A DNA stretch of 64,000 nt from Syntrophaceae bacterium (GTDB taxonomy: Bacteria; Desulfobacterota; Syntrophia; Syntrophales; PHBD01): positions 582,936 through 646,935 of the forward strand of contig JABLXX010000001.1 of the NCBI GenBank assembly GCA_013177825.1, given 5' to 3'. A model generated the notes under the pieces. It ran no database searches. It was not told where the DNA came from and saw only the letters and a program-made list of their open reading frames with translations. Positions 1 through 64,000 of this stretch are shown in pieces (position 1 is the first letter of the stretch; every line of letters starts with the position of its first letter). The position numbers were made by a program, and so were the translations under genes.

Positions 1-149
1 AGTGGTTCGAATGGCCGATGGTGTAAACCTGCATGATCGCCTGGCTAGCTCCTCTAATCGAAGGTCTGCCAGGCGAAATCGGGCGCTGCCTGCTTGGCGG
101 AAGGGGATTCCGGAGAGGTTTTCATGTGCGGACTTCCCTGGTCGCTACT

Positions 150-929
150 TCATTTCATGAGAAGCATCTCGTCCCACTTGCTGTAGAGAAAACGGATAAA
201 ATCGTACTCGAACGGGAAGCCGCTCTCATAATACCGGAACGGTACCCGATGCCGCGCGTCGACGGCCTCCAGCGCGGATGTGCCGGCGAGAACGATTTCT
301 CCGTGATCGACGCCCTTGAGGGGGTCGATCACGCTGATCAGCGCATAGCGGATGCCGGCGTCCACCGCGGATCCGCCGGCGCTGCGCAGGTTGTTGGGAC
401 CCAGCACCGGCAGGACCAGGTAGGGACCGGAATCGACGTTCCAGTGGCCCAGGGTCTGTCCGAAACCCTCGTTTTGCTTCGCCAGGCCCATCGGTGTGGC
501 CGGGTCGAGCAGGCCGCCGATGCCGATGGTGCTGTTGGCCAGGAAGCGGCCGAACGTGATCAGGAACTTCTTCCCTTTCAGCTGGAAGGCGCTGTTGTAG
601 AGCGTGCGGAACTCTCCGATGTTGCCGAAAAAGTTGGAAATCCCTTTCCGGGCGAAGGTGGGGACGACAAACTCGTAACCCCGCACGACGGGGAGAAAGA
701 AGTATTTATCGAACCGGTAATTGAAGTTGTACATGCTGCGGTTGAAGCCCTCCCAGGGATCCGCAATGTCGGCGATCCGCTCGTCGTCACTGAATTCGGC
801 GACCGTGTGCCTGGCAGGCTCCTCGGGAGGCAGCGCCGAGGTCCTTGTCACGGCGCACCCGGAAAGGAACAGGACCAGGTACAGGGCGACGACGAAAAAC
901 GGGCATGTGCGAGAAAGGAGAAACGTCAT
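150..929 (-). CDS. mlaA: MlaA (VacJ) family outer-membrane lipoprotein
   Basis: The 259-residue product is an MlaA-type lipoprotein. In the Mla pathway this family removes mislocalised phospholipids from the outer leaflet of the outer membrane and passes them to periplasmic MlaC. A hydrophobic signal peptide ends in the lipobox LSGC, with Cys25 the predicted lipidated residue. The family core follows: DPWEGFNRSMYNFNYRFD at about 57-75, the GISNFFGNIGE region, and GPNNLRSAGG near 180. Length is normal for the family. It lies 10 bp downstream of a secreted hydrolase on the same strand and is probably co-transcribed with it. No mlaBCDEF genes are visible nearby. Family assignment is firm; function here is inferred from the family. 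Confidence 0.93.
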   Translation of the reverse strand: MTFLLSRTCPFFVVALYLVLFLSGCAVTRTSALPPEEPARHTVAEFSDDERIADIADPWEGFNRSMYNFNYRFDKYFFLPVVRGYEFVVPTFARKGISNFFGNIGEFRTLYNSAFQLKGKKFLITFGRFLANSTIGIGGLLDPATPMGLAKQNEGFGQTLGHWNVDSGPYLVLPVLGPNNLRSAGGSAVDAGIRYALISVIDPLKGVDHGEIVLAGTSALEAVDARHRVPFRYYESGFPFEYDFIRFLYSKWDEMLLMK

Positions 930-939
930 GCGGTACGCC

Positions 940-2214
940 TCATTCCTGTTTGAAGAAGCCGATGAAGTCGGCCATGTTGTCCCGGTATTCCAGGTTGCCC
1001 ATGTGGCCCCCTCGGGGATAGATCCTGGCCCGCTCGCCGAACAGCCCGCGGAGGTAGTCGACCTCCTCCTTCGTCAGGATGAAGTCGTCTTCGTTCGTCA
1101 TCGCCCCGAACTTGGGGGACGCTTTCAGGTACCCTTCGATGCTCCTGAGGCCAAGGGAAGCGATGTACGCGGCCCGGTCAAGACCCGGCCGCTTCTTCCG
1201 GATATAGGGATAGAAGTATTCATCGAAATAGGTGAGGAAACTCAGATGGACGGACACCCGGAAATAGTCGCCAAGCGGGTCGGTGGCACCGAGGACCCGG
1301 TTTTTCGGCACGACGTAGCCGCTGTTGGTCATGACGTCCGAGGAAAAGACCATTCCGGCCAGGGAGATCCGGAAGGAAAGACCGATCAGGCCTCCGCTTT
1401 CATCGCGGGAGAAAAGATGGGCCTTGTAGACCGCGTAGAGGAAATTGTCGTCGATGTCGACGTAATCGCCCCTGCGGTAGAAATCGATGACTTTGGCGAG
1501 CATCCGGTTGAAATAGACTCCGATCTTCCGTGATCCTCCGGGTATTCTCTCCAGCAGTCCCTCGATGCGGTTTACGGAGTTGAAGAGGTTCACCGCCGGA
1601 TTGACCAGAAGGACCTTGCGAAAGTTGAAAACCTTCCTCTCTTCGTCCAGCCGGGCCACGAAAGCGGCATGGGTCCCGCCCAGGCTGTATCCGCAGAGGT
1701 GGAATTCGGACACCTCGACGTCCGCCTTCACCCTGTCCCAGGCGAGTTCCATTGCCCGGTGGAGATCCTCCGCGTCTTCCGTCAGATCGCCGGGGACGTG
1801 GCTTCGAGAGGCATTGATGATAAAGTTCGGGTGGGTCGGAGACGGCAGCGTAATGACATGATAGCCTGCTTTGTAGAGCGCCGCCATCATCGCCAACGCC
1901 TTCTGCGACTGGTCGTCGGCGCCGGTCCCGGCGATCAGGAAAACCAGGGGCGCCTTCCTGTCCTGGTAGGCCAGCGTGCAGCGGAGCCCTTCATCGTAAA
2001 AGAAAACATCGGGCTTCCGGAGAGCGGGGTTGATTTCTAAGAAGAGCTGGCGCACGGACATTCGCTCCGGACGCGGGGCCTTGAGGGGACCGGGAGTCCC
2101 CAGGATCGTGGCCTCGTAGGCGCCGGGGATCGGATAGCCGTAATCGTCCGCCGCCGGGACTGCAGCAGGCAGCAGCAAAAGCCAGAGAATAAGGAGGGCG
2201 AGCAGGCGCTTCAT
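940..2214 (-). CDS. Secreted alpha/beta hydrolase
   Basis: This 424-residue protein starts with a typical Sec signal peptide (MKRLLALLILWLLLLPAAVPAA), so it should be periplasmic. The mature part looks like an alpha/beta-hydrolase: an oxyanion-strand segment (LVFLIAGTG) near residue 92, a nucleophile elbow GYSLGG near 175 supplying the serine, and a C-terminal GGHMGN that could supply the histidine. It is followed after 10 bp by mlaA, so a role in envelope lipid metabolism is plausible. That link comes only from position; the substrate cannot be read from the sequence. It is divergent from the gene at 2525. Confidence 0.75.
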   Translation of the reverse strand: MKRLLALLILWLLLLPAAVPAADDYGYPIPGAYEATILGTPGPLKAPRPERMSVRQLFLEINPALRKPDVFFYDEGLRCTLAYQDRKAPLVFLIAGTGADDQSQKALAMMAALYKAGYHVITLPSPTHPNFIINASRSHVPGDLTEDAEDLHRAMELAWDRVKADVEVSEFHLCGYSLGGTHAAFVARLDEERKVFNFRKVLLVNPAVNLFNSVNRIEGLLERIPGGSRKIGVYFNRMLAKVIDFYRRGDYVDIDDNFLYAVYKAHLFSRDESGGLIGLSFRISLAGMVFSSDVMTNSGYVVPKNRVLGATDPLGDYFRVSVHLSFLTYFDEYFYPYIRKKRPGLDRAAYIASLGLRSIEGYLKASPKFGAMTNEDDFILTKEEVDYLRGLFGERARIYPRGGHMGNLEYRDNMADFIGFFKQE

Positions 2215-2524
2215 TCAACAGGACCACGTTCTTTCGAGTCTTGTTTCGCTGGGATCGTCGGACGAACACGCGGTGCGTCGCAGCATCCCCATGAAGGGTG
2301 TATGCCGGGGACAATTCCTTATACATGAATGGAGGCCGAATGCAGAGAAAAAAACGACGGCTCGTCCGTGGCGGGCTCTCCGCGCCGTCTGCTCGTCGCA
2401 TTGGCGGGGGTGCCGTGAAGAGTGAAAGAACATCTTGCCCAACGGCCGGGAGGATTGTATCCTCTGCCCCGGCATTGCTTTTTCGTTTGCCGTACCCCTT
2501 GCATCCCCCGAAAAGGAGAAAATC
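2215..2524. other. Divergent intergenic region
   Basis: This 310-bp stretch separates the minus-strand hydrolase-mlaA pair from the plus-strand DUF4139 gene and must contain promoters for both directions. I found no convincing sigma-70 hexamer pair or strong hairpin. The only clear signal is the ribosome binding site AAGGAG just before the ATG at 2525. Open frames crossing it show no protein-like features. Confidence 0.5.
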
Positions 2525-4240
2525 ATGTCCCTTGATAAATTCATGATTCGCGGCGATTGGATGCGACATTGCCTCGGGAGAGTCCTCTCCCTTCTTCTTT
2601 TGCTGTTCCTGGCCGTGCCGGTCATCCCGGCCGGGGCCTCCGAGACGGTCCCGTCGAAGATCCGGGACGTCATGCTTTTCTCGGACCAGGCCCTGGTGAC
2701 AAGGGAGGCATCGCTCCACGTGAAGCCGGGACTCCAGGAGCTGTTCCTGGACGTGGAGGCCTTCCAGGTGGACGGCGACTCCGTCACGGCCAAGGTCTTC
2801 GGTGACGGCGAGATCCTGGGCGTCCAGTTCCGGGAGGTGCCCCTCCGGGAGGCGGCCCAGGAGAACATCCGGGCCCTGGAGCAGAAGCTCCGGGCCCTGC
2901 GCCAGACGGAGCGGCGCCTGAACGACGACAAGGAGGTCCTGGCGAAGAAGGAGCAGTTCCTGAAGGCCATCGTCACCTTCTCCGAGGGGCAGGTGCCCAA
3001 GGACATCAAGACGTCCTTTCCGAAAATGGAGGACCTGGACAAGACGCTGCGCTTCCTGGGGACGCACTTCGACGCCGTTGCGCGGGACCGGCGGGCCCTG
3101 GACGAGAAGATCGAGGACGTCCGGAAGGACATCGCGGTCGCCGAAAAGGAGCTGCAGGCCCTGAGGAGGCCCTCGGGAGAGGCGAAGAAGGTCGTCGAGG
3201 TGACCTTCCGGGCCGTCCGGGAGCAGCGGATCCGCATCGAGGCATCCTACCTCGTGCGCCGGGCGGCGTGGGGACCCCTCTACCGGGCCTCGGTCTCGTC
3301 GTCGCTGGACGGCGTGGACCTGTCCCTGTTTTCCCGGATCCGCCAGAAGACGGGAGAGGATTGGGACAGGGTGGCCCTTTCCCTTTCCAACGTGATCCCC
3401 CTCAAGGGTGTCGATCTCCCCGAGCCCGCCCCCTGGATCCTCTCGCTCCCGAGACCCGCGCCGACCATGTACAAGCGGGCCGAGCGGTATGACATGAACC
3501 GGTCGAAGGCCGCCATGGCGGCGCCGGCGCCGATGGCGGAGGCGATGGCCGGTGCTGTGGAAGATGAAGCCCCGGCCCGGGAGGCCGCTTTCGTCTCCGC
3601 CGCCCGGGAGGCGGGTGCGCTGTCCTTCGAATACCGCATTCCCCAGGCGGTGAGCATCGAGTCGCGGGACAAGGAAACCATCCTGCCCCTGACGACGAAA
3701 CGCCTGACCGGGGAGTTCTTTCTCTACACCGTGCCGAAAACCAGCAACCTGGCCTTTCTCGTGTGCCGGACCGCCTCCGACGCGGAACTCCTGAGCGGCC
3801 CGCTGAACGTCTATTTCGGCGGGCGCTACGTGGGCAAGACCATGCTGGCGGAAAAACGGCCGGGCAAGGAGTTCTACCTGAATCTGGGGGCCGACCGGGA
3901 GGTGAAGGTCCAGCGGGTGAAGAGCCGGGACAGGCTGAAAGAAACCCTCTTCGGGATGGAGCGGAACACGACCGTCCGCGAGCTGTCCTATATGCTGACC
4001 GTCGAGAACCTGAAGGATAAACCCGTTACCGTCCGGATTCTCGATGCCGTGCCGGTCTCCCGGACCGACCGGATCCAGGTGAAGGACCTGAAGCTCGATC
4101 CCCAGCCGAAGGAAAAGGACGTCCAGGGCCAGGAGGGCGTCTACCTCTGGGAAGTCACGCTGAAGCCGCGGGAAAAGCGGGACGTCGGGATCTCCTTCGA
4201 GGTGTCCTACCCCAAGGATTCGCCGCCTGTCGGCCTGTAA
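2525..4240 (+). CDS. DUF4139 / mucoidy inhibitor MuiA-like exported protein
   Basis: The 571-residue product resembles the MuiA/DUF4139 family. An N-terminal DUF4140-type beta domain begins after a signal peptide (VLSLLLLLFLAVPVIPAGAS) with VPSKIRDVMLFSDQALVTRE. Next comes a charged coiled coil of about 100 residues, then the DUF4139 domain (FRAVREQRIRIEASYLVRRA onward), interrupted by an Ala/Pro-rich low-complexity stretch around 320-350. The frame is open 30 codons further upstream, but the start at 2525 has a clear AAGGAG and places the signal peptide near the N terminus. The biochemical role of the family is poorly known. The next gene begins 20 bp downstream. Confidence 0.82.
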   Translation: MSLDKFMIRGDWMRHCLGRVLSLLLLLFLAVPVIPAGASETVPSKIRDVMLFSDQALVTREASLHVKPGLQELFLDVEAFQVDGDSVTAKVFGDGEILGVQFREVPLREAAQENIRALEQKLRALRQTERRLNDDKEVLAKKEQFLKAIVTFSEGQVPKDIKTSFPKMEDLDKTLRFLGTHFDAVARDRRALDEKIEDVRKDIAVAEKELQALRRPSGEAKKVVEVTFRAVREQRIRIEASYLVRRAAWGPLYRASVSSSLDGVDLSLFSRIRQKTGEDWDRVALSLSNVIPLKGVDLPEPAPWILSLPRPAPTMYKRAERYDMNRSKAAMAAPAPMAEAMAGAVEDEAPAREAAFVSAAREAGALSFEYRIPQAVSIESRDKETILPLTTKRLTGEFFLYTVPKTSNLAFLVCRTASDAELLSGPLNVYFGGRYVGKTMLAEKRPGKEFYLNLGADREVKVQRVKSRDRLKETLFGMERNTTVRELSYMLTVENLKDKPVTVRILDAVPVSRTDRIQVKDLKLDPQPKEKDVQGQEGVYLWEVTLKPREKRDVGISFEVSYPKDSPPVGL

Positions 4241-4260
4241 AGGCCGCGGGGAGGGAGCCC

Positions 4261-4623
4261 ATGGAAACGGCCGGACGGCGGCTGTCCCGGGAATGGAAGA
4301 CCCTGGAGGCCATGATCCGCCTCCGGTGCCGGGATATCCACAAACCGGAGGGAGGCGATCTCTGCGGGGAGTGCCGTGATCTTCTCGGGTACGCGGAAGG
4401 GCGCCTCGCGAAGTGCCCCTTCGGGGAGGACAAGCCCGCCTGCACCCGCTGCCCCGTCCACTGCTACCGGCCGGAGATGCGCGAGCGGATCCGGGAGGTC
4501 ATGCGTTACGCCGGGCCCCGGATGATCCGGGAGCATCCCTGGCTGGCCCTGATGCACCTTCTGGACGGACGCCGGAAGGCGCCGGATCTCAGGTGCAAGA
4601 GGCCCGGCGGCAAGGGGGAATGA
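4261..4623 (+). CDS. YgbA-like nitrous oxide-stimulated promoter family protein
   Basis: This 120-residue cytoplasmic protein matches the small YgbA / nitrous oxide-stimulated promoter family. It has a dense set of cysteines and histidines: RCRDIH, GGDLCGECRDLL, AKCPFGEDKPACTRCPVHCY and a final LRCKR. The pattern suggests a metal or Fe-S site. E. coli ygbA responds to nitrosative stress through NsrR; no NsrR site was identified here. It begins 20 bp after the DUF4139 gene and 48 bp before the next enzyme gene, so all three may be co-transcribed. Molecular function is unknown. Confidence 0.8.
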   Translation: METAGRRLSREWKTLEAMIRLRCRDIHKPEGGDLCGECRDLLGYAEGRLAKCPFGEDKPACTRCPVHCYRPEMRERIREVMRYAGPRMIREHPWLALMHLLDGRRKAPDLRCKRPGGKGE

Positions 4624-4671
4624 CAACCGGCGGTTCCCGCCCCCATCAAACCATTCAGGAGAATTCGCTTC

Positions 4672-5490
4672 ATGGACAAGGTCATCATCACCGCCGCCAT
4701 CACGGGCAGCCGCATGACCCGCGACGTTGCCCCGCACATCCCCATCACGCCGGAGGAGATCGCGACATCCGCCTTCGAGGCCTGGCAGGCCGGGGCTTCC
4801 ATCGTCCACCTCCACGTCCGGGACCCCGAAACGGGCCTCGGCTCCCAGGACCCGGCCCTGTTCCGGCAGGTTGTGGAGCCCCTCCGGGAAAAGACGGACC
4901 TGATCCTGAGCCTCACCACCAGCGGCATTCCCGGCCGGAACCTGCCGACGGAGGAGCGCCTGGCGCCCCTGGCCCTGAAACCGGAGCTGGCCTCCTTCGA
5001 CGCCGGGTCGATCAATCTCGGCGGCGGTGTTTTCGCCAACAGCCCGGAATTTCTGGACGAAGCGGCCCGGATGATGCGGGAGGCGGGGGTGAAGCCGGAG
5101 ATCGAGGTCTTCGACCTGGGAATGCTCGTCACGGCCGTCCGGATGCGAGACGAGGGGAAACTGGACGACCCGCTCCATTTCCAGTTCGTCCTGGGGACCC
5201 CCTGGGGTGCGCCGGCGACGCCCAAGTCTTTCCTCCACCTTCACGAGCATCTGCCCGCGGACGCCACCTGGTCGACCATCGGCATCGGCCGGGGCTCCCT
5301 GCCCATGGCCATGATGGCCCTCATCCTGAACGGCCACATCCGGGTGGGCATGGAAGACAACATCTACGTGGACCGGGGGGTGCCGGCGAAGACGAACGCC
5401 GAGCTGGTGGAGCGGGTGGTCCGCATCTGCCGGGCCTACGGCCGGGACATCGCCACGCCCGCCGAGGCAAGAAAGATCCTGGGATTTTAG
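4672..5490 (+). CDS. Beta-keto acid cleavage enzyme (BKACE / Kce family)
   Basis: The 272-residue product is a BKACE (DUF849) enzyme. This Zn-dependent TIM-barrel family condenses a beta-keto acid with acetyl-CoA to give acetoacetate and a CoA ester; the founding member is the 3-keto-5-aminohexanoate cleavage enzyme of lysine fermentation. The zinc ligands are visible as VHLHVRD (His46, His48) and the late GMEDN (Glu228), along with SFDAGSINLGG and a GIGRG loop. Length is normal. No other lysine-fermentation genes (kdd, kal, kam) are nearby, so the substrate is uncertain. Start ATG is preceded by CAGGAGAATTCGCTTC. Confidence 0.9.
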   Translation: MDKVIITAAITGSRMTRDVAPHIPITPEEIATSAFEAWQAGASIVHLHVRDPETGLGSQDPALFRQVVEPLREKTDLILSLTTSGIPGRNLPTEERLAPLALKPELASFDAGSINLGGGVFANSPEFLDEAARMMREAGVKPEIEVFDLGMLVTAVRMRDEGKLDDPLHFQFVLGTPWGAPATPKSFLHLHEHLPADATWSTIGIGRGSLPMAMMALILNGHIRVGMEDNIYVDRGVPAKTNAELVERVVRICRAYGRDIATPAEARKILGF

Positions 5491-5546
5491 TTTCCTGCCG
5501 AAATTCGGATTCATTCTTTCAACGAGGTAAACCATTCGTTTCCACC

Positions 5547-5573
5547 GGATTGCCGCCTTCCGGGCGGCAATCC
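5547..5573 (+). terminator. GC-rich hairpin after the BKACE gene, probable terminator
   Basis: A perfect 11-bp inverted repeat (GGATTGCCGCC / GGCGGCAATCC) with a 5-nt loop TTCCG lies 57 bp after the BKACE stop. No clean T tract follows, so it may be an imperfect terminator or another RNA structure. Further small inverted repeats lie at about 5630-5660 (AAGCCGG-CTGA-CCGGCTT, flanked by CCACAC / GTGTGG). Confidence 0.45.
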
Positions 5574-5894
5574 ACCGTTCCAAGGACCGGACTATCCCAT
5601 TGCCCCGCCACACCTGCTCCGACGGGGACAAAGCCGGCTGACCGGCTTCCACGTGTGGTAGGCAAAGGTTTTCTTCCCTTCTGTACGGCTGACGTGCACC
5701 CGCTTCAGCCCCGTTTGATTTCCCCGTAATAATTTTCATCCCGGAATGCACCTTTCGGCCATGACCAAACGGTTTGGTAGAGGTCCGTACCTGTACCTGG
5801 GGCCGAACGTTTCCCCTCGGCCACGGCGATGCAGGTCGGTGGAAGTATAACATTCCGATTATTTTACGGATTACATGACCACGATAAAAACGAC

Positions 5895-5944
5895 TTGACA
5901 GGCAAACGGAGAAAACTTAATTTTCGAACCAAAAGTTAAGTTTT
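5895..5944 (+). promoter_or_regulatory. Promoter and overlapping operator-like inverted repeat upstream of tetR
   Basis: A perfect -35 TTGACA (5895-5900) is 17 nt from a weaker -10 TAATTT (5918-5923). Overlapping the -10 is an inverted repeat at 5912-5944 with arms AAAACTTAA and TTAAGTTTT, plus inner TTTT/AAAA symmetry. A repressor bound there would block RNA polymerase, so this is the likely self-regulation site of the TetR gene that follows. The ribosome binding site GGAG is at 5948-5951. Confidence 0.6.
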
Positions 5945-5957
5945 TCTGGAGCGACTC

Positions 5958-6566
5958 ATGGCCAAGAATCTCGACAAAGAAAAAATCCTCGATGTGGTCC
6001 GCACGATGTCGGTGAAATACGGCTTCGACAAGCTGACCCTGGCGGACATCGTCCGCCCCCTCGGCGTCAAGAAAACGGCCCTCTATCACTATTTCCCCGG
6101 CGGAAAGTGGGAGATGATCGAGGCCATGCTGCACTCCGAGGAAGAGAAGATCATGCGGAAGATGGAGGAGGCCGTCGCCGGGGAATCCGATCCCCGTCAG
6201 AAGCTGCGGGCCATGGTCCTGTCGGTCCTCGAACACACCCGCGGCCTGAGGGAGATGCTGGACGTCCCCCGCGAGATGGCGGAGCAGCTGGGCGTCATTT
6301 ACGGAAACCTTGAGCTGTCCTTCAACCGGAACATGATCGACATGCTCGTGGCGATTCTCGAAGAAGGGAAGTTGCTGAAAATATTCATGGACATCGATAC
6401 GAGTCAGCTGGCCATGTCGATCCATTTCATCATGCATCGCATCCATCCGCCCCTTGCCTACGAGGAGAGCTGGCCGGTGCTGAAGGAGCGGGTGGACGGG
6501 TTTCTGAACCTGCTCTTCTACGGGATCGTCCGCCCTGAGTGCCGTCCGGTGCCCGAGCAAGCATGA
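5958..6566 (+). CDS. TetR/AcrR family transcriptional regulator
   Basis: This is a 202-residue TetR-type repressor. The N-terminal helix-turn-helix is clear: KYGFDKLTLADIVRPLGV then KKTALYHYFPGGKWEMIEAM, within about residues 17-56. The rest is an all-helical ligand-binding and dimerisation domain. It heads a cluster with an RND adaptor 18 bp downstream and an RND pump after that, the usual arrangement for ligand-controlled efflux. An inverted repeat over its own promoter supports autoregulation. The inducer is unknown. Confidence 0.92.
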   Translation: MAKNLDKEKILDVVRTMSVKYGFDKLTLADIVRPLGVKKTALYHYFPGGKWEMIEAMLHSEEEKIMRKMEEAVAGESDPRQKLRAMVLSVLEHTRGLREMLDVPREMAEQLGVIYGNLELSFNRNMIDMLVAILEEGKLLKIFMDIDTSQLAMSIHFIMHRIHPPLAYEESWPVLKERVDGFLNLLFYGIVRPECRPVPEQA

Positions 6567-6584
6567 GTGGAACGGTGAGGCCGC

Positions 6585-7655
6585 ATGTTGAAAACCAGAG
6601 GTAATCGTCTCGAAAGTGCTCGGTTCATTGCCTGCCTCCTCGTGATTCCGGTTTTCCTTGCCGCCGGCTGCAGCGGCGGCAAGGGCGCGAACGAGCAGGC
6701 CAGTGCCCCTGTTCCCGTGGTCCTGAAGACAATCGAGAAGGCGGATGTCGAAAGGGTGATCTCCGTCACCGGGAACATCGAGGGGTTGAGAACCGCCCGG
6801 CTGGGCTTCCTGGTGGCCGGGAAGATCAACTACATTGCCGCGAGGGAAGGGGAGACCGTCCGGGCGGGGCAGCTCCTGGCGAGCCTTGATCCGGAGAGTT
6901 ACCGGATCGGCAAGGAGATGGCGGATGCCGCCGTCGCCCAGCTTGAGGATGAATACAACCGGCTGACCCTCATGCACGAGCGGAAAAGCGTCTCCGACAG
7001 CGACTACGCAAAAATCACCAGCGGTCTGAGGCAGGCCCGGGCGCAACAGCGGCTGCAGGCGAAAAACCTGGCGGACACGAGGCTGTACACGCCTTTCAGC
7101 GGGATTCTCCTGAAGCGCGGGGTCGAGGTGGGGGAGATCATCGGTACGGGCATGCCCGTCTTCGCGGTCTCCGACATCCACGTCGTGAAGGTCAACGCCT
7201 CCGTTCCCGAGACGGACCTCCAGTTCATCCGGATGGGCTCGGAGGCCCGGGTGCGCGTTTCCTCCCTCGATTCGGAATATGCGGGGAAGGTCGTGGAGAT
7301 CGGCTCCCTCGCGGAAGCGACGACCCGGGCGTTTCCCGTGAAGATAGAAGTCAAAAATCCAGGCCTGCTCATGCGGCCGGGCATGACGGCGGACATCCGG
7401 ATCCAGTCCGGAAGGAAGACGGAAACCATGGCCGTGCCCGGGGAAGCGGTCCTGCGCGACCCGGACAACGCGGCCTATGTCTTCGTCGTCGATGAAACCA
7501 GGAAACAGGCCTTCAAGCGCCGGATCTCCCTCGGGGAGATCCGCGAAAACAGCATCTCCGTGGTCTCCGGTCTCGCTCCGGGCGAGCGGATCGTGGTCGG
7601 CGGCCAGCACAAGCTCAACGACGGCACTCCCGTTGCGATCAAGCCGGAACCATGA
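6585..7655 (+). CDS. RND efflux periplasmic adaptor (membrane fusion) lipoprotein
   Basis: The 356-residue product is an HlyD/AcrA-type adaptor linking an inner-membrane RND pump to an outer-membrane channel. The signal peptide ends in lipobox LAAGC (Cys29), so the protein is a lipoprotein. A biotinyl-lipoyl-like half motif (LGFLVAGKINYIAAREGETV) precedes a coiled-coil hairpin at about 105-150, the second lipoyl half (LYTPFSGILLKRGVEVGEII), and beta-barrel and membrane-proximal domains. Its TGA stop overlaps the ATG of the pump (ATGA), indicating translational coupling. Confidence 0.93.
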   Translation: MLKTRGNRLESARFIACLLVIPVFLAAGCSGGKGANEQASAPVPVVLKTIEKADVERVISVTGNIEGLRTARLGFLVAGKINYIAAREGETVRAGQLLASLDPESYRIGKEMADAAVAQLEDEYNRLTLMHERKSVSDSDYAKITSGLRQARAQQRLQAKNLADTRLYTPFSGILLKRGVEVGEIIGTGMPVFAVSDIHVVKVNASVPETDLQFIRMGSEARVRVSSLDSEYAGKVVEIGSLAEATTRAFPVKIEVKNPGLLMRPGMTADIRIQSGRKTETMAVPGEAVLRDPDNAAYVFVVDETRKQAFKRRISLGEIRENSISVVSGLAPGERIVVGGQHKLNDGTPVAIKPEP

Positions 7656-10600
7656 ACTTCGTCAGGAAATCCCTGAAGTATCCCCAGGTCACCGTCTCCG
7701 TCCTCCTCATCCTGTTTGCCGTCGGCACGTGGTCCCTCCTGGAGATGCCGCGGCGCGAAGACGCCAGGATCCGTATCCGGGTGGGGCAGGTCATTGCCTT
7801 CTACCCCGGGGCCGATTCCCTGCAGGTCGAGGAGCAGGTCACGAAGAAGCTGGAGCAGTACCTGTTCCAGTATGAGGAGGTCCGGAAGGAGAAAACGACC
7901 TCCACGACCCGCGACGGCGTCGTTATCATCAATGTCTGGCTGAACGACAGCGTGAAAGACCTGGATGTGTTCTGGAGCAAGCTGAACCACCAGCTGCTCG
8001 TCCAGAAGGCCGTCAGCCTGCCGCCGGGCGTGCAGGGCCCCATCGTGAATTTCGAATTCGGCGACGTGGAAGCGCTGATGATCGCCATTGAAATGGACGA
8101 TCCCGACTATGCCCGGATGAACGACTGCGCCCGGAAGCTGGAAGACGGCCTCCGGACCGTCAAGGCTGTCTCGAAGATCAAGCGCATCGGCGGCCAGAAG
8201 GAGCAGATCGTCATCTCGGCGGACAGCGCGAAGCTGGAACGCTACGGAATCAGTTTTGCGACGGCCATGATGGTCCTGCAGTCGCAGAACACCATCGGCC
8301 CCGCGGGCGACCTGAAAACGCAGGACTCGCAGGTCCGCCTTTACACAAAGGGATATTACCGGACGGAGGCGGAGATCGGCGACCAGATCATCGGCCTGGC
8401 CAGGACCGGCGAGACGGTTCGCCTGAGGGACGTGGCGACGATCCGGAGGCAGTACCAGGAACCGGCCTCCAAGGCCACGGTCAACGGCAGAAGCACCATG
8501 CTCCTTGCCGTTCAGATGCACGAGGGCCGCAATATCGTCGATTTCGGCAGGGAGGTAGAGGGGAAGCTGGCCGAAACGGCGAGGCTTCTCCCGGCTGGCG
8601 TCAAACTGACCACGATCGTCAACCAGCCCGCCGTGGTCGCGCAGAACGTCGGCCATTTCCTTCGCGAATTCATGCTGGCCATCGTCGCGGTCATCCTGGT
8701 CATTGTGCTTCTCCTCCCGTTCCGCGTTGCCGCCGTGGCCGCCATGGCCATCCCCATGACCGTCGCCGTGACGTTCGGTGTCATGCACGCCCTGGGCATC
8801 GAGCTGCACCAGGTCTCCCTGGCCTCCCTGATCGTGGCGCTGGGCATGGTCGTGGACGACGCCGTCGTCGTCGCCGATAATTACGTGGAGCTGCTGGACG
8901 GGGGAGTGGACCGGAAGATCGCCGCCTGGCGCAGCGCCTCCGACCTCGTGGTGCCCATCCTGACGGCGACGGTGACCATCATCGCGGCGTTCCTGCCGAT
9001 GACGCTTCTGACGGGCATGGTCGGCGAGTTCATCATCGCCCTGCCCCTGACCGTGTCCATCGCCCTGGCGGCTTCTTTTCTCGTCGCCATGGTCCTGACG
9101 CCGCTCCTCTGCCTGACGTTCATCAGGAAAGGTCTTCACGGTGAGGAAGGAACCGGGAAAAAGCGCGGCGTAAAAGAGCGGTCCCTTCTCGACTTCATGC
9201 AGCTTGGATATGACCGGGCCATCGCCTGGTGCATGGCCCACTCCCGGGTGGCGATCTCCGCCTGCCTCGTCATCATCCTGCTGGCGGCGGCTCTGTACCA
9301 GGCCACCCCCCAGAAATTCTTTCCGGCGGCGGAGCGAAACCAGTTCGTCGTGGAGCTGTGGATGCCCACGGGCACGAAACTGGAGAAGACCGAGCAGGCC
9401 GTCCGGAAGATCGAGAGCCTGCTGAAAAACGACCGGCGGGTCGTGAACTATGCCGGCTTCATCGGCATGGGGGCGCCCCGTTTTTATTACAACTTCATTC
9501 CTGAACCGCCGGGCGCCAATTTTGCGCAGGTGATCGTGAACACGAACACAGACGAAGAGGCGAAGCAGCTCCAGCGTGAGCTGAACGCCCGGGTGGACGG
9601 GGAGGTCCCCGAAGGGAGGGTCCGGGCCAGGCTCATGCAGCAGGGAGTCCCCGCCGCCGCGTCCGTCGAGGTCCGGATCGTCGGCGACGACATCGCGACC
9701 CTGAAAAGCGCCGGCCGTCAAGTGGAGGACATTCTCCGGGATACCCATGCCGCTGCCTTCATCCGCTCCGACTTCCGGGAGGATTATTACGGCGTCTCCG
9801 TTCGGCTCCTGGACAACGCCGCCCGCATGGGCTTCACCACGGAAAGCGTCGCCAAGTCCATTTACGCCGGCTTCACCGGCGCCCCGGTTTCGACCCTCTA
9901 CGAGGGCAACACGCCCGTGGAGATCCTGCTGCGCCTGGATGAACGGAGCCGGGGCAGCTTCGACCACCTCCAGAACATGTATCTGCCGTCTCCCGTGACC
10001 GGGGCGGCGGTGCCGCTGCGCCAGATTGCGACCCTGGAGCCGCAGTGGCACGACGGCCAGATCCGCCACCTCAATGGTCTTCGGACGCTGACGGTTCAAT
10101 GCGAGCCCGCGGAGGGCTTCCTGGCCTCGCAGGTCCTGAAAAAGGCGCGGCCGCAGATAGCCAGGATCGCGCTCCCCCCGGGATACCGGATCGAATACGG
10201 CGGGGAATACGAAAACCGGAAGGAGACGTTTTCGGAGATGCTGGTGGTGCTGGCCATCAGCCTGGTTCTCATCTTTCTCGTTCTGCTGTTGCAGTTCCGC
10301 AATCTGAAGGAGTCCTTCATCGTCATGCTGACCATTCCCCTGAGCATGTTCGGGGCGTTTCTGGGACTGCTGATCACGGGCAATCCCTTCGGATTCACGG
10401 CGTTTGTCGGCCTGATCAGCCTGTCGGGCATCGTGGTCCGGAACGCCATCATCCTCATCGACCATGCCAACGAGCTCTGCCGCGGCGGCGCTTCCATCCG
10501 GACGGCCGCCCTGGAGTCCGGGAAAAGAAGGCTGCGGCCCATCTTTCTCACGGCCAGCGCGGCGGCGATCGGCGTCCTTCCCATGATCCTTTCCGGGTCA

Positions 10601-12151
10601 CCCCTGTGGAGCCCCCTGGCCAGCGTAATCGCCGTGGGCATCATGTTCTCCATGGTCATCTCGCTCCTCCTGGTGCCCGTTCTTTACGCCGTCATGATCA
10701 AACCTTCCGACATCATGGTGAAGTCTCCGGCTGTCCATGAAAGACCCGTCCACGCAGGCTTTCGCGAAACAGTCGCTTCCCTGCTCCTGATCGCCCTGAT
10801 TCTCGTTCCGATCGGCGCCGGCGCGCAGGACGGCCCGGAGCGGCTGAATCTGCAGAAGGTTACGGAACTGGCCGTCCGGAACAACCGGCTGCTCCATATC
10901 AAAGACCTCCAGGTGGATGAAAAGCGGCAGAAGGTGAACGAAAGCAAGGTCAAGTATTTCCCCGCCGTCGTGGTCGGCGGCTCATATCAGTACAGCAGCG
11001 TGGCCGGCACGGTCGATCTCAGCCAGGGATTTCTCGGCACGGTTTCCACGGGGTCCGTCCGTCTGCCGGTCCCTTCGGTGGACCTGGCCCTGGATCTGAA
11101 CAGTTACGATATTGCCGGCGCGGGAGTCCGCTTCTATCAGCCCGTCTCGCAAATCCCGAAGATCCGGTCTGGTGTTGAAATTTCCAAGGCGGACCTGAAG
11201 ATTTCGGAAATCGAGCAGGCCAGGGCGGCCATGCAGGTGAAGCAGGCCGCGGAGAAGCTCTATTTCGGCCTGCTCATCCTCCAGAGGCAGAAGGAGGAGG
11301 CACAGATCAAGCGGACCCTGGCGAAACGGAAGCTGTACGACGTCGAGAGCGCCGTCCTGGCCGGCAAAACGACGGCCTCCAGCCTGGCGGGATTGAAGGC
11401 CGCCGTGGCCGACGAAGAGCAGAACCTTCTGAAGATCCGGATCCAGATCGACGACTATTCCGCCGACCTGAGGCACCTGATCGGACTGCCGTTCTCAACT
11501 CCATTCGTCCTCGATCCGGTGAGCTTCGACGATGCCGCATACGATCTCTTGCCGGTGGACGCCCTGGCGCGGGAGGCACAGGCCGGCAACAGCGATCTGA
11601 AGGCGGCGGCCGTTCAGAAAGCCAAGGCCGAGCATGCGATCGATGCCAGCCGCTACAGCTACCTGCCGGACTTCGGCGTGATGGGCGGCTATACCTGGCA
11701 GGTGGGCAATGCACACTTCCGGCAGAGCGCGATCCATTCCGGGTTCGATCCGGGCTGGAACGTCCGGGACGCCTTCGTCGGCGTCTCTCTCCAGTGGAAC
11801 ATCCAGGACGCCGTCTCCAACGTGTACGTGAAGAGGCAGCGCCTCGCCCTGAAAAGGCAGGCCGAAGAGAACCTGGCCAACACGCTGGAGCAGGTGAATG
11901 CGGACATCGAAAAGGCGCACCGGAAGGCCACCCAGGCGGTCGAGCTGATTTCCGTCGCCGGGAAGGTGGTCGACTACCGCCGGGAAGATTACCGGATCCA
12001 GAAAGACCGGTACGAGGCCGGGCTGAGTCTCGAAGCGGACTATCTCACGGCGAAGGCGGCCCTCATGAAGGCCGAATCGGACCTCTTCGCCGCACAGCTG
12101 AATTACCGGGTCGCCGTGACGGACCTGCAGCTTCTGGCGGGGAGGTTGTAG
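7652..12151 (+). CDS. RND efflux pump fused to a TolC-type outer-membrane channel
   Basis: One uninterrupted frame of 1499 residues encodes two components normally made separately. Residues 1 to about 1020 are a complete RND transporter: TM1, a porter domain, TM4 with GMVVDDAVVVADNY carrying the paired aspartates of the proton relay, a second porter domain, and a TM10 segment with SGIVVRNAIILIDHANE. Its C terminus is SLLLVPVLYAVMIKPSD. Residues about 1038-1059 form a signal-peptide-like stretch (SLLLIALILVPIGAGAQ). From about 1060 to the end is a TolC/OEP domain with two long helical hairpin repeats. Met1022 could be the old start of a separate channel gene. The adaptor gene overlaps the start. 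Confidence 0.9.
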   Translation: MNFVRKSLKYPQVTVSVLLILFAVGTWSLLEMPRREDARIRIRVGQVIAFYPGADSLQVEEQVTKKLEQYLFQYEEVRKEKTTSTTRDGVVIINVWLNDSVKDLDVFWSKLNHQLLVQKAVSLPPGVQGPIVNFEFGDVEALMIAIEMDDPDYARMNDCARKLEDGLRTVKAVSKIKRIGGQKEQIVISADSAKLERYGISFATAMMVLQSQNTIGPAGDLKTQDSQVRLYTKGYYRTEAEIGDQIIGLARTGETVRLRDVATIRRQYQEPASKATVNGRSTMLLAVQMHEGRNIVDFGREVEGKLAETARLLPAGVKLTTIVNQPAVVAQNVGHFLREFMLAIVAVILVIVLLLPFRVAAVAAMAIPMTVAVTFGVMHALGIELHQVSLASLIVALGMVVDDAVVVADNYVELLDGGVDRKIAAWRSASDLVVPILTATVTIIAAFLPMTLLTGMVGEFIIALPLTVSIALAASFLVAMVLTPLLCLTFIRKGLHGEEGTGKKRGVKERSLLDFMQLGYDRAIAWCMAHSRVAISACLVIILLAAALYQATPQKFFPAAERNQFVVELWMPTGTKLEKTEQAVRKIESLLKNDRRVVNYAGFIGMGAPRFYYNFIPEPPGANFAQVIVNTNTDEEAKQLQRELNARVDGEVPEGRVRARLMQQGVPAAASVEVRIVGDDIATLKSAGRQVEDILRDTHAAAFIRSDFREDYYGVSVRLLDNAARMGFTTESVAKSIYAGFTGAPVSTLYEGNTPVEILLRLDERSRGSFDHLQNMYLPSPVTGAAVPLRQIATLEPQWHDGQIRHLNGLRTLTVQCEPAEGFLASQVLKKARPQIARIALPPGYRIEYGGEYENRKETFSEMLVVLAISLVLIFLVLLLQFRNLKESFIVMLTIPLSMFGAFLGLLITGNPFGFTAFVGLISLSGIVVRNAIILIDHANELCRGGASIRTAALESGKRRLRPIFLTASAAAIGVLPMILSGSPLWSPLASVIAVGIMFSMVISLLLVPVLYAVMIKPSDIMVKSPAVHERPVHAGFRETVASLLLIALILVPIGAGAQDGPERLNLQKVTELAVRNNRLLHIKDLQVDEKRQKVNESKVKYFPAVVVGGSYQYSSVAGTVDLSQGFLGTVSTGSVRLPVPSVDLALDLNSYDIAGAGVRFYQPVSQIPKIRSGVEISKADLKISEIEQARAAMQVKQAAEKLYFGLLILQRQKEEAQIKRTLAKRKLYDVESAVLAGKTTASSLAGLKAAVADEEQNLLKIRIQIDDYSADLRHLIGLPFSTPFVLDPVSFDDAAYDLLPVDALAREAQAGNSDLKAAAVQKAKAEHAIDASRYSYLPDFGVMGGYTWQVGNAHFRQSAIHSGFDPGWNVRDAFVGVSLQWNIQDAVSNVYVKRQRLALKRQAEENLANTLEQVNADIEKAHRKATQAVELISVAGKVVDYRREDYRIQKDRYEAGLSLEADYLTAKAALMKAESDLFAAQLNYRVAVTDLQLLAGRL

Positions 12152-12360
12152 CGGTTCGAGAAGGAAGGAAGTCCGATTCCACCGGTCCATTGTCAGCGGC
12201 CGATACCGATTCATTCCTGTCCCTGCGGGGAACCCCAATTGCGGCAGGCGGCAGCCGGCTCACACCAATCGATGCCGGCCTGGAAGCGGATCGACCTGTT
12301 CGCTGTGACCGGAATCGCAGTACGCGGCTCCATTCGACGGGAATGGAGCCGTATATTTCT

Positions 12361-12389
12361 TTGACATACCAGGGCGCTTCGTTTATACA
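12361..12389 (+). promoter_or_regulatory. Sigma-70 promoter for the 331-aa exported protein
   Basis: A perfect -35 TTGACA (12361-12366) is 17 nt from -10 TATACA (12384-12389), 65 bp before the ATG at 12454. The rest of the 302-bp gap after the efflux gene (12152-12360) shows no gene and no clear terminator. Confidence 0.7.
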
Positions 12390-12453
12390 GGCCAGCAAAA
12401 CAATAGTTGTTTTCTAATAATTTCCTCAACTCAACCGCGAAAAGGAGAACGTC

Positions 12454-13449
12454 ATGATCTTTCCCCGCCGATTTTCCCTCTCCCTGTGCCGAACTTTTTC
12501 GGTTGCCGTTGTTATGTGTTTCTTCATCTGTGTTTCTCAGGCCCAGGCGTTTTCCCTGGAGGGTGCGCTGAAAAAGGTGATCCCTCCGGTCAAGAAGGCG
12601 CCTGCATCGCAGGCGCAGCAGTCTGACCGGAATGCCTCGCCGGCCGGCGGCTCTTCGGTCCCGTCCGGCATCCCCGTGAAAGGTCTGGCAGGTGAGATTT
12701 CGCCGAACCTGCAGTTTTCCGTGACAAAGAACCTCACGACCTATGAAGGCTCAAACATGGAGTTTGTGCCGGGAGATTGGGTCGTCGGATTTACAAAGAG
12801 TTTCGATAAGCAGGTCGCCGCCGAAAACCAGGACAAGGACGTGACCTTCATCTACGAGTTCCATACGGACGGCACACTGCTGGCAACGCATTCCTTCAAA
12901 CGGAAATTTCAGCTTCAGGGCAGCTACTTCCAGTTCAACATCCTGCCGGATCCCTCGTCCTCGGTGAACAAGTCCCTGCGCTGGGACTGGTCCGGCCGCT
13001 TTGCTGTCGCCCTGTCCACCCTGTCCGCAGGCAAACATCCCATCCTGGTCAAGGGATACATCGAGTCGAGCGGCAAGAAGACGTTGGTGATGCTCGGCAC
13101 CGTGACGTACAACAATTCCGGCGGTAACGGCCAAATGGCCAGTTACGGCCCGCAGATCGACAAAAACGCCAGCTTCGATATCGAGGCGGAGAACGCCAAA
13201 TTCAAGAGCAAGGGGGAGTGGGAGGACTTCAGGCTCAATGTCTACAACGACTGCGGCGTGAGGGTGATCATCAAATTTGCCAACAAGAAGAGCTCCGACT
13301 GGACCTTGTCGCTGTCTCCCCTTGAAACCAAAAGCATCACCATCACGGACATGGAATCCATTTATGTAAAGAAACCCGGTCGGGATTTTATCAGCGGTCC
13401 GTCCGTGTCGACCTTCGACAAGGGAAAAACCATCCGGCTGTGCCGCTGA
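12454..13449 (+). CDS. Exported protein of unknown function
   Basis: I do not recognise the family of this 331-residue protein. It has a clear Sec signal peptide ending near AQAFS (about residue 34), then a Pro/Ala/Ser-rich linker (about 45-75), then a soluble region rich in beta strands and aromatic residues. The first part (ENQDKDVTFIYEFHTDGTLL) recalls immunoglobulin-like folds, and the last about 85 residues may form a second beta domain. Two cysteines lie in the second half, one three residues from the C terminus. It has its own promoter and a good ribosome binding site (AAAAGGAG). Expected location is periplasmic. Confidence 0.75.
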   Translation: MIFPRRFSLSLCRTFSVAVVMCFFICVSQAQAFSLEGALKKVIPPVKKAPASQAQQSDRNASPAGGSSVPSGIPVKGLAGEISPNLQFSVTKNLTTYEGSNMEFVPGDWVVGFTKSFDKQVAAENQDKDVTFIYEFHTDGTLLATHSFKRKFQLQGSYFQFNILPDPSSSVNKSLRWDWSGRFAVALSTLSAGKHPILVKGYIESSGKKTLVMLGTVTYNNSGGNGQMASYGPQIDKNASFDIEAENAKFKSKGEWEDFRLNVYNDCGVRVIIKFANKKSSDWTLSLSPLETKSITITDMESIYVKKPGRDFISGPSVSTFDKGKTIRLCR

Positions 13450-13624
13450 CAGAGCGGGCGATTTCAACAAGTGGTCAAGATGGAGAATGTCGAACTGAAT
13501 AAAACGTGAACAGGAACGATCGATCTTAAGAATTTTCTTGAGCCCGGATCCGGGTTTGTAAAAACGCGGGTGTCCATTTTGGACGGTGCTCAAGAGATTT
13601 CAAAAAAAACTTAAAGGAGGATGT

Positions 13625-13876
13625 ATGAAAAAATTGTTGATCGGAATCGTTGTGGTTGCTTTTTTCGCGTCGAGCAGTGCGTTTGCCCTCCAGGGCAAGG
13701 AATTGGTGGACTGCGGCATTCAGGTTTCTAAAGCATTGGAGGAAGATAATAAGAAATGCCATGAAAAGTATGGGCAGGACGGATCGAAAGACAGAAAAGG
13801 ATTCAATAAGTGCAAATATTATGCGAAAGATAAGTATGAGGAAGGCAACAAAAAGTGCAAAGAAAGAACTAAGTAG
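13625..13876 (+). CDS. Small exported Lys-rich protein with a CX14C-X17-CX14C cysteine pattern
   Basis: This 83-residue protein has a signal peptide (MKKLLIGIVVVAFFASSSAFA) and a mature part of about 62 residues, very rich in Lys, Glu and Asp and predicted helical. Its four cysteines sit at 30, 45, 63 and 78, giving two CX14C units; both units end in a similar ENKKC/GNKKC-type sequence, suggesting internal duplication and a pair of disulfide-linked helices. The start is set by AAAGGAGG directly upstream; the frame is open a little further 5' but lacks such a site there. Function is unknown. A strong terminator follows at 13968. Confidence 0.75.
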   Translation: MKKLLIGIVVVAFFASSSAFALQGKELVDCGIQVSKALEEDNKKCHEKYGQDGSKDRKGFNKCKYYAKDKYEEGNKKCKERTK

Positions 13877-13967
13877 ATAGCCGTATTTCGTGTGGCGAGT
13901 GGACTTGCGGATCAGTCTGTCGCGATAGCCGATATCTTGGGCGCCAGCTCTCCACTCCATCAGCACA

Positions 13968-14009
13968 AAGAAAGGGCTGCAGGCCGTTGGTGGTCTGCAG
14001 CCCTTTCTT
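13968..14009. terminator. Strong hairpin terminator, probably bidirectional
   Basis: A perfect 15-bp stem (AAGAAAGGGCTGCAG / CTGCAGCCCTTTCTT) closes a 12-nt loop. The stem carries an A-rich 5' arm and T-rich 3' arm, so it can terminate from both sides: after the small exported protein on the plus strand and after the CRISPR array on the minus strand. It lies in the 384-bp gap 13877-14260, which otherwise holds only a decayed CRISPR repeat at 14200-14228. Confidence 0.8.
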
Positions 14010-14260
14010 ATTCCGGCCGCGGGACGCAACGTGGCGGCGGGTGCTGATAGACGGGGGCACACCTTTTCTTCGATGGATCGTTCATCATTTGTTGCTGTGA
14101 TTTCAATCGGATGTATCAGAACCGTGAAAATTCCATTTCTACTAGAGAGATTTCATGGTTCATGCCCGGGTTGAGTCCAGGTGGGACTTTACAGGCGGTC
14201 GTTGTTTTCGAACGCCCGTGGCGTGTACAGCGTTTGTCGGTAAGATACCGCCCCCGACAG

Positions 14261-17200
14261 CGGTTCTTCGCCACGGCCGCGGGGAACACGCAATCCGCTT
14301 CGTCCTCCTCTATCCCGTTTGCGGTTCATCCCCACGCCCGTGGGGAACACTATCGTCTCGCTCGCCCGGTGGCTGATTTCCTCGGTTCATCCCCACGCCC
14401 GTGGGGAACACTCAGCAACCCCGTAGCACCGTCCGCCAACGGTCGGTTCATCCCCACGCCCGTGGGGAACACACCATGCGGCAGTTGTGCTGACTGGACG
14501 ACCACGGTTCATCCCCACGCCCGTGGGGAACACCTCGGATGATTGAACCACGCATGACGCGGCGACGGTTCATCCCCACGCCCGTGGGGAACACGGTTCG
14601 ATGGACAGAAACTTCTTCCCCGGCACCGGTTCATCCCCACGCCCGTGGGGAACACACGCAGAGGCCCGCCTTGCCGAAGAACACGGACGGTTCATCCCCA
14701 CGCCCGTGGGGAACACATCGAGGAAATCTGGGACGTCTCCCCGGTCGTCGGTTCATCCCCACGCCCGTGGGGAACACAGGATTCCGGACGTTCCCGCGTC
14801 GTTGTCCCCCGGTTCATCCCCACGCCCGTGGGGAACACAACAAACACATTGTAATCCATTCTGCTCCACACGGTTCATCCCCACGCCCGTGGGGAACACA
14901 TCTTCTCTTCCGTGACGGCCAGGTCCGCAATCGGTTCATCCCCACGCCCGTGGGGAACACGTCCATGTCGTCGCGTCCGCGCTGTATCCAACCGGTTCAT
15001 CCCCACGCCCGTGGGGAACACGCTGAATAGAACTGAGCCTCCGAATCGTCCGTCGGTTCATCCCCACGCCCGTGGGGAACACAGGAGCATCTGGATTTTC
15101 GTGATGGCGTAGTCCGGTTCATCCCCACGCCCGTGGGGAACACATTTCTTCCCTTGACAGGATGATTTCAATTCGCGGTTCATCCCCACGCCCGTGGGGA
15201 ACACCTCACAACTGGCCCCCATGATTGGAGTCGCCGCGGTTCATCCCCACGCCCGTGGGGAACACTCGGGAAACGGTCGGATTTGGCAACCCATAATCGG
15301 TTCATCCCCACGCCCGTGGGGAACACGGGGACCAGGGATATCATCCGCCGTGCGCCCTCGGTTCATCCCCACGCCCGTGGGGAACACTCGTCCATGCACC
15401 CGTGGACGGTAGCGATAGCCGGTTCATCCCCACGCCCGTGGGGAACACCCAGGCAGAGACAACCACCAGGACGGACAGGCCGGTTCATCCCCACGCCCGT
15501 GGGGAACACATGTATCCGATTGTCGATCCGGCGAGATTGTACGGTTCATCCCCACGCCCGTGGGGAACACGCGTTTGGGGCTGTGGTCGTTTTGCTTCTG
15601 ACCGGTTCATCCCCACGCCCGTGGGGAACACTTCTGCTCATCCTGTCCTTGATCCGTTCGTCTCGGTTCATCCCCACGCCCGTGGGGAACACCACTCAAC
15701 GTCTGATAACGTCAATTCTGTCAACGGTTCATCCCCACGCCCGTGGGGAACACCCGCCTACTCGCAAACCAATTCATCACCTCACCGGTTCATCCCCACG
15801 CCCGTGGGGAACACGATTGTCTCGCTCGCCCTGTGGCTGATCTCCTCGGTTCATCCCCACGCCCGTGGGGAACACTAGCTCATGCCGGACAGGCGGTCTT
15901 GTGCTATCGGTTCATCCCCACGCCCGTGGGGAACACTGCCCACTGCGGCGTCAACGCTCTTTTTCGAGCGGTTCATCCCCACGCCCGTGGGGAACACTCT
16001 CGAGGAGGCGCCGGAGAATGCGCCGTATCCGGTTCATCCCCACGCCCGTGGGGAACACCTGTCATTGGATGATGTTGGTTCCGTCAATCTCGGTTCATCC
16101 CCACGCCCGTGGGGAACACGAGCGGGTACGCGACAGAGGAGGCCATGACCTCGGTTCATCCCCACGCCCGTGGGGAACACATTGGATAAATGGACGCATT
16201 TCAGAAAACAACCGGTTCATCCCCACGCCCGTGGGGAACACAGGTCTTTTATTCATACGACGACTGCACGGCCCGGTTCATCCCCACGCCCGTGGGGAAC
16301 ACTTTGTAAAATGCCAAAAACTCCCCGGAGTATTCGGTTCATCCCCACGCCCGTGGGGAACACATCAAATCCCACACGCTCTCCGCCGTCCTGGCCGGTT
16401 CATCCCCACGCCCGTGGGGAACACATTCAGCAGGTAGCGGCGCCGTTTGTCCGGATCGGTTCATCCCCACGCCCGTGGGGAACACTGTAGGGGCTACGCC
16501 TTGCGCCACTCCTTTAGCGGTTCATCCCCACGCCCGTGGGGAACACGCCACATTTAAGGCGTGTATCAGTTTTGCCACCGGTTCATCCCCACGCCCGTGG
16601 GGAACACCTCTTGCTCTGCTTTTCCGTGATCCGGATCGACGGTTCATCCCCACGCCCGTGGGGAACACCCGACGGTTACGGCTTTCTCGGGCCACACTAC
16701 CGGTTCATCCCCACGCCCGTGGGGAACACACTCCGCACATGGTCTTGATGTCTGCCGAGGTCGGTTCATCCCCACGCCCGTGGGGAACACTTGTAGACCG
16801 TGGCGCCGATATAAGGGCTGACCGGTTCATCCCCACGCCCGTGGGGAACACGCCTTGTATTTCACGAAAATTTTCATGACGAACGGTTCATCCCCACGCC
16901 CGTGGGGAACACAGGACGTCAGAGCCCCCGGCGGTCCATTCGGACGGTTCATCCCCACGCCCGTGGGGAACACCCCGACGCATTCCACCCTGGCCGACAT
17001 CATTTCGGTTCATCCCCACGCCCGTGGGGAACACAACAGAGTGTTGTCGCCTTCCTTGGGAACCGGCGGTTCATCCCCACGCCCGTGGGGAACACTCCCC
17101 CGGGAGTATTGCGAACCCGTCATGAGACGGTTCATCCCCACGCCCGTGGGGAACACTCCACCTTCCTATTTAGGATCATCCCCACGGCCGGTTCATCCCC

Positions 17201-19779
17201 ACGCCCGTGGGGAACACTCCACAAACGCCATGCTCGTAGATTGATAGTCCGGTTCATCCCCACGCCCGTGGGGAACACGCAAAAAATGCCCTTCGTGGAA
17301 TGGTCCATGGCGGTTCATCCCCACGCCCGTGGGGAACACTTCGCCCCACTTAAGCATCCCGTTTCTCGCCGCGGTTCATCCCCACGCCCGTGGGGAACAC
17401 TCCGGGCGGATCGGCACGGCGTTCTCTCCCTGCGGTTCATCCCCACGCCCGTGGGGAACACGTGGAAACCGATTAACCTGTGCGAGACCTGCGCGGTTCA
17501 TCCCCACGCCCGTGGGGAACACTTCGGGAGCAGCCCGGGAAGAACGTTGCTCGTCGGTTCATCCCCACGCCCGTGGGGAACACGTAAATCTGCGGCCACA
17601 CAACGCCCGCCTCCACGGTTCATCCCCACGCCCGTGGGGAACACGCCTCCATGAGCCATGGGCTGGCCGGTAGGATCGGTTCATCCCCACGCCCGTGGGG
17701 AACACATGGAAGAGGGGGGCTCGGGGGATTGTGAAGACGGTTCATCCCCACGCCCGTGGGGAACACATGATTGTATCAATGGCTGGTTTGAATTCTTCCG
17801 GTTCATCCCCACGCCCGTGGGGAACACGGCTGAGTGAAAATTATCTCACCAAAATGGTTCGGTTCATCCCCACGCCCGTGGGGAACACGCCTCCAGGGCG
17901 TTCTGGACAATCCAGAGGATCGGTTCATCCCCACGCCCGTGGGGAACACAAATTACATCCCTGGAGGCAAAAAGCCTTAGGCGGTTCATCCCCACGCCCG
18001 TGGGGAACACTTGGCGAGGGCCTTCAGGGCATCACGCGCCGCCGGTTCATCCCCACGCCCGTGGGGAACACCCGATGATATCTGTTGAATTTGGAAAAGG
18101 AGCCGGTTCATCCCCACGCCCGTGGGGAACACATCGCCGCTGTCGTGACCCCGATTCCCGCCCCCGGTTCATCCCCACGCCCGTGGGGAACACGGTCGGC
18201 GGGCGTCATGGCTAGGCTCCTATACCGGTTCATCCCCACGCCCGTGGGGAACACCTGATAGACCGCTGGCGGGACGAACTCCTGTCCGGTTCATCCCCAC
18301 GCCCGTGGGGAACACCACGCCATAGTTCTGTTGCTCAACAGTGACGACGGTTCATCCCCACGCCCGTGGGGAACACCCCTTCCCTGTATCCCACTTTTTC
18401 CTTTAGCTCGGTTCATCCCCACGCCCGTGGGGAACACGCCCAAGATCGCACAGTCATGTCGTGAATGGTCGGTTCATCCCCACGCCCGTGGGGAACACTG
18501 CCTGTCGGATACTGCGTAGCCTCAAGAGAACGGTTCATCCCCACGCCCGTGGGGAACACTCGTCCATGCAATTGTGGACGGTGGCGATGGCCGGTTCATC
18601 CCCACGCCCGTGGGGAACACGAATCAGAAGGTAGTCGCAAAGTTTTTTGATCCGGTTCATCCCCACGCCCGTGGGGAACACGGGTCATGGTGCTACCTCC
18701 CATTCCGTTTCAACGGTTCATCCCCACGCCCGTGGGGAACACCGCCCTGGCCGCGATGGCTGTCGGCGGGCTCGCGGTTCATCCCCACGCCCGTGGGGAA
18801 CACGCGAAAGAGGGGCCAAGAGCGTCGACGCTCCCCGGTTCATCCCCACGCCCGTGGGGAACACGGAAAAGGGCATCGGAAAGGCCATTCTGGAGGCGGT
18901 TCATCCCCACGCCCGTGGGGAACACTGTTGTGCCGTTGCGGTCTGCATATCTTCTGCCGGTTCATCCCCACGCCCGTGGGGAACACCAATCAGGATAGAG
19001 CCCGTGCCGCAAATCGTTCGGTTCATCCCCACGCCCGTGGGGAACACTTCAATGAAACATTGCCGCCCCAATCCGCGATCGGTTCATCCCCACGCCCGTG
19101 GGGAACACAGGGGATGAATAAGTGGGACGAAATGAGGACGGGGTTCATCCCCACGCCCGTGGGGAACACGCCCGTCGTGACCGAGGGCGGACCGTCCGTG
19201 GCGGTTCATCCCCACGCCCGTGGGGAACACTTCCGCTGCAATGAGACTCTAACGCGATGCAACGGTTCATCCCCACGCCCGTGGGGAACACAGGCTACCG
19301 GCGGCGTCGTTTCCTGCATGGATCGGTTCATCCCCACGCCCGTGGGGAACACTACCTGCCTCGTCACGGCCCCCTGATCCCCGACGGTTCATCCCCACGC
19401 CCGTGGGGAACACTTCAAAGGAAGCTCAATACACGGTCAATAGACCGGTTCATCCCCACGCCCGTGGGGAACACACCGCCGTCCACGGGAGCGGCCATTT
19501 CAACCCCGGTTCATCCCCACGCCCGTGGGGAACACCGGACTATCCTTCCGCGCCGTCCGAGCCGAGCCGGTTCATCCCCACGCCCGTGGGGAACACGACT
19601 TTTCCCACGTTCCGCCGGATCGCCTGATCGGTTCATCCCCACGCCCGTGGGGAACACCCTCCTCCTTCCTCATCCCAACCGTATTGCAGCGGTTCATCCC
19701 CACGCCCGTGGGGAACACATGAGCCGTTTGATTCCATTCATTCTTTGGCTCGGTTCATCCCCACGCCCGTGGGGAACAC
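14261..19779 (-). CRISPR. Type I-E CRISPR array, 91 repeats and 90 spacers
   Basis: The 29-nt repeat begins CGGTTCATCCCC and ends GTGGGGAACAC on the plus strand. Read on the minus strand it is the standard I-E form, with a 6-bp CCCCAC/GTGGGG hairpin and an ATGAACCG end that would give the 5' handle of crRNAs. All spacers are 32 nt: the period is exactly 61 bp and (19751-14261)/61 = 90. The first plus-strand copy (14261-14289) is degenerate at positions 7, 10, 16 and 20 and marks the trailer end. The copy at 19141 has G for C at position 1. I saw no other repeat variants. The leader lies on the high-coordinate side next to cas2, so new spacers enter there. Confidence 0.99.
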
Positions 19780-19865
19780 ACTTCTTCTATCCCATTAAAA
19801 CCATATTGAATTTTCAAAGAACCTTTTTCTACCGACAAATTCCCTGTCCAAAGTCACTGCCTTTA
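19780..19865 (-). promoter_or_regulatory. CRISPR leader
   Basis: This 86-bp AT-rich segment lies between the cas2 stop and the first repeat of the array. Position, base composition and the intact repeat beside it (versus degenerate repeats at the other end) identify it as the leader that directs spacer integration and array transcription. Possible promoter hexamers TTGTCG and GAAAAT, 17 nt apart, can be read on the minus strand, but they are weak. I could not place a convincing IHF site. Confidence 0.8.
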
Positions 19866-21047
<1,182 letters not shown>

Positions 21048-21072
<25 letters not shown>

Positions 21073-21540
21073 GGTCGCGACTCCTTTGTTCTCAAGGTAA
21101 TCAGGATTTCTTGCCGCATTCTTTTTTCGATCCAGTTGTTGGAATAACCCTTAGCCTTGTAAAGCGCTCGCGTCCGTTTTGTTGCCAGTTCGGGATCTTC
21201 GATCTCCTGTAACCATTCATAACCGACCCGTGCCAGCCATCGCTTGAACGGCTCCGCCTTGGGGGAGGGGATAGACTGGATGATGCGGAAAATGCCCTCG
21301 GTGTTGGCGCAGTTGGCTTTTTGCTTTCCACCCGGCGTTTCAATCCAAAGGGGGGTGGCAATTTGCCCCCACCCTTTGGATAACTCAGCGTCACGACGAC
21401 GAATATCTTTTACATAACCGGCAGGATCGATAGAATCTGTCAATACGGCAACAATATCGACAATTGCGAACCACCATTCACTGTTGTGAAGTGTTCGTCT
21501 GATTTCCCTGCCCTTGTGAAAGGACCATTCTGGTTTCCAT
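21048..21540 (-). pseudogene. Bro-N antirepressor-like gene, frameshifted and truncated, inside the cas operon
   Basis: Between cas6e and cas1 lies a fragment of the Bro-N / DinD-like antirepressor family. The open part (from 21443) has the hallmark SIPSPKAEPFKRWLA, then EDPELATKRTRALYKAKGYS and WIEKRMR. Homology extends upstream in the same frame as GREIRRTLHNSEWWFAIVDIV, but no start codon exists there. An ATG at 21540, beginning 3 nt after the cas6e stop, gives METRMVLS in another frame; one base must be removed near 21514-21520 to join the two. After KRMR the family sequence is lost and the frame stops, so more than half of a usual 250-280-residue protein is missing. Such genes are common on phages and mobile elements. 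Confidence 0.75.
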
Positions 21541-21542
21541 GT

Positions 21543-22151
21543 TTAGATCCTTGCGAGAGAGAGAAGCCCACATCCGAAGGCCTTGGCTGGGCCGATTCCC
21601 TTGATTATCTGGTTCCTGAATTCATCTTGATTGAGGACCTGTAATATCCCTTGGAAAACGACAGGTTGTATCTTTCCGATTCGCTTTTCTCTAATCTTGT
21701 GGAAATTCAGAACAGGCCGTTTTTCCACTTCAGCAATTTCAACCACAGCAAAACCGTTTAGTTTTCTGGTTAACCAAGTCTGTCGGTCTTCGTCACGCAA
21801 TAATGGGACACGGCATTTTTTCTCCTGGCCATCCCCCTTTAATCGTCCATGCTCGTCAGCAATCGTTTTCACCGGGTTGGCAACCAGCAAAAAACGCAAC
21901 CGCTGTCCTGCACGCAATAACAGAGGATATTCCTTGCAGGCGACGAGACGGACCTCTTTTGATGGCGATGGCAATGGTTCACGAATGGATTGAAGCAATA
22001 CTTCGGCACTTTGCTGTCCGGAATGCTCTACACGAAACAAAAAATCCCGTTGCGCATCGGCATCTTCCGGGAACAGTCTCCATAACGCGCGATGAATTTC
22101 GTAAGGATTCCGGCATGTCGAACCGCTAATCATTACTTTGCTCAAATGCAT
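21543..22151 (-). CDS. cas6e: Cas6e crRNA-processing endoribonuclease
   Basis: The 202-residue product is Cas6e (CasE/Cse3), which cuts the repeat hairpin to make crRNAs and stays on their 3' end in Cascade. It begins MHLSKVMISG and has the expected early histidine in YEIHRALWRLFP. The C-terminal Gly-rich loop GIGPAKAFGCGLLSLARI is typical of the family. The frame is open 12 codons further, but the Met at 22151 fits the family N terminus and has GGAGG five bases upstream. It overlaps the 3' end of cas5e by 26 bp. Confidence 0.95.
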   Translation of the reverse strand: MHLSKVMISGSTCRNPYEIHRALWRLFPEDADAQRDFLFRVEHSGQQSAEVLLQSIREPLPSPSKEVRLVACKEYPLLLRAGQRLRFLLVANPVKTIADEHGRLKGDGQEKKCRVPLLRDEDRQTWLTRKLNGFAVVEIAEVEKRPVLNFHKIREKRIGKIQPVVFQGILQVLNQDEFRNQIIKGIGPAKAFGCGLLSLARI

Positions 22152-22821
22152 TCCTTCCTCCATAGATGTAAACATTGCGGCTGGCAAATTGACGAGGCTG
22201 ATTCACAAGGGGGACATCGCGCATGCGGATTGTCCTTACAGCCCCTTGTTCTTCGCTGTAGATTGTGCCGCTATCTGAAGTCATGCTCCAAAGTGCTGTT
22301 TGTGCGTTCTCTGCCACAACTCGTGTTTCAAATAGCGGACGAGACAGGGGGCAACAGCGACGTCCCAGATATGGTGTGAACAGGGGTTTTTTGACCGCCT
22401 GCTCAAGTTCATTGAGTGAAATGAAAGCTGGCTCTATGTTCCAGACTGCGACAGTGTAAAATGCATCGAAGAGATACTCTCGCCATGTTTGAATGGTCTC
22501 ATGGGTCTTGAGGCCAGTATAGTCCTTCCTTGCTTCTTTTACGGTGTGATAATCAACAAGTTTAACCGTCTGTAACGCGTACTTCTTCCCGCTGTGCCTT
22601 ATCAGGAAACGATCTTCCTTACATACTGCGAAACAGATACTTTGGGCCAATTGTTGCTGGCGTTCTCGATCATTGCGTTTTATTCCTAGGCAAGCGCCGA
22701 GTAGTCCAAGCAGAGCGCTCCTGGAAGGGAGGTTTGCCGACGGGCGATATCCCTCGAACGTATGCTCTCCCCAGGCTTGCATCGGCCCATACAGCTTCAG
22801 GATCAGATAGTCCCCCATCAT
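22126..22821 (-). CDS. cas5e: Cas5e Cascade subunit
   Basis: This is a Cas5e (CasD) of about 231 residues, which binds the crRNA 5' handle in Cascade. The opening MMGDYLILKLYGPMQAWGEH and the following RPSANLPSRSALLGLLGACL are characteristic. The ATG at 22821 shares its first base with the TAA stop of cas7e (TAATG), so translation is coupled; an ATG three bases later is an alternative start. GAGG lies just upstream. Confidence 0.95.
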   Translation of the reverse strand: MMGDYLILKLYGPMQAWGEHTFEGYRPSANLPSRSALLGLLGACLGIKRNDRERQQQLAQSICFAVCKEDRFLIRHSGKKYALQTVKLVDYHTVKEARKDYTGLKTHETIQTWREYLFDAFYTVAVWNIEPAFISLNELEQAVKKPLFTPYLGRRCCPLSRPLFETRVVAENAQTALWSMTSDSGTIYSEEQGAVRTIRMRDVPLVNQPRQFASRNVYIYGGRNAFEQSND

Positions 22822-24029
22822 TACACCTCGCCGTCTCCGCGAACCCATTCTTTCAGATTATCGAGCGTTGATTTGCGGTCGATTCCTTGTGGTGTCTCGA
22901 ATTGGCCGAGTACAAACGAACCGCAGCGCTCTTCCAGTCCATATCCGCTATGGATCTGTTGCCAGTAGTTCAAGAGCGCCCTGATGGATACCGCACGAAA
23001 ACCGTTTCCATTGGAGCGGACCGGTTCTTCGAAGGCATTGGCCAGCGAGACCGGAATGTCGGAAAAAGAAACGAGAACGAGGTCAGCCAAATTGTGAGCG
23101 GCAAAGCTGTGCTGCTTTGCCGAAGGGACGACCGTCGCCATCATGTGCAGCACGTGTGCGGCGATTTCCAGCGCCTTTTCTCTTGGTGCGTTTCCCAGAT
23201 TGTCCTGTAACTGCTTCAGATTAAGGCTGGCATATCGGTAAAAGACACCGCTCGAAAATTCCTGCGTATCAAGGTGGCCCGACCCGAGTTCCTGCAGATC
23301 ATCGACAGCCGTGAACCAATCGATATCGGCGTCGACGGCGTGAGTGGTCAATATATGGGCGACAGCCAGAGCTCCTTCAATGGTTGTCATCAAGCCTGAA
23401 GTAGCCATCCTGCCGGAGAGCGCTACATCTATTGCTGATCTCATGGCTTGTCGTAATGCTGTTCGGTTATCTTCTAATCTTTTTCTAATTTTCTTATCTA
23501 ATGCATCATCGCGAAAATGATCGAGAGCCTTCTTCTTTTTCCCCTTCTGTTTTTCATAAAGTTGTTTCGCTTTTTCCGTTTCCTCGTCAGATAATCCTTC
23601 TGCCCTAATATCTTTAACTATCTGGCAAATTATCTTGAATTCTTCTTTCATCCATGGAGCTACTGCAAGTCTATTATCATCGGAATCATCCGGCACTCGT
23701 TCATCCAGATTTTCGTCTTGATTGCCACTTGGTTTAGTTTTTGCGAATCTTTCTATAGCATCATTGATGGTTGCTTCATCGAACTCATCTCTTAACAACG
23801 TATGGAACTGATCTTTCAGCAATGCGAGGTCGCGACTGCGAATGCTCGTTTCTCCTAGATGCTTTCCATAGTACTCGCTCTTGCGCATGGCACGCTTGAG
23901 ACTCTGGCTTGAGATTCTTACCCGGCGGACACCACCGAAAACAGCCGATTTCTGCATGTTCATGTCATCGCGGTTGAGGCAGGAGGGACTGTGGGAGATC
24001 AACACGTGGAAATTGATAAAATTTTTCAT
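22821..24029 (-). CDS. cas7e: Cas7e Cascade backbone subunit
   Basis: The 402-residue product is Cas7e (CasC/Cse4), the protein that forms the six-copy backbone of Cascade along the crRNA. It opens with NFHVLISHSPSCLNRDD and carries VRRVRISSQSLKRAMRKS, both strongly conserved in the family. A charged lysine- and glutamate-rich insert lies at about residues 95-185. It follows cse2 after 27 bp and overlaps the cas5e start. The ribosome binding site is AAAGGAGA. Confidence 0.96.
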   Translation of the reverse strand: MKNFINFHVLISHSPSCLNRDDMNMQKSAVFGGVRRVRISSQSLKRAMRKSEYYGKHLGETSIRSRDLALLKDQFHTLLRDEFDEATINDAIERFAKTKPSGNQDENLDERVPDDSDDNRLAVAPWMKEEFKIICQIVKDIRAEGLSDEETEKAKQLYEKQKGKKKKALDHFRDDALDKKIRKRLEDNRTALRQAMRSAIDVALSGRMATSGLMTTIEGALAVAHILTTHAVDADIDWFTAVDDLQELGSGHLDTQEFSSGVFYRYASLNLKQLQDNLGNAPREKALEIAAHVLHMMATVVPSAKQHSFAAHNLADLVLVSFSDIPVSLANAFEEPVRSNGNGFRAVSIRALLNYWQQIHSGYGLEERCGSFVLGQFETPQGIDRKSTLDNLKEWVRGDGEV

Positions 24030-24056
24030 GTTTGTCTTCTCCTTTGGTAAAAATGT

Positions 24057-24518
24057 TCAGTTTGTTTGATTAAGAAAGAACTGTTCGAGAAAATCACGTT
24101 TGCTTCGTTCGTTCCAGTACCAGAGAGTCATAGCTGTTTTTTGCCAGTTTACGGTTGGCTCAACCATGCGGAGTACCCGGCGTAACTGGATTATGTCGTT
24201 TGGAAAGTTGCTTCGGACAACTTGGAACAGCCTCTTTTCACTAACCACTGTACGGCCGCCCTTACGGATATCGGCCAGTGCAGCGCCCAGCGTGACCGGT
24301 CTGTCCGTATGCTCCTTGATACAGGGGAGGCAATAAATAAGCCTCTGATAGGCTTGCTTTTCCCATTCCGTTTTCCCCCTTCCACTGTACAATCGATAAA
24401 AAGCGGGGATTGCCAAGAGGTTTTCAGGGTGGCTGACGCGGCGTAGTTCGGCCTTCGGTCCGGATGTCAATCTCTGCCATGCCTGATACAACTCCATGAA
24501 GTCATGCGTTTGTCTCAT
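24057..24518 (-). CDS. cse2: Cse2 / Cas11e Cascade small subunit
   Basis: The 153-residue helical product is Cse2 (CasB, Cas11e), present in two copies in Cascade and stabilising the displaced strand. Recognisable parts are PAFYRLY, an internal Arg- and Trp-rich helix, and a late LRRVLRMVEPTVNWQKTAM. The start at 24518 is chosen because AAGGAG lies five bases upstream; two ATGs further 5' have no such site. It overlaps the end of cas8e by 17 bp. Confidence 0.93.
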   Translation of the reverse strand: MRQTHDFMELYQAWQRLTSGPKAELRRVSHPENLLAIPAFYRLYSGRGKTEWEKQAYQRLIYCLPCIKEHTDRPVTLGAALADIRKGGRTVVSEKRLFQVVRSNFPNDIIQLRRVLRMVEPTVNWQKTAMTLWYWNERSKRDFLEQFFLNQTN

Positions 24519-26082
24519 CGTCACTCCTTCCATCATGTTGTGGTTTGAGTGCCTTCAGGTTCTTGTTCAGAATTTTCCTCGAAATGGCCATTGTCCGTAC
24601 CAATTCGGGATCATTTAGATACGGATGTACCGATTCATTGAAAAGATTTGTGGTGATTCGATTCAACTTCTCACCCATTGCCAATAATTCCGATGAAGGA
24701 TTTTCGAAATCAATGCAGCTTAAAGTGTGGAGCACCGCATCTTCACTGCGCCTGAAGAATTTCCCCTTAGCTATCTCGTGCAAATTGATTTTAATACCTT
24801 TGGCCCCCGTGAACTTCTTAGTCTTCTTGAGTCCTTTGATAAAAACGCCCAGTGCATTGAATAGTGAATTACCGTATCCCTTGGCGAGTTCAACGAGATC
24901 GTGAATGATGTTTGTATGATTACTCCATCCGTCATTGAGAAAAATCAGTTCGTGACGGCGCTCCTGGATGTCAGCAAGTTTACTTGGATTTCGATAACCT
25001 CCTATGTTCAATCGGAGTCCACGTACGAGACCTTGAGCTTGTCTAATAACTGCTGCCGGTTGTTGCCCTTCAGTCTTATCATCTGTCTGGAGTTGGACAA
25101 CAAAACGGCTCAATTGAGTCCAAGCAGGAGCCAGTGTTGTAAAAGATATGAATCTTTCTTCAGGCACATTATTTTTGAATGTTGTTGTCCGCACACCATG
25201 AGGATGGGGCCAAAGACCTTGAATTGTGTATCTAAATTGGACCCTTTTAAATCCTCTAAAAACTTTCTGTCCGGAAAAGCCACAGCAACTACAAGAGTGT
25301 GGTCCATTCAGGGGAAGCAATTCGATGTGGGCGGGCTGCCAAAATAGTCCCCTTAATAGGCCAATGGTCTGTGCCGGAATGATTGATAATGCCTTGATAG
25401 GATCGACCCAAGTCGGCTTCTGTTTTTGTGTTTCCCGATGCCACGGTAAATCGGCAATCACTTTTTCTTTACTCAGGACATTGAACCAAACCGTTTGTCG
25501 AAGATCTTCTCCCTGCACCAAAGTTGTTACTGGAGAACCGCTAAATCCTCCTTTCCCATCCTTTCCTGGCCACCGTCCATCACGAAGATTTGACTTAAAA
25601 CCGCCACCAAAGCTGGGTGCGCAAGAGGCTTGATTGAATAAGGCGATTGCAGCACACCCACCACAAAGGTGTGAACCAAGTCCGGGTTCGTTTACGAAGC
25701 AACTGTTGGTTGCTCCACTCAACCCCGCCATCAGCTTACCCATTGGGATGATTTCCTTGGCATCGGCTTCTCTTACCTGCATAAATGGATGTTCGGGGTG
25801 GTCAAGTTGAAACCAGTCATCATAGGGTGCGCATCCTTCATCGAATGTGCCCGTCTCCAAGGGTGATACAATTCGTTGTTTTAATTCCTGGATATCCTTC
25901 GGCAGGAAGAAGACCTGCGCTATGCAGATGAGCAACTGCAAGGCCGCCATCTCCATGTCATCACGCGGGAGAGAGAGTTCCCATCTGTCATCTTCGCACA
26001 ATAGCTGTCGCAGAGTGATCTTTACCGGGTTCCCAGCAGGTAAAGGCCGTACGGGTATCCACTGATCCGTAAGAAGATTCAT
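24502..26082 (-). CDS. cas8e: Cas8e (Cse1/CasA) Cascade large subunit
   Basis: This 526-residue protein is Cas8e, the Cascade subunit that recognises the PAM and recruits Cas3. It begins MNLLTDQWIPVR, the classic family start, and includes PEHPFMQV, the GGCAAIALFNQASCAPSFGGG region, and cysteine pairs CGGC (about 141-144) and CSCC (about 266-269) that probably bind zinc. It overlaps the cas3 stop by 4 bp. Length is close to E. coli CasA. Confidence 0.96.
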   Translation of the reverse strand: MNLLTDQWIPVRPLPAGNPVKITLRQLLCEDDRWELSLPRDDMEMAALQLLICIAQVFFLPKDIQELKQRIVSPLETGTFDEGCAPYDDWFQLDHPEHPFMQVREADAKEIIPMGKLMAGLSGATNSCFVNEPGLGSHLCGGCAAIALFNQASCAPSFGGGFKSNLRDGRWPGKDGKGGFSGSPVTTLVQGEDLRQTVWFNVLSKEKVIADLPWHRETQKQKPTWVDPIKALSIIPAQTIGLLRGLFWQPAHIELLPLNGPHSCSCCGFSGQKVFRGFKRVQFRYTIQGLWPHPHGVRTTTFKNNVPEERFISFTTLAPAWTQLSRFVVQLQTDDKTEGQQPAAVIRQAQGLVRGLRLNIGGYRNPSKLADIQERRHELIFLNDGWSNHTNIIHDLVELAKGYGNSLFNALGVFIKGLKKTKKFTGAKGIKINLHEIAKGKFFRRSEDAVLHTLSCIDFENPSSELLAMGEKLNRITTNLFNESVHPYLNDPELVRTMAISRKILNKNLKALKPQHDGRSDDETNA

Positions 26083-28715
26083 CTTTCCATCTCCAATCCG
26101 GTATCCCTATGATACCTGAAAACAATATTGTTCCATTCGCTCACGAAATTCCCCCCTTTCTCCGTCATTGCAAGCCAGCAACCTTTGTCATCAACCTCCC
26201 TGCATGCATTCTTGAGCCATCCTCTCCAACCATGGGGCACGCTTACACTATTGAGGGCAAGTTCTTCTGCTTGCCGGTAATCATCCAAGTCGTCGATCAA
26301 CTCGCCATCAAGCAGTCGCTTGCCGTCCGGCGATTCCAAATACGGGATTACCGTCAGGTTCATCTCCCCGTCACGAGTGACGGCGGCCACGACTTCATCC
26401 GTATCGCCAAAAGGGTTCGCTGCGGAATGAATCATCACACGAGCCTTGCTTCTGGAAACGAAAAGGTCATTTGCAAACTGCTCGTATGCTTTTGTGATCT
26501 CATTCGGTTCTTTCTCCCATGCTGTCTCCTGATAAACCGGTTCAATCCAATTGCGATAAGCGCTAGGGAACATGACCTTTTCGTCAGTTGTGTTGATGAG
26601 TAATTGTTCGGTTCTCCAAAGGACGCGCGTGTTCGAGTAAACCTTCCCGGTTAGTCCATAATCACTATCTCGTGGCAACAGAACTGTGCAGACAGGCTTT
26701 TCAAAGTTTGGCGGACGCTTGCTATGTTCATGCCGATGTAGCCGGCCCATCCGCTGAAAAAGGAGGTCAACCGGGCAGAGTTGGGTCACGATCCAGTCAA
26801 AATCAAGGTCGAGCGACTGTTCGACAACCTGCGTGGCCACTAGGATCCGGCCTTGATCCCGGTTGCCTTTGGGGCCAAATTGTTGAATGATATTGTTCTC
26901 TTTTGTCTGTCTATCCTTGAAACGGTAACGAGCATGAAAGAGATCTACGGGCGCCGACGAAAAATTTTTAAGTCTACGAGCTACACCTTGAGCAGTAGCA
27001 ACGAGATTACATATTATCGCTACCTGTGCGCCTTCATCGGCAGCCATGACTGCGCGTTGTAGTATGCTGTCATCTGGCTCCATTTTATCAGTCCGGAGAC
27101 ATTCAGCTTTGACTTCCTGCGACTTGGGTTGATCTTGTTGCGTGAGTGATAACTGCCCCGATTCATTCTCGCCAACCCAGGTGATTAGAGGATAAGGTGC
27201 CTGTCCTGTCATGTTTCTACTGCCGGTCTGCCATGTTGCGCAAAGTTGTCTTTTCTGGTTTGCCGGCAGGGTTGCCGACATCAGGATGACTGATGCTCCG
27301 GCTGCGTGCTGTTGGCGTAAAACCTCTTCGAGCAGACCGTACATGTACGCATCATAGGCATGAACCTCGTCTACGATGAGTATGCTTCGTCCGATTCCAA
27401 AACTACGCACGAAACGATGTTTGACCGGCAAGACGGAGATCAGCACTTGGTCAATTGTGCAAATTCCGATCTGACCGAGGAAAACCCGCTTTCGGCTTTC
27501 CGCGAGCCACTGTCCACATTGCACCCATCCGTCCGGCTCCCCGTCAGCATAGATCCCCTTGCGTTTCAGACCCGCAAATTTGTCATTGAATCTTGCTGAA
27601 CCGTGCGCAAGCAGCAAGTTTGGCGAGTTATTGAATAGTTTCGTTGCGACTGTCTCCAATCGCCCCAACATGGCGTTTGCCGTTGCCTGGGTCGGCAGAG
27701 CGAAAATGATCGAATCGACTAAGTCAGCGGCCAATAGTCGCCATGCATAGGCGAGGGCTGCTTCCGTTTTTCCTGAACCGGTGGGGGCCTCAATAATCGT
27801 CAATGCAGAGTGCAGAGGCAGATCATTAACCATGGTCTGGAGAGGATGGGGTGAGGTGCAGACCGGCAACAATTGTTGTATGCCGCCGTAATCTTTTGGG
27901 GAACCGTTAATTCCTGAGAAAGAAAAAATTCGGGGTGCATCATCCGAAAGCTTTCTTTCAAAATATGAGGAAAGCGGCTCCTTTTGATTCTGAAAGGTAA
28001 AGTTCACCTCATCGCAACGGGATGCAAGCCAATCGGCCACAGAACAGAGTCCCGCGAGAAGGGGTGATGGAGGCGGCGGGCTGTCATTCAAAGAAAGGCC
28101 TACTGGTTGCAAAAAGAATTGGCAAAGTGTTTCCAGCCACGAGATGCGTACCGTGCGATCTAACTCTGCAGGCCCCTGGTCAGATAGTGAAGACAGAGCA
28201 GTTTCTCGAATATAAGAAACGTCCTTCACATGGCCGTGATGCCCGGTTGTCGCCTCAATCCAGGGTTTCCACTGCAACCAATGAGCCGGGTCATCTTCGT
28301 CAACGAACATGGAATTGCTCTGGCTGCATCCGAAACATCGGAAGAAGTCTTGCTTGAACCATGACAGTCCGTTTTCGCCATGCATGTACTCCCTGCATTC
28401 ATATTCAGAGGGTAGGCGGCGACTTTCATCGGAGAGAGGGTAAAGTGCTTTCCATGCAGGTTTGACTTTTAGTTGGAAACGAATGTCGTACTTTCCGTAA
28501 TCGTGGAGGGCTGTAAACATCAAGAGCCATGCACGTATCTGCGTCTCGGTCACAGCGGAATATTGACAAAAGCTCCTTCGAATCGTTGCACTGGCATCCC
28601 ACCACGTGGCAATGACCGCCGCCACATCCAGGCAGTGATAAGGCAAAAGATGGTAGCTCGCTCCTTCCCTATCCGCTTTTCCCCAATACCGGTAATAGGC
28701 GGGCTGTATGCTCAT
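26079..28715 (-). CDS. cas3: Cas3 HD nuclease-helicase
   Basis: This is an 878-residue Cas3, the effector that degrades target DNA after Cascade binding. The N-terminal HD nuclease has His27, the HD pair in ALHDYGKYD (His71-Asp72) and TGHHG further on. The superfamily-2 helicase follows with Walker A APTGSGKTEAALAYAW, the DEVHAYDAYM box, MSATLP, and QRMGRLHRH. All motifs look intact. The start at 28715 has GGAGGGG upstream, and its ATG overlaps the TGA of the exonuclease gene (ATGA). The frame is open further 5', but only within that neighbour. Confidence 0.97.
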   Translation of the reverse strand: MSIQPAYYRYWGKADREGASYHLLPYHCLDVAAVIATWWDASATIRRSFCQYSAVTETQIRAWLLMFTALHDYGKYDIRFQLKVKPAWKALYPLSDESRRLPSEYECREYMHGENGLSWFKQDFFRCFGCSQSNSMFVDEDDPAHWLQWKPWIEATTGHHGHVKDVSYIRETALSSLSDQGPAELDRTVRISWLETLCQFFLQPVGLSLNDSPPPPSPLLAGLCSVADWLASRCDEVNFTFQNQKEPLSSYFERKLSDDAPRIFSFSGINGSPKDYGGIQQLLPVCTSPHPLQTMVNDLPLHSALTIIEAPTGSGKTEAALAYAWRLLAADLVDSIIFALPTQATANAMLGRLETVATKLFNNSPNLLLAHGSARFNDKFAGLKRKGIYADGEPDGWVQCGQWLAESRKRVFLGQIGICTIDQVLISVLPVKHRFVRSFGIGRSILIVDEVHAYDAYMYGLLEEVLRQQHAAGASVILMSATLPANQKRQLCATWQTGSRNMTGQAPYPLITWVGENESGQLSLTQQDQPKSQEVKAECLRTDKMEPDDSILQRAVMAADEGAQVAIICNLVATAQGVARRLKNFSSAPVDLFHARYRFKDRQTKENNIIQQFGPKGNRDQGRILVATQVVEQSLDLDFDWIVTQLCPVDLLFQRMGRLHRHEHSKRPPNFEKPVCTVLLPRDSDYGLTGKVYSNTRVLWRTEQLLINTTDEKVMFPSAYRNWIEPVYQETAWEKEPNEITKAYEQFANDLFVSRSKARVMIHSAANPFGDTDEVVAAVTRDGEMNLTVIPYLESPDGKRLLDGELIDDLDDYRQAEELALNSVSVPHGWRGWLKNACREVDDKGCWLAMTEKGGNFVSEWNNIVFRYHRDTGLEMER

Positions 28716-29242
28716 CTCCCCTCCATCTTCATCCAGATTTGAGCTACCATGCGGGCATCGGCCAAGGCGCGATGGTTCTGGCCGCAATTTTCAGCCTGGC
28801 CGCACAGGTGGCGATGGACGGTTTCCAGGCGGTGGTTCGGAAGATGTGGGCAGCGGCGGCGGCTCATTTCCAAGGTGCAAACGTGGGGATGTGTGAGGTT
28901 CATTCGGAGACGCTGGAATTCGTAACGAAGAAAACGGAGGTCAAACGGTGCATTGTGGGCGACGAGCAGGCTGTCACGAATAAAGTCCTGGAAGCGCGGG
29001 ATGATTTCTTCCGGCGCGGGCTGGCCGTGAAGCATGTTCTGTGTAATGCCGTGAACCTTTGCTGCACTTTTGGAAATCGGTACCCCTGGATTAACAAGGC
29101 TGTGAAATTCGGAGACGGTTGATCCATGGCGGGAAACGGCTATCGCTCCGATCTCGATGATCCGGTGTCCATGGGTGGGAGAAAGCCCCGTGGTCTCCAC
29201 GTCGAAGAAGACTATGGATTTGCTGTACGGATGCTTTGGCAT
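28712..29242 (-). CDS. DEDDh 3'-5' exonuclease (DnaQ-like) heading the cas operon
   Basis: The 176-residue product is a stand-alone DnaQ-type exonuclease. ExoI is FFDVETTGLSP (Asp14, Glu16), ExoII is LVAHNAPFDLRFL, and ExoIII is HRALADARMVAQ with the DEDDh histidine and final aspartate; all catalytic residues are present. The start at 29242 places ExoI where the family expects it; the frame is open 62 codons upstream but that part is Ser/Pro/Arg-rich and not family-like. The gene ends in an ATGA overlap with cas3, so it is translated together with the cas genes. Related exonucleases trim prespacers for Cas1-Cas2, which is the inferred role here. Confidence 0.9.
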   Translation of the reverse strand: MPKHPYSKSIVFFDVETTGLSPTHGHRIIEIGAIAVSRHGSTVSEFHSLVNPGVPISKSAAKVHGITQNMLHGQPAPEEIIPRFQDFIRDSLLVAHNAPFDLRFLRYEFQRLRMNLTHPHVCTLEMSRRRCPHLPNHRLETVHRHLCGQAENCGQNHRALADARMVAQIWMKMEGR

Positions 29243-29621
29243 GAATCCACCGTTGGCAGAGGACGTCGGCAATCTGTTTCTTGGATTCCTTTTTGATCGA
29301 TGATTTGTTTTTCGATGCTTTCCGGGGAACGTCGTCGAAGGTGAGGAAGGGAAGCTGCTCACGAGTTCAATTCGGCGTCCGGCCGGTTCCGTCGTGCTAT
29401 CAACATCCGGGTTGATGCTATAGCGCATCGTTCCATCTGGTTCCAGAGATTATTGCTATTCAATAATAGTATTCACATGGTGTGCATGTTTGGTCAGAAC
29501 GATGCTGTGGTATCATGGTGAAGAAAACAAGGCTCAAACGACGAGGGAGTGTCGCATTTCTTTGGAGTGAAAAAAGAAAAGAAGGAAAATCAGGATAGGG
29601 AGCAGTTCTACCGACTGCTTC
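29243..29621. other. Upstream region of the exonuclease-cas operon
   Basis: This 379-bp stretch separates the cas operon from the preceding minus-strand genes and should hold the operon promoter. A perfect inverted repeat ATTATTG-CTATT-CAATAAT lies at 29449-29467 and could be an operator; on the minus strand TACTAT beside it could be a -10, but no good -35 is visible. Just after the hydrolase stop, AGCAGT/ACTGCT (29601-29619) can form a small hairpin followed by a pyrimidine-rich run on the minus strand, a possible weak terminator. Confidence 0.45.
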
Positions 29622-30491
29622 TCACCTCCCCAGCCGCCCCATCCACCCGTCGATGTAGGCGGCGACTTCCTGCCAGCCCGGTTCGGCGATGATGAAATGG
29701 TCGCGGCCGGGGAATTCGCGGTACATGGAGACGGCCCCGTACTTCTGGTGGATCTTCTTGACGATGGAGGGGGGCAGGAGGCGGTCCTCCCCGGCGGCGA
29801 CGGTCAGGACGGGGCAGGTCACCTTCGATTCGTCCACCTCCGTCGCCTTGCTGCGGTCGAGGAACCAGAAGCTGATCTCCAGGGCCGCCTTCGGGGACTC
29901 GTAGGTCAGTTTTTCGAACACCCGCTTTCGCTGATCTTCCGGCATGCGGTGGAAGGAGGAGTACACGGCCCCCTCGAAGGTCGGGCGGATCGGCTCTTTC
30001 CAGGAACCCCAGCGCCCCATGTTCATCCAGGCGCTCTTGAAGCCGGTCCAGGACAGGGGGTTGACGCCCCGGGGAAAGGCCGGCGCCACGAGGACCGCCG
30101 CCTTCGCCAGGCCCCGGCTGGCCAGGATCTGGGCGATGAGGCCGCCCATGGAGTGGCCGATGATGACCGGTTTCGTTGGGAGGGCCCGGATCTCCTTCTC
30201 CACGTCCGCCGCATAATCCAGGATGCCCGTTTCCGTGAGGCGGGGATCCGGCGGGGAACTAAGGGGGATGTTGTGATACCGGAGGGTCGGGGTGACGACT
30301 TTGTAGCCCCGGGCCTCGAAGTAGCTCCGGAAGGAATCCCAGCACCAGGGACCGACGAACATGCCGTGGATCATGACGAGGATCGGTTTCTCCCCCTGGG
30401 GAGGGGGCACGGCGTCCGCGGCCGGCGCCGGGGCTGCCAAGGCCAGCAGGGCGATCAGGATTGCAAGGGCATGGTTCACAGCGCGTTTCAT
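29622..30491 (-). CDS. Exported alpha/beta hydrolase
   Basis: This 289-residue protein has a signal peptide (MKRAVNHALAILIALLALAAPAPAA) and a compact alpha/beta-hydrolase fold. The oxyanion-loop motif is VMIHGMFVGPWCWDSF, the nucleophile elbow GHSMGGLIAQ, the acid is probably the Asp in AAGEDRLLPP, and the histidine lies in GRDHFIIAEPG. It should act in the periplasm on an ester or amide of unknown identity. It is the last gene of the minus-strand run, 61 bp after the RNA methyltransferase gene. Confidence 0.88.
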   Translation of the reverse strand: MKRAVNHALAILIALLALAAPAPAADAVPPPQGEKPILVMIHGMFVGPWCWDSFRSYFEARGYKVVTPTLRYHNIPLSSPPDPRLTETGILDYAADVEKEIRALPTKPVIIGHSMGGLIAQILASRGLAKAAVLVAPAFPRGVNPLSWTGFKSAWMNMGRWGSWKEPIRPTFEGAVYSSFHRMPEDQRKRVFEKLTYESPKAALEISFWFLDRSKATEVDESKVTCPVLTVAAGEDRLLPPSIVKKIHQKYGAVSMYREFPGRDHFIIAEPGWQEVAAYIDGWMGRLGR

Positions 30492-30552
30492 GTCTTCCTC
30501 CCGGTGAGGTCCCGTGGGATTCCATGTCCCGCGGTTCAGGGAATATGAAGGA

Positions 30553-31329
30553 TCAGCCGGCGGTCCAGGCGTACATCAGGATCGCTGCCGCTTGCGGCAG
30601 GCTGAGCGATTCGGCGTCGCCTTTCCCGGGGATCGTCCAACGCTCGTCCGCCAGGGCCAGGAGATCCTCCGGCAGGCCGTGGCTCTCGCTTCCCAGGAGG
30701 ATCGCCGAAGCACCGCCCGCGTGCGGGGGCATGCCGCCCGCGGCGACGGCCGCCGCCACCGGCCCGTGCTTCTTCAGGACCGGGATCGCCTCCCGGAGAT
30801 CCACGTCTTCCAGGATATTCAGGTGGAAAAGGCTCCCCATGGAGGCCCGCACCGCCTTCGGGTTCGTCGGGCTGACCGTTCCCGGGTCGAGCAGGATCGT
30901 CCCGATCCCGAACCAGTGGGCCGTCCGGATGAGGGCGCCCAGGTTGTTCGGATTGTTCACCTCGTGGAGGCAGAGGACGGGTCCGGTCTTCCGCGACAGG
31001 ACCACCGCCGGCTCCTCCCGCTCGGCAACTGGTACGACGGCGATGATCCCCTCGGGCTGGACGTCCTGGCTCAGTCCCTTCCAGTCTTCCTCCCTCACCG
31101 CATAGACGGGGGCTCTTTCAGCCAGGGAGTCCATCAGGGACGGCCAGGATTCCCCGCGATCTCTCCGGACGAGGACCGCCGAGACGGACCGGGCGCTTCG
31201 TTCGAGCTCCCGGACCACCTTCACCCCCTCCGCCAGGAACAGGCCTTCCCGCCGTCGGTATTTCTCCAGGCGGAGCTTCCGCCAGGACTGGATCTCGGAT
31301 CGGGAGGGGGCGGGGTAGGGATCGATCAA
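30553..31329 (-). CDS. TrmH/SpoU family RNA 2'-O-methyltransferase
   Basis: This 258-residue protein is a SPOUT-class methyltransferase of the TrmH/RlmB type. The N-terminal substrate-binding domain contains RREGLFLAEGVKVVRELE. The catalytic domain holds motif 1 NNPNNLGALIRTAHWFG, motif 2 LLGSESHGLP, and motif 3 SLSLPQAAAILMYAW, which form the trefoil knot. The target nucleotide (tRNA or 23S rRNA) cannot be decided from sequence. It starts 15 bp after the terC-like gene and is probably co-transcribed with it. Confidence 0.92.
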   Translation of the reverse strand: MIDPYPAPSRSEIQSWRKLRLEKYRRREGLFLAEGVKVVRELERSARSVSAVLVRRDRGESWPSLMDSLAERAPVYAVREEDWKGLSQDVQPEGIIAVVPVAEREEPAVVLSRKTGPVLCLHEVNNPNNLGALIRTAHWFGIGTILLDPGTVSPTNPKAVRASMGSLFHLNILEDVDLREAIPVLKKHGPVAAAVAAGGMPPHAGGASAILLGSESHGLPEDLLALADERWTIPGKGDAESLSLPQAAAILMYAWTAG

Positions 31330-31344
31330 GACAGGATCCTCCGT

Positions 31345-32307
31345 TCAGGCCGGCGGGTGCCCGCCGTCCAGGGATACGCCGGTGTCTCCCTCCTCGATCG
31401 GCTTGGGCCACAGGACGGAGGCCAGGATGGACAGGGCCAGGACGCCGACGATCACTCCGAGGGAGACGAAGACGGGGATCATCACCAGGTGGGACAGGAG
31501 CATCTTGACGCCCACGAAGGACAGGATGACCACCAGGCCCCAGTGGAGGTAGTGGAAAATCCGCATCAGGCCGGAGAGGGCGAAGAAGAGGGACCGGAGC
31601 CCCAGGATGGCGAAGACGTTGGACGTGTAGACGATGAAGGGGTCCGTCGTGATGGCCAGGACCGCCGGGATGGAGTCGACGGCGAAGAGGATGTCCGTCG
31701 TCTCCAGGGCCAGGACGACGGCGAACAGCGGTGTGGCATGGCGGATGCCGTCTTTGACCAGGAAAAAGCGGCCTCCGTCGAAGGAGTGGTCCACCGGCAT
31801 GATCCTGCGGAGCCCCTTCAGGACGGGGTTCTTCTCCGGGTGGACCTCCCGGTCCGTGCTCACGGCCATCTTGGCCGCCGTGAAGATCAGGAACAGGCCG
31901 AAGACATAGATGATCCACTCGAACCGCTCGATGAGGGCGACGCCGGCGAAGATGAAGACGGCCCGGATGACGAGGGCGCCGAGAATCCCCCAGAACAGGG
32001 CCTTGTGCTCGTACTGGGGGGGCACCTGGAAATAGCCGAAGATCATCAGGAAGACGAAGAGGTTGTCGACGCTCAGCGAATACTCGATCAGGTAGCCCGC
32101 CAGGAACTCCAGGGCCTTGTGGTGCCCCTCGAACCAGTAGACGCCGCCGCAGAACAGCATGGCCAGGGCGACCCAGAAGCCGGTCCACAGGAGGGCCTCC
32201 CTGACATGGACCACGTGGGCCTTCCGGTTGAAGACCCCCAGGTCCAGGGCCAGGAAGACGAGAATGAGAATGGCGAAAACGGTCCAGCCGACGATGGTGA
32301 CGGTCAT
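31345..32307 (-). CDS. TerC family integral membrane protein
   Basis: This 320-residue protein has about nine predicted membrane helices and the two TerC signature segments: EYSLSVDNLFVFLMIFGYF near residue 75 and ALETTDILFAVDSIPAVLAI near 200, whose acidic residues lie within the membrane. The family (TerC, Alx) is linked to metal, especially manganese, export and to tellurite resistance. Many terC genes follow a yybP-ykoY riboswitch, but here only 6 bp separate it from the synthase gene upstream, so no such element is possible. It is part of a packed operon with glutathionylspermidine synthase-like and DUF350 genes. Confidence 0.93.
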   Translation of the reverse strand: MTVTIVGWTVFAILILVFLALDLGVFNRKAHVVHVREALLWTGFWVALAMLFCGGVYWFEGHHKALEFLAGYLIEYSLSVDNLFVFLMIFGYFQVPPQYEHKALFWGILGALVIRAVFIFAGVALIERFEWIIYVFGLFLIFTAAKMAVSTDREVHPEKNPVLKGLRRIMPVDHSFDGGRFFLVKDGIRHATPLFAVVLALETTDILFAVDSIPAVLAITTDPFIVYTSNVFAILGLRSLFFALSGLMRIFHYLHWGLVVILSFVGVKMLLSHLVMIPVFVSLGVIVGVLALSILASVLWPKPIEEGDTGVSLDGGHPPA

Positions 32308-32313
32308 TTCCTC

Positions 32314-33510
32314 CTACCTTGGTCTTGATTCCGGAAAACCGGCACGAACTGCATGCCCTGCGAACTGGGAGAGGTTGTGGATGATGCCCTTCTCCCGGCG
32401 GAAGCCGAGGCCGCAGGGCTCCCAGGAGAAGAAGACCCCCGCCTGGTAGAGGCGGCCTTCGCTGTCGGTCGGGAGGTCCGCGAACTCCTGGTAAATGGAG
32501 CGGTACGATACATAATCCCCGTCCCTTCTGTCCAGTTCATTTCCCGATTGGTCGAGGATGCGCACGTTGTCCCCCTCCCGGCTGAAGGTCTTTTTCTCCA
32601 CGCAGGTGGTTCCGCGGAGCGGCTCGAAGGATGTTTCCAGGAGGAGCGGATGGCCCGGGAAGAGGTCCCAGAGGACCTTCAAAATGCCCTTCGACTGGAA
32701 GAGGAGCGAATAGGGCGGATTCAGAAGGACGACCCTGTCCCGCCGGAGAAGGTCCGTCAGGAGCTCCGCCAGCTCCGGCTCCTCCATGCCGATGTACTCG
32801 TAGGGCAGGAGCTTGTACCAGAAATCAAAACGGTCGCCCGCGGGATTGGAGATCCCCTCCTCGTCGAAGCACACGTCATGGGCGTACTCGAAGCCGGTTA
32901 TGAATCCTGCCTCGTAGGCCATTTCCTCCAGGAGGCGGGTCGTATTCTCGTCCTCTACGCCCAGGTCGAGGCAGGAGAAAAGGATGCACGGGATGGGGGC
33001 ATCGGCGCCGGCGAAGGCCGGATGGAGGCTGCGCATCCGGATGAAGGACTCCTGCAGGGTTTCGTAGAGGCGGTTGAACTGCAACTCTTCTTCCAGGCCG
33101 TTGTGGCGGAGGACCATCCACTGGATAAGGGCCGTCTCGAAGATCATCGAGGGCGTGTCGGCGTTGAATTCGATGAGCTTGATGGGCTTCCCGTCCAACC
33201 CGCCGGCCAGGTCGAAGCGCCCCAGGAGGTGGAAGTGGCGGTCGTCCTCCCAACTGAGCCGGATCATCTCCACCAGGTTGTCCGGGATGTCCAGGAGGTC
33301 GAACAGCCCGTGATCGATGACGTGCTGGGCTGCCTGAACATAGAGGCCGTAGAGCTCTTCCGCCGCCCGGTAGAATGCCTCCCCCTCCTCTTCCGTCACC
33401 TGGACCAGTTCGTTCGCCACATAGTCCAGATCGCCGGAGGAGTCGTACCAGTAAAACCCGACCTGTTCGAAAATGGAGGGGGGGATGGGGTTCACCCTGA
33501 GGATTTGCAC
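32314..33510 (-). CDS. Glutathionylspermidine synthase-like ATP-grasp ligase (YgiC/YjfC type)
   Basis: The 398-residue product belongs to the synthetase-only glutathionylspermidine synthase family. Features include GFYWYDSSGDLDYVAN near the N terminus, LIEFNADTPSMIFETALIQW (ATP-grasp nucleotide and metal site), LNPPYSLLFQSKGIL, and a final AGVFFSWEPCGLGFRRE. There is no amidase domain, so it resembles YgiC/YjfC, whose true substrates are unsettled, more than bifunctional Gss. It sits 5 bp after a lipoprotein gene and a DUF350 gene, an arrangement also known from E. coli yjfL-yjfM-yjfC, and directly before terC. Confidence 0.92.
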   Translation of the reverse strand: MQILRVNPIPPSIFEQVGFYWYDSSGDLDYVANELVQVTEEEGEAFYRAAEELYGLYVQAAQHVIDHGLFDLLDIPDNLVEMIRLSWEDDRHFHLLGRFDLAGGLDGKPIKLIEFNADTPSMIFETALIQWMVLRHNGLEEELQFNRLYETLQESFIRMRSLHPAFAGADAPIPCILFSCLDLGVEDENTTRLLEEMAYEAGFITGFEYAHDVCFDEEGISNPAGDRFDFWYKLLPYEYIGMEEPELAELLTDLLRRDRVVLLNPPYSLLFQSKGILKVLWDLFPGHPLLLETSFEPLRGTTCVEKKTFSREGDNVRILDQSGNELDRRDGDYVSYRSIYQEFADLPTDSEGRLYQAGVFFSWEPCGLGFRREKGIIHNLSQFAGHAVRAGFPESRPR

Positions 33511-33515
33511 GGCTT

Positions 33516-34136
33516 TCAGCCCGAGAAGCTTCGGAAACTGCTGGTCATCCGGGAGAAGAACCCGCTCTTCCGGGCGCCCGGCGAGGTCGATGTGTATTGG
33601 CGGTTTCCGTAGCTGTATCCGTAGTAGCGGCTTCCATACCAGTAGCTTCTCGTGGGATTGCCTGCCCGCTGCTCCTCTTCCTTGAGGCGCTCTTCCAGGG
33701 GGAGGCGGCTGGCCAGGCTCTGCCGGTAGACGGCCTCGTTGCCGTAGACGAAGGGATTCGGGGCTGTGTTCTTGCCCATCATGTAACCCAGGAGACCCGC
33801 CGACAGGACGGTCCCCAGGCCCAGCATGCTCCGCTCCTGGCCCGCTCCGTCCATGAGGCTGCGGACCTTGTCCTCCGGGAGGGTCTCGCTGGTTCCGTCC
33901 CGCCTCTTTACGACAACTCCCGTCGTGCTGCTGGGGTATTCGTTCACGATCTTGTAATCCCCCGGCGCCGTTTCCTCGATCTGGGTCATGACGCCGGCTT
34001 TCCGCTCCTGCATGACGTTCCCGTCCCCGCCGCCGGTCGTCGTGACCGGCGCCTCGTCACATCCCGTGAGCAAGGTGTGGGCCAGGAAAAAGACGCCCCC
34101 GGCGATCATTCGGCTTTTTCGTCCCGGTTGTTTCAT
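33516..34136 (-). CDS. Lipoprotein in the DUF350-synthase operon (YgiB/YjfM-like position)
   Basis: The 206-residue protein has a signal peptide ending in the lipobox LLTGC and is a predicted lipoprotein. Its middle has a glycine-rich hydrophobic stretch (LGLGTVLSAGLLGYMMGKN, about 102-120) and the C terminus is rich in Tyr, Ser, Gly and Arg (SYWYGSRYYGYSYGN). Composition and position between a DUF350 gene and a synthase match DUF1190-type YgiB/YjfM proteins, but similarity is not clear enough to be certain. Function is unknown. Confidence 0.7.
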   Translation of the reverse strand: MKQPGRKSRMIAGGVFFLAHTLLTGCDEAPVTTTGGGDGNVMQERKAGVMTQIEETAPGDYKIVNEYPSSTTGVVVKRRDGTSETLPEDKVRSLMDGAGQERSMLGLGTVLSAGLLGYMMGKNTAPNPFVYGNEAVYRQSLASRLPLEERLKEEEQRAGNPTRSYWYGSRYYGYSYGNRQYTSTSPGARKSGFFSRMTSSFRSFSG

Positions 34137-34155
34137 GGCTCCCTCCGGTTTTCGA

Positions 34156-34977
34156 TCAAACGATCATGCGGCTGATGACGACGGCGAGGGCGATGACGAG
34201 CCCCTGCACCAGGAGGGCCGCGGCGCTGTTTCCCGCCTGGATCTGGTCTCCCAGTTTCGTCTTCGGGAGAAAGATCCAGTCGGAGATCTTCTCGAAAATC
34301 AGGAGAAACAGCATTCCCGAAGCAGCGCTGATGAGGAACCAGCCCAGGCTCTCGGCCCAGCCGACAAAATCGCCGGCGATGCTGGACCGCAGGATGATGC
34401 TGTAGGCCACGAGCAGTCCCGCCACGGTGATCCCGGCGCTGAGGTTGCCCTCCTGCAGGCAGGCCGCCGTACGGAAACGGTAGATCCGCTGGTGCAGGAA
34501 GACCGCCAGATACAGGAAGATCTGGGCCAGGGCGAAGAAGGCCACGGCCGAAAGCAGGCTCCCGGTTTCGCCGGCGAAGGCACCGTTCAGCAGGATGCCC
34601 GTGGCGATGAAGCTGCCGGCCTCCACGATCCCCGTCGGCACATTTCCCGCCTTGATCAGGTCATTGTTGCGTACACCCGGGACGAGGATGCGGTCGTTCA
34701 GGAGGTGGGCGGCGAAAAAGAGAACCGTCGTGATGGCCCCGTCGGTTAGAAAAACCACGAGGTCCGCCCTCCGGAGCCCCCCCTGGAAAACCCCCGCCAG
34801 GGCGGTGCAGATCCCCACGTAAAGCCCGAACCGGCGCAGCGCAACGGCGGTGTTTCCCTCCTTTTCCACGGCGAGGTCGTCGTCGAACTTCGTGAGGACG
34901 TCGGCGATCCGCTTCGAAATGTAGAGGAATGCCAGGATGAGCGCCACGTACACCACAATCATGCCGTATCGTTCCAT
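34156..34977 (-). CDS. Membrane protein with two DUF350 domains
   Basis: The 273-residue protein has about eight membrane helices arranged as two DUF350 repeats (about 1-135 and 140-273). Each repeat has a conserved small-residue motif after an acidic or polar step: KAGNVPTGIVEAGSFIATGI in the first and QAGNSAAALLVQGLVIALAV in the second. DUF350 (YjfL) proteins are poorly characterised inner-membrane proteins. The gene opens the DUF350-lipoprotein-synthase-TerC block and lies 62 bp after the oxidoreductase. Confidence 0.85.
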   Translation of the reverse strand: MERYGMIVVYVALILAFLYISKRIADVLTKFDDDLAVEKEGNTAVALRRFGLYVGICTALAGVFQGGLRRADLVVFLTDGAITTVLFFAAHLLNDRILVPGVRNNDLIKAGNVPTGIVEAGSFIATGILLNGAFAGETGSLLSAVAFFALAQIFLYLAVFLHQRIYRFRTAACLQEGNLSAGITVAGLLVAYSIILRSSIAGDFVGWAESLGWFLISAASGMLFLLIFEKISDWIFLPKTKLGDQIQAGNSAAALLVQGLVIALAVVISRMIV

Positions 34978-35039
34978 CGTTCACTCCTTGTCGTCAGGTC
35001 ATTCCGCCGGTATCGGCGCAATCCGGGTTCGCGGATTGT

Positions 35040-36374
35040 TCAAAGTTTCCGGAGCAGCCCCTGGGCGGCGATGTGGATCGGGTCCCAGGCGCCGCCGAAG
35101 GGCGGAGAGTAGGCCAGGTCAAGGTACGCCACGTCCTCCAGGGACATCCTCGCCCAGAGAGCCGCCGACAGGGTGTTGACACGGCTCACCGCTCCCGCCT
35201 CGCCGACCGCCTGGACTCCCAGGAGCTTTCCCGTACCCCGGTCCGCTGTGAGCTTCAGGCCCACTCTCCTTGCCGTGGGCATGGATCGGGCCGCACTGTT
35301 TCCCCAGAGGATGGTGCTGACGGGATGGAAGCCCGCGGCGGTCGCCTCCCGCTCGCTCAATCCCGCGGCGGCGGCTTCCAGGCCGAAGACCTTGAAGGAC
35401 TGGGCTCCCACGATGCCGGGAAAGGTCATGGGGTCTCCGCCGATGTTGCTGCCGGCCACGCGGCCCTGCTTGTTGGCGATGTCGCCGAGGGGAATGTTGA
35501 CCCAGCGGCCGCTCACCCGGTGGTAGGACTCGCAGCAGTCTCCCGCTGCGTAGACGTTTTCCGCACAGGTGCGCTGGGCGAAGTTGACGGCGATGGCCCC
35601 CGACGGTCCGAGGGTGATGCCTGACTCCCGGGCCAGGTCGACGTCCGGTCGGACCCCCAGGGCAAGGAGGATGATGTCCGCTTCCAGGGGGCCGGCGCTT
35701 GTGTTGAGGCGGTTTCGGCATTCCGATCCGGGTTCGATGGACGTGACAAGCGTGTTCGGCAGGAAGGCCACGCCATGGCGCTCCATTTCCTCCAGGATCG
35801 GACGCGACAGCTCGGGATCCCAGCGGGCCGCCGGCAGGGCGCCGCGGTGGACCATGGTCGTTTCGATGCCCGCCTCGCGGAAGGCCTCAGACATCTCCAG
35901 GCCGATGAAGCCGGCGCCGATGATGACGGCCCTCCGGCAGGGGGTGTCCTGAAGAAGCTGCTTGATGCGGATGGCGTCGCTCAGGCCCTTGAGGACAAAG
36001 ACGCCCTCGCGGTCCTCTCCGGGTATCCCCGGCGTGAAGGCCCTGGTTCCGGTGCCGAAGACGAGGAAATCGAAAGGCAGCTTTTTCCCGTCTTCCGTGA
36101 GCACCGCCTGCTCCTTGATGTCCACGGTTCCCACCCGGGTTTCCGTGAAGACTTCAATTCCCGTCTCCCGGAACTGCTCCGGGGTCCGGGCCACCAGCTT
36201 CCGATTGTCCTTGATTACATCGCCGATGTAATAGGGCATCGGTCAGGCGGCGGTGGATGTGTGGGGCGTCCGCTCGATCATCGTAACGGTCAATCCCGGG
36301 TCCTTCCGCCGGGCCTCCGCTGCCGCAGAGGCGCCTCCGGCGCCGGCGCCGATCACGATCAGGTTCTTGCTCAT
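35040..36374 (-). CDS. Selenocysteine-type CoA-disulfide reductase/NADH oxidase-like flavoprotein (UGA at codon 44)
   Basis: Read through one TGA at 36245-36243, this is a 444-residue FAD/NAD(P)H pyridine nucleotide-disulfide oxidoreductase of normal family length. The N terminus (LIVIGAGAGGASAAAEARR, then MIERTPHTSTAA) carries the FAD Rossmann motif. UGA then falls exactly where the catalytic Cys of the SxxxC motif belongs (S40-T-A-A-U44), followed by PMPYYIGDVI. Further on: VFGTGTRAFTPGIPG, NAD motif VIIGAGFIGLEMSEAF, and VYAAGDCCES. The ATG at 36374 has an AGGAGG site 7 nt upstream, and both halves share one frame. A SECIS-like hairpin follows the UGA. The shorter frame from 36239 lacks the FAD motif and is not a sensible gene. 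It lies 19 bp after lgt. A nonsense mutation is the alternative reading. Confidence 0.85.
36215..36245 (-). promoter_or_regulatory. UGA codon and bacterial SECIS-like stem-loop
   Basis: On the minus strand the UGA (36245-36243) is followed by 11 nt and then a perfect 7-bp stem, TTACATC / GATGTAA, with apical loop GGC (36231-36215). The loop starts with GG and lies 18 nt after the UGA, within the geometry known for bacterial SelB-binding SECIS elements (a G in the first loop positions, loop about 16-37 nt from UGA). E. coli fdhF has a similar offset. A bulged U as in fdhF is not seen. Confidence 0.7.
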
Positions 36375-36393
36375 GCCGGATCCTCCTTTGCGA

Positions 36394-37239
36394 TTATCGA
36401 TTCCGCTCCGCGGCGGTTTTACGCATCATGAAGACCGCCAGTCCCGCCCCGATCATCAGCAGGCAGAGGAGCTGGCCCATGCTGAGGGAAAACAAGAGAA
36501 GCCCGAGCTGGGCATCGGGTTCCCTGAAGAACTCGATGACAAACCGGATAAGGCCGTAGCCGATCAGATACATGGAGAGCAGGAACCCGTCAAAGGGACT
36601 TTTCCGGCGGATCGCCCAGAGGATTGCAAAGAGGACGACGCCTTCGAAAAGGGCCTCGTAGAGTTGGGAGGGGTGGCGAAGCAGGCCCGTGGGGTCGAGT
36701 GGAAAGTACATCCCCCAGGGCATCGTCGTGGCGCGCCCCCAGAGTTCGCCGTTCAGGAAATTCCCGAGCCGGCCGAAGGTGTAGCCCAGTGGAACGGTTG
36801 GGCAGATCAGGTCCGCCATGTTCCAGAAGGCGATGCCGTTGCGCCGGCAGAACCAGACGGCCGCCAGGACCACTCCCACGAGCCCGCCGTGGAACGACAT
36901 GCCGCTGATGCCGACGAAGCGCATACCGCCGCCGCTGAATTCGAACGGCAGAAGGATCTCCAGGGGATGTCCGAGGTAGTAATCCAGGTTGTAAAACAGA
37001 ACGTACCCGAGGCGGCCGCCCAGGATCAGGCCGAAAATGATCCAGATGAAGAGATCCTGGATCGTCTCAGGCGTGTAGGGGAACTTTTCCTGGCGGATCC
37101 GGCGGACCACCAGGAAGTAGGTGAGTCCGAAGGCCGCCAGGTACATCAGGCTGTACCAGCGAAGCTGGAAGGATCCGAACTGGAAGAGGAAGGGGCTGAT
37201 GTGGCTGGGGAGGCTCGCCCAGCCGGTCGGATTGTCCAT
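36394..37239 (-). CDS. lgt: Prolipoprotein diacylglyceryl transferase
   Basis: The 281-residue product is Lgt, the inner-membrane enzyme that adds diacylglycerol from phosphatidylglycerol to lipobox cysteines. Seven membrane helices are predicted. The signature GYTFGRLGNFLNGELWGR is intact, as are GGRLGYVLFYN and FHGGLVG. The start at 37239 (MDNPTGWASLPSHISPF) fits the family; 38 more codons are open upstream but are Arg-rich and not family-like. The downstream oxidoreductase starts 19 bp later, suggesting one operon. The many lipoproteins in this window are its natural substrates. Confidence 0.95.
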   Translation of the reverse strand: MDNPTGWASLPSHISPFLFQFGSFQLRWYSLMYLAAFGLTYFLVVRRIRQEKFPYTPETIQDLFIWIIFGLILGGRLGYVLFYNLDYYLGHPLEILLPFEFSGGGMRFVGISGMSFHGGLVGVVLAAVWFCRRNGIAFWNMADLICPTVPLGYTFGRLGNFLNGELWGRATTMPWGMYFPLDPTGLLRHPSQLYEALFEGVVLFAILWAIRRKSPFDGFLLSMYLIGYGLIRFVIEFFREPDAQLGLLLFSLSMGQLLCLLMIGAGLAVFMMRKTAAERNR

Positions 37240-37415
37240 GAAGTCTGCTTTCTCCCGCCCTGAATTCCTGCGATGCAGCGGGGATCGAAGAAGTGGAGGT
37301 TCCTGCCGGGCGGCCCTTCCGACAACCCGGCCGGCCCCGTTCGCGGTGTACACCGGCAGTCTCTTACCACAGCGGGCGGCCGATGCGCAACGGAAGTCCG
37401 TGAAACCGGGGTGTA

Positions 37416-37444
37416 TTGACAGGGGGTGGCGCCTTCTGTATCGT
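37416..37444 (+). promoter_or_regulatory. Sigma-70 promoter for the PfpI-like gene
   Basis: A perfect -35 TTGACA (37416-37421), a 17-nt spacer, and -10 TATCGT (37439-37444) lie 93 bp before the ATG at 37537. The region is the divergent gap between lgt and the PfpI-like gene. Confidence 0.6.
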
Positions 37445-37536
37445 TGCTGCGGTCCGGACGGGCCGCGGTCGTGTCAGTTGATGCGCGTTTCACCCGGAGC
37501 GTCCCTTCCCGAGACGGCACTGCAAACGGAGGCGTT

Positions 37537-38166
37537 ATGAATTGGGGCGTCCTGATTTTCCCGAACGTGGAGGAGCTGGATTTCGCGGGTCCCTGGGAAA
37601 TCCTCGGCATGTGGAGCAAGTTCGCCGGGGGGCCGGATACCCGGCTGATCATTGCCGAGACATCCGGGCCGGTCGCCTGCGCCAAGGGCCTGATCGTCCT
37701 TCCGCATGTTACTTTCGCGGATTGCCCGCCGCTGGATTATCTTCTGGTCCCCGGGGGCGAGGGGACGCGCCGGGAGGTCGACAATCCGGCCCTGATCGAT
37801 TTCATCGCCGGGCAGGCGAAATCGTGCCGGGCCGTGCTTTCGGTCTGCACCGGCTCCTTCCTGCTGCACCGCGCCGGGCTCCTGAACGGACGGAAGGCGA
37901 CGACCCACTGGGGTTCCCTGAATCGGCTCCGTGAACTTGGAGACGTGAACGTCGAGGAAGACCGGTTCACCCGCGACGGGCCCGTCTGGACGGCCGCCGG
38001 CGTGTCCGCCGGGATCGACATGATGCTCGCCTTCATCGCCGAGACGGCGGGGGAACAGGCCGCGGGCATCGCCCAGTTTTCCGCTGAGTATTACCCCGCC
38101 ACCCGATCTTACGGCGGATTCGAAAAGAGCAGCAATGCCCCGGCATATCTGAAGAGGGGGGGCTGA
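37537..38166 (+). CDS. DJ-1/PfpI family protein
   Basis: This is a 209-residue class I glutamine amidotransferase-like protein of the DJ-1/PfpI group, closest in layout to isonitrile hydratase-type members. The N terminus is GVLIFPNVEELDFAGPWEIL. The nucleophile elbow is SVCTGSFLLHRAGLL with Cys104, followed by THWGSL and a GVSAGIDMMLAFIAE segment. The start is fixed by GGAGG just upstream of the ATG at 37537, although the frame is open further 5'. Its substrate is unknown. The next gene, an SMR transporter, begins 45 bp later. Confidence 0.9.
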   Translation: MNWGVLIFPNVEELDFAGPWEILGMWSKFAGGPDTRLIIAETSGPVACAKGLIVLPHVTFADCPPLDYLLVPGGEGTRREVDNPALIDFIAGQAKSCRAVLSVCTGSFLLHRAGLLNGRKATTHWGSLNRLRELGDVNVEEDRFTRDGPVWTAAGVSAGIDMMLAFIAETAGEQAAGIAQFSAEYYPATRSYGGFEKSSNAPAYLKRGG

Positions 38167-38211
38167 GAAGCCCGGGCGGGGTCGTCTGCGAAACCGTTTT
38201 TGGGGGAGTGC

Positions 38212-38544
38212 ATGAAGAATTGGATTTTTCTCGCGATCGCAATCGTCAGCGAGGTGATAGCCACCTCGGCGCTCAAGAGCAGTGCAGGTTTCACGAGGCT
38301 CCTGCCTTCGCTTCTCGTCGTTGCGGGCTACGGCGCAGCTTTCTATCTCCTGTCCCTGACGCTCCGCACCATTCCGGTGGGGGTTGCGTACGCCGTCTGG
38401 TCGGGAGTCGGCATGGCGCTCATTTCCGTGGTAGCCTGGATTTTCCTGGACCAGAAACTCGATGCGCCGGCGATCATGGGAATCGTCCTGATTGCGGCGG
38501 GGGTTGTTGTGATGAATGTTTTCTCAAGGACACTCGTACATTAG
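38212..38544 (+). CDS. SMR family small multidrug transporter (EmrE-like)
   Basis: This 110-residue protein has four membrane helices and the small multidrug resistance pattern. Glu14, the essential proton and drug-binding residue, lies in [16 protein letters not shown]; later [14 protein letters not shown] holds the conserved Trp and Gly. Length is typical. Such proteins act as dimers exchanging protons for cationic compounds or guanidinium. The ATG at 38212 is preceded by GGGGGAG; four upstream codons are also open. It may be co-transcribed with the PfpI-like gene. Confidence 0.93.
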
Positions 38545-38625
38545 ACGGCAGAAAAGGAGAAAGGGGACAGATATTTATAAGTCCCCCCGCCACTTGTTCT
38601 TGCCGATCGGAGGCTCGCGGACCTG

Positions 38626-39045
38626 ATGGAAAATCGTTTCCGGGATTACAATCTGGCCCTCTTCTCCGGGGGGCGGCGGGTCTTCTCGTCGCAGGGGAAG
38701 GGGCTCCGGCCGCTGGTGGAGTGCCTGGACGCCTGCCGGGACTTCCGGGACTGCGTGCTCCACGACAAGATCATGGGCCTGGCGGCGGCGAGGCTTGCGG
38801 CGGACTCGGGGATCGTGCGGGAAATCGCGGCGCGGACGGCCTCGGAGCCGGCGGCGCGGTTCCTTGGTGCAAGAGGCATTCCCCTGGAAGCGGAGGGAAC
38901 CGTTCCCGCCATCCTGACGCAGGACGGTGGCGCCGTCTGTCCGGGGGAGCGGATCGCCCTGGCCGTGGAAGATCCGGGTCGGTTTGAGAAGGAAATCCGG
39001 GCGATGATCGCCTCCGGTGCGGCAGGGCAACCCACCGGTCAGTAA
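38626..39045 (+). CDS. DUF1893 family protein
   Basis: This 139-residue cytoplasmic protein resembles the DUF1893 family: YNLALFSGGRRVFSSQGKGLRPL near the start, a DCVLHDKIMGLAAARL core, and an acidic Gly-rich end. Family function is unknown; related folds occur near cytidine deaminase-like proteins. It lies 81 bp after the SMR gene and its stop overlaps the end of the convergent trxB gene by 7 bp. It was chosen over the antisense frame because that frame is poor in family-like sequence. Confidence 0.78.
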   Translation: MENRFRDYNLALFSGGRRVFSSQGKGLRPLVECLDACRDFRDCVLHDKIMGLAAARLAADSGIVREIAARTASEPAARFLGARGIPLEAEGTVPAILTQDGGAVCPGERIALAVEDPGRFEKEIRAMIASGAAGQPTGQ

Positions 39046-40004
39046 GCCGTGCCCTTGAGGTCCTCCACGTAGAGCTGGGCCGAGTAAGCCGCAACGGCTC
39101 CATCACCGCAGGCGGTGATGACCTGCCGCAGGGGGGTGACCGTGCAGTCCCCGCAGGCGAAAATGCCCGGTGCCGAAGTCCGCATCGCCCGATCCACCCG
39201 GACGGCCCCGTCGGGTTCGCAATCGGCAAGGTCCCGGACAAGGTCCGTATTGGGGATCAGCCCCACGAACAGGAACACGCCCTCCGTCGGGACTTCCCTT
39301 TCCTCCCCCGTCTTGACGTCCCGGAGACGCACGGCCTCCACCGTCTCTTTCCCGAGGATTTCCTGCACGACGGAGTTCCACGCGAAGGCGATCTTTTCGT
39401 TGGCGAAGGCCCTGTCCTGGAGAATCCCCACGGCGCGAAGGCGGTCCCGCCGGTGGACCACGGTCACCTTTCCGGCGAAGTGGGTCAGGAACAGGGCTTC
39501 CTGGATGGCCGTGTTGCCGCCCCCGACGACGACGACCTCGCGGTTCCGGTAAAAGGGCCCGTCGCAGGTGGCGCAGAAGGAGACCCCCCGGCCGATGAAC
39601 GCTTCCTCACCCGGGACGCCGAGCCTCCTCCAGGAGGCCCCTGTAGCCAGGACTACCGACAGGGCGTCGATCGTTTTCCCGCCCGCGCTGATCCGCCAGA
39701 CCGGAAGGTCTCCCCGGCGGCCGGCTTCCAGGGACGTCGTGTCCTCGGACAGGATTTCCAGGCCGAACTGCGCCGCCTGCTTCTTCAGGCGCTCCACCAG
39801 GTCGAATCCGTTGATGCCCTCCGGAAACCCCGGATAGTTCTCGATCATGTCGGTGATGGTGATCTGGGAGACGGTGGAGGCCCCCTGGACCAGGATCGTC
39901 CGGAGGTTGGCCCGGGCGGCGTAGATGCCTGCCGTCAGGCCCGCCGGACCTCCGCCGATGATGGCCACGTCCCAGGGTTGGTCCGGATGCGCCGCTTCTG
40001 CCAT
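39039..40004 (-). CDS. trxB: Thioredoxin-disulfide reductase
   Basis: The 321-residue product is a low-molecular-weight thioredoxin reductase. It has the FAD motif VAIIGGGPAGLTAGIYAAR, the redox pair in CATCDGPFYR, the NADPH motif VVVVGGGNTAIQEALFL with HRRDRLRA, and the C-terminal FAD motif GIFACGDC. The active site uses ordinary cysteines here, unlike the UGA-containing oxidoreductase at 35040-36374. The start at 40004 has AGGAGG six bases upstream. It is a single gene, divergent from yebC. Confidence 0.96.
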   Translation of the reverse strand: MAEAAHPDQPWDVAIIGGGPAGLTAGIYAARANLRTILVQGASTVSQITITDMIENYPGFPEGINGFDLVERLKKQAAQFGLEILSEDTTSLEAGRRGDLPVWRISAGGKTIDALSVVLATGASWRRLGVPGEEAFIGRGVSFCATCDGPFYRNREVVVVGGGNTAIQEALFLTHFAGKVTVVHRRDRLRAVGILQDRAFANEKIAFAWNSVVQEILGKETVEAVRLRDVKTGEEREVPTEGVFLFVGLIPNTDLVRDLADCEPDGAVRVDRAMRTSAPGIFACGDCTVTPLRQVITACGDGAVAAYSAQLYVEDLKGTAY

Positions 40005-40183
40005 GGAAAGCCTCCTGTCCGCCGGTTGCGGAATCGTTTTACACCCTTTAGACAATCGGGGCGGACCTGTCAACGGACGGCCTTTTTTGCCTTGGCAAGC
40101 AGGAGTGGGTATGCTATGAAACGGCGAATAAATCAGAATATTTATGGAACTTAACCCGTTCCGTTTCCAAGGAGAAATCCCTT

Positions 40184-40930
40184 ATGTCCGGCCATTCCAA
40201 ATGGAGCACCATCAAGCGGAAAAAAGGCGCCATCGACGCGAAGCGCGGCAAGATCTTCACGAAACTCGCCAAGGAAATCAGCCTGGCCGCCAGGCTGGGC
40301 GGCGGCGATCCCGAAGCGAACGCGCGTCTCCGTCAGGCGGTCATCGCCGCCCGGGATGAAAACATGCCCAAGGACAACATCGAGCGGGCCATCAAGAAGG
40401 GAGCGGGTGAGCTGGGTTCGGTGAGTTACGAGGAAGTCACCTATGAAGGATACGGTCCCGGCGGCGTGGCGCTGATGGTGGAAATCATGACGGACAACAA
40501 GAACCGGACGGTGGCCGAGATCCGCCACATCCTCTCCAAGCACGGGGGGAACCTGGGGGAAAACGGCTGCGTATCCTGGATCTTCTCGAAACACGGCAGC
40601 ATTCTCATCGACAAGAAGCAGATCGGCGAGGACGAACTCATGGAGCTTGCCCTGGAGGCCGGGGCGGAGGACGTCCGGGAGGAGGAGAACGAATTCGAGG
40701 TCCTCACCGATCCGCTGTCCTTCGAAGGCGTCCGGAAGGTCTTGCAGGAGAAGGGCCTGAAGTTCCTCGAGGCGAAGGTGACCATGATCCCCCAGAACCT
40801 CGTCAAGCTGGACGGGAACAAGGCGGAGCAGATGCTCAAGATGATGGAGAAGCTCGAGGACAACGACGACGTCCAGAACGTCTACGCGAATTTCGACATC
40901 GCCGACGACGTGATGGAAAAGTTGAGCTGA
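40184..40930 (+). CDS. yebC: YebC/PmpR family translation or transcription factor
   Basis: The 248-residue product is a YebC protein. It begins [29 protein letters not shown]-type sequence, followed by [24 protein letters not shown] and [12 protein letters not shown], all hallmark segments. YebC proteins have been described both as transcriptional regulators and as ribosome factors that help at polyproline stretches. A good AAGGAG site precedes the ATG. It is the first gene of a yebC-ruvC-ruvA-ruvB run, a widespread arrangement. Confidence 0.96.
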
Positions 40931-40956
40931 CCGGCTTTTCGCGCGTCTCCTGCGGC

Positions 40957-41454
40957 ATGCGAGCGGATAACCCCTTTCGAATTCTCGGCATCGACCCCGG
41001 CAGCCACGTGACGGGGTACGGCGTGGTGGAAAAGCGGAGGGCTGGCCTCACCTGCATGACCTATGGGGAGATCCGCCCGCCCCGGGGGGCCTCGCTTACC
41101 GTTGCCCTGTCCACGGTATACAAAGGGATCGAGGATCTGATCCGCGAGTCCGCCCCGGATGTCATGGCCATCGAGGACATCTTTTTCGGAAAAAACGTCC
41201 GGAGCCTGATCCGCCAGGGCCAGTTGAGGGGCGTCGCCATCCTCGCCGGAAACCACGGCGGCCTGCCGGTTTTTGAATACACCCCCCTGGAGATCAAGAA
41301 AGCTGTCGTCGGGTACGGACGGGCGGAGAAAACCCAGGTGCAGAGTATGGTCAAGGCAATTCTGCGGCTTCCCGGGGAGGCGCCGGCGGATGCCTCGGAT
41401 GCCTTGGCGGTGGCCATTTGCCACGCCCATTTCGGAAAGGACAAAACGGTCTGA
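40957..41454 (+). CDS. ruvC: Holliday junction resolvase RuvC
   Basis: This 165-residue protein is RuvC, which cleaves Holliday junctions bound by RuvAB. The first catalytic aspartate is in RILGIDPGSHVTGYG, the Glu in VMAIEDIFFGKN, and the final acidic residues in DASDALAVAICHAH, forming the four-residue RNase H-like site. The stop overlaps the ruvA start (TGATG), so the two are coupled. Confidence 0.96.
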   Translation: MRADNPFRILGIDPGSHVTGYGVVEKRRAGLTCMTYGEIRPPRGASLTVALSTVYKGIEDLIRESAPDVMAIEDIFFGKNVRSLIRQGQLRGVAILAGNHGGLPVFEYTPLEIKKAVVGYGRAEKTQVQSMVKAILRLPGEAPADASDALAVAICHAHFGKDKTV

Positions 41455-42062
41455 TGATCGCCCGGATTCAGGGCATTCTTCTCGAAAAGTCGCTCAGCTC
41501 CGTCACCCTGGACGTCGGTGGCGTGGGGTACCGCGTTTTCGTTCCCCTAACCGCCATCTACGATCTCCCGGAGGCGGGCGAGAATCTGGTCCTGCACATC
41601 CATACGCATGTGCGCGAGGACGCCATCCAGCTCTTCGGCTTCCCCGATCCGGCCCAGCGGGGACTCTTCCAGATGATGATCGCCGTCACTGGAATCGGCC
41701 CCCGGCTGGCCATGAACATCCTGTCGGGAATCACCCCGGAGGAACTGGCGGCGGCCATTACCCGGGGAGACCTGGCTCGCCTGGTGAGGATTCCCGGCGT
41801 GGGCCGCAAAATGGCCGAGCGGATGGTCCTGGAACTGAAGGACCGGATCCTGAAGGCCGGATTAACGCCCGCGGCGGGACCCGGCGAGACGCCACAGGGG
41901 GTTGCCGTCATGGAAGAGGATGTTCTCTCGGCGCTCCTGAACCTGGGTTACAAGGAAACGTCGGCAAAGAGCGCGCTGGACAAGGCGGCCCGCGAAATCC
42001 CGGCCCCGACGACGCTCGACGGACTGTTGAAGGGTGCTCTCAAGATCCTTTCAGGCAGTTGA
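41454..42062 (+). CDS. ruvA: Holliday junction DNA helicase subunit RuvA
   Basis: The 202-residue product is RuvA, which binds Holliday junctions as a tetramer and loads RuvB. It has the N-terminal OB domain (MIARIQGILLEKSLSSVTLD), the paired helix-hairpin-helix motifs (GIGPRLAMNILSGI and IPGVGRKMAERMVLELKD), and the C-terminal RuvB-binding domain (LSALLNLGYKETSAKSALD). The ATG at 41454 shares a base with the ruvC stop. Upstream in-frame codons lie within ruvC. Confidence 0.96.
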   Translation: MIARIQGILLEKSLSSVTLDVGGVGYRVFVPLTAIYDLPEAGENLVLHIHTHVREDAIQLFGFPDPAQRGLFQMMIAVTGIGPRLAMNILSGITPEELAAAITRGDLARLVRIPGVGRKMAERMVLELKDRILKAGLTPAAGPGETPQGVAVMEEDVLSALLNLGYKETSAKSALDKAAREIPAPTTLDGLLKGALKILSGS

Positions 42063-42276
42063 AAAGCGGCCGTCTGCAGCGTTGCCCTTGTCCTTCGCCA
42101 TTCGACGTACTATAAAGTAAGCCTCATGGCTCACGACTTCGGGCGCCTTGCATCCAACCCTTTTTGATCAGCCTGTGAATGCATAAGCGAACGGGCTGAG
42201 GTTTGACCGAGAACGGACGGCTGTGGTCCCGCCGAGGACGGAATCCCCGGATCCGGGACCGGAAAGGAAAGTCCGG

Positions 42277-43329
42277 GTGACAAACAAGCGAAAACAGGAA
42301 GCCCCGGAAGAGAGAAACCCGCTGGTCCATCCGGCGGTCATCGAGGAAGATACCGGCCTGGATGTGTCGCTTCGTCCCCGGAGTCTGGACGAATATATCG
42401 GCCAGCCGAAGATCAAGGGAAACCTGTCCCTGTTCATCCAGGCGGCCCGGGAGCGCGGCGAGGCCCTGGACCATGTGCTTCTCTACGGCCCCCCCGGCCT
42501 CGGCAAGACGACCCTGGCCTATATCGTGGCCCGGGAGATGGGGGTGGACATCAAGGTGACCTCCGGCCCCGTCATCGAGCGGCCCGGGGACCTGGCGGCG
42601 ATCCTCACGAACCTCCATGACCAGGACGTTCTCTTCATCGACGAGATCCACCGCCTCTCCCACGTCGTCGAGGAAATCCTCTACCCGGCCATGGAGGATT
42701 ACCACATCGACATCCTCATCGGCCAGGGACCGTCCGCCCGCTCCATGAAGCTGGGCATCCCCCGGTTCACCCTGATCGGCGCCACCACGAAGGCGGGACT
42801 CCTGACGTCTCCGCTCCGGGACCGATTCGGCATGAGCTTCCGCTTCGATTTCTACGATCCCGAGGAACTGGCCGTGATCATCCGGCGTTCCGCCGGCATC
42901 CTGTCCATCGCCGTCGACGACGAAGGGGCGGTGGAGCTGGCCCGCCGCTGCCGGGGCACGCCCCGGATCGCCAACCGGCTTCTCCGGCGCGTCCGCGATT
43001 ATGCCCAGGTGAAGGCCCGGGGAAAGGTCGACCGCGAGGTGGTCGTCCGGGCCCTGGAACTCTTCGAGGTGGACGGCCGGGGGTTCGATCACATGGACCG
43101 GCGGATCCTCCTGACCCTGATTGAAAAATTCGGCGGCGGGCCCGTGGGAATCGACAGCCTGTCGTCGGCCATCGGGGAGGAGCGAACTACGCTGGAAGAC
43201 GTTTACGAGCCTTTCCTGGTTCAGGAGGGCTACATTCAGCGGACCGCCCGGGGGCGGCTGGCGACGAAGGCGGCTTACGACCACTTCGGCCTGGCCTGGC
43301 CCGGCGCCCGCCAGGGGGAGTTGTTATGA
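42277..43329 (+). CDS. ruvB: Holliday junction branch migration ATPase RuvB
   Basis: The product of about 350 residues is RuvB. It has [12 protein letters not shown], Walker [19 protein letters not shown], Walker [10 protein letters not shown], the arginine-finger region [12 protein letters not shown], and the winged-helix end. The start is uncertain: GTG at 42277 with AAGGAAA upstream is preferred, but GTG at 42223 is also in frame; no ATG is available near the family start. The gap of about 210 bp after ruvA holds nothing obvious. The stop overlaps queH (ATGA). Confidence 0.95.
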
Positions 43330-43922
43330 ACGTTCTGCTTCACATCTGCTGCGCCCCGTGCGCCATCGTCCCGGTGGGTGAACTCCGGGACGAGGGCCAT
43401 GAAATCACGGGCATGTTTTTCAACCCCAACATCCATCCTTTCCAGGAACACCAGCGGCGCCTGGAGACGCTCCGGGAGTACGCGGAGATGGCCCCCTTCC
43501 CGGTCATCTGGCCCGAGGACTATCCCCTGGAGGAGTACCTTCAGGCCGTCCTGCCCCTGGGGCCCGACCGATGCACTCAGTGTTACCGGCTCCGTCTGGA
43601 TCGGGCGGCCGAGGCCGCCAAGGCCGGAGGCTTCGACGCCTTCACCACGACCCTTCTCTACAGCCGTTACCAGCGGCACGATCAGATCCGGGAAGTCGCA
43701 ACGGAGATCAGCCGGCGGCACGACATTCCCTTTCTTTACCGGGATTTCCGGGAGGGATGGCAGGAGGGGCTCCGCCTGTCCCGCCACATGGGTCTCTATC
43801 GGCAGCCCTATTGCGGCTGCGTCTTCAGCGAGAAGGAGCGGTTTTATCGTCCGCACCGAACGGTGAAGCAGGCGGCCGAGAAGGAACCGGCCGGCGCCAG
43901 GATGCCTCCCGGATGCGGATGA
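43326..43922 (+). CDS. queH: Epoxyqueuosine reductase QueH
   Basis: This 198-residue protein is QueH (formerly DUF208), which reduces epoxyqueuosine to queuosine in tRNA, replacing QueG in many anaerobes. Conserved cysteines appear as HICCAPC near the N terminus, [13 protein letters not shown] in the middle and YCGCVFSE near the end, consistent with the 4Fe-4S and adjacent metal site. It overlaps ruvB by 4 bp. Use of QueH fits an oxygen-sensitive lifestyle. Confidence 0.95.
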
Positions 43923-44151
43923 CGGCAACGCCGGGCCATGTCCCGGCGTCTAATTTCGAACCGACAGATGTCGTGTGTTCTTTTCGACACACCCGGGAAA
44001 GATCCTGGATCGGGCAGGCCGCAAAATCTTGCCGTTAAACGTTCAATATGAGGGGTCATTCCAAGATTCAACCCTGTTTCTCGCTCCGGCCGGGCAACAT
44101 GGTGTGGATCTTGCTTTTTAAGACTCCATCACATTTACAGCCGTGGGTACT

Positions 44152-45084
44152 ATGCATTTACAAAGAACGCTCAAGAAAGAAATCAACTGTCACAGCACAG
44201 GGTTGCACTCGGGACGGAAGGTCTCCATGACGATCCGGCCCGCCGGGGTGGACGAGGGGATTGTGTTCATCCGCAGGGATATCCCCTCAGGATATCGAAT
44301 CCAGGCGGATTATAACAATGTGGCGGATACGACCCTTGCCACCACCATCGGCACGAACGGCGCCAGCATCTCCACGGTGGAGCATCTCCTCTCGGCCTTC
44401 TGGGGCATGGGGATCGACAATGCCATCGTGGAAGTGGACGCCCCTGAAGTTCCCATCATGGACGGCAGCGCCCGGCCCTTCGTCGAGATGCTCAAGGGCG
44501 TGGGGACCCTGACCCAGGGCAAACACAAGAAAGTGCTGGTGGTTCGCCGGGAAGTATCGGTTTCGGACGGAACGGGGACGGCCATGTTCCTGCCGGCGCA
44601 GGAATTCAAAATTACCTATAAAATCGACTTCAAGCACCCCATCATCGGCCAGCAGTCCTATTCCATGACCTTCACCGACGAGCGTTACGAGCGGGAGATC
44701 TGTTCCGCCCGTACGTTCGGCTTTCTCCGGGACGTCGAATACCTGCAGGCCCGGGGACTCGCTCTGGGCGGCTCCCTGGGGAACGCCGTCGTTCTGGACG
44801 ACGAGCGGGTTCTCAACAAGGAGGGCCTCCGGTTTCCCGATGAGTTCGTGAAGCACAAGATCCTGGATGCCGTCGGCGACCTTGCCCTTCTGGGGATGCC
44901 CATCATCGGCCATTTTGTGGCCTACAAGTCCGGGCATAAAATGAATAACCTCCTCCTGAAGGCGCTGATGTCCCAGGAGGAAAACCGGGAGATCATCGAC
45001 CATCCCGTTGGAGAGGCCGTCCCGGAGCAGTTCCGGGCGCTGCGCATTCCGGAGTTCCGCATCCTCGATGCCGCCCGGGCCTGA
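44152..45084 (+). CDS. lpxC: UDP-3-O-acyl-N-acetylglucosamine deacetylase LpxC
   Basis: The 310-residue product is LpxC, the zinc deacetylase that commits UDP-GlcNAc to lipid A synthesis. Zinc and catalytic residues are in STVEHLLSAFWGMGIDN (Glu and His), VKHKILDAVGDLALLG (His and Asp) and KSGHKMNNLLLKAL (His). MDGSA and the NAVVLDDE segment are also typical. A GTG three codons upstream is an alternative start; neither has a strong ribosome binding site. The 229 bp before it show no gene. Presence of lpxC shows that the organism makes lipopolysaccharide. Confidence 0.96.
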   Translation: MHLQRTLKKEINCHSTGLHSGRKVSMTIRPAGVDEGIVFIRRDIPSGYRIQADYNNVADTTLATTIGTNGASISTVEHLLSAFWGMGIDNAIVEVDAPEVPIMDGSARPFVEMLKGVGTLTQGKHKKVLVVRREVSVSDGTGTAMFLPAQEFKITYKIDFKHPIIGQQSYSMTFTDERYEREICSARTFGFLRDVEYLQARGLALGGSLGNAVVLDDERVLNKEGLRFPDEFVKHKILDAVGDLALLGMPIIGHFVAYKSGHKMNNLLLKALMSQEENREIIDHPVGEAVPEQFRALRIPEFRILDAARA

Positions 45085-45262
45085 TCCTCTGGAAAATATT
45101 AATCTTCCCGCCTTGTTGTAGCGTCCAAGGTCCACATCTGGAGCTTGCAATTTCCGTGACAGTTCCTTAAGATCCAAGCTTGCCTTCCGGCGGACGGAGT
45201 CGGGCGAGTCCCGAAAACCCCTTCCGTCCGGGGAGGAACGTTTTTGCCAAGGAATGACATCC

Positions 45263-45832
45263 ATGAAAAAAATCAGCTTGTTGACGACTGTCGCCCTGAT
45301 TCTGATGACGGCCGTCCTCGCAACGGCAGCGGCAACGGCGAAACCGCTCATCCGGGACATTCTCGTCACGACCAAGGGAGAGCAGGTTCTCCTGTACGGC
45401 AAGATATCCGACGGCTTCACCCCGGACATGAGTGCGGCCGTGATGGCCGGGTTCCCCGTCCAGTTCACCTTTTACGCCGGTATCTACCAGGAGCGTTCCT
45501 TCTGGTTTGACCGCCGGATCTCGGATATCGAGATCAACCGGACGCTCAAGTACGATAACCTGAAAAAGACCTTTCAGGTTTCCTCCGACGGCGGATCCGA
45601 GCCTGCGGTGTTTCAGACCCTCGGCGATGCGAAGGTCGCCATGTCGGATCTGAACGGCTTTCCCGTCGCTTCGGTGAAGGCGCTTTCGAAAAACACGGAA
45701 TACTACATGAAAGTGATGGCCAAGCTGGACCGGGTGCGTCTCCCCCTCAGGCTGGAATATGTCTTTCTGTTCGTCTCCCTGTGGGATCTGGAGACGCCCT
45801 GGCACACATACAGGTTCATCTATCGCGAATGA
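45263..45832 (+). CDS. DUF4390 exported protein upstream of NtrY-like kinase
   Basis: The 189-residue protein has a signal peptide (MKKISLLTTVALILMTAVLATAAATA) and a DUF4390-like beta-rich mature part (RDILVTTKGEQVLLYGKISD, FPVQFTFYAGIYQERSFWFD, WDLETPWHTYRFIYRE). Such proteins regularly precede NtrY/NtrX genes and may sense or transduce a periplasmic signal. The stop overlaps the kinase start (ATGA). Start at 45263 is preferred because AAGGA lies 9 nt upstream; an ATG at 45254 is directly against that site. Confidence 0.85.
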   Translation: MKKISLLTTVALILMTAVLATAAATAKPLIRDILVTTKGEQVLLYGKISDGFTPDMSAAVMAGFPVQFTFYAGIYQERSFWFDRRISDIEINRTLKYDNLKKTFQVSSDGGSEPAVFQTLGDAKVAMSDLNGFPVASVKALSKNTEYYMKVMAKLDRVRLPLRLEYVFLFVSLWDLETPWHTYRFIYRE

Positions 45833-48091
45833 AACCGAAACGGAAGAATCCGGCGATCGACGAGAAGGAGGCCCGAAAAAGGCGGCGTGAGCGCCTCATC
45901 ATCCTTTTGACGGTGGCGCTGATCATCCTGCTGGCTTATGTGGAGAGCAACGTTTCCTGGCGGGGCCATGTTCTGCCCATATCGGACAACGTCCTGATCT
46001 TCGGCTTCATCAACATCAACATCATCCTGATCATCCTCCTCATCTTCCTGATTGTCCGCAACGTGGTGAAGCTCGTGTTCGAGCGGCGGCGCGGCGTCAT
46101 CGGGTCGAGATGGCGCGCCAAGCTGGTGGCGGCCTTTGTGAGCCTGTCCCTGATCCCCACGGCCCTCCTGTTTGTCGTGTCCATCAATTTTCTCTCCTCC
46201 AGCATCGAGAACTGGTTCAACGTGCGTCTTGGAGATGCCCTGAACACGACCCTGGAGGTGGCTCAGTACTACTATCAGCAGGGGACCGAGTACGCCCGGT
46301 ACCATGCCCGCGGCATCAGCGGGGAGATCACCGACAACCGTCTTTATGAGCCGGACAAGCATTCGTATCTGAAGGCCCTCATGGAGCGGCGGCAGGCCAG
46401 CCTCAACCTTGGGGTCCTGGAGGTGCACTTCGACAGCAAGCGGGAGGAGATGATCGTCCGCAGTACCGCCAGTGAAACCATTCCCCCGTCCGTCCTGACG
46501 GCCGCGCAACTCGAGAAGGTCTATGCGGGACAGGAAGTGGCGGAGATCGAGTCCTCCACTGCCGCCGGGGAGATCATCCGGGGGATTGCTCCGGTTTACA
46601 CGTCGCTGGTCCCCAAGGAGGTCATCGGATACGTAACGGTCAGTTACGTCATGCCCAAGACCATGGTGGACAAGATGGCCGTCATCTCCGCCGCCTCGGA
46701 GCAATACCGGCAGTTGAAGATCCTGAAGAACCCGGTCAAGTTCACCTACGTGATCACCCTGTCGGTGGTGACGCTCCTGATCCTTTTTTCCGCCACCTGG
46801 TTCGGCCTGTTCCTGGCGAAGGGCATCAACGAGCCCATTGCCGATCTGGCGGAGGCCACCCGGAGGATCGCCGCCGGCGACCTGGACCACCAGATCAACT
46901 CCGCGGGGGATGATGAGATAGGAGTTTTAGGGCAGTCCTTCAATGCCATGACCCGGGAACTCAAGAAGTCGAACCAGCGCCTGGAGGAAGCGAACGAGGA
47001 CCTGGAAGAACGCCGGAAATACATGGAAACGGTCCTGGGCAACGTCTCGGCGGGCGTGATCGCCGTCGACCGGGACGGCAGCATAACCGCCGTCAACCGG
47101 GCGGCGGAGCGGATGCTCCATCTCCAGACGGAGCGGATTCTCTGGAAGTCTTACCGCGAGTTCCTGACGGCGGAACAGCTTACGATGGTCCGGGAGCTGC
47201 TTCAGGAAATGAAGGAGAGTCCCGAGGGTTCCATCCAGAAGCAGATGGAGATCGTCGTGGAGGGCCGGGCCATCACAATCCTCATGACCGCGACCGACAT
47301 CCGGGACGACGAGGGGCGCGACATGGGGGTCGTGGTCGTCTTCGAGGACCTGACGGAGATGCAGAAGGCCGAACGGGCCGCGGCCTGGCGGGAAGTGGCG
47401 CGGCGCATGGCCCACGAGATCAAAAACCCCTTGACGCCGATTCAGCTTTCTGCCCAGAGACTGCAGCGCAGATACGGAGACCGCCTCGGGGAGGACGGAA
47501 ATGTCTTCCAGGAATGCACAAAGACCATCATCGCCCAGGTGGATGTCCTCAAGAACCTGGTCAACGCCTTCTCCCAATACGCGCGGATGCCTGTGACGAA
47601 TCCGTCGCCCAACGACCTCAACGCGGTCATCACCGATCCGGTGGTCCTGTTCCAGGACGCCCATAAGGACCTCCAGTTCGATCTCGATCTAGACCCGGAG
47701 ATTCCCCGGCTTCTCATCGACGCCGAGCAGATCAAGCGGGTCATGGTCAATCTCCTGGACAACGCCGTGGCGGCGGTCCAGAACACCGCGGGGCACATTG
47801 CCGTCCGTTCCGCCTACGACCGGCAGAACTCCCTGGTGACAGTGGCTGTGGCGGATAACGGCTGCGGGGTGCCGCCGCGCTACAAGATGAAGATCTTCGA
47901 ACCCTATTTCTCGACGAAGGTATCCGGAACCGGCCTCGGCCTGGCCATCGTCAGCTCCATCATCTCCGACCACTTGGGCGAGGTCCGGGTGGCGGACAAC
48001 GCACCCTGTGGAACCGTCGTCTCCTTCATGCTTCCTGTGACGGAAGGCGACGGGAGCGCAGCGATGAAGCAACCCACCCTGGAAGCGGAAC

Positions 48092-48099
<8 letters not shown>
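45829..48099 (+). CDS. NtrY-like membrane sensor histidine kinase
   Basis: This 756-residue kinase has two N-terminal membrane helices (about 25-80), another at about 100-120, a periplasmic region to about 310, a fourth helix, a HAMP domain (INEPIADLAEATRRIAAGDL), a PAS domain starting VLGNVSAGVIAVDRDGSITA, HisKA with RRMAHEIKNPLTPIQLSAQR, and a HATPase with NLLDNAVAAVQ and GTGLGLAIVSSI. This is the NtrY architecture. It is coupled on both sides, to DUF4390 upstream and to an NtrX-like regulator downstream (8-bp overlap). Signal is unknown. Confidence 0.95.
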
Positions 48100-49483
<1,384 letters not shown>

Positions 49484-50470
49484 TCAGGGCTTTCCCCCGC
49501 CGTTCATCTGCTGCTGCAGGTCTGCCAGGGAGAACCGCATGAAGGGCAGGAACGGAAGCCCCATGATTACGATGAACAGTACGGAAAGGAAGTGATAGAC
49601 CACGGCGAAGGGCAGTGCTTCCGCCTTGGGAATGCCGAACAACCCAAGACCCAGGATGCATGCGTAGTGCCAGTTCCCGATGAACCCGGGGGCTGTGGGG
49701 ATGGCGATTCCGATCAGGAGGACGACCATCAGGATCAGGGCAGCCGTCATGGACAGGGGAATGGAGAAGGCGGCGAACATGGCGTAGATGATCGCCACGT
49801 CCACGATCCAGATCAGGATCGACATCGCCCCCACCTGGACAAGAAGGCGCACGTCGCGGACAATCCGGAACCCGTCGATGAAATGATGGATCATTCCCCG
49901 GACACGGACGGCAATGCGGTCCGGGAAACGGCGAATGACGAACTCCGCCGCCTGAATCGAGTTTTCCCTCCGGAATGACAGGAAGATCATGAGGAAGATC
50001 AATCCCAGCATGGCCGTTCCGAACAGGATGCCGGAGCGGACGAGCCAGGGGGGAAAGGGCGTCCACTGCAGGGCGATCATAGCCAGGAAAAGCACGGTCG
50101 CCCCGTCCATGACCCGTTCCACGAGGATTGTGCCCAGGGCGGCGGTCATCCGGATGCCGCTCTTCCGGGCGATGAGGTAGGGCCGGACCAGTTCACCCAG
50201 GCGGGCCGGCAGGGCCGTGATGGCCATGAATCCGACATTGGAAACTTCAAAAACGGTCCATGGACGGACCGATTCCAGTGGTTTCAGGATCAGTCCCCAG
50301 CGCCAGGATCGGAGGATCTGCATGATCAGCATGCCCGCGAGCGCCGGAACGACAAAACCGTAGCGGATCGACCGGAATCCCTCCGCAACGTCCCCGAAAC
50401 GGATGCCCCGCACGGAGAGCCAGACCAGGAACGCGCTCAACAGGATTCCAAGGATCAGTTTCTTCTTCAT
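49484..50470 (-). CDS. Flippase-like integral membrane protein (lysylphosphatidylglycerol synthase TM family)
   Basis: The 328-residue protein has about eight membrane helices and the pattern of the UPF0104/LPG-synthase transmembrane family: LRSWRWGLILKPLESV, FMAITALPARLGELVRPYLIARK, ERVMDGATVLFLAM, and PTAPGFIGNWHYACILGLGLFG. Such stand-alone proteins are thought to move lipids or lipid-linked intermediates. The start at 50470 has GGGA six bases upstream; an ATG two codons earlier abuts that site. It is a single minus-strand gene. Confidence 0.88.
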   Translation of the reverse strand: MKKKLILGILLSAFLVWLSVRGIRFGDVAEGFRSIRYGFVVPALAGMLIMQILRSWRWGLILKPLESVRPWTVFEVSNVGFMAITALPARLGELVRPYLIARKSGIRMTAALGTILVERVMDGATVLFLAMIALQWTPFPPWLVRSGILFGTAMLGLIFLMIFLSFRRENSIQAAEFVIRRFPDRIAVRVRGMIHHFIDGFRIVRDVRLLVQVGAMSILIWIVDVAIIYAMFAAFSIPLSMTAALILMVVLLIGIAIPTAPGFIGNWHYACILGLGLFGIPKAEALPFAVVYHFLSVLFIVIMGLPFLPFMRFSLADLQQQMNGGGKP

Positions 50471-50543
50471 GGGCATTCCCGGCCGACGATGGCGCTCGAT
50501 CCGTCGTTTCCCCCAAAGGGCGCCGGGATTCCTCGTCTGTTCG

Positions 50544-50612
50544 TCATTTTCCCCGGATCCGGTCGTGGATGAACTGCGGGAAGACCTGGTTGTCGAAAAG
50601 GGTCCACCCGGA
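50544..50612 (-). pseudogene. Remnant of a second DUF3568-type gene
   Basis: On the minus strand a short frame reads GWTLFDNQVFPQFIHDRIRG before a stop. It aligns with VGLFGNKLSSQLIQDRIRD near the C terminus of the DUF3568 lipoprotein just upstream (50696-51190), and the DNA is visibly similar. Only about 20 codons remain, so it is the tail of a decayed duplicate. Confidence 0.5.
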
Positions 50613-50695
50613 TGCAGGATTTCGTTAAGGACCGGTCCTCATGATGCGGACCCTTGGCTGCATTCCCTCCGCGACGGGCGGCCTTGCCTGTTACC

Positions 50696-51190
50696 CTACC
50701 GATTTGCCGGTGCGGGGCTGCTGCCCGCCGGCGAGGGATTGCCGATCGGTGCCGGCCCGTTTCCCAGCCCTTCGTGTTCGCTTTTTGTAATGTTATCCCG
50801 AATCCGGTCCTGAATGAGCTGTGAGGACAACTTGTTGCCGAACAGCCCCACCCGGACGGAGACGGTCGTGACGGCCTTGTCCTTGTATCTGAGTCCGATC
50901 ACCACATCCTCCCCGTCGATGACGGCCTTGATCGTCCCCTCGCCGATCTTGCGCTCCGGAACCACCTCCCGACCCTTCATGTCGGCCACGGTCTTCTCGC
51001 AGGCCAGCCAGGTCTTGTCCATCGTATAGTAGTAATCGGTTTTCAGTTCCCCGTTGACGTATGCATAAGTGCCGCCGCCGGCTCCCACTGCGGCGAGCCC
51101 TCCGACGACCAGGGCCGTTTCCACGCCGCATCCTGCGAGCATCAGGGCCCCGAACAGCACCGCCAGCGCTTTTTTCCACTTGTCTGTCAT
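50696..51190 (-). CDS. DUF3568 family lipoprotein
   Basis: The 164-residue product has a signal peptide with lipobox LMLAGCG and a hydrophobic glycine-rich segment (ALVVGGLAAVGAGGGTYAYV), then a DUF3568-like domain (YYTMDKTWLACEKTVADM, DGEDVVIGLRYKDKAVTTVSVRVG). The C-terminal about 20 residues are Pro/Ser/Gly-rich. The start has GGAGG four bases upstream. Function is unknown; members are common envelope lipoproteins in deltaproteobacteria. It stands between the flippase-like gene and dnaJ on the same strand. Confidence 0.85.
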   Translation of the reverse strand: MTDKWKKALAVLFGALMLAGCGVETALVVGGLAAVGAGGGTYAYVNGELKTDYYYTMDKTWLACEKTVADMKGREVVPERKIGEGTIKAVIDGEDVVIGLRYKDKAVTTVSVRVGLFGNKLSSQLIQDRIRDNITKSEHEGLGNGPAPIGNPSPAGSSPAPANR

Positions 51191-51332
51191 AGCACCTCCT
51201 TTTTTAGTCTGGAGTTGGTGGCCGCCGGTGCGGGATGGACGGGCAAGCCGTCACCACCGGGGATGTCGGTCTCTTAGCACATTTTCGCGGCGCCGTCACG
51301 AACGAGCGCGGCGGGAAGGAAAGGAGAATCCG

Positions 51333-52385
51333 TCATTCTCCCCCGAGGCGTTCGAATTCCCGGAGGAGTTCTTCCTGTTTCCGGTTCAGCGAGGTCGGGA
51401 TGGTAACCACGGTTTCGATGATCTGATCGCCCCGGCCGTGGCTTCGGAGGCGGGCGATCCCTCTGCCCTTCAGACGGAAGGTCTTGCCGCCCTGGGTGCC
51501 TCGCGGGATCTTAAGCTTTTCCGTTCCTTCCAGCGTCGGCACCTCGATGCTGGCGCCGAGAGCGGCCTGAACGAAGGAGATCGGGATGCGGCAATAGATG
51601 TCGTCTCCGCTGCGCTCGAAGAATTCGTGCGCCTCCACGTGGATGAAAATGTAGAGATCGCCGCTGGGGCCTCCGTGCTCTCCCCTTTCACCTTCTCCCC
51701 GGAGGCGCAGGCGGGAACCTGTTTCCACGCCGGCGGGGATTTTCAGCGACACGGTTTTCTGAACGCGTTCCCGACCGGTTCCTCGGCAGGCTTTGCAGGG
51801 TTTCGTGATGACCGATCCCTGTCCCCGGCAGGAGGGGCAGGTTGAGCTGATGCTGAAAAAACCGCTCGTCTGGGTGACCTGACCGCGGCCCCGGCAGCGG
51901 CTGCAGATTTCCGGAGCCGTTCCGGGGGCCGATCCGGAGCCTTCGCACTCCCGGCACTGTTCGAGTTTCTCGAGGTCGATGTCCTTGGCGACGCCCGTTA
52001 CGGCCTCCATGAAGGAGAGGGAAAGATCATAGCGCAGGTCGGATCCGGCGCGCGCCGCCGTTCGGGAACGGCCGCCGCGAAAGCCGAAAATGTCTTCGAA
52101 GACACTGCCGAAGCTGGAAAAGATGTCCTCGAACCCGGAAAATCCGCGGAAGCCGCTGCTCGTAAGCCCTTCGTGGCCGTAACGGTCATAAATCTCGCGC
52201 TTCTGAGGATCGCTCAGGACCTCATAGGCCTCCGCGGCTTCCTTGAATTTATCCTCCGCTTCCCGGTCCCCGGGATTCCTGTCCGGGTGATACTGCATCG
52301 CCAGCCGGCGGTAGCTCTTCTTCAGTTCTTCTTCGGTGGAAGTCCGCTGCACTTCCAGGACTTCATAGTAACAGCGCTTGCTCAT
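51333..52385 (-). CDS. dnaJ: Chaperone DnaJ
   Basis: This 350-residue protein is a type I DnaJ. The J domain ([21 protein letters not shown]) has the HPD motif in [10 protein letters not shown], followed by a short Gly/Phe region (residues about 75-105). The zinc domain has all four CXXCXGXG repeats: [32 protein letters not shown]. The substrate-binding and dimerisation domains follow. No dnaK or grpE is adjacent. The start overlaps the stop of a small upstream gene (ATGA), so the two are coupled. Confidence 0.96.
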
Positions 52386-52783
52386 GAAACACCTCCGCCG
52401 TCCGCGATCGCCCTGACGGCCTCGTGGACCAGCCGGAGACCTTCGGCGTTGCCGCTCTTTTCAAAGGCATGGCGGGCAAAGGTGAGGCGGCCCCTCCGGA
52501 GGGCCTGTTCGCCAAGCCGGTTCCACTCCTCTCCCGTCGCTTCCCGGCCCAGCGCCTTGACGGCCTGGAGAAAGAACTGGACGTCCCCCTCTTCCTCGGC
52601 ACGGGCCAGGATGGCGCGGAGCCTGTCCGCGTCATTTCCCCGGCCGAAGCACTCGACGGCGTCGGCGATCCGCCCGGCGGCAAGGTATCGGTCTCCCAGG
52701 GCGGAGAGCGCGGCTGGATCTGTCCTGTCGAGATGGAGAATCCGCTGCTTTTCCTTGTAGTCGGGAAGTTCTTGGCGTTTCAT
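52382..52783 (-). CDS. Small helical-repeat protein coupled to dnaJ
   Basis: This 133-residue, predicted all-helical protein looks like three or four TPR-type hairpins: [27 protein letters not shown], then [21 protein letters not shown], then [23 protein letters not shown] do not recognise the family. It overlaps dnaJ by 4 bp, which suggests that it assists or modulates DnaJ, but that is inference from position only. Confidence 0.75.
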
Positions 52784-52896
52784 GAGGAATTACTGGACCA
52801 CCCTGTCCGGTCGGTGCGTGTCGAGACGATACCGGATCCGTTTATTCAACGGCTAAAGCTAATCACGGGGGATGGGTCTGTCAAGGCGGTCGCCCA

Positions 52897-53784
52897 TTAT
52901 CCCGTCAGCCGCTGCAGGGCCTCTTCATAGCGGCTCAGGGTTTTTTGGACGATGTCCACGGGAAGGACCGGCGCCGGCGGTTTCTGGTTCCAGTTCAGCG
53001 AAAGGAGATAATCACGGAGGAACTGCTTGTCGAAGCTCATCTGGGAGCGCCCCTCCTCGTAGGAGTCGGCTGGCCAGAAGCGCGAGGAATCGGGAGTCAG
53101 CAGCTCGTCGATCAGGATCAGCTCGCCGTCCAGAAGACCGAATTCCATTTTCGTGTCGGCGATGATGATTCCCGCCTTGAGGGCCCGGTCGGCGGCCCGC
53201 CGATAGACGGCGATACTGAGTTCGATGACCCGTTCCGTCAGGTCCGTCCCGATCGTGTTCTCCATTTCTTTCCGGGTCATGGGCATGTCGTGCTGCCCGA
53301 TTTCCGCCTTGGTGGTCGGCGTGAACAGGGGCTCCGGAAGCCGGGACGACTCCGTCAGCCCTTCCGGAAGGGGGATGCTGCAGATGGAACGGCTCTTCCG
53401 GTATTCCTGCCAGCCGGAGCCGCTCAGGTAGCCGCGAACGATGCATTCCACGGGCAGGGGGCGGGCCTTTTTCACCATCATGGAGCGTCCGTCCAGAACC
53501 TCCCGGTGGGGTGCGCAGGATGCGGGGAAATCGGCCGGATCGACGGAAACCAGGTGGTTTTGAACGAGATCCTCCGTCTTTTTGAACCAGAACACCGACA
53601 TGCCGGTCAGAATCCGGCCCTTGCCGGGGATTGGATCCTGCATGACCACGTCGAAGGCGGAGATGCGGTCCGTCGTCACGATGAGAAGGTGGTTCCCCAG
53701 GTCGTAGATGTCGCGGACCTTCCCGCGTCCCGCCAGCTGCAGTCCGCTCAGGTTCGTTTCCATCAGGCCTTTCGATTCTTTCAT
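52897..53784 (-). CDS. purC: Phosphoribosylaminoimidazole-succinocarboxamide synthase
   Basis: The 295-residue product is PurC (SAICAR synthase), which joins aspartate to CAIR in purine synthesis. It is the longer form: GRGKVRDIYDLGNHLLIVTTDRISAFDVV, ARPLPVECIVRGYLSGSGW, and ADTKMEFGLLDGELILIDEL with DSSRFWPADSY. Start is not certain: the Met at 53784 has GGAGG 11 nt upstream, and the Met at 53763 has AAAGG 4 nt upstream; either gives a full domain. Upstream codons overlap other sequence and are not family-like. It lies downstream of the MBL-fold gene on the same strand. Confidence 0.95.
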   Translation of the reverse strand: MKESKGLMETNLSGLQLAGRGKVRDIYDLGNHLLIVTTDRISAFDVVMQDPIPGKGRILTGMSVFWFKKTEDLVQNHLVSVDPADFPASCAPHREVLDGRSMMVKKARPLPVECIVRGYLSGSGWQEYRKSRSICSIPLPEGLTESSRLPEPLFTPTTKAEIGQHDMPMTRKEMENTIGTDLTERVIELSIAVYRRAADRALKAGIIIADTKMEFGLLDGELILIDELLTPDSSRFWPADSYEEGRSQMSFDKQFLRDYLLSLNWNQKPPAPVLPVDIVQKTLSRYEEALQRLTG

Positions 53785-53833
53785 GGCTGATTGCGCCTCC
53801 GTTCGAGTCGTTTTCTCCTGCCCGGGGGGCCGG

Positions 53834-54463
53834 TTATCGCAGGAAGGGATTGAATTTCTTTTCGTGGCCGATCGTGGAGGTGGGGCGGCGACCATAGTTG
53901 TGGCCCGGCAGGACCACCGTGTCGTCGGGGAGCGTGAGCAGCCGCTCCCGGATGGATCGGCTCATGACCTGCCAGGATCCGCCGGGAAGATCGGTCCGGC
54001 CCACCGCCTCGACGAAGAGCGTGTCTCCCGTGAAGACGTAGCCTTCCGTGTAGAGGGCCATCCCCCCGGGCGTATGGCCGGGGGTGTGAAGGACTTTCAG
54101 GGACACGCCGCCGACGGTGATCGTATCGCCGTCCCGGACGGTGAGATCCGCCGCAGGCGATTTCTGGGCCCGGAACATGGCAAGCATCATGGCCGGCGTG
54201 GACGTCAGCATGTCCGCATCAGCCTCATGGATGACAATTTGGGCGCCCGTCTTCTTCTTCATCTCCTGGTTGCCTGATATGTGATCCACGTGGCCGTGGG
54301 TGTTCACGATATACTTGATATGGAGGCCCGCCTTGCCGACTTCCTCGAGAATGCCGGCGGTGTTCGCCGCCGGATCGATGACCAGCCCTTCCCCCGTCTG
54401 GGGATCGCCGACGATGTAGGCGAAAATGGCCATCATTCCTACGTGCATCTGTTTCAGAAACAT
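53834..54463 (-). CDS. MBL-fold metallo-hydrolase (glyoxalase II-like)
   Basis: This 209-residue protein is a compact metallo-beta-lactamase-fold hydrolase. The metal site motif THGHVDHISGNQ is intact, with later histidines in HTPGHTPGGMALY, the aspartate in VFTGDTLFVEAVGRTDL, and VLPGHNYG. It resembles the glyoxalase II / persulfide-dioxygenase-related group, but without a C-terminal substrate domain the exact substrate (thioester or other) is open. purC starts 49 bp downstream on the same strand. Confidence 0.9.
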   Translation of the reverse strand: MFLKQMHVGMMAIFAYIVGDPQTGEGLVIDPAANTAGILEEVGKAGLHIKYIVNTHGHVDHISGNQEMKKKTGAQIVIHEADADMLTSTPAMMLAMFRAQKSPAADLTVRDGDTITVGGVSLKVLHTPGHTPGGMALYTEGYVFTGDTLFVEAVGRTDLPGGSWQVMSRSIRERLLTLPDDTVVLPGHNYGRRPTSTIGHEKKFNPFLR

Positions 54464-54631
54464 GGTTTTCTCCTGATGCGGACAATTCGGGGCAGGCCTA
54501 TCACTTTTCCTTTTTCCCCGTCAACGGAATTTGACCGGGCAACCGCCGGCGTATTGTTTTGACACAACGGCCGTCGATGCCTTATGGTGCGGCCGGTTCA
54601 TCACGGGAAGCGGAACGGAGAGGCGAGACCC

Positions 54632-54928
54632 ATGATCCGGGAGAAATCGGACCGTCACGACTGCGTCGGCTGCGGATACTGCTGCATCCGCCATACCTGC
54701 ACCTTCGGACTGCACCGCCATCCCGGAAAGCGCGACCGCCGCTGCCCGGAGCTGCACTGGAACGGCTCGCGCTACGTCTGCCGCCTCATGGTCGAGCCCG
54801 GGGGCATGTCCGGTTTCATCCGGGAGCAGCTTCAGGCTGGACTCGGCTGCCGGTCCTATCACAATCCCTGGCGTTCCGAGGTGCGGGAGCGGACGGAAGC
54901 GGAAGAAAAGGCTCTCTTCAACCGCTGA
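54632..54928 (+). CDS. Small cysteine-cluster protein, putative metal-binding
   Basis: The product of 98 residues carries a striking CVGCGYCC motif near the N terminus, then a CTFGLHRHPGKRDRRCPELH segment, a YVCRLM and a late GCRSY. The pattern resembles YkgJ-type zinc/iron-chelating domains or a small Fe-S protein, but I cannot place it firmly. The start at 54632 is followed directly by the domain; an ATG at 54584 would add 16 basic residues. It is divergent from the MBL-fold gene and convergent with the EtfB-like gene. Confidence 0.7.
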   Translation: MIREKSDRHDCVGCGYCCIRHTCTFGLHRHPGKRDRRCPELHWNGSRYVCRLMVEPGGMSGFIREQLQAGLGCRSYHNPWRSEVRERTEAEEKALFNR

Positions 54929-54967
54929 TTCCGGGACGGCGGGCGGCTTTATCCCGGGAAGACCGGG

Positions 54968-55759
54968 TCAGAGCAGCGATCGTTCGTGGAGGATCCGAAG
55001 GAGTTCCCGCGCCTTCTCCTCCGTTGTCCCCTCCAGGAAGCGGCAGGATGCGGGCGGTGGGGCCGAGACCTGCCGCGGGCGCTCCCGGATTTCCGGAGCC
55101 GGCAGGGCGCCCGCCGGGACTTCCGTGAGACCCTGCGAGCGGGCGCGGAGCACATGCGACAGGGCCGGGTAACGCGGGCGGTTGATGCCTGTCTGGACCG
55201 CTACGACTGCCGGGAGGCGGATCATCAGGATCTCCCTCCTTCCCCCTTCCATTTCCCTCTCCACGCCGATGGAGGGGCCTTCCACGCCGGCCTGCCCCTC
55301 CGGGTGGACGTCCAGGCGGATTGCCGAGGTGGCCCACGGCCAGTCCAGGTATGCCGCCAGCATGGGGCCCGTCTGGCCGTGCATGTCGTCTTCCGAAAGG
55401 GTTCCCGCCAGGATCAGGTCGTAGCCCCTGCCGCCGGCCCAGGCAGCCAGAAGGGCCGAGATTTCCGAAGGCATCGGGCTCCGGTCTTCCCCGATGAGGA
55501 TGTGGATCCCCTCGTCGGCGCCCGTCTCCAGGGCACGGCGCAGGGTGGTACGGACCCGCGGGGGCCCTGCGGAGACGGCGTCGATCCGCGTGCCCGGGAT
55601 CGCCTCCCGGATCCGCAGGGCCTCCTCCAGGGCGTGTTCGTCATAGCGGTTGATCCGCCAGTCCGCCCCCTCGGCCGCCCTCCAGCGGGTTCCGCTTTCG
55701 TCCGGCGCCACCGGGGCGTCGTCGTCGGGGACCTGCTTGATGCACACGAGGACCTTCAT
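54968..55759 (-). CDS. Electron transfer flavoprotein beta subunit-like protein
   Basis: The 263-residue product is an EtfB/FixA-like protein. It begins MKVLVCIKQVPDDDAPVAPD and has the family core INRYDEHALEEALRIREA, DLILAGTLSEDDMHGQTGPMLAAYL and the signature-like RREILMIRLPAVVAVQTGIN. EtfB normally pairs with EtfA to carry FAD and AMP, but no etfA is adjacent. Instead it lies 8 bp behind the ZraR-like regulator, at the end of a two-component operon. The partner must be encoded elsewhere or may not exist. Confidence 0.88.
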   Translation of the reverse strand: MKVLVCIKQVPDDDAPVAPDESGTRWRAAEGADWRINRYDEHALEEALRIREAIPGTRIDAVSAGPPRVRTTLRRALETGADEGIHILIGEDRSPMPSEISALLAAWAGGRGYDLILAGTLSEDDMHGQTGPMLAAYLDWPWATSAIRLDVHPEGQAGVEGPSIGVEREMEGGRREILMIRLPAVVAVQTGINRPRYPALSHVLRARSQGLTEVPAGALPAPEIRERPRQVSAPPPASCRFLEGTTEEKARELLRILHERSLL

Positions 55760-55767
55760 GGTTCTGC

Positions 55768-57141
55768 CTACATCAGCCCGTACTGTTTCAGCTTCTTGTG
55801 GAGGGTGCGGCGCGTGATGCCGAGCCGGCGGGCAGCCTCGCTCTTGTTCCCTCCGGCTCCCTCCAGGGTCTTCAGGATGGCGGCCCGTTCCAGCTCGTCG
55901 AGGGACGTTCCCTCCACGGTCAGGCCCGTCTCCTCCGACGGCTCCGGTGAGACGGGCGAAGTACCGTCAGGGAGCGTCAGGGCCAGGTCCTCCTCCCCGA
56001 GCCATTCCGATCTGGCCATGACCACGCCCCGCTCGACGGCGTTCATGAGTTCGCGGACGTTTCCCGGCCATTCATGCCGGAGGAGGCCGTCCATCGCCCG
56101 GGGCGTGAAGCCCTTTATGCCCTTCCTGTTCTTTTCCGCAAACTGGGCCAGGAAATGCTGGGCCAACAGCGGGATATCCTCCCGGCGCTCCCGGAGGGGG
56201 GGCACAACGAGATTGACGACATTGAGACGATAGAAGAGGTCGTCCCGGAAGCGCCCCTGGCCGATTTCCTGGCGGAGATCCTTGTTCGTGGCTGCGATGA
56301 TGCGCACGTCCACTTTCAGAACGTCGCTCCCGCCCACCCGCGTTATCTCCCGTTCCTGGAGCACCCGGAGGAGCTTCACCTGCATCCCCAGGGACATCTC
56401 GCTCACCTCGTCGAGAAAGAGGGTTCCCCCGTCGGCCTGGCGGAATTTTCCCTCCTTGCGCCGGTCGGCCCCGGTGAAGGCCCCCTTCTCGTGGCCGAAG
56501 AGCTCCGACTCCAGGAGGCTTTCCGTCAGGGCGGCGCAGTTGATCTTGACGAAAGGGCCGTCTTTCCGGAGGCTCCCGTAATGGATCGCCCCGGCGATCA
56601 GTTCCTTGCCCGTACCCGATTCGCCGGTGACGAGGACCGTCGCCTCCGTGGGGGCGATCTGGGAGACCGTCTCCAGGAGCCGGGTCATCGCGGCGGAGTG
56701 TCCCAGGAGGTTCATGCGGCTGTACCGGTCCTCCATGTTTTCCCGGAGGAGCCGGTTCTCCTCCGCCAGGCGGAGATGCTCCATGGCCCGCCGGATTGTC
56801 AGCTTCAACTCGTCGAAATCAAGGGGTTTCGTGAGGTAATCGTAGGCGCCCTTCTTGAGGGCCTCCACCGCGGTTTCCACCGAGGCGTAGGCCGTCATGA
56901 GGATGACCGGGATGGCGGGATTGAAGGCCTTGATCTCCGTCAGGGCCTCGATTCCCGAGACATGGATCATCCGGATGTCCATCAGGATCAGGTCGAACGG
57001 TCCCTCCCGGACCGCGGCCACGGCGGCGGAGCCGTCGTCCGCCTCGGTGACGGCGTATCCCCAGCCGCCCAGGAGGGTCTTCAACATGGTCCGGTGCGCC
57101 CGGTCGTCGTCTACGACGAGAATGTGCTCGTTTTTTTTCAT
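55768..57141 (-). CDS. Sigma-54-dependent response regulator, ZraR/AtoC type
   Basis: This 457-residue activator has a receiver domain (HILVVDDDRAHRTML; acceptor Asp in LILMDIRMIHVSG), an AAA+ domain with GESGTGKELIAGAIH, ESELFGHEKGAFTGADRR (sigma-54 contact), GTLFLDEVSEMSL, and a Fis-type end (NKSEAARRLGITRRTLHKKL). It overlaps the kinase gene by 4 bp (ATGA). A matching target is likely the sigma-54 promoter at 59065, upstream of the ZraP-like gene, on the other side of the kinase. Confidence 0.94.
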   Translation of the reverse strand: MKKNEHILVVDDDRAHRTMLKTLLGGWGYAVTEADDGSAAVAAVREGPFDLILMDIRMIHVSGIEALTEIKAFNPAIPVILMTAYASVETAVEALKKGAYDYLTKPLDFDELKLTIRRAMEHLRLAEENRLLRENMEDRYSRMNLLGHSAAMTRLLETVSQIAPTEATVLVTGESGTGKELIAGAIHYGSLRKDGPFVKINCAALTESLLESELFGHEKGAFTGADRRKEGKFRQADGGTLFLDEVSEMSLGMQVKLLRVLQEREITRVGGSDVLKVDVRIIAATNKDLRQEIGQGRFRDDLFYRLNVVNLVVPPLRERREDIPLLAQHFLAQFAEKNRKGIKGFTPRAMDGLLRHEWPGNVRELMNAVERGVVMARSEWLGEEDLALTLPDGTSPVSPEPSEETGLTVEGTSLDELERAAILKTLEGAGGNKSEAARRLGITRRTLHKKLKQYGLM

Positions 57142-58901
57142 GTTTCTTTCCTGCCGGGGATCCGGAACGTCACGGTGGTCCCTCTGCCCGGCTCGCTCTC
57201 CAGGCGGATGTCGCCGCCGTGGGCCTCGACGATCTTGTGGACGATGGCCAGCCCCAGGCCCGTTCCGGATGGTTTGGTCGTGTAATAGGGGTCGAAGACG
57301 CGCAACAGGTCTTCCACCGGGATGCCCGCCCCCGTGTCCGCAATCCGCACCCGGACGGCACCTTCCGGATCGGCCGCCGCTGCCGTGGTCAGAATCCCGC
57401 CGGGCTTCATGGCGGCCAGGGCGTTCAGGTACAGGTTGAGAAAAACCTGATGCAGCCGGTCCGGATCCGCGGTGACTGCCGGCAGATCGGAAGGGATCCG
57501 GATCTCGACGGCGATGTTCTTTTCCCGGATCTCCCCCGCGATGACCCGGAGCGCCCGCTCGGCCGCTTCGCCGATGGAAACGGGGACCCGCTGGAGCGTC
57601 ATGGGACGGGCGAACTCCAGGAGCTGGGTGATGACCCGGTTGAGCCGGTCGACCTCCTGGATCAGGATGTCCGCGGTGCCGCGATCTTCCGGAACGTCCC
57701 GGTAGCGCTCCCGGAAGTACGTGGCGAATCCCTTGATGGAGCTCAGAGGGTTGCGGATTTCATGGGCCACGCCGGCGGCCAGGCTGCCCAGGGACGCCAG
57801 GCGCTGGCTCCGGACGACTTCTTCCTTGAGCTGACGCATTTCCGCGATGTCCCGGAACAAAAGAATGGATCCGAGCGGCGTGCCTTCTTCCGATTCCAGG
57901 GTTGTGGCCAGGGCCTCCAGGGGAAGGGTGCGGCCGTCCTCCATCTGGCATTCCAGTTCCTTCTCGAGGGTTTTCCCGCTTTCCCGCAACTCCGTCAGCA
58001 GATCCCGCAGGCACTGGGGGAGGATTTCCCGGGCCGGTCGGCCGTCCACCCCGCCTGGGGCGAGGCCGAGGATGTCCTCGGCCGATCGGTTGCAGGCGGC
58101 GATGAGGCCGTCGTTTCCAACGGCGATGAGACCGATGGGCATGTGCTCCACGAGCCGGTCCGAGAAGGCTTTGATCCGGGATAACGACTGCCGTGTCGTC
58201 CGCCATTCCTGCACGATGAAGAGGATCAGAAATCCGGCGCATCCGATCAGGAGGAAAAGAGCGCCCTGGGCGATCGACTGGTTTCTCTGCCGTTTCCGGA
58301 TATCCTCGAGAGGCGTCGTGTCCAGACCGACAAAAACGATCAGCTGCCGGATCGTCTCCGGGCTCACCGGAGGAGAAATCCGTCCCCCCGGCCCGAAGGG
58401 AGGGCGGCCGGCGGCCGGCGAAAACCCGCGGTAGACCTCGAAGCTGTCTTCGCCGCCGGGATTCGGGACCCGTCGCCAGCGGACCTGCCTGGAGCGGGCG
58501 ATCTCCTTGAGATCCAGGTCGGTTCCATAGGGACGGCCCACCGACGAGGGGTCGCTGTCCGCCAGGATCGTACCTTCGCCGTCCACGACGACCATATAGT
58601 CGACCCCTTTCTGCTGGGCCGTTTCGATGAGCAGCTTCTGCAGCTCCAGGTAGCCCCAGCTGTGCAGGCCCAGGCCCGTTCGTGCTCCCGCCTCGTAGGA
58701 GCGGATCAGGGCTTCTCCCTTCTCCATGAGGAGCTGGTTCATGAATGCCTCATGGCGGGTCATGCTTGTCAGGGCCATCCAGCTGTACAGGGGGGCAAGA
58801 ATGGCGGCGGCGCCGAGGATGACCCAGGGCGAGAAACCGGCCCAGGAAAATTTTCCGAAGGAGAAGCGAGCGGGTTTTGTCTGTTTCGTCCGGACCTTCA
58901 T
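57138..58901 (-). CDS. Membrane sensor histidine kinase, ZraS type
   Basis: This 587-residue kinase has an N-terminal membrane helix (about 27-45), a periplasmic sensor domain to about 205, a second helix (GALFLLIGCAGFLILFIV), a PAS domain (VEHMPIGLIAVGNDGLIAAC), HisKA (LAAGVAHEIRNPLSSIKGF) and HATPase (TGLGLAIVHKIVEAHGG). The layout matches ZraS-like kinases. The ATG at 58901 is chosen; a TTG two codons upstream is possible. It overlaps the regulator gene and is divergent from the ZraP-like gene. The inducing signal (metal or envelope stress) is inferred from the ZraP link only. Confidence 0.94.
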   Translation of the reverse strand: MKVRTKQTKPARFSFGKFSWAGFSPWVILGAAAILAPLYSWMALTSMTRHEAFMNQLLMEKGEALIRSYEAGARTGLGLHSWGYLELQKLLIETAQQKGVDYMVVVDGEGTILADSDPSSVGRPYGTDLDLKEIARSRQVRWRRVPNPGGEDSFEVYRGFSPAAGRPPFGPGGRISPPVSPETIRQLIVFVGLDTTPLEDIRKRQRNQSIAQGALFLLIGCAGFLILFIVQEWRTTRQSLSRIKAFSDRLVEHMPIGLIAVGNDGLIAACNRSAEDILGLAPGGVDGRPAREILPQCLRDLLTELRESGKTLEKELECQMEDGRTLPLEALATTLESEEGTPLGSILLFRDIAEMRQLKEEVVRSQRLASLGSLAAGVAHEIRNPLSSIKGFATYFRERYRDVPEDRGTADILIQEVDRLNRVITQLLEFARPMTLQRVPVSIGEAAERALRVIAGEIREKNIAVEIRIPSDLPAVTADPDRLHQVFLNLYLNALAAMKPGGILTTAAAADPEGAVRVRIADTGAGIPVEDLLRVFDPYYTTKPSGTGLGLAIVHKIVEAHGGDIRLESEPGRGTTVTFRIPGRKET

Positions 58902-58921
58902 GAGCAAACGCCATCATGGGG

Positions 58922-58969
58922 TGGATAGTTAGTATCCAAGCGGATACCACAGGCGGTTATTCTGTATCC
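58922..58969. promoter_or_regulatory. Paired inverted repeats, candidate enhancer sites for the ZraR-like regulator
   Basis: Four half-sites built on GGATA/TATCC lie in a row: TGGATA (58922), TATCCA (58933), GGATAC (58942) and GTATCC (58964). The first two form a tight inverted repeat with a 5-nt spacer; the other two form a wider one with 16 nt between. They lie about 95-145 bp before the sigma-54 promoter, a usual distance for enhancer sites. Confidence 0.55.
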
Positions 58970-59064
58970 ACCTTTTTTCTCGTTCGTGCGCCGGGCAGGG
59001 GAATGGAGGACCTTTGTTTTTTAGAAGCATAATGGAATCGAGTAATTGTGTTGCACGTGCGGGG

Positions 59065-59081
59065 TTGGCACAGCCGTTGCT
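59065..59081 (+). promoter_or_regulatory. Sigma-54 promoter of the ZraP-like gene
   Basis: TTGGCACAGCCGTTGCT matches the -24/-12 pattern: the GG (59067-59068) and GC (59079-59080) are exactly 10 nt apart. It lies 83 bp before the ATG at 59164 and next to a sigma-54 activator gene. Confidence 0.85.
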
Positions 59082-59163
59082 CTTAATCCCCACAAAAGGG
59101 AAACAACACGACACGGCAAAGAATTCAAATTCGGAAAGAGCAATACAGAAAGGAGATCCAAAA

Positions 59164-59685
59164 ATGAAAGGCAAGACATGGATGACAACGGTGGCAATTC
59201 TGGCTGTTGTCCTGATGGCGACCACGACCTGGGCCTATGGCCCGGGCGGAGGAAGAGGCTGGGGGAGAGGCCCCTGTTACAACGCCGCTGACGTCGGCGG
59301 TCCGGTTGGCCTGAACCTGACGGCGGATCAGAACGAGAAGGTCCGGGCCCTGCGGGTGGCCCACCAGAAGGAAGTCCAGCCCCTCCAGGCGGCGATGTTC
59401 GAGAAGCGGGGAGAACTCCGGAACCTCTGGCTCGAGACGACCCCGAACGAGGAGAAGATCCTGAAAGTGAACAGAGATATCGATTCCATCAAGGCCCAGT
59501 TGAATGAAAAGGCCACGAAACACCGCCTCCAGATGCTGAATGTCCTGACACCCGAACAGAAGGCCCAAATCCAGTCGCGCGGTCCCGGATTCGTCCGCGG
59601 ATTCGGCCCGGGAGCGGGAGCCGGATGTGACGGCTGGGGCCCCGACCGCGGCCAGGGACGGGGAATGGGTCCCCGGGGCTGGTAA
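59164..59685 (+). CDS. ZraP/Spy-CpxP-like periplasmic chaperone
   Basis: The 173-residue product has a signal peptide (MKGKTWMTTVAILAVVLMATTTWA) and a helical Spy/CpxP/ZraP core: NLTADQNEKVRALRVAHQKEV, then MFEKRGELRNLW and VLTPEQKAQIQSRG. Both ends of the mature protein are rich in Gly, Arg and Pro (GPGGGRGWGRGPCY and FGPGAGAGCDGWGPDRG). ZraP is a zinc-binding repressor and chaperone that tunes ZraSR; the divergent kinase-regulator genes and sigma-54 promoter support the same loop here. The ribosome binding site is AAAGGAG. Confidence 0.88.
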   Translation: MKGKTWMTTVAILAVVLMATTTWAYGPGGGRGWGRGPCYNAADVGGPVGLNLTADQNEKVRALRVAHQKEVQPLQAAMFEKRGELRNLWLETTPNEEKILKVNRDIDSIKAQLNEKATKHRLQMLNVLTPEQKAQIQSRGPGFVRGFGPGAGAGCDGWGPDRGQGRGMGPRGW

Positions 59686-59722
59686 GCCCCCAACCGGCGC
59701 ATAGCGCCTGACATAGAGAGAC

Positions 59723-59758
59723 GGGACCGGAGCGGTTTCACCCTCGCCCTCCGGTCCC
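59723..59758 (+). terminator. Hairpin terminator after the ZraP-like gene
   Basis: A perfect 10-bp stem GGGACCGGAG / CTCCGGTCCC with a 16-nt loop lies 37 bp after the stop. It is followed by TCTCCCGTTTGA rather than a long T run, so it may be a moderate terminator. Confidence 0.6.
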
Positions 59759-60675
59759 TCTCCCGTTTGATGGGGAGGGGGCCATCTTCAGCAAACGGTA
59801 CCTTCCAGAACCCAACTCGCATAAAACATCCTGGTCTTGACAAGCTGAAAGGCATTTTTTGGCATTTTCTGGACCGCTTGGTTGTGATCCTTATCCCTCT
59901 GGTTAAACCGGAATTCACATTCCTTCAGTTGCATGAAAAAGTCGATGGGAGGATGCCATGGAATTCCATGAGCCGCCTTTCGCAAAGGACCAGAAGGAAT
60001 CCATCCTGTTAATAAGTCTCTTCCCACTGGCTAATTCGTTGGTTCCATTTACCAGATTCGATCTGTTCAGCCGGCCAAAACCCTTAAGGAAATGTCGGGA
60101 AAGGCAGGCTTGTCGGATTGATTACGTCTGCAAGTCCTTGACAGGTCCATTGATAGGACATGCTCATTTCATATCCTGCTCATTACAGAATTTTAATAAT
60201 ATCACACGGACAATTTTCATAATTTTCAGATATGGGTTAAGTCAAGTTAAGTGTGCATAGAAAAAATTATTTTTCAAACGAATGATTCGAGAAGGAAAGA
60301 CAATGCATAAAAATTCAGGATAATCCAGGCTTATACCGTGATGTTTCTATGGGGATCAATGAAGAGAGCCATGTTTTAACAAAGAGCAGATATTGCTGAG
60401 GATCGTATCATGAATAAGTGCCTTTTGTCTTTAGACACAAGAAGCACAATTAGTTGTATAAATTTACAACTTATGCGAGCAGTTAGAATTTGGTTTCGAT
60501 AAACGATTAGTTGTTGGTGTTTTAACATGTTCTTAGGGGTGAATATATAGATGAATATAGGTTTACTTATAAAATAAAGTAAAAAGAGCAAATGTAATAA
60601 AAGATGCGTCATAAACATGCAATTTAAAAAAATACTTGTTTCGGTCTCAGATTGTTCTTTGTTCTTGTGTGATTC
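59759..60675. other. AT-rich gene-free region with possible transposase remnant
   Basis: About 900 bp show no convincing gene. From about 60150 the sequence becomes strikingly AT-rich compared with the flanks, suggesting foreign origin. On the minus strand near 59850-59950 a frame reads FFMQLKECEFRFNQRDKD, resembling the C-terminal end of IS1595-type transposases; the rest of that protein is absent. No inverted repeats of an insertion sequence were found. Confidence 0.4.
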
Positions 60676-61800
60676 ATGCTGACCTCCGGAATTTACTCAA
60701 AATGGTCTTCGGCGGGGAGGCGCGCCCTGTGCGCCCCCTCCGCATTTTTCGCCTTCTTTTCAGGAAGCCTGTTTTTAATTTATCTCCTTGCGGCTTCATT
60801 AACCTCGTTCAGCCGTTTCTTTATGGATGTTTCCGGCATCGATCTCCTTGTGTTTGCCGGCAGCGGATCCAACATCGGTCCGAACAAGCTCCTTCTCCTG
60901 CGCATCCTGATGAACGGCTGTCTTGTCGTTACCGCCTGCATGTTTCTTCTGCTGATCGCCAGGCGGGGAATCATCCGGCGGATTTTCATCCTTGCCGTGC
61001 TCCTGCCTGCCTACATCGGAGCATACTCTTTTCTGCATTATCCGGTACAATATGGTGAACTGCTGGAACAGATCGAGATCGCAGAACTGCCGGTGGTGGA
61101 CCCCGCTCTTTTCAGCAAATCGTCACTTTCCATCGAATGGATCCATAACGAGGACGAACTGTATCAAGCCTGCCGTGCGAGATTCGAAAAAGCTCGAAAA
61201 TCCTTGAAAGAACAATGGGGAATCGAAGACGGCCGGAAGCTGGAAGCGCTGTATCTGATGAACACCGTTTCGGCCTTCTGGGGCTACGGGAATCGTGTTC
61301 TGCAGGATAGGGTAGGCTGTGTAAGCATGAATGAGAAAACGGCCTTCCGGCTGGACGCCCCGGACGAAATAGGTGACTATCTGCGGAGCGAGATCGGCTG
61401 CTGCAGCGATTTTGCCTACATACTCAAACTGCTGCTCGATCGCGCGGGCATTCCCAATCGCAGAGTCATCATTGCCCACGGGCATGCGATGAACGAAGTA
61501 TATTTACCCTGCGGCTGGATGACGCTGGATGCAACCACCAATATGGCTTTCGATGGGGACTGGACGTCCATCCAGAAACGGCATGGCCGGAACAGAAACT
61601 CCGTTCACGTCTTCGTTTTCCCTCATTCAAACCAATTTGCGGGGGGAAACCCGCTCTACAGGCCGGGAATCGGCCACCTTCGCTTCGCTCTCCTGCTGGA
61701 TGCCGTCAACAAGTCCGCCTGTCCTGTTGCCTATCCCGACGGTTACGAGACGATCCGTCCCGCTCCTCCGATTCAACTGGTTTCCAGCAACAGCCGATAA
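60676..61800 (+). CDS. Membrane protein with transglutaminase-like domain
   Basis: The 374-residue protein has three N-terminal membrane helices (about 20-45, 75-98, 100-118) and a C-terminal transglutaminase-like domain. The catalytic set is visible as Cys in SEIGCCSDFAYILKLLLDRA, His in IIAHGHAMNEVYL and Asp in GWMTLDATTN. Members of this superfamily act as proteases or peptide-modifying enzymes; the substrate here is unknown. The ATG at 60676 is used; no strong ribosome binding site is present. The gene follows the AT-rich gap and has a composition between that gap and the core genome. Confidence 0.82.
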   Translation: MLTSGIYSKWSSAGRRALCAPSAFFAFFSGSLFLIYLLAASLTSFSRFFMDVSGIDLLVFAGSGSNIGPNKLLLLRILMNGCLVVTACMFLLLIARRGIIRRIFILAVLLPAYIGAYSFLHYPVQYGELLEQIEIAELPVVDPALFSKSSLSIEWIHNEDELYQACRARFEKARKSLKEQWGIEDGRKLEALYLMNTVSAFWGYGNRVLQDRVGCVSMNEKTAFRLDAPDEIGDYLRSEIGCCSDFAYILKLLLDRAGIPNRRVIIAHGHAMNEVYLPCGWMTLDATTNMAFDGDWTSIQKRHGRNRNSVHVFVFPHSNQFAGGNPLYRPGIGHLRFALLLDAVNKSACPVAYPDGYETIRPAPPIQLVSSNSR

Positions 61801-62015
61801 AGTATCATTGTTCCGTTCTTTCCTTGCGGTTTCCGGCCGTTCTGTACGGGCCTGACTGTCACGGAGAAATGGAATCCCCCCCTCCTCTATCGCGATTCGG
61901 TAAAGGATTGTTGCAGTACAGCCCTCAGCCGGATTCTGCTCCGCAAGAAGGTGGTTGAGGAATGGTGCCGGATGACGTAATAGTTCCGCCTGTTGTTTCC
62001 TGGGAGTGAAAGTGA

Positions 62016-63047
62016 ATGGTTATGGTCGGATATGGAAAAGCCGGCTCTGGCACGGTGCCTTGGCAGACGGCTCTCTTCGGACAGGAATCCGGATCCGGAT
62101 GGACCTTGATCCGGCTGTTCTGTCTTCTTCTGGCGTTCCTGTTCGTTTCCGTTCCGGCTGAGGCGGCGGAGCGCACCTACCGGCATATCGTAGTCCTGGG
62201 GGATCCCCATTTCCCGGGGCAGTATATGGAGGCGAAGGAGCAGGTTCTCCGGACCGTGAATTCATGGCCGGATGTCGATCTGGTCGTTGCCGCGGGGGAT
62301 CTCTGCGAGGACCGCGGGACCGTCGAGGAGTACCGGACGGTGAAGCGATTCTTCGGCGGACTCGCGAAACCGTTTCTGCCGGTTCCGGGCAACCACGACG
62401 TCGTTTACCGGGACGAGCTGAACGCAAACGGAAGGAGGGTTCGGGGCGACGACGCCACGCGGGAGGAGAAGCGGCGCCGTTTCCGGGAGGCCTTCAGCCT
62501 GCGGGCCGACTACCACAGCAGAAAAGAGGGCGGCTACCTCCTCGTTTTCCTCTCGCCGGAGCGGCCCGAGCATCTCGCAGAGATGTCGTACCGGCAGGTG
62601 GACTGGCTCAGGTCGGAACTGAAAAAGCACCGCCGGCTCCCGACCATTGTGTTTTTCCACGCCCCCCTTCGGGGCACGCTTCCGGATTACAATTTCCGCG
62701 TCAACACGCCGAACTACATCGCCCAGCCGGCCGACCGGATCCATGACGTCCTGATGGAGAACCCCCAGGTCTTCCTCTGGGTCTCCGGCCACACCCACAC
62801 GGTTCCGACGCATGAGGGATTCGCCTCGGCGGTCAACGTCTATGAGCGGCGCGTCACGAACATCCACAATCCCGACATGAACCGGGCCGGTATCTGGACA
62901 AATTCCCTTTACCTTTTCCCCGACCGGGTTGTCGTCCGGACCTACGATCACGGAAAGGGGGCCTGGCTTCCGGAACTCGAGCGGATCATCCGGCCGGAGG
63001 ATCCGCGGAAAGCGGCAGGTCGGAGCCGCGCCGGCGTTCCGCCCTGA
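62016..63047 (+). CDS. Exported metallophosphoesterase
   Basis: This 343-residue protein has a hydrophobic export signal after a longer N-terminal leader (LIRLFCLLLAFLFVSVPAEA, about 32-51). The calcineurin-like metal motifs are complete: VVLGDPHFPG, VVAAGDLCEDR, PVPGNHDVVY, FFHAPL and VSGHTHT. It should hydrolyse phosphoesters in the periplasm; the substrate is unknown. GGGAG lies 9 nt before the ATG. It stands alone between the transglutaminase-like and leuC-type genes. Confidence 0.9.
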   Translation: MVMVGYGKAGSGTVPWQTALFGQESGSGWTLIRLFCLLLAFLFVSVPAEAAERTYRHIVVLGDPHFPGQYMEAKEQVLRTVNSWPDVDLVVAAGDLCEDRGTVEEYRTVKRFFGGLAKPFLPVPGNHDVVYRDELNANGRRVRGDDATREEKRRRFREAFSLRADYHSRKEGGYLLVFLSPERPEHLAEMSYRQVDWLRSELKKHRRLPTIVFFHAPLRGTLPDYNFRVNTPNYIAQPADRIHDVLMENPQVFLWVSGHTHTVPTHEGFASAVNVYERRVTNIHNPDMNRAGIWTNSLYLFPDRVVVRTYDHGKGAWLPELERIIRPEDPRKAAGRSRAGVPP

Positions 63048-63135
63048 CGGCGGCTTGTTTCGGAACGTTCGGGTTGATTAACGGGCGAAGATATTATAGA
63101 AAGAACGCCACCCGGCATTTGTGGAGCGAATCCAA

Positions 63136-64000
63136 ATGGGCCTCACCATCACCGAAAAAATCCTTCTCCGGCACACCGATCTCACGGACATCCGTCCGGG
63201 GATGCTCATCAACGCCCGTGTGGACGTGGCCCTGGGGCACGACATCACGGCGCCCATCGCCATCGACGAGTTTCGCAAGGCCGGAGGCGGGAAGGTCTTC
63301 GATCCGGAAAAGGTTGTCCTGGTGGCGGACCATTTCACCCCCAACAAGGACATCCTCTCGGCGGGACAGGTGAAGATCCTCCGGGAATTCGCCCGGGAGC
63401 AGGGCCTGACCCACTATTACGAAGGCGGAAGGTGCGGCGTCGAGCACGTCCTGCTCCACGAGAAGGGGATTGTCGTCCCCGGTGACGTGGTCATCGGAGC
63501 CGACAGCCACACCTGCACGTACGGTGCCCTGGGGGCCTTCTCCACCGGCGTCGGAAGCACCGATCTCGCGGCGGTCATGATGACCGGCGAAGTCTGGCTC
63601 CGCGTTCCCGAGAGCATGGAGATCGTTCTCCGCGGCCGTCCGGGGCGCTGGGTGACCGGAAAGGACGTTATCCTCCACGTCATCGGACGGATCGGCGTCG
63701 ACGGCGCCCTGTACAAGGCCATGGAGTTCAAGGGCGACGGCGTCTCCGCCCTGTCCCTGGCGGACCGGTTCACCATGGCCAACATGGTCATCGAGGCGGG
63801 CGCCAAAAACGGGATCTTCGCCCCCGACGCAATCACGGAGGCCTACGTGAAGGAGCGGGCCGGTCGCACCGGCAGCCTTCTTGCCTCCGATCCGGACGCC
63901 CGGTACGCCGAGCGCCTGGAGGTGGACCTGGCCGCCCTGGAACCCCAGGTGGCCTTTCCCCACCTGCCCTCCAACACCCGGGGGATCCGCGACGTGGGGA
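63136..64000 (+). CDS. leuC: 3-isopropylmalate dehydratase large subunit or homoaconitase (partial)
   Basis: The window holds the first 288 or so codons of a LeuC-family (aconitase superfamily) gene that runs off the end. It begins MGLTITEKILLRHTD, with VADHFTPNKDILSAGQ, GVEHVLLHEKGIV, VIGADSHTCTYGALGAFSTG and EFKGDGVSALS, all typical of the shorter LeuC/homoaconitase type. The two later cysteine ligands of the 4Fe-4S cluster lie beyond the window. It isomerises isopropylmalate in leucine synthesis, or homocitrate in related pathways; which cannot be decided here. GGAG lies 9 nt before the ATG. Confidence 0.93.
   Translation, partial: MGLTITEKILLRHTDLTDIRPGMLINARVDVALGHDITAPIAIDEFRKAGGGKVFDPEKVVLVADHFTPNKDILSAGQVKILREFAREQGLTHYYEGGRCGVEHVLLHEKGIVVPGDVVIGADSHTCTYGALGAFSTGVGSTDLAAVMMTGEVWLRVPESMEIVLRGRPGRWVTGKDVILHVIGRIGVDGALYKAMEFKGDGVSALSLADRFTMANMVIEAGAKNGIFAPDAITEAYVKERAGRTGSLLASDPDARYAERLEVDLAALEPQVAFPHLPSNTRGIRDVG

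Follow-up and report, generated by a model that had tools for sequence, protein, structure and literature searches.

The gene at positions 35040–36374 (minus strand) of the window (the whole stretch of DNA analysed, 64,000 nucleotides from an uncultured Syntrophales bacterium) very probably encodes, judging by its sequence, a selenoenzyme of the CoA-disulfide reductase/persulfide reductase/NADH oxidase fold. Incorporation of selenocysteine (Sec) at the in-frame UGA of codon 44 is strongly supported by sequence comparison; support for the predicted fold, and for where its active site lies, comes from sequence and from a high-confidence structural model. The first-pass annotation had already read this gene as a selenoprotein, and that reading holds: the homologous column has only TGA or Cys, the SECIS hairpin is kept in Sec genes, and the genome contains sel genes. 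The gene, its start signal and the recoded codon are located as follows:

35040–36374, minus strand: gene for the predicted Sec-containing CoA-disulfide-reductase-like flavoprotein (444 aa, Sec as residue 44, terminal stop TGA at 35042–35040)
36382–36387, minus strand: Shine–Dalgarno sequence AGGAGG, 7 nt before the ATG at 36374
36243–36245, minus strand: in-frame TGA (codon 44), predicted to be read as Sec, in the column where CoA-disulfide reductases have their redox Cys

The frame (36374–35040, minus strand) comprises 43 codons, a single internal TGA, and then 400 sense codons before the stop. Its opening by an ATG at 36374 behind an AGGAGG (36387–36382), and its continuation for 400 codons past one TGA at codon 44 (36245–36243), are as originally described. 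Translation with read-through places residue 44 in the context S40-T-A-A-U44-P-M-P-Y-Y-I-G, which agrees with the claim that the TGA occupies the active-site Cys of an SxxxC motif followed by PMPYYIG. The read-through product aligns to Pfam Pyr_redox_2 starting at profile position 2, and it also matches Pyr_redox_dim. An internal open reading frame (ORF) of 399 aa, which starts at 36239, one codon past the TGA, matches Pyr_redox_2 only from profile position 63, and thus lacks the FAD motif; a gene call halting at the TGA would yield this shortened protein, the truncation against which the first-pass annotation had warned. Relative to the orthologue in a congener, dN/dS is 0.18 before the TGA and 0.23 after it, indicating that codons on both sides are under purifying selection; decay of the frame, which had been named as a sign against a selenoprotein, is not seen in this comparison.

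Homologues were collected from 80 relatives (loci for the best 30 matches), from genome contigs (best 80 of 122 relatives), from 155 genomes of the class (best 20 loci), and from 395 genomes of the phylum (best 30 loci), together with 19 + 20 extra stretches hand-picked from the matches. Duplicate genes from two collections were merged (128 rows to 106, later 155 to 143), and one locus that begins after codon 44 (L062) was left out of the codon counts. Across the 143 distinct homologues covering the site, codon 44 is TGA in 106, Cys in 37, and anything else in none, so that the column holds Cys or TGA only, as expected from the initial interpretation; these TGA shares, like those for homologues with at least 50% identity (68 Sec, 28 Cys; n = 96) and for more distant ones (38 Sec, 9 Cys; n = 47, many hand-picked), are not frequencies, because they derive from best-match loci and hand-picked stretches. 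The residue after position 44 is proline in 95 of the 96 homologues with at least 50% identity, and Sec genes with UGIP or UGMP occur elsewhere in the phylum, in other families. A few copies elsewhere have other or extra stops (three TGA and two TAG in genome G111; one TAG in G084).

Sec and Cys have been exchanged repeatedly at this position. On a quick tree of 106 distinct rows (from 128), the main clade requires at least 11 Sec/Cys interchanges on the best tree; all tree rows together require 12 changes, 9 of them forced by starred branches. Its starred branches offer eight independent contrasts between Sec and Cys, which gave averages of 6.8 with the stem on the Sec side, 0.0 against, and 1.1 without difference (sign test, median p 0.016, range 0.016–0.031). 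The congener orthologue is 82% identical, with TGT at codon 44, a broken stem and the same downstream neighbors; it most likely went from Sec to Cys, because the nearest outgroups of the two genes (L019, L020, and L050) have Sec. A paralogue in the same genome (L138, G000:C1:655945-657270, plus strand), about 9 kb past the window, is 55% identical and has TGT at the Sec position. Its stem still pairs 8/8 (one G-U) and it is grouped among Sec relatives on the tree; the stem is likely a relic, and the change from Sec to Cys recent. Such switches offer natural matched pairs for learning what advantage a flavoenzyme gains from having selenium instead of sulfur at its redox site.

The hairpin that would direct Sec insertion lies directly downstream of the TGA:

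36214–36232, minus strand: putative SECIS hairpin, with 5′ arm 36232–36225 (ATTACATC), loop 36224–36222 (GGC), and 3′ arm 36221–36214 (GATGTAAT)

The hairpin with a GGC loop noted initially is present, but its stem has 8 bp, not 7, and starts 10 nt past the UGA; the spacer from UGA to loop is 18 nt, and the folding energy is −9.2 kcal/mol over 36 nt. These values lie within all the constraints of the bacterial SECIS model given in one figure legend (loop 3–9 nt, stem 4–16 bp, G in the first two loop positions, UGA-to-loop distance 16–37 nt, and minimum free energy at most −7.5; PMC13188914, Fig. 2A legend), in line with the bacterial SECIS geometry first proposed. An Rfam search around the gene gave no match over the gathering score and four sub-threshold matches, all on the opposite strand. 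On its own, the stem of the window gene says little, as 5643 of 50000 synonymous recodings (11%) likewise pair 8/8 (G-U allowed); its folding energy is reached by 1252 of 50000. The weight of the hairpin evidence is carried by comparison of sequences across species, not by the single gene. At 50% identity or more, all eight pairs form in 66/66 distinct Sec genes vs. 2/27 Cys genes, and at least seven pairs in 66/66 vs. 10/27 (Fisher p 5e-12, kinship uncorrected). In the register of the window gene, all eight pairs form in 92 of the 106 Sec rows (65 distinct 36-mers) outside a second subfamily. Among the 65 distinct 36-mers, compensatory double changes affect three pairs: 14/30 goes from TA to CG in seven and 15/29 in one, and 17/27 goes from CG to TA in one. 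The other 14 Sec rows (L191–L204) lack an eight-pair stem in this register, and several fold into differently shaped stems. The second Sec subfamily, also in Syntrophales (L127–L130, L132–L137), is about 40% identical and has the motif SYSA-U-SIPYYVG; its ten Sec rows have a different predicted hairpin after the TGA (8 bp, 4-nt loop).

The genome (4.24 Mb, 25 contigs) encodes selA, selB, selC, and selD, all over curated cut-offs, including a tRNA-Sec (selC) with anticodon TCA; the four genes, the absence of which had been listed as a possible objection, are therefore all present. The selD frame itself contains one TGA (L147, G000:C2:171816-172742), as does the top formate dehydrogenase (FdhA) match of the genome. 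Three formate-dehydrogenase-like matches in the same genome have a single in-frame TGA (L150, G000:C3:121456-123465; L154; L155). Among relatives, selA is matched in 74 of 80, and in 58 of the 59 with a completeness of at least 90% and a contamination of at most 5%, the exception being G025, whose copy of the flavoprotein gene has Cys. Three TGA-carrying genomes had no selA match (G055, G065, and G078; 68, 88, and 77% complete), which probably reflects assembly gaps.

These data bear on three other accounts of the TGA. It is very improbable that the codon is a true stop, with the locus being either a decaying pseudogene or the source of a truncated product from the ATG at 36239: the 399-aa ORF does begin there, and there are the copies elsewhere with several or other stops, but the strong ribosome-binding site precedes 36374, with no AGGAGG just before 36239, the short form would lack the FAD dinucleotide motif, codons 1–43 are conserved (dN/dS 0.18 vs. 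the congener), and 106 of 143 distinct homologues have TGA in this column too. A sequencing or assembly error, by which TGC or TGT was misread as TGA, is more improbable still; the nearest relative does have TGT, yet dozens of separate assemblies show TGA, and the window gene retains an intact SECIS stem, which most Cys copies have lost. Reassignment of TGA to an ordinary amino acid throughout the genome, under which the frame would likewise be open, has a negligible probability, given that 17 of 22 hand-chosen gene ORFs in the window, the Sec gene included, end in TGA, and that a tRNA-Sec with anticodon TCA is present. All three accounts were rejected, on the grounds of the homologue TGA column, the dN/dS values, and the TGA stops in the window.

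For the predicted selenoprotein, with the TGA read as Cys, an AlphaFold model (alignment of 36 sequences, namely 35 loci and the window gene, from 141 usable rows) has a mean pLDDT of 94.9. Its best PDB match is 6ruz (Z 51.5, rmsd 1.7, 438 aligned residues), followed by the Pyrococcus horikoshii CoA persulfide reductase, the Archaeoglobus fulgidus persulfide reductase, the Bacillus anthracis CoA-disulfide reductase (CoADR), and water-forming NADH oxidases. Residue 44 aligns with the redox Cys of the PDB matches in sequence and structure alignments, and the single redox residue of SxxxC after the FAD motif is present, with Sec replacing Cys. The NADH-dependent CoA disulfide reductase 6ruz, deposited under the molecule name NADH oxidase and presumably from Thermus thermophilus, aligns over its full length (E 7e-100; 42% identity over 438 aligned residues) and has a single redox residue in the same column; unlike the window protein, it has Cys rather than Sec, YYP where the window protein has SMP, and Val in place of Cys280. 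The P. horikoshii CoA persulfide/polysulfide reductase (4fx9, 3kd9) and A. fulgidus Npsr (6pfz) are similar in fold (Z 48.8–50.9) and share SxxxC, and in 6pfz the Cys280 column likewise holds Cys, but all three structures have a redox Cys, not Sec, and retain YYP. Npsr differs further by an extra C-terminal rhodanese domain (PMC7969121), which is missing from the 444-aa window protein. The Staphylococcus aureus CoADR (1yqz, 4eqr, 4eqs, 4eqx) is more distant (Z about 45, 27% identity); its Cys43 corresponds to Sec44, and the counterpart of its Tyr361 appears to be lost in the window protein.

The closest profile models by sequence are those for CoA-disulfide reductase, and the first-pass description of the enzyme as CoA-disulfide reductase-like stands as far as likeness goes, given these best sequence and fold matches; it does not extend to membership of TIGR03385, whose cut-off is missed (364.2 bits vs. 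578.8), nor to the YYP motif, which is missing. The protein also falls under the cut-off of NF007123 (346.9 vs. 458), and L138 and L139, two homologues with Cys encoded in the same genome, likewise miss both cut-offs. Pfam gives no rhodanese match in the 444-aa protein. With the TIGR03385 cut-off missed and no rhodanese domain, the protein is CoADR-like rather than a filed member of the family.

Two invariant residues and a missing pair of tyrosines distinguish the predicted active site:

35109–35111, minus strand: Tyr422, taken to correspond to Tyr419 of the S. aureus CoADR, invariant in 143/143 distinct homologues
35535–35537, minus strand: Cys280 in GDCCE, directly after Asp279, invariant in 143/143 distinct homologues

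Mutants C43S, Y361F, and Y419F of the S. aureus CoADR appear in PDB titles, and we take Cys43, Tyr361, and Tyr419 to act in catalysis. Five aligned PDB relatives have Tyr-Tyr at positions 364/365, the first two residues of YYP, whereas Tyr stands at neither position in any of the 96 homologues that are at least 50% identical. The counterpart of Tyr361, whichever of the two it is, thus appears to be lost. In the more distant Sec group, Tyr is common at 364 and 365 (26 and 22 of 38, respectively). Cys280 follows what is presumably the FAD-binding Asp (Asp279); its column has Val in 6ruz and Cys in 6pfz, and it may possibly serve as a second redox thiol. CoA-disulfide itself may not be the substrate, in view of the score under the TIGR03385 cut-off and the absence of Tyr at YYP in 96 homologues.

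We propose that SelB and Sec-tRNA would decode UGA 44, directed by the hairpin 10 nt downstream, and that the product would be a 444-residue flavoprotein binding two dinucleotides. Electrons would pass from NAD(P)H to FAD and on to the selenium of residue 44, and Sec44 would attack a small disulfide or persulfide, a catalytic cycle that we infer from the family. With the YYP tyrosines lost and Tyr422 and Cys280 invariant, reduction along NAD(P)H–FAD–Sec44 is expected, but with either the acid-base chemistry or the substrate altered. The substrate is most likely a low-molecular-weight thiol compound, CoA-linked or similar; that it is specifically a CoA-type disulfide or a per/polysulfide is a guess, somewhat less likely to be right than wrong. 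A selenoenzyme of the same fold might instead act mainly as an NADH peroxidase or oxidase, removing O2 or peroxide in an anaerobe, in which case the intermediate would be a selenenic acid and not a mixed selenenylsulfide. The same fold is found in water-forming NADH oxidases and NADH peroxidase (Z about 45–48), which use one Cys at this site, and the close clade lacks the tyrosines of the solved CoADR-type relatives; such a role is nonetheless unlikely, as the best sequence and fold matches are CoA-disulfide/persulfide reductases (even if 6ruz is itself named NADH oxidase), the inferred Tyr419 counterpart is invariant, and the streptococcal NADH oxidase model scores lower than TIGR03385 (202 vs. 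364 bits).

A Sec form of this kind of enzyme was already known by 2006. A Sec-containing ‘NADH oxidase’ was counted once among bacterial genomes, in Geobacter metallireducens, in a 2006 survey whose selenoprotein list for Syntrophus aciditrophicus does not include it (PMC1794560), and once in ocean metagenomes in a 2008 survey (PMC2398784). A review names an FAD-dependent oxidoreductase (CoA-disulfide reductase), with WP_011365774.1 as the example (PMC9312934), and the Sec motif published under that name is UGxP (PMC13188914), which the UPMP of the window protein does not match. The window clade and the published family share the enzyme type (TIGR03385/PRK09564/COG0446) and, as far as the UGxP motif indicates, Sec at the same redox position. 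The clade differs from the family so described by U-P-[M/T]-P in place of U-G-x-P, by its occurrence in Syntrophales, by the lack of YYP, and by frequent linkage to trxB and lgt. In the present collection the Sec form is common across Syntrophales and extends to further families of the phylum, vs. one member in each survey count of 2006 and 2008. The terms ‘NADH oxidase’ and ‘FAD-dependent’ are absent from the main text of PMC5029168, and deep-Sep reports another Sec flavoprotein, of COG1252 (PMC12013277). No published mention of the UPMP/UPTP clade, or of how widely it is spread in Syntrophales, was found in a search of texts outside the supplementary tables, where an earlier listing is possible.

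Two of the genes upstream of the Sec gene show conserved linkage:

36394–37353, minus strand: lgt, prolipoprotein diacylglyceryl transferase, directly upstream of the Sec gene
39039–40073, minus strand: trxB, thioredoxin reductase, further upstream

In the window, trxB and lgt are separated by three opposite-strand genes. Across loci, lgt is found in 57/80 and trxB in 54/80, always upstream and on the same strand; both occur in 50 of the 66 loci having at least 2400 nt of upstream sequence, and lgt lies at most 300 nt away in 48 of the 75 with at least 1200 nt. It is possible, if rather doubtful, that the mostly Sec-dependent Syntrophales branch, with its tyrosines dropped, its tie to trxB and lgt, a substrate other than CoA-disulfide and possible help from Cys280, represents a new selenoenzyme activity.

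Downstream, a SpoU methylase is found at 27/80 loci and TerC at 21/80, the order in the window being DUF350, a small gene without Pfam match, GSP_synth, TerC, and SpoU. The stretch directly behind the Sec gene (31345–34977, minus strand) thus contains DUF350, the small gene, GSP_synth (a glutathionylspermidine-synthase-like ATP-grasp protein), and TerC/Alx; the arrangement resembles the Escherichia coli yjfL-yjfM-yjfC genes. A peptide-polyamine ligase adjoining a disulfide reductase is suggestive, but DUF350 and GSP_synth occur there at only 1/80 loci, that of the congener. Some loci without lgt form a second neighborhood group, whose neighbors we take to be a C_GCAxxG_C_C protein, a 4-hydroxybutyryl-CoA-dehydratase-like protein, and an acyl-CoA mutase. 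Elsewhere in the window (from 14261 on, and 22821–28787) lies a Type I-E CRISPR-Cas system with a repeat array and genes for Cas3, Cse1, and Cas7; the array has 90 copies of a 90-nt repeat-spacer-repeat unit at 61-nt spacing (30 of the 90 listed).
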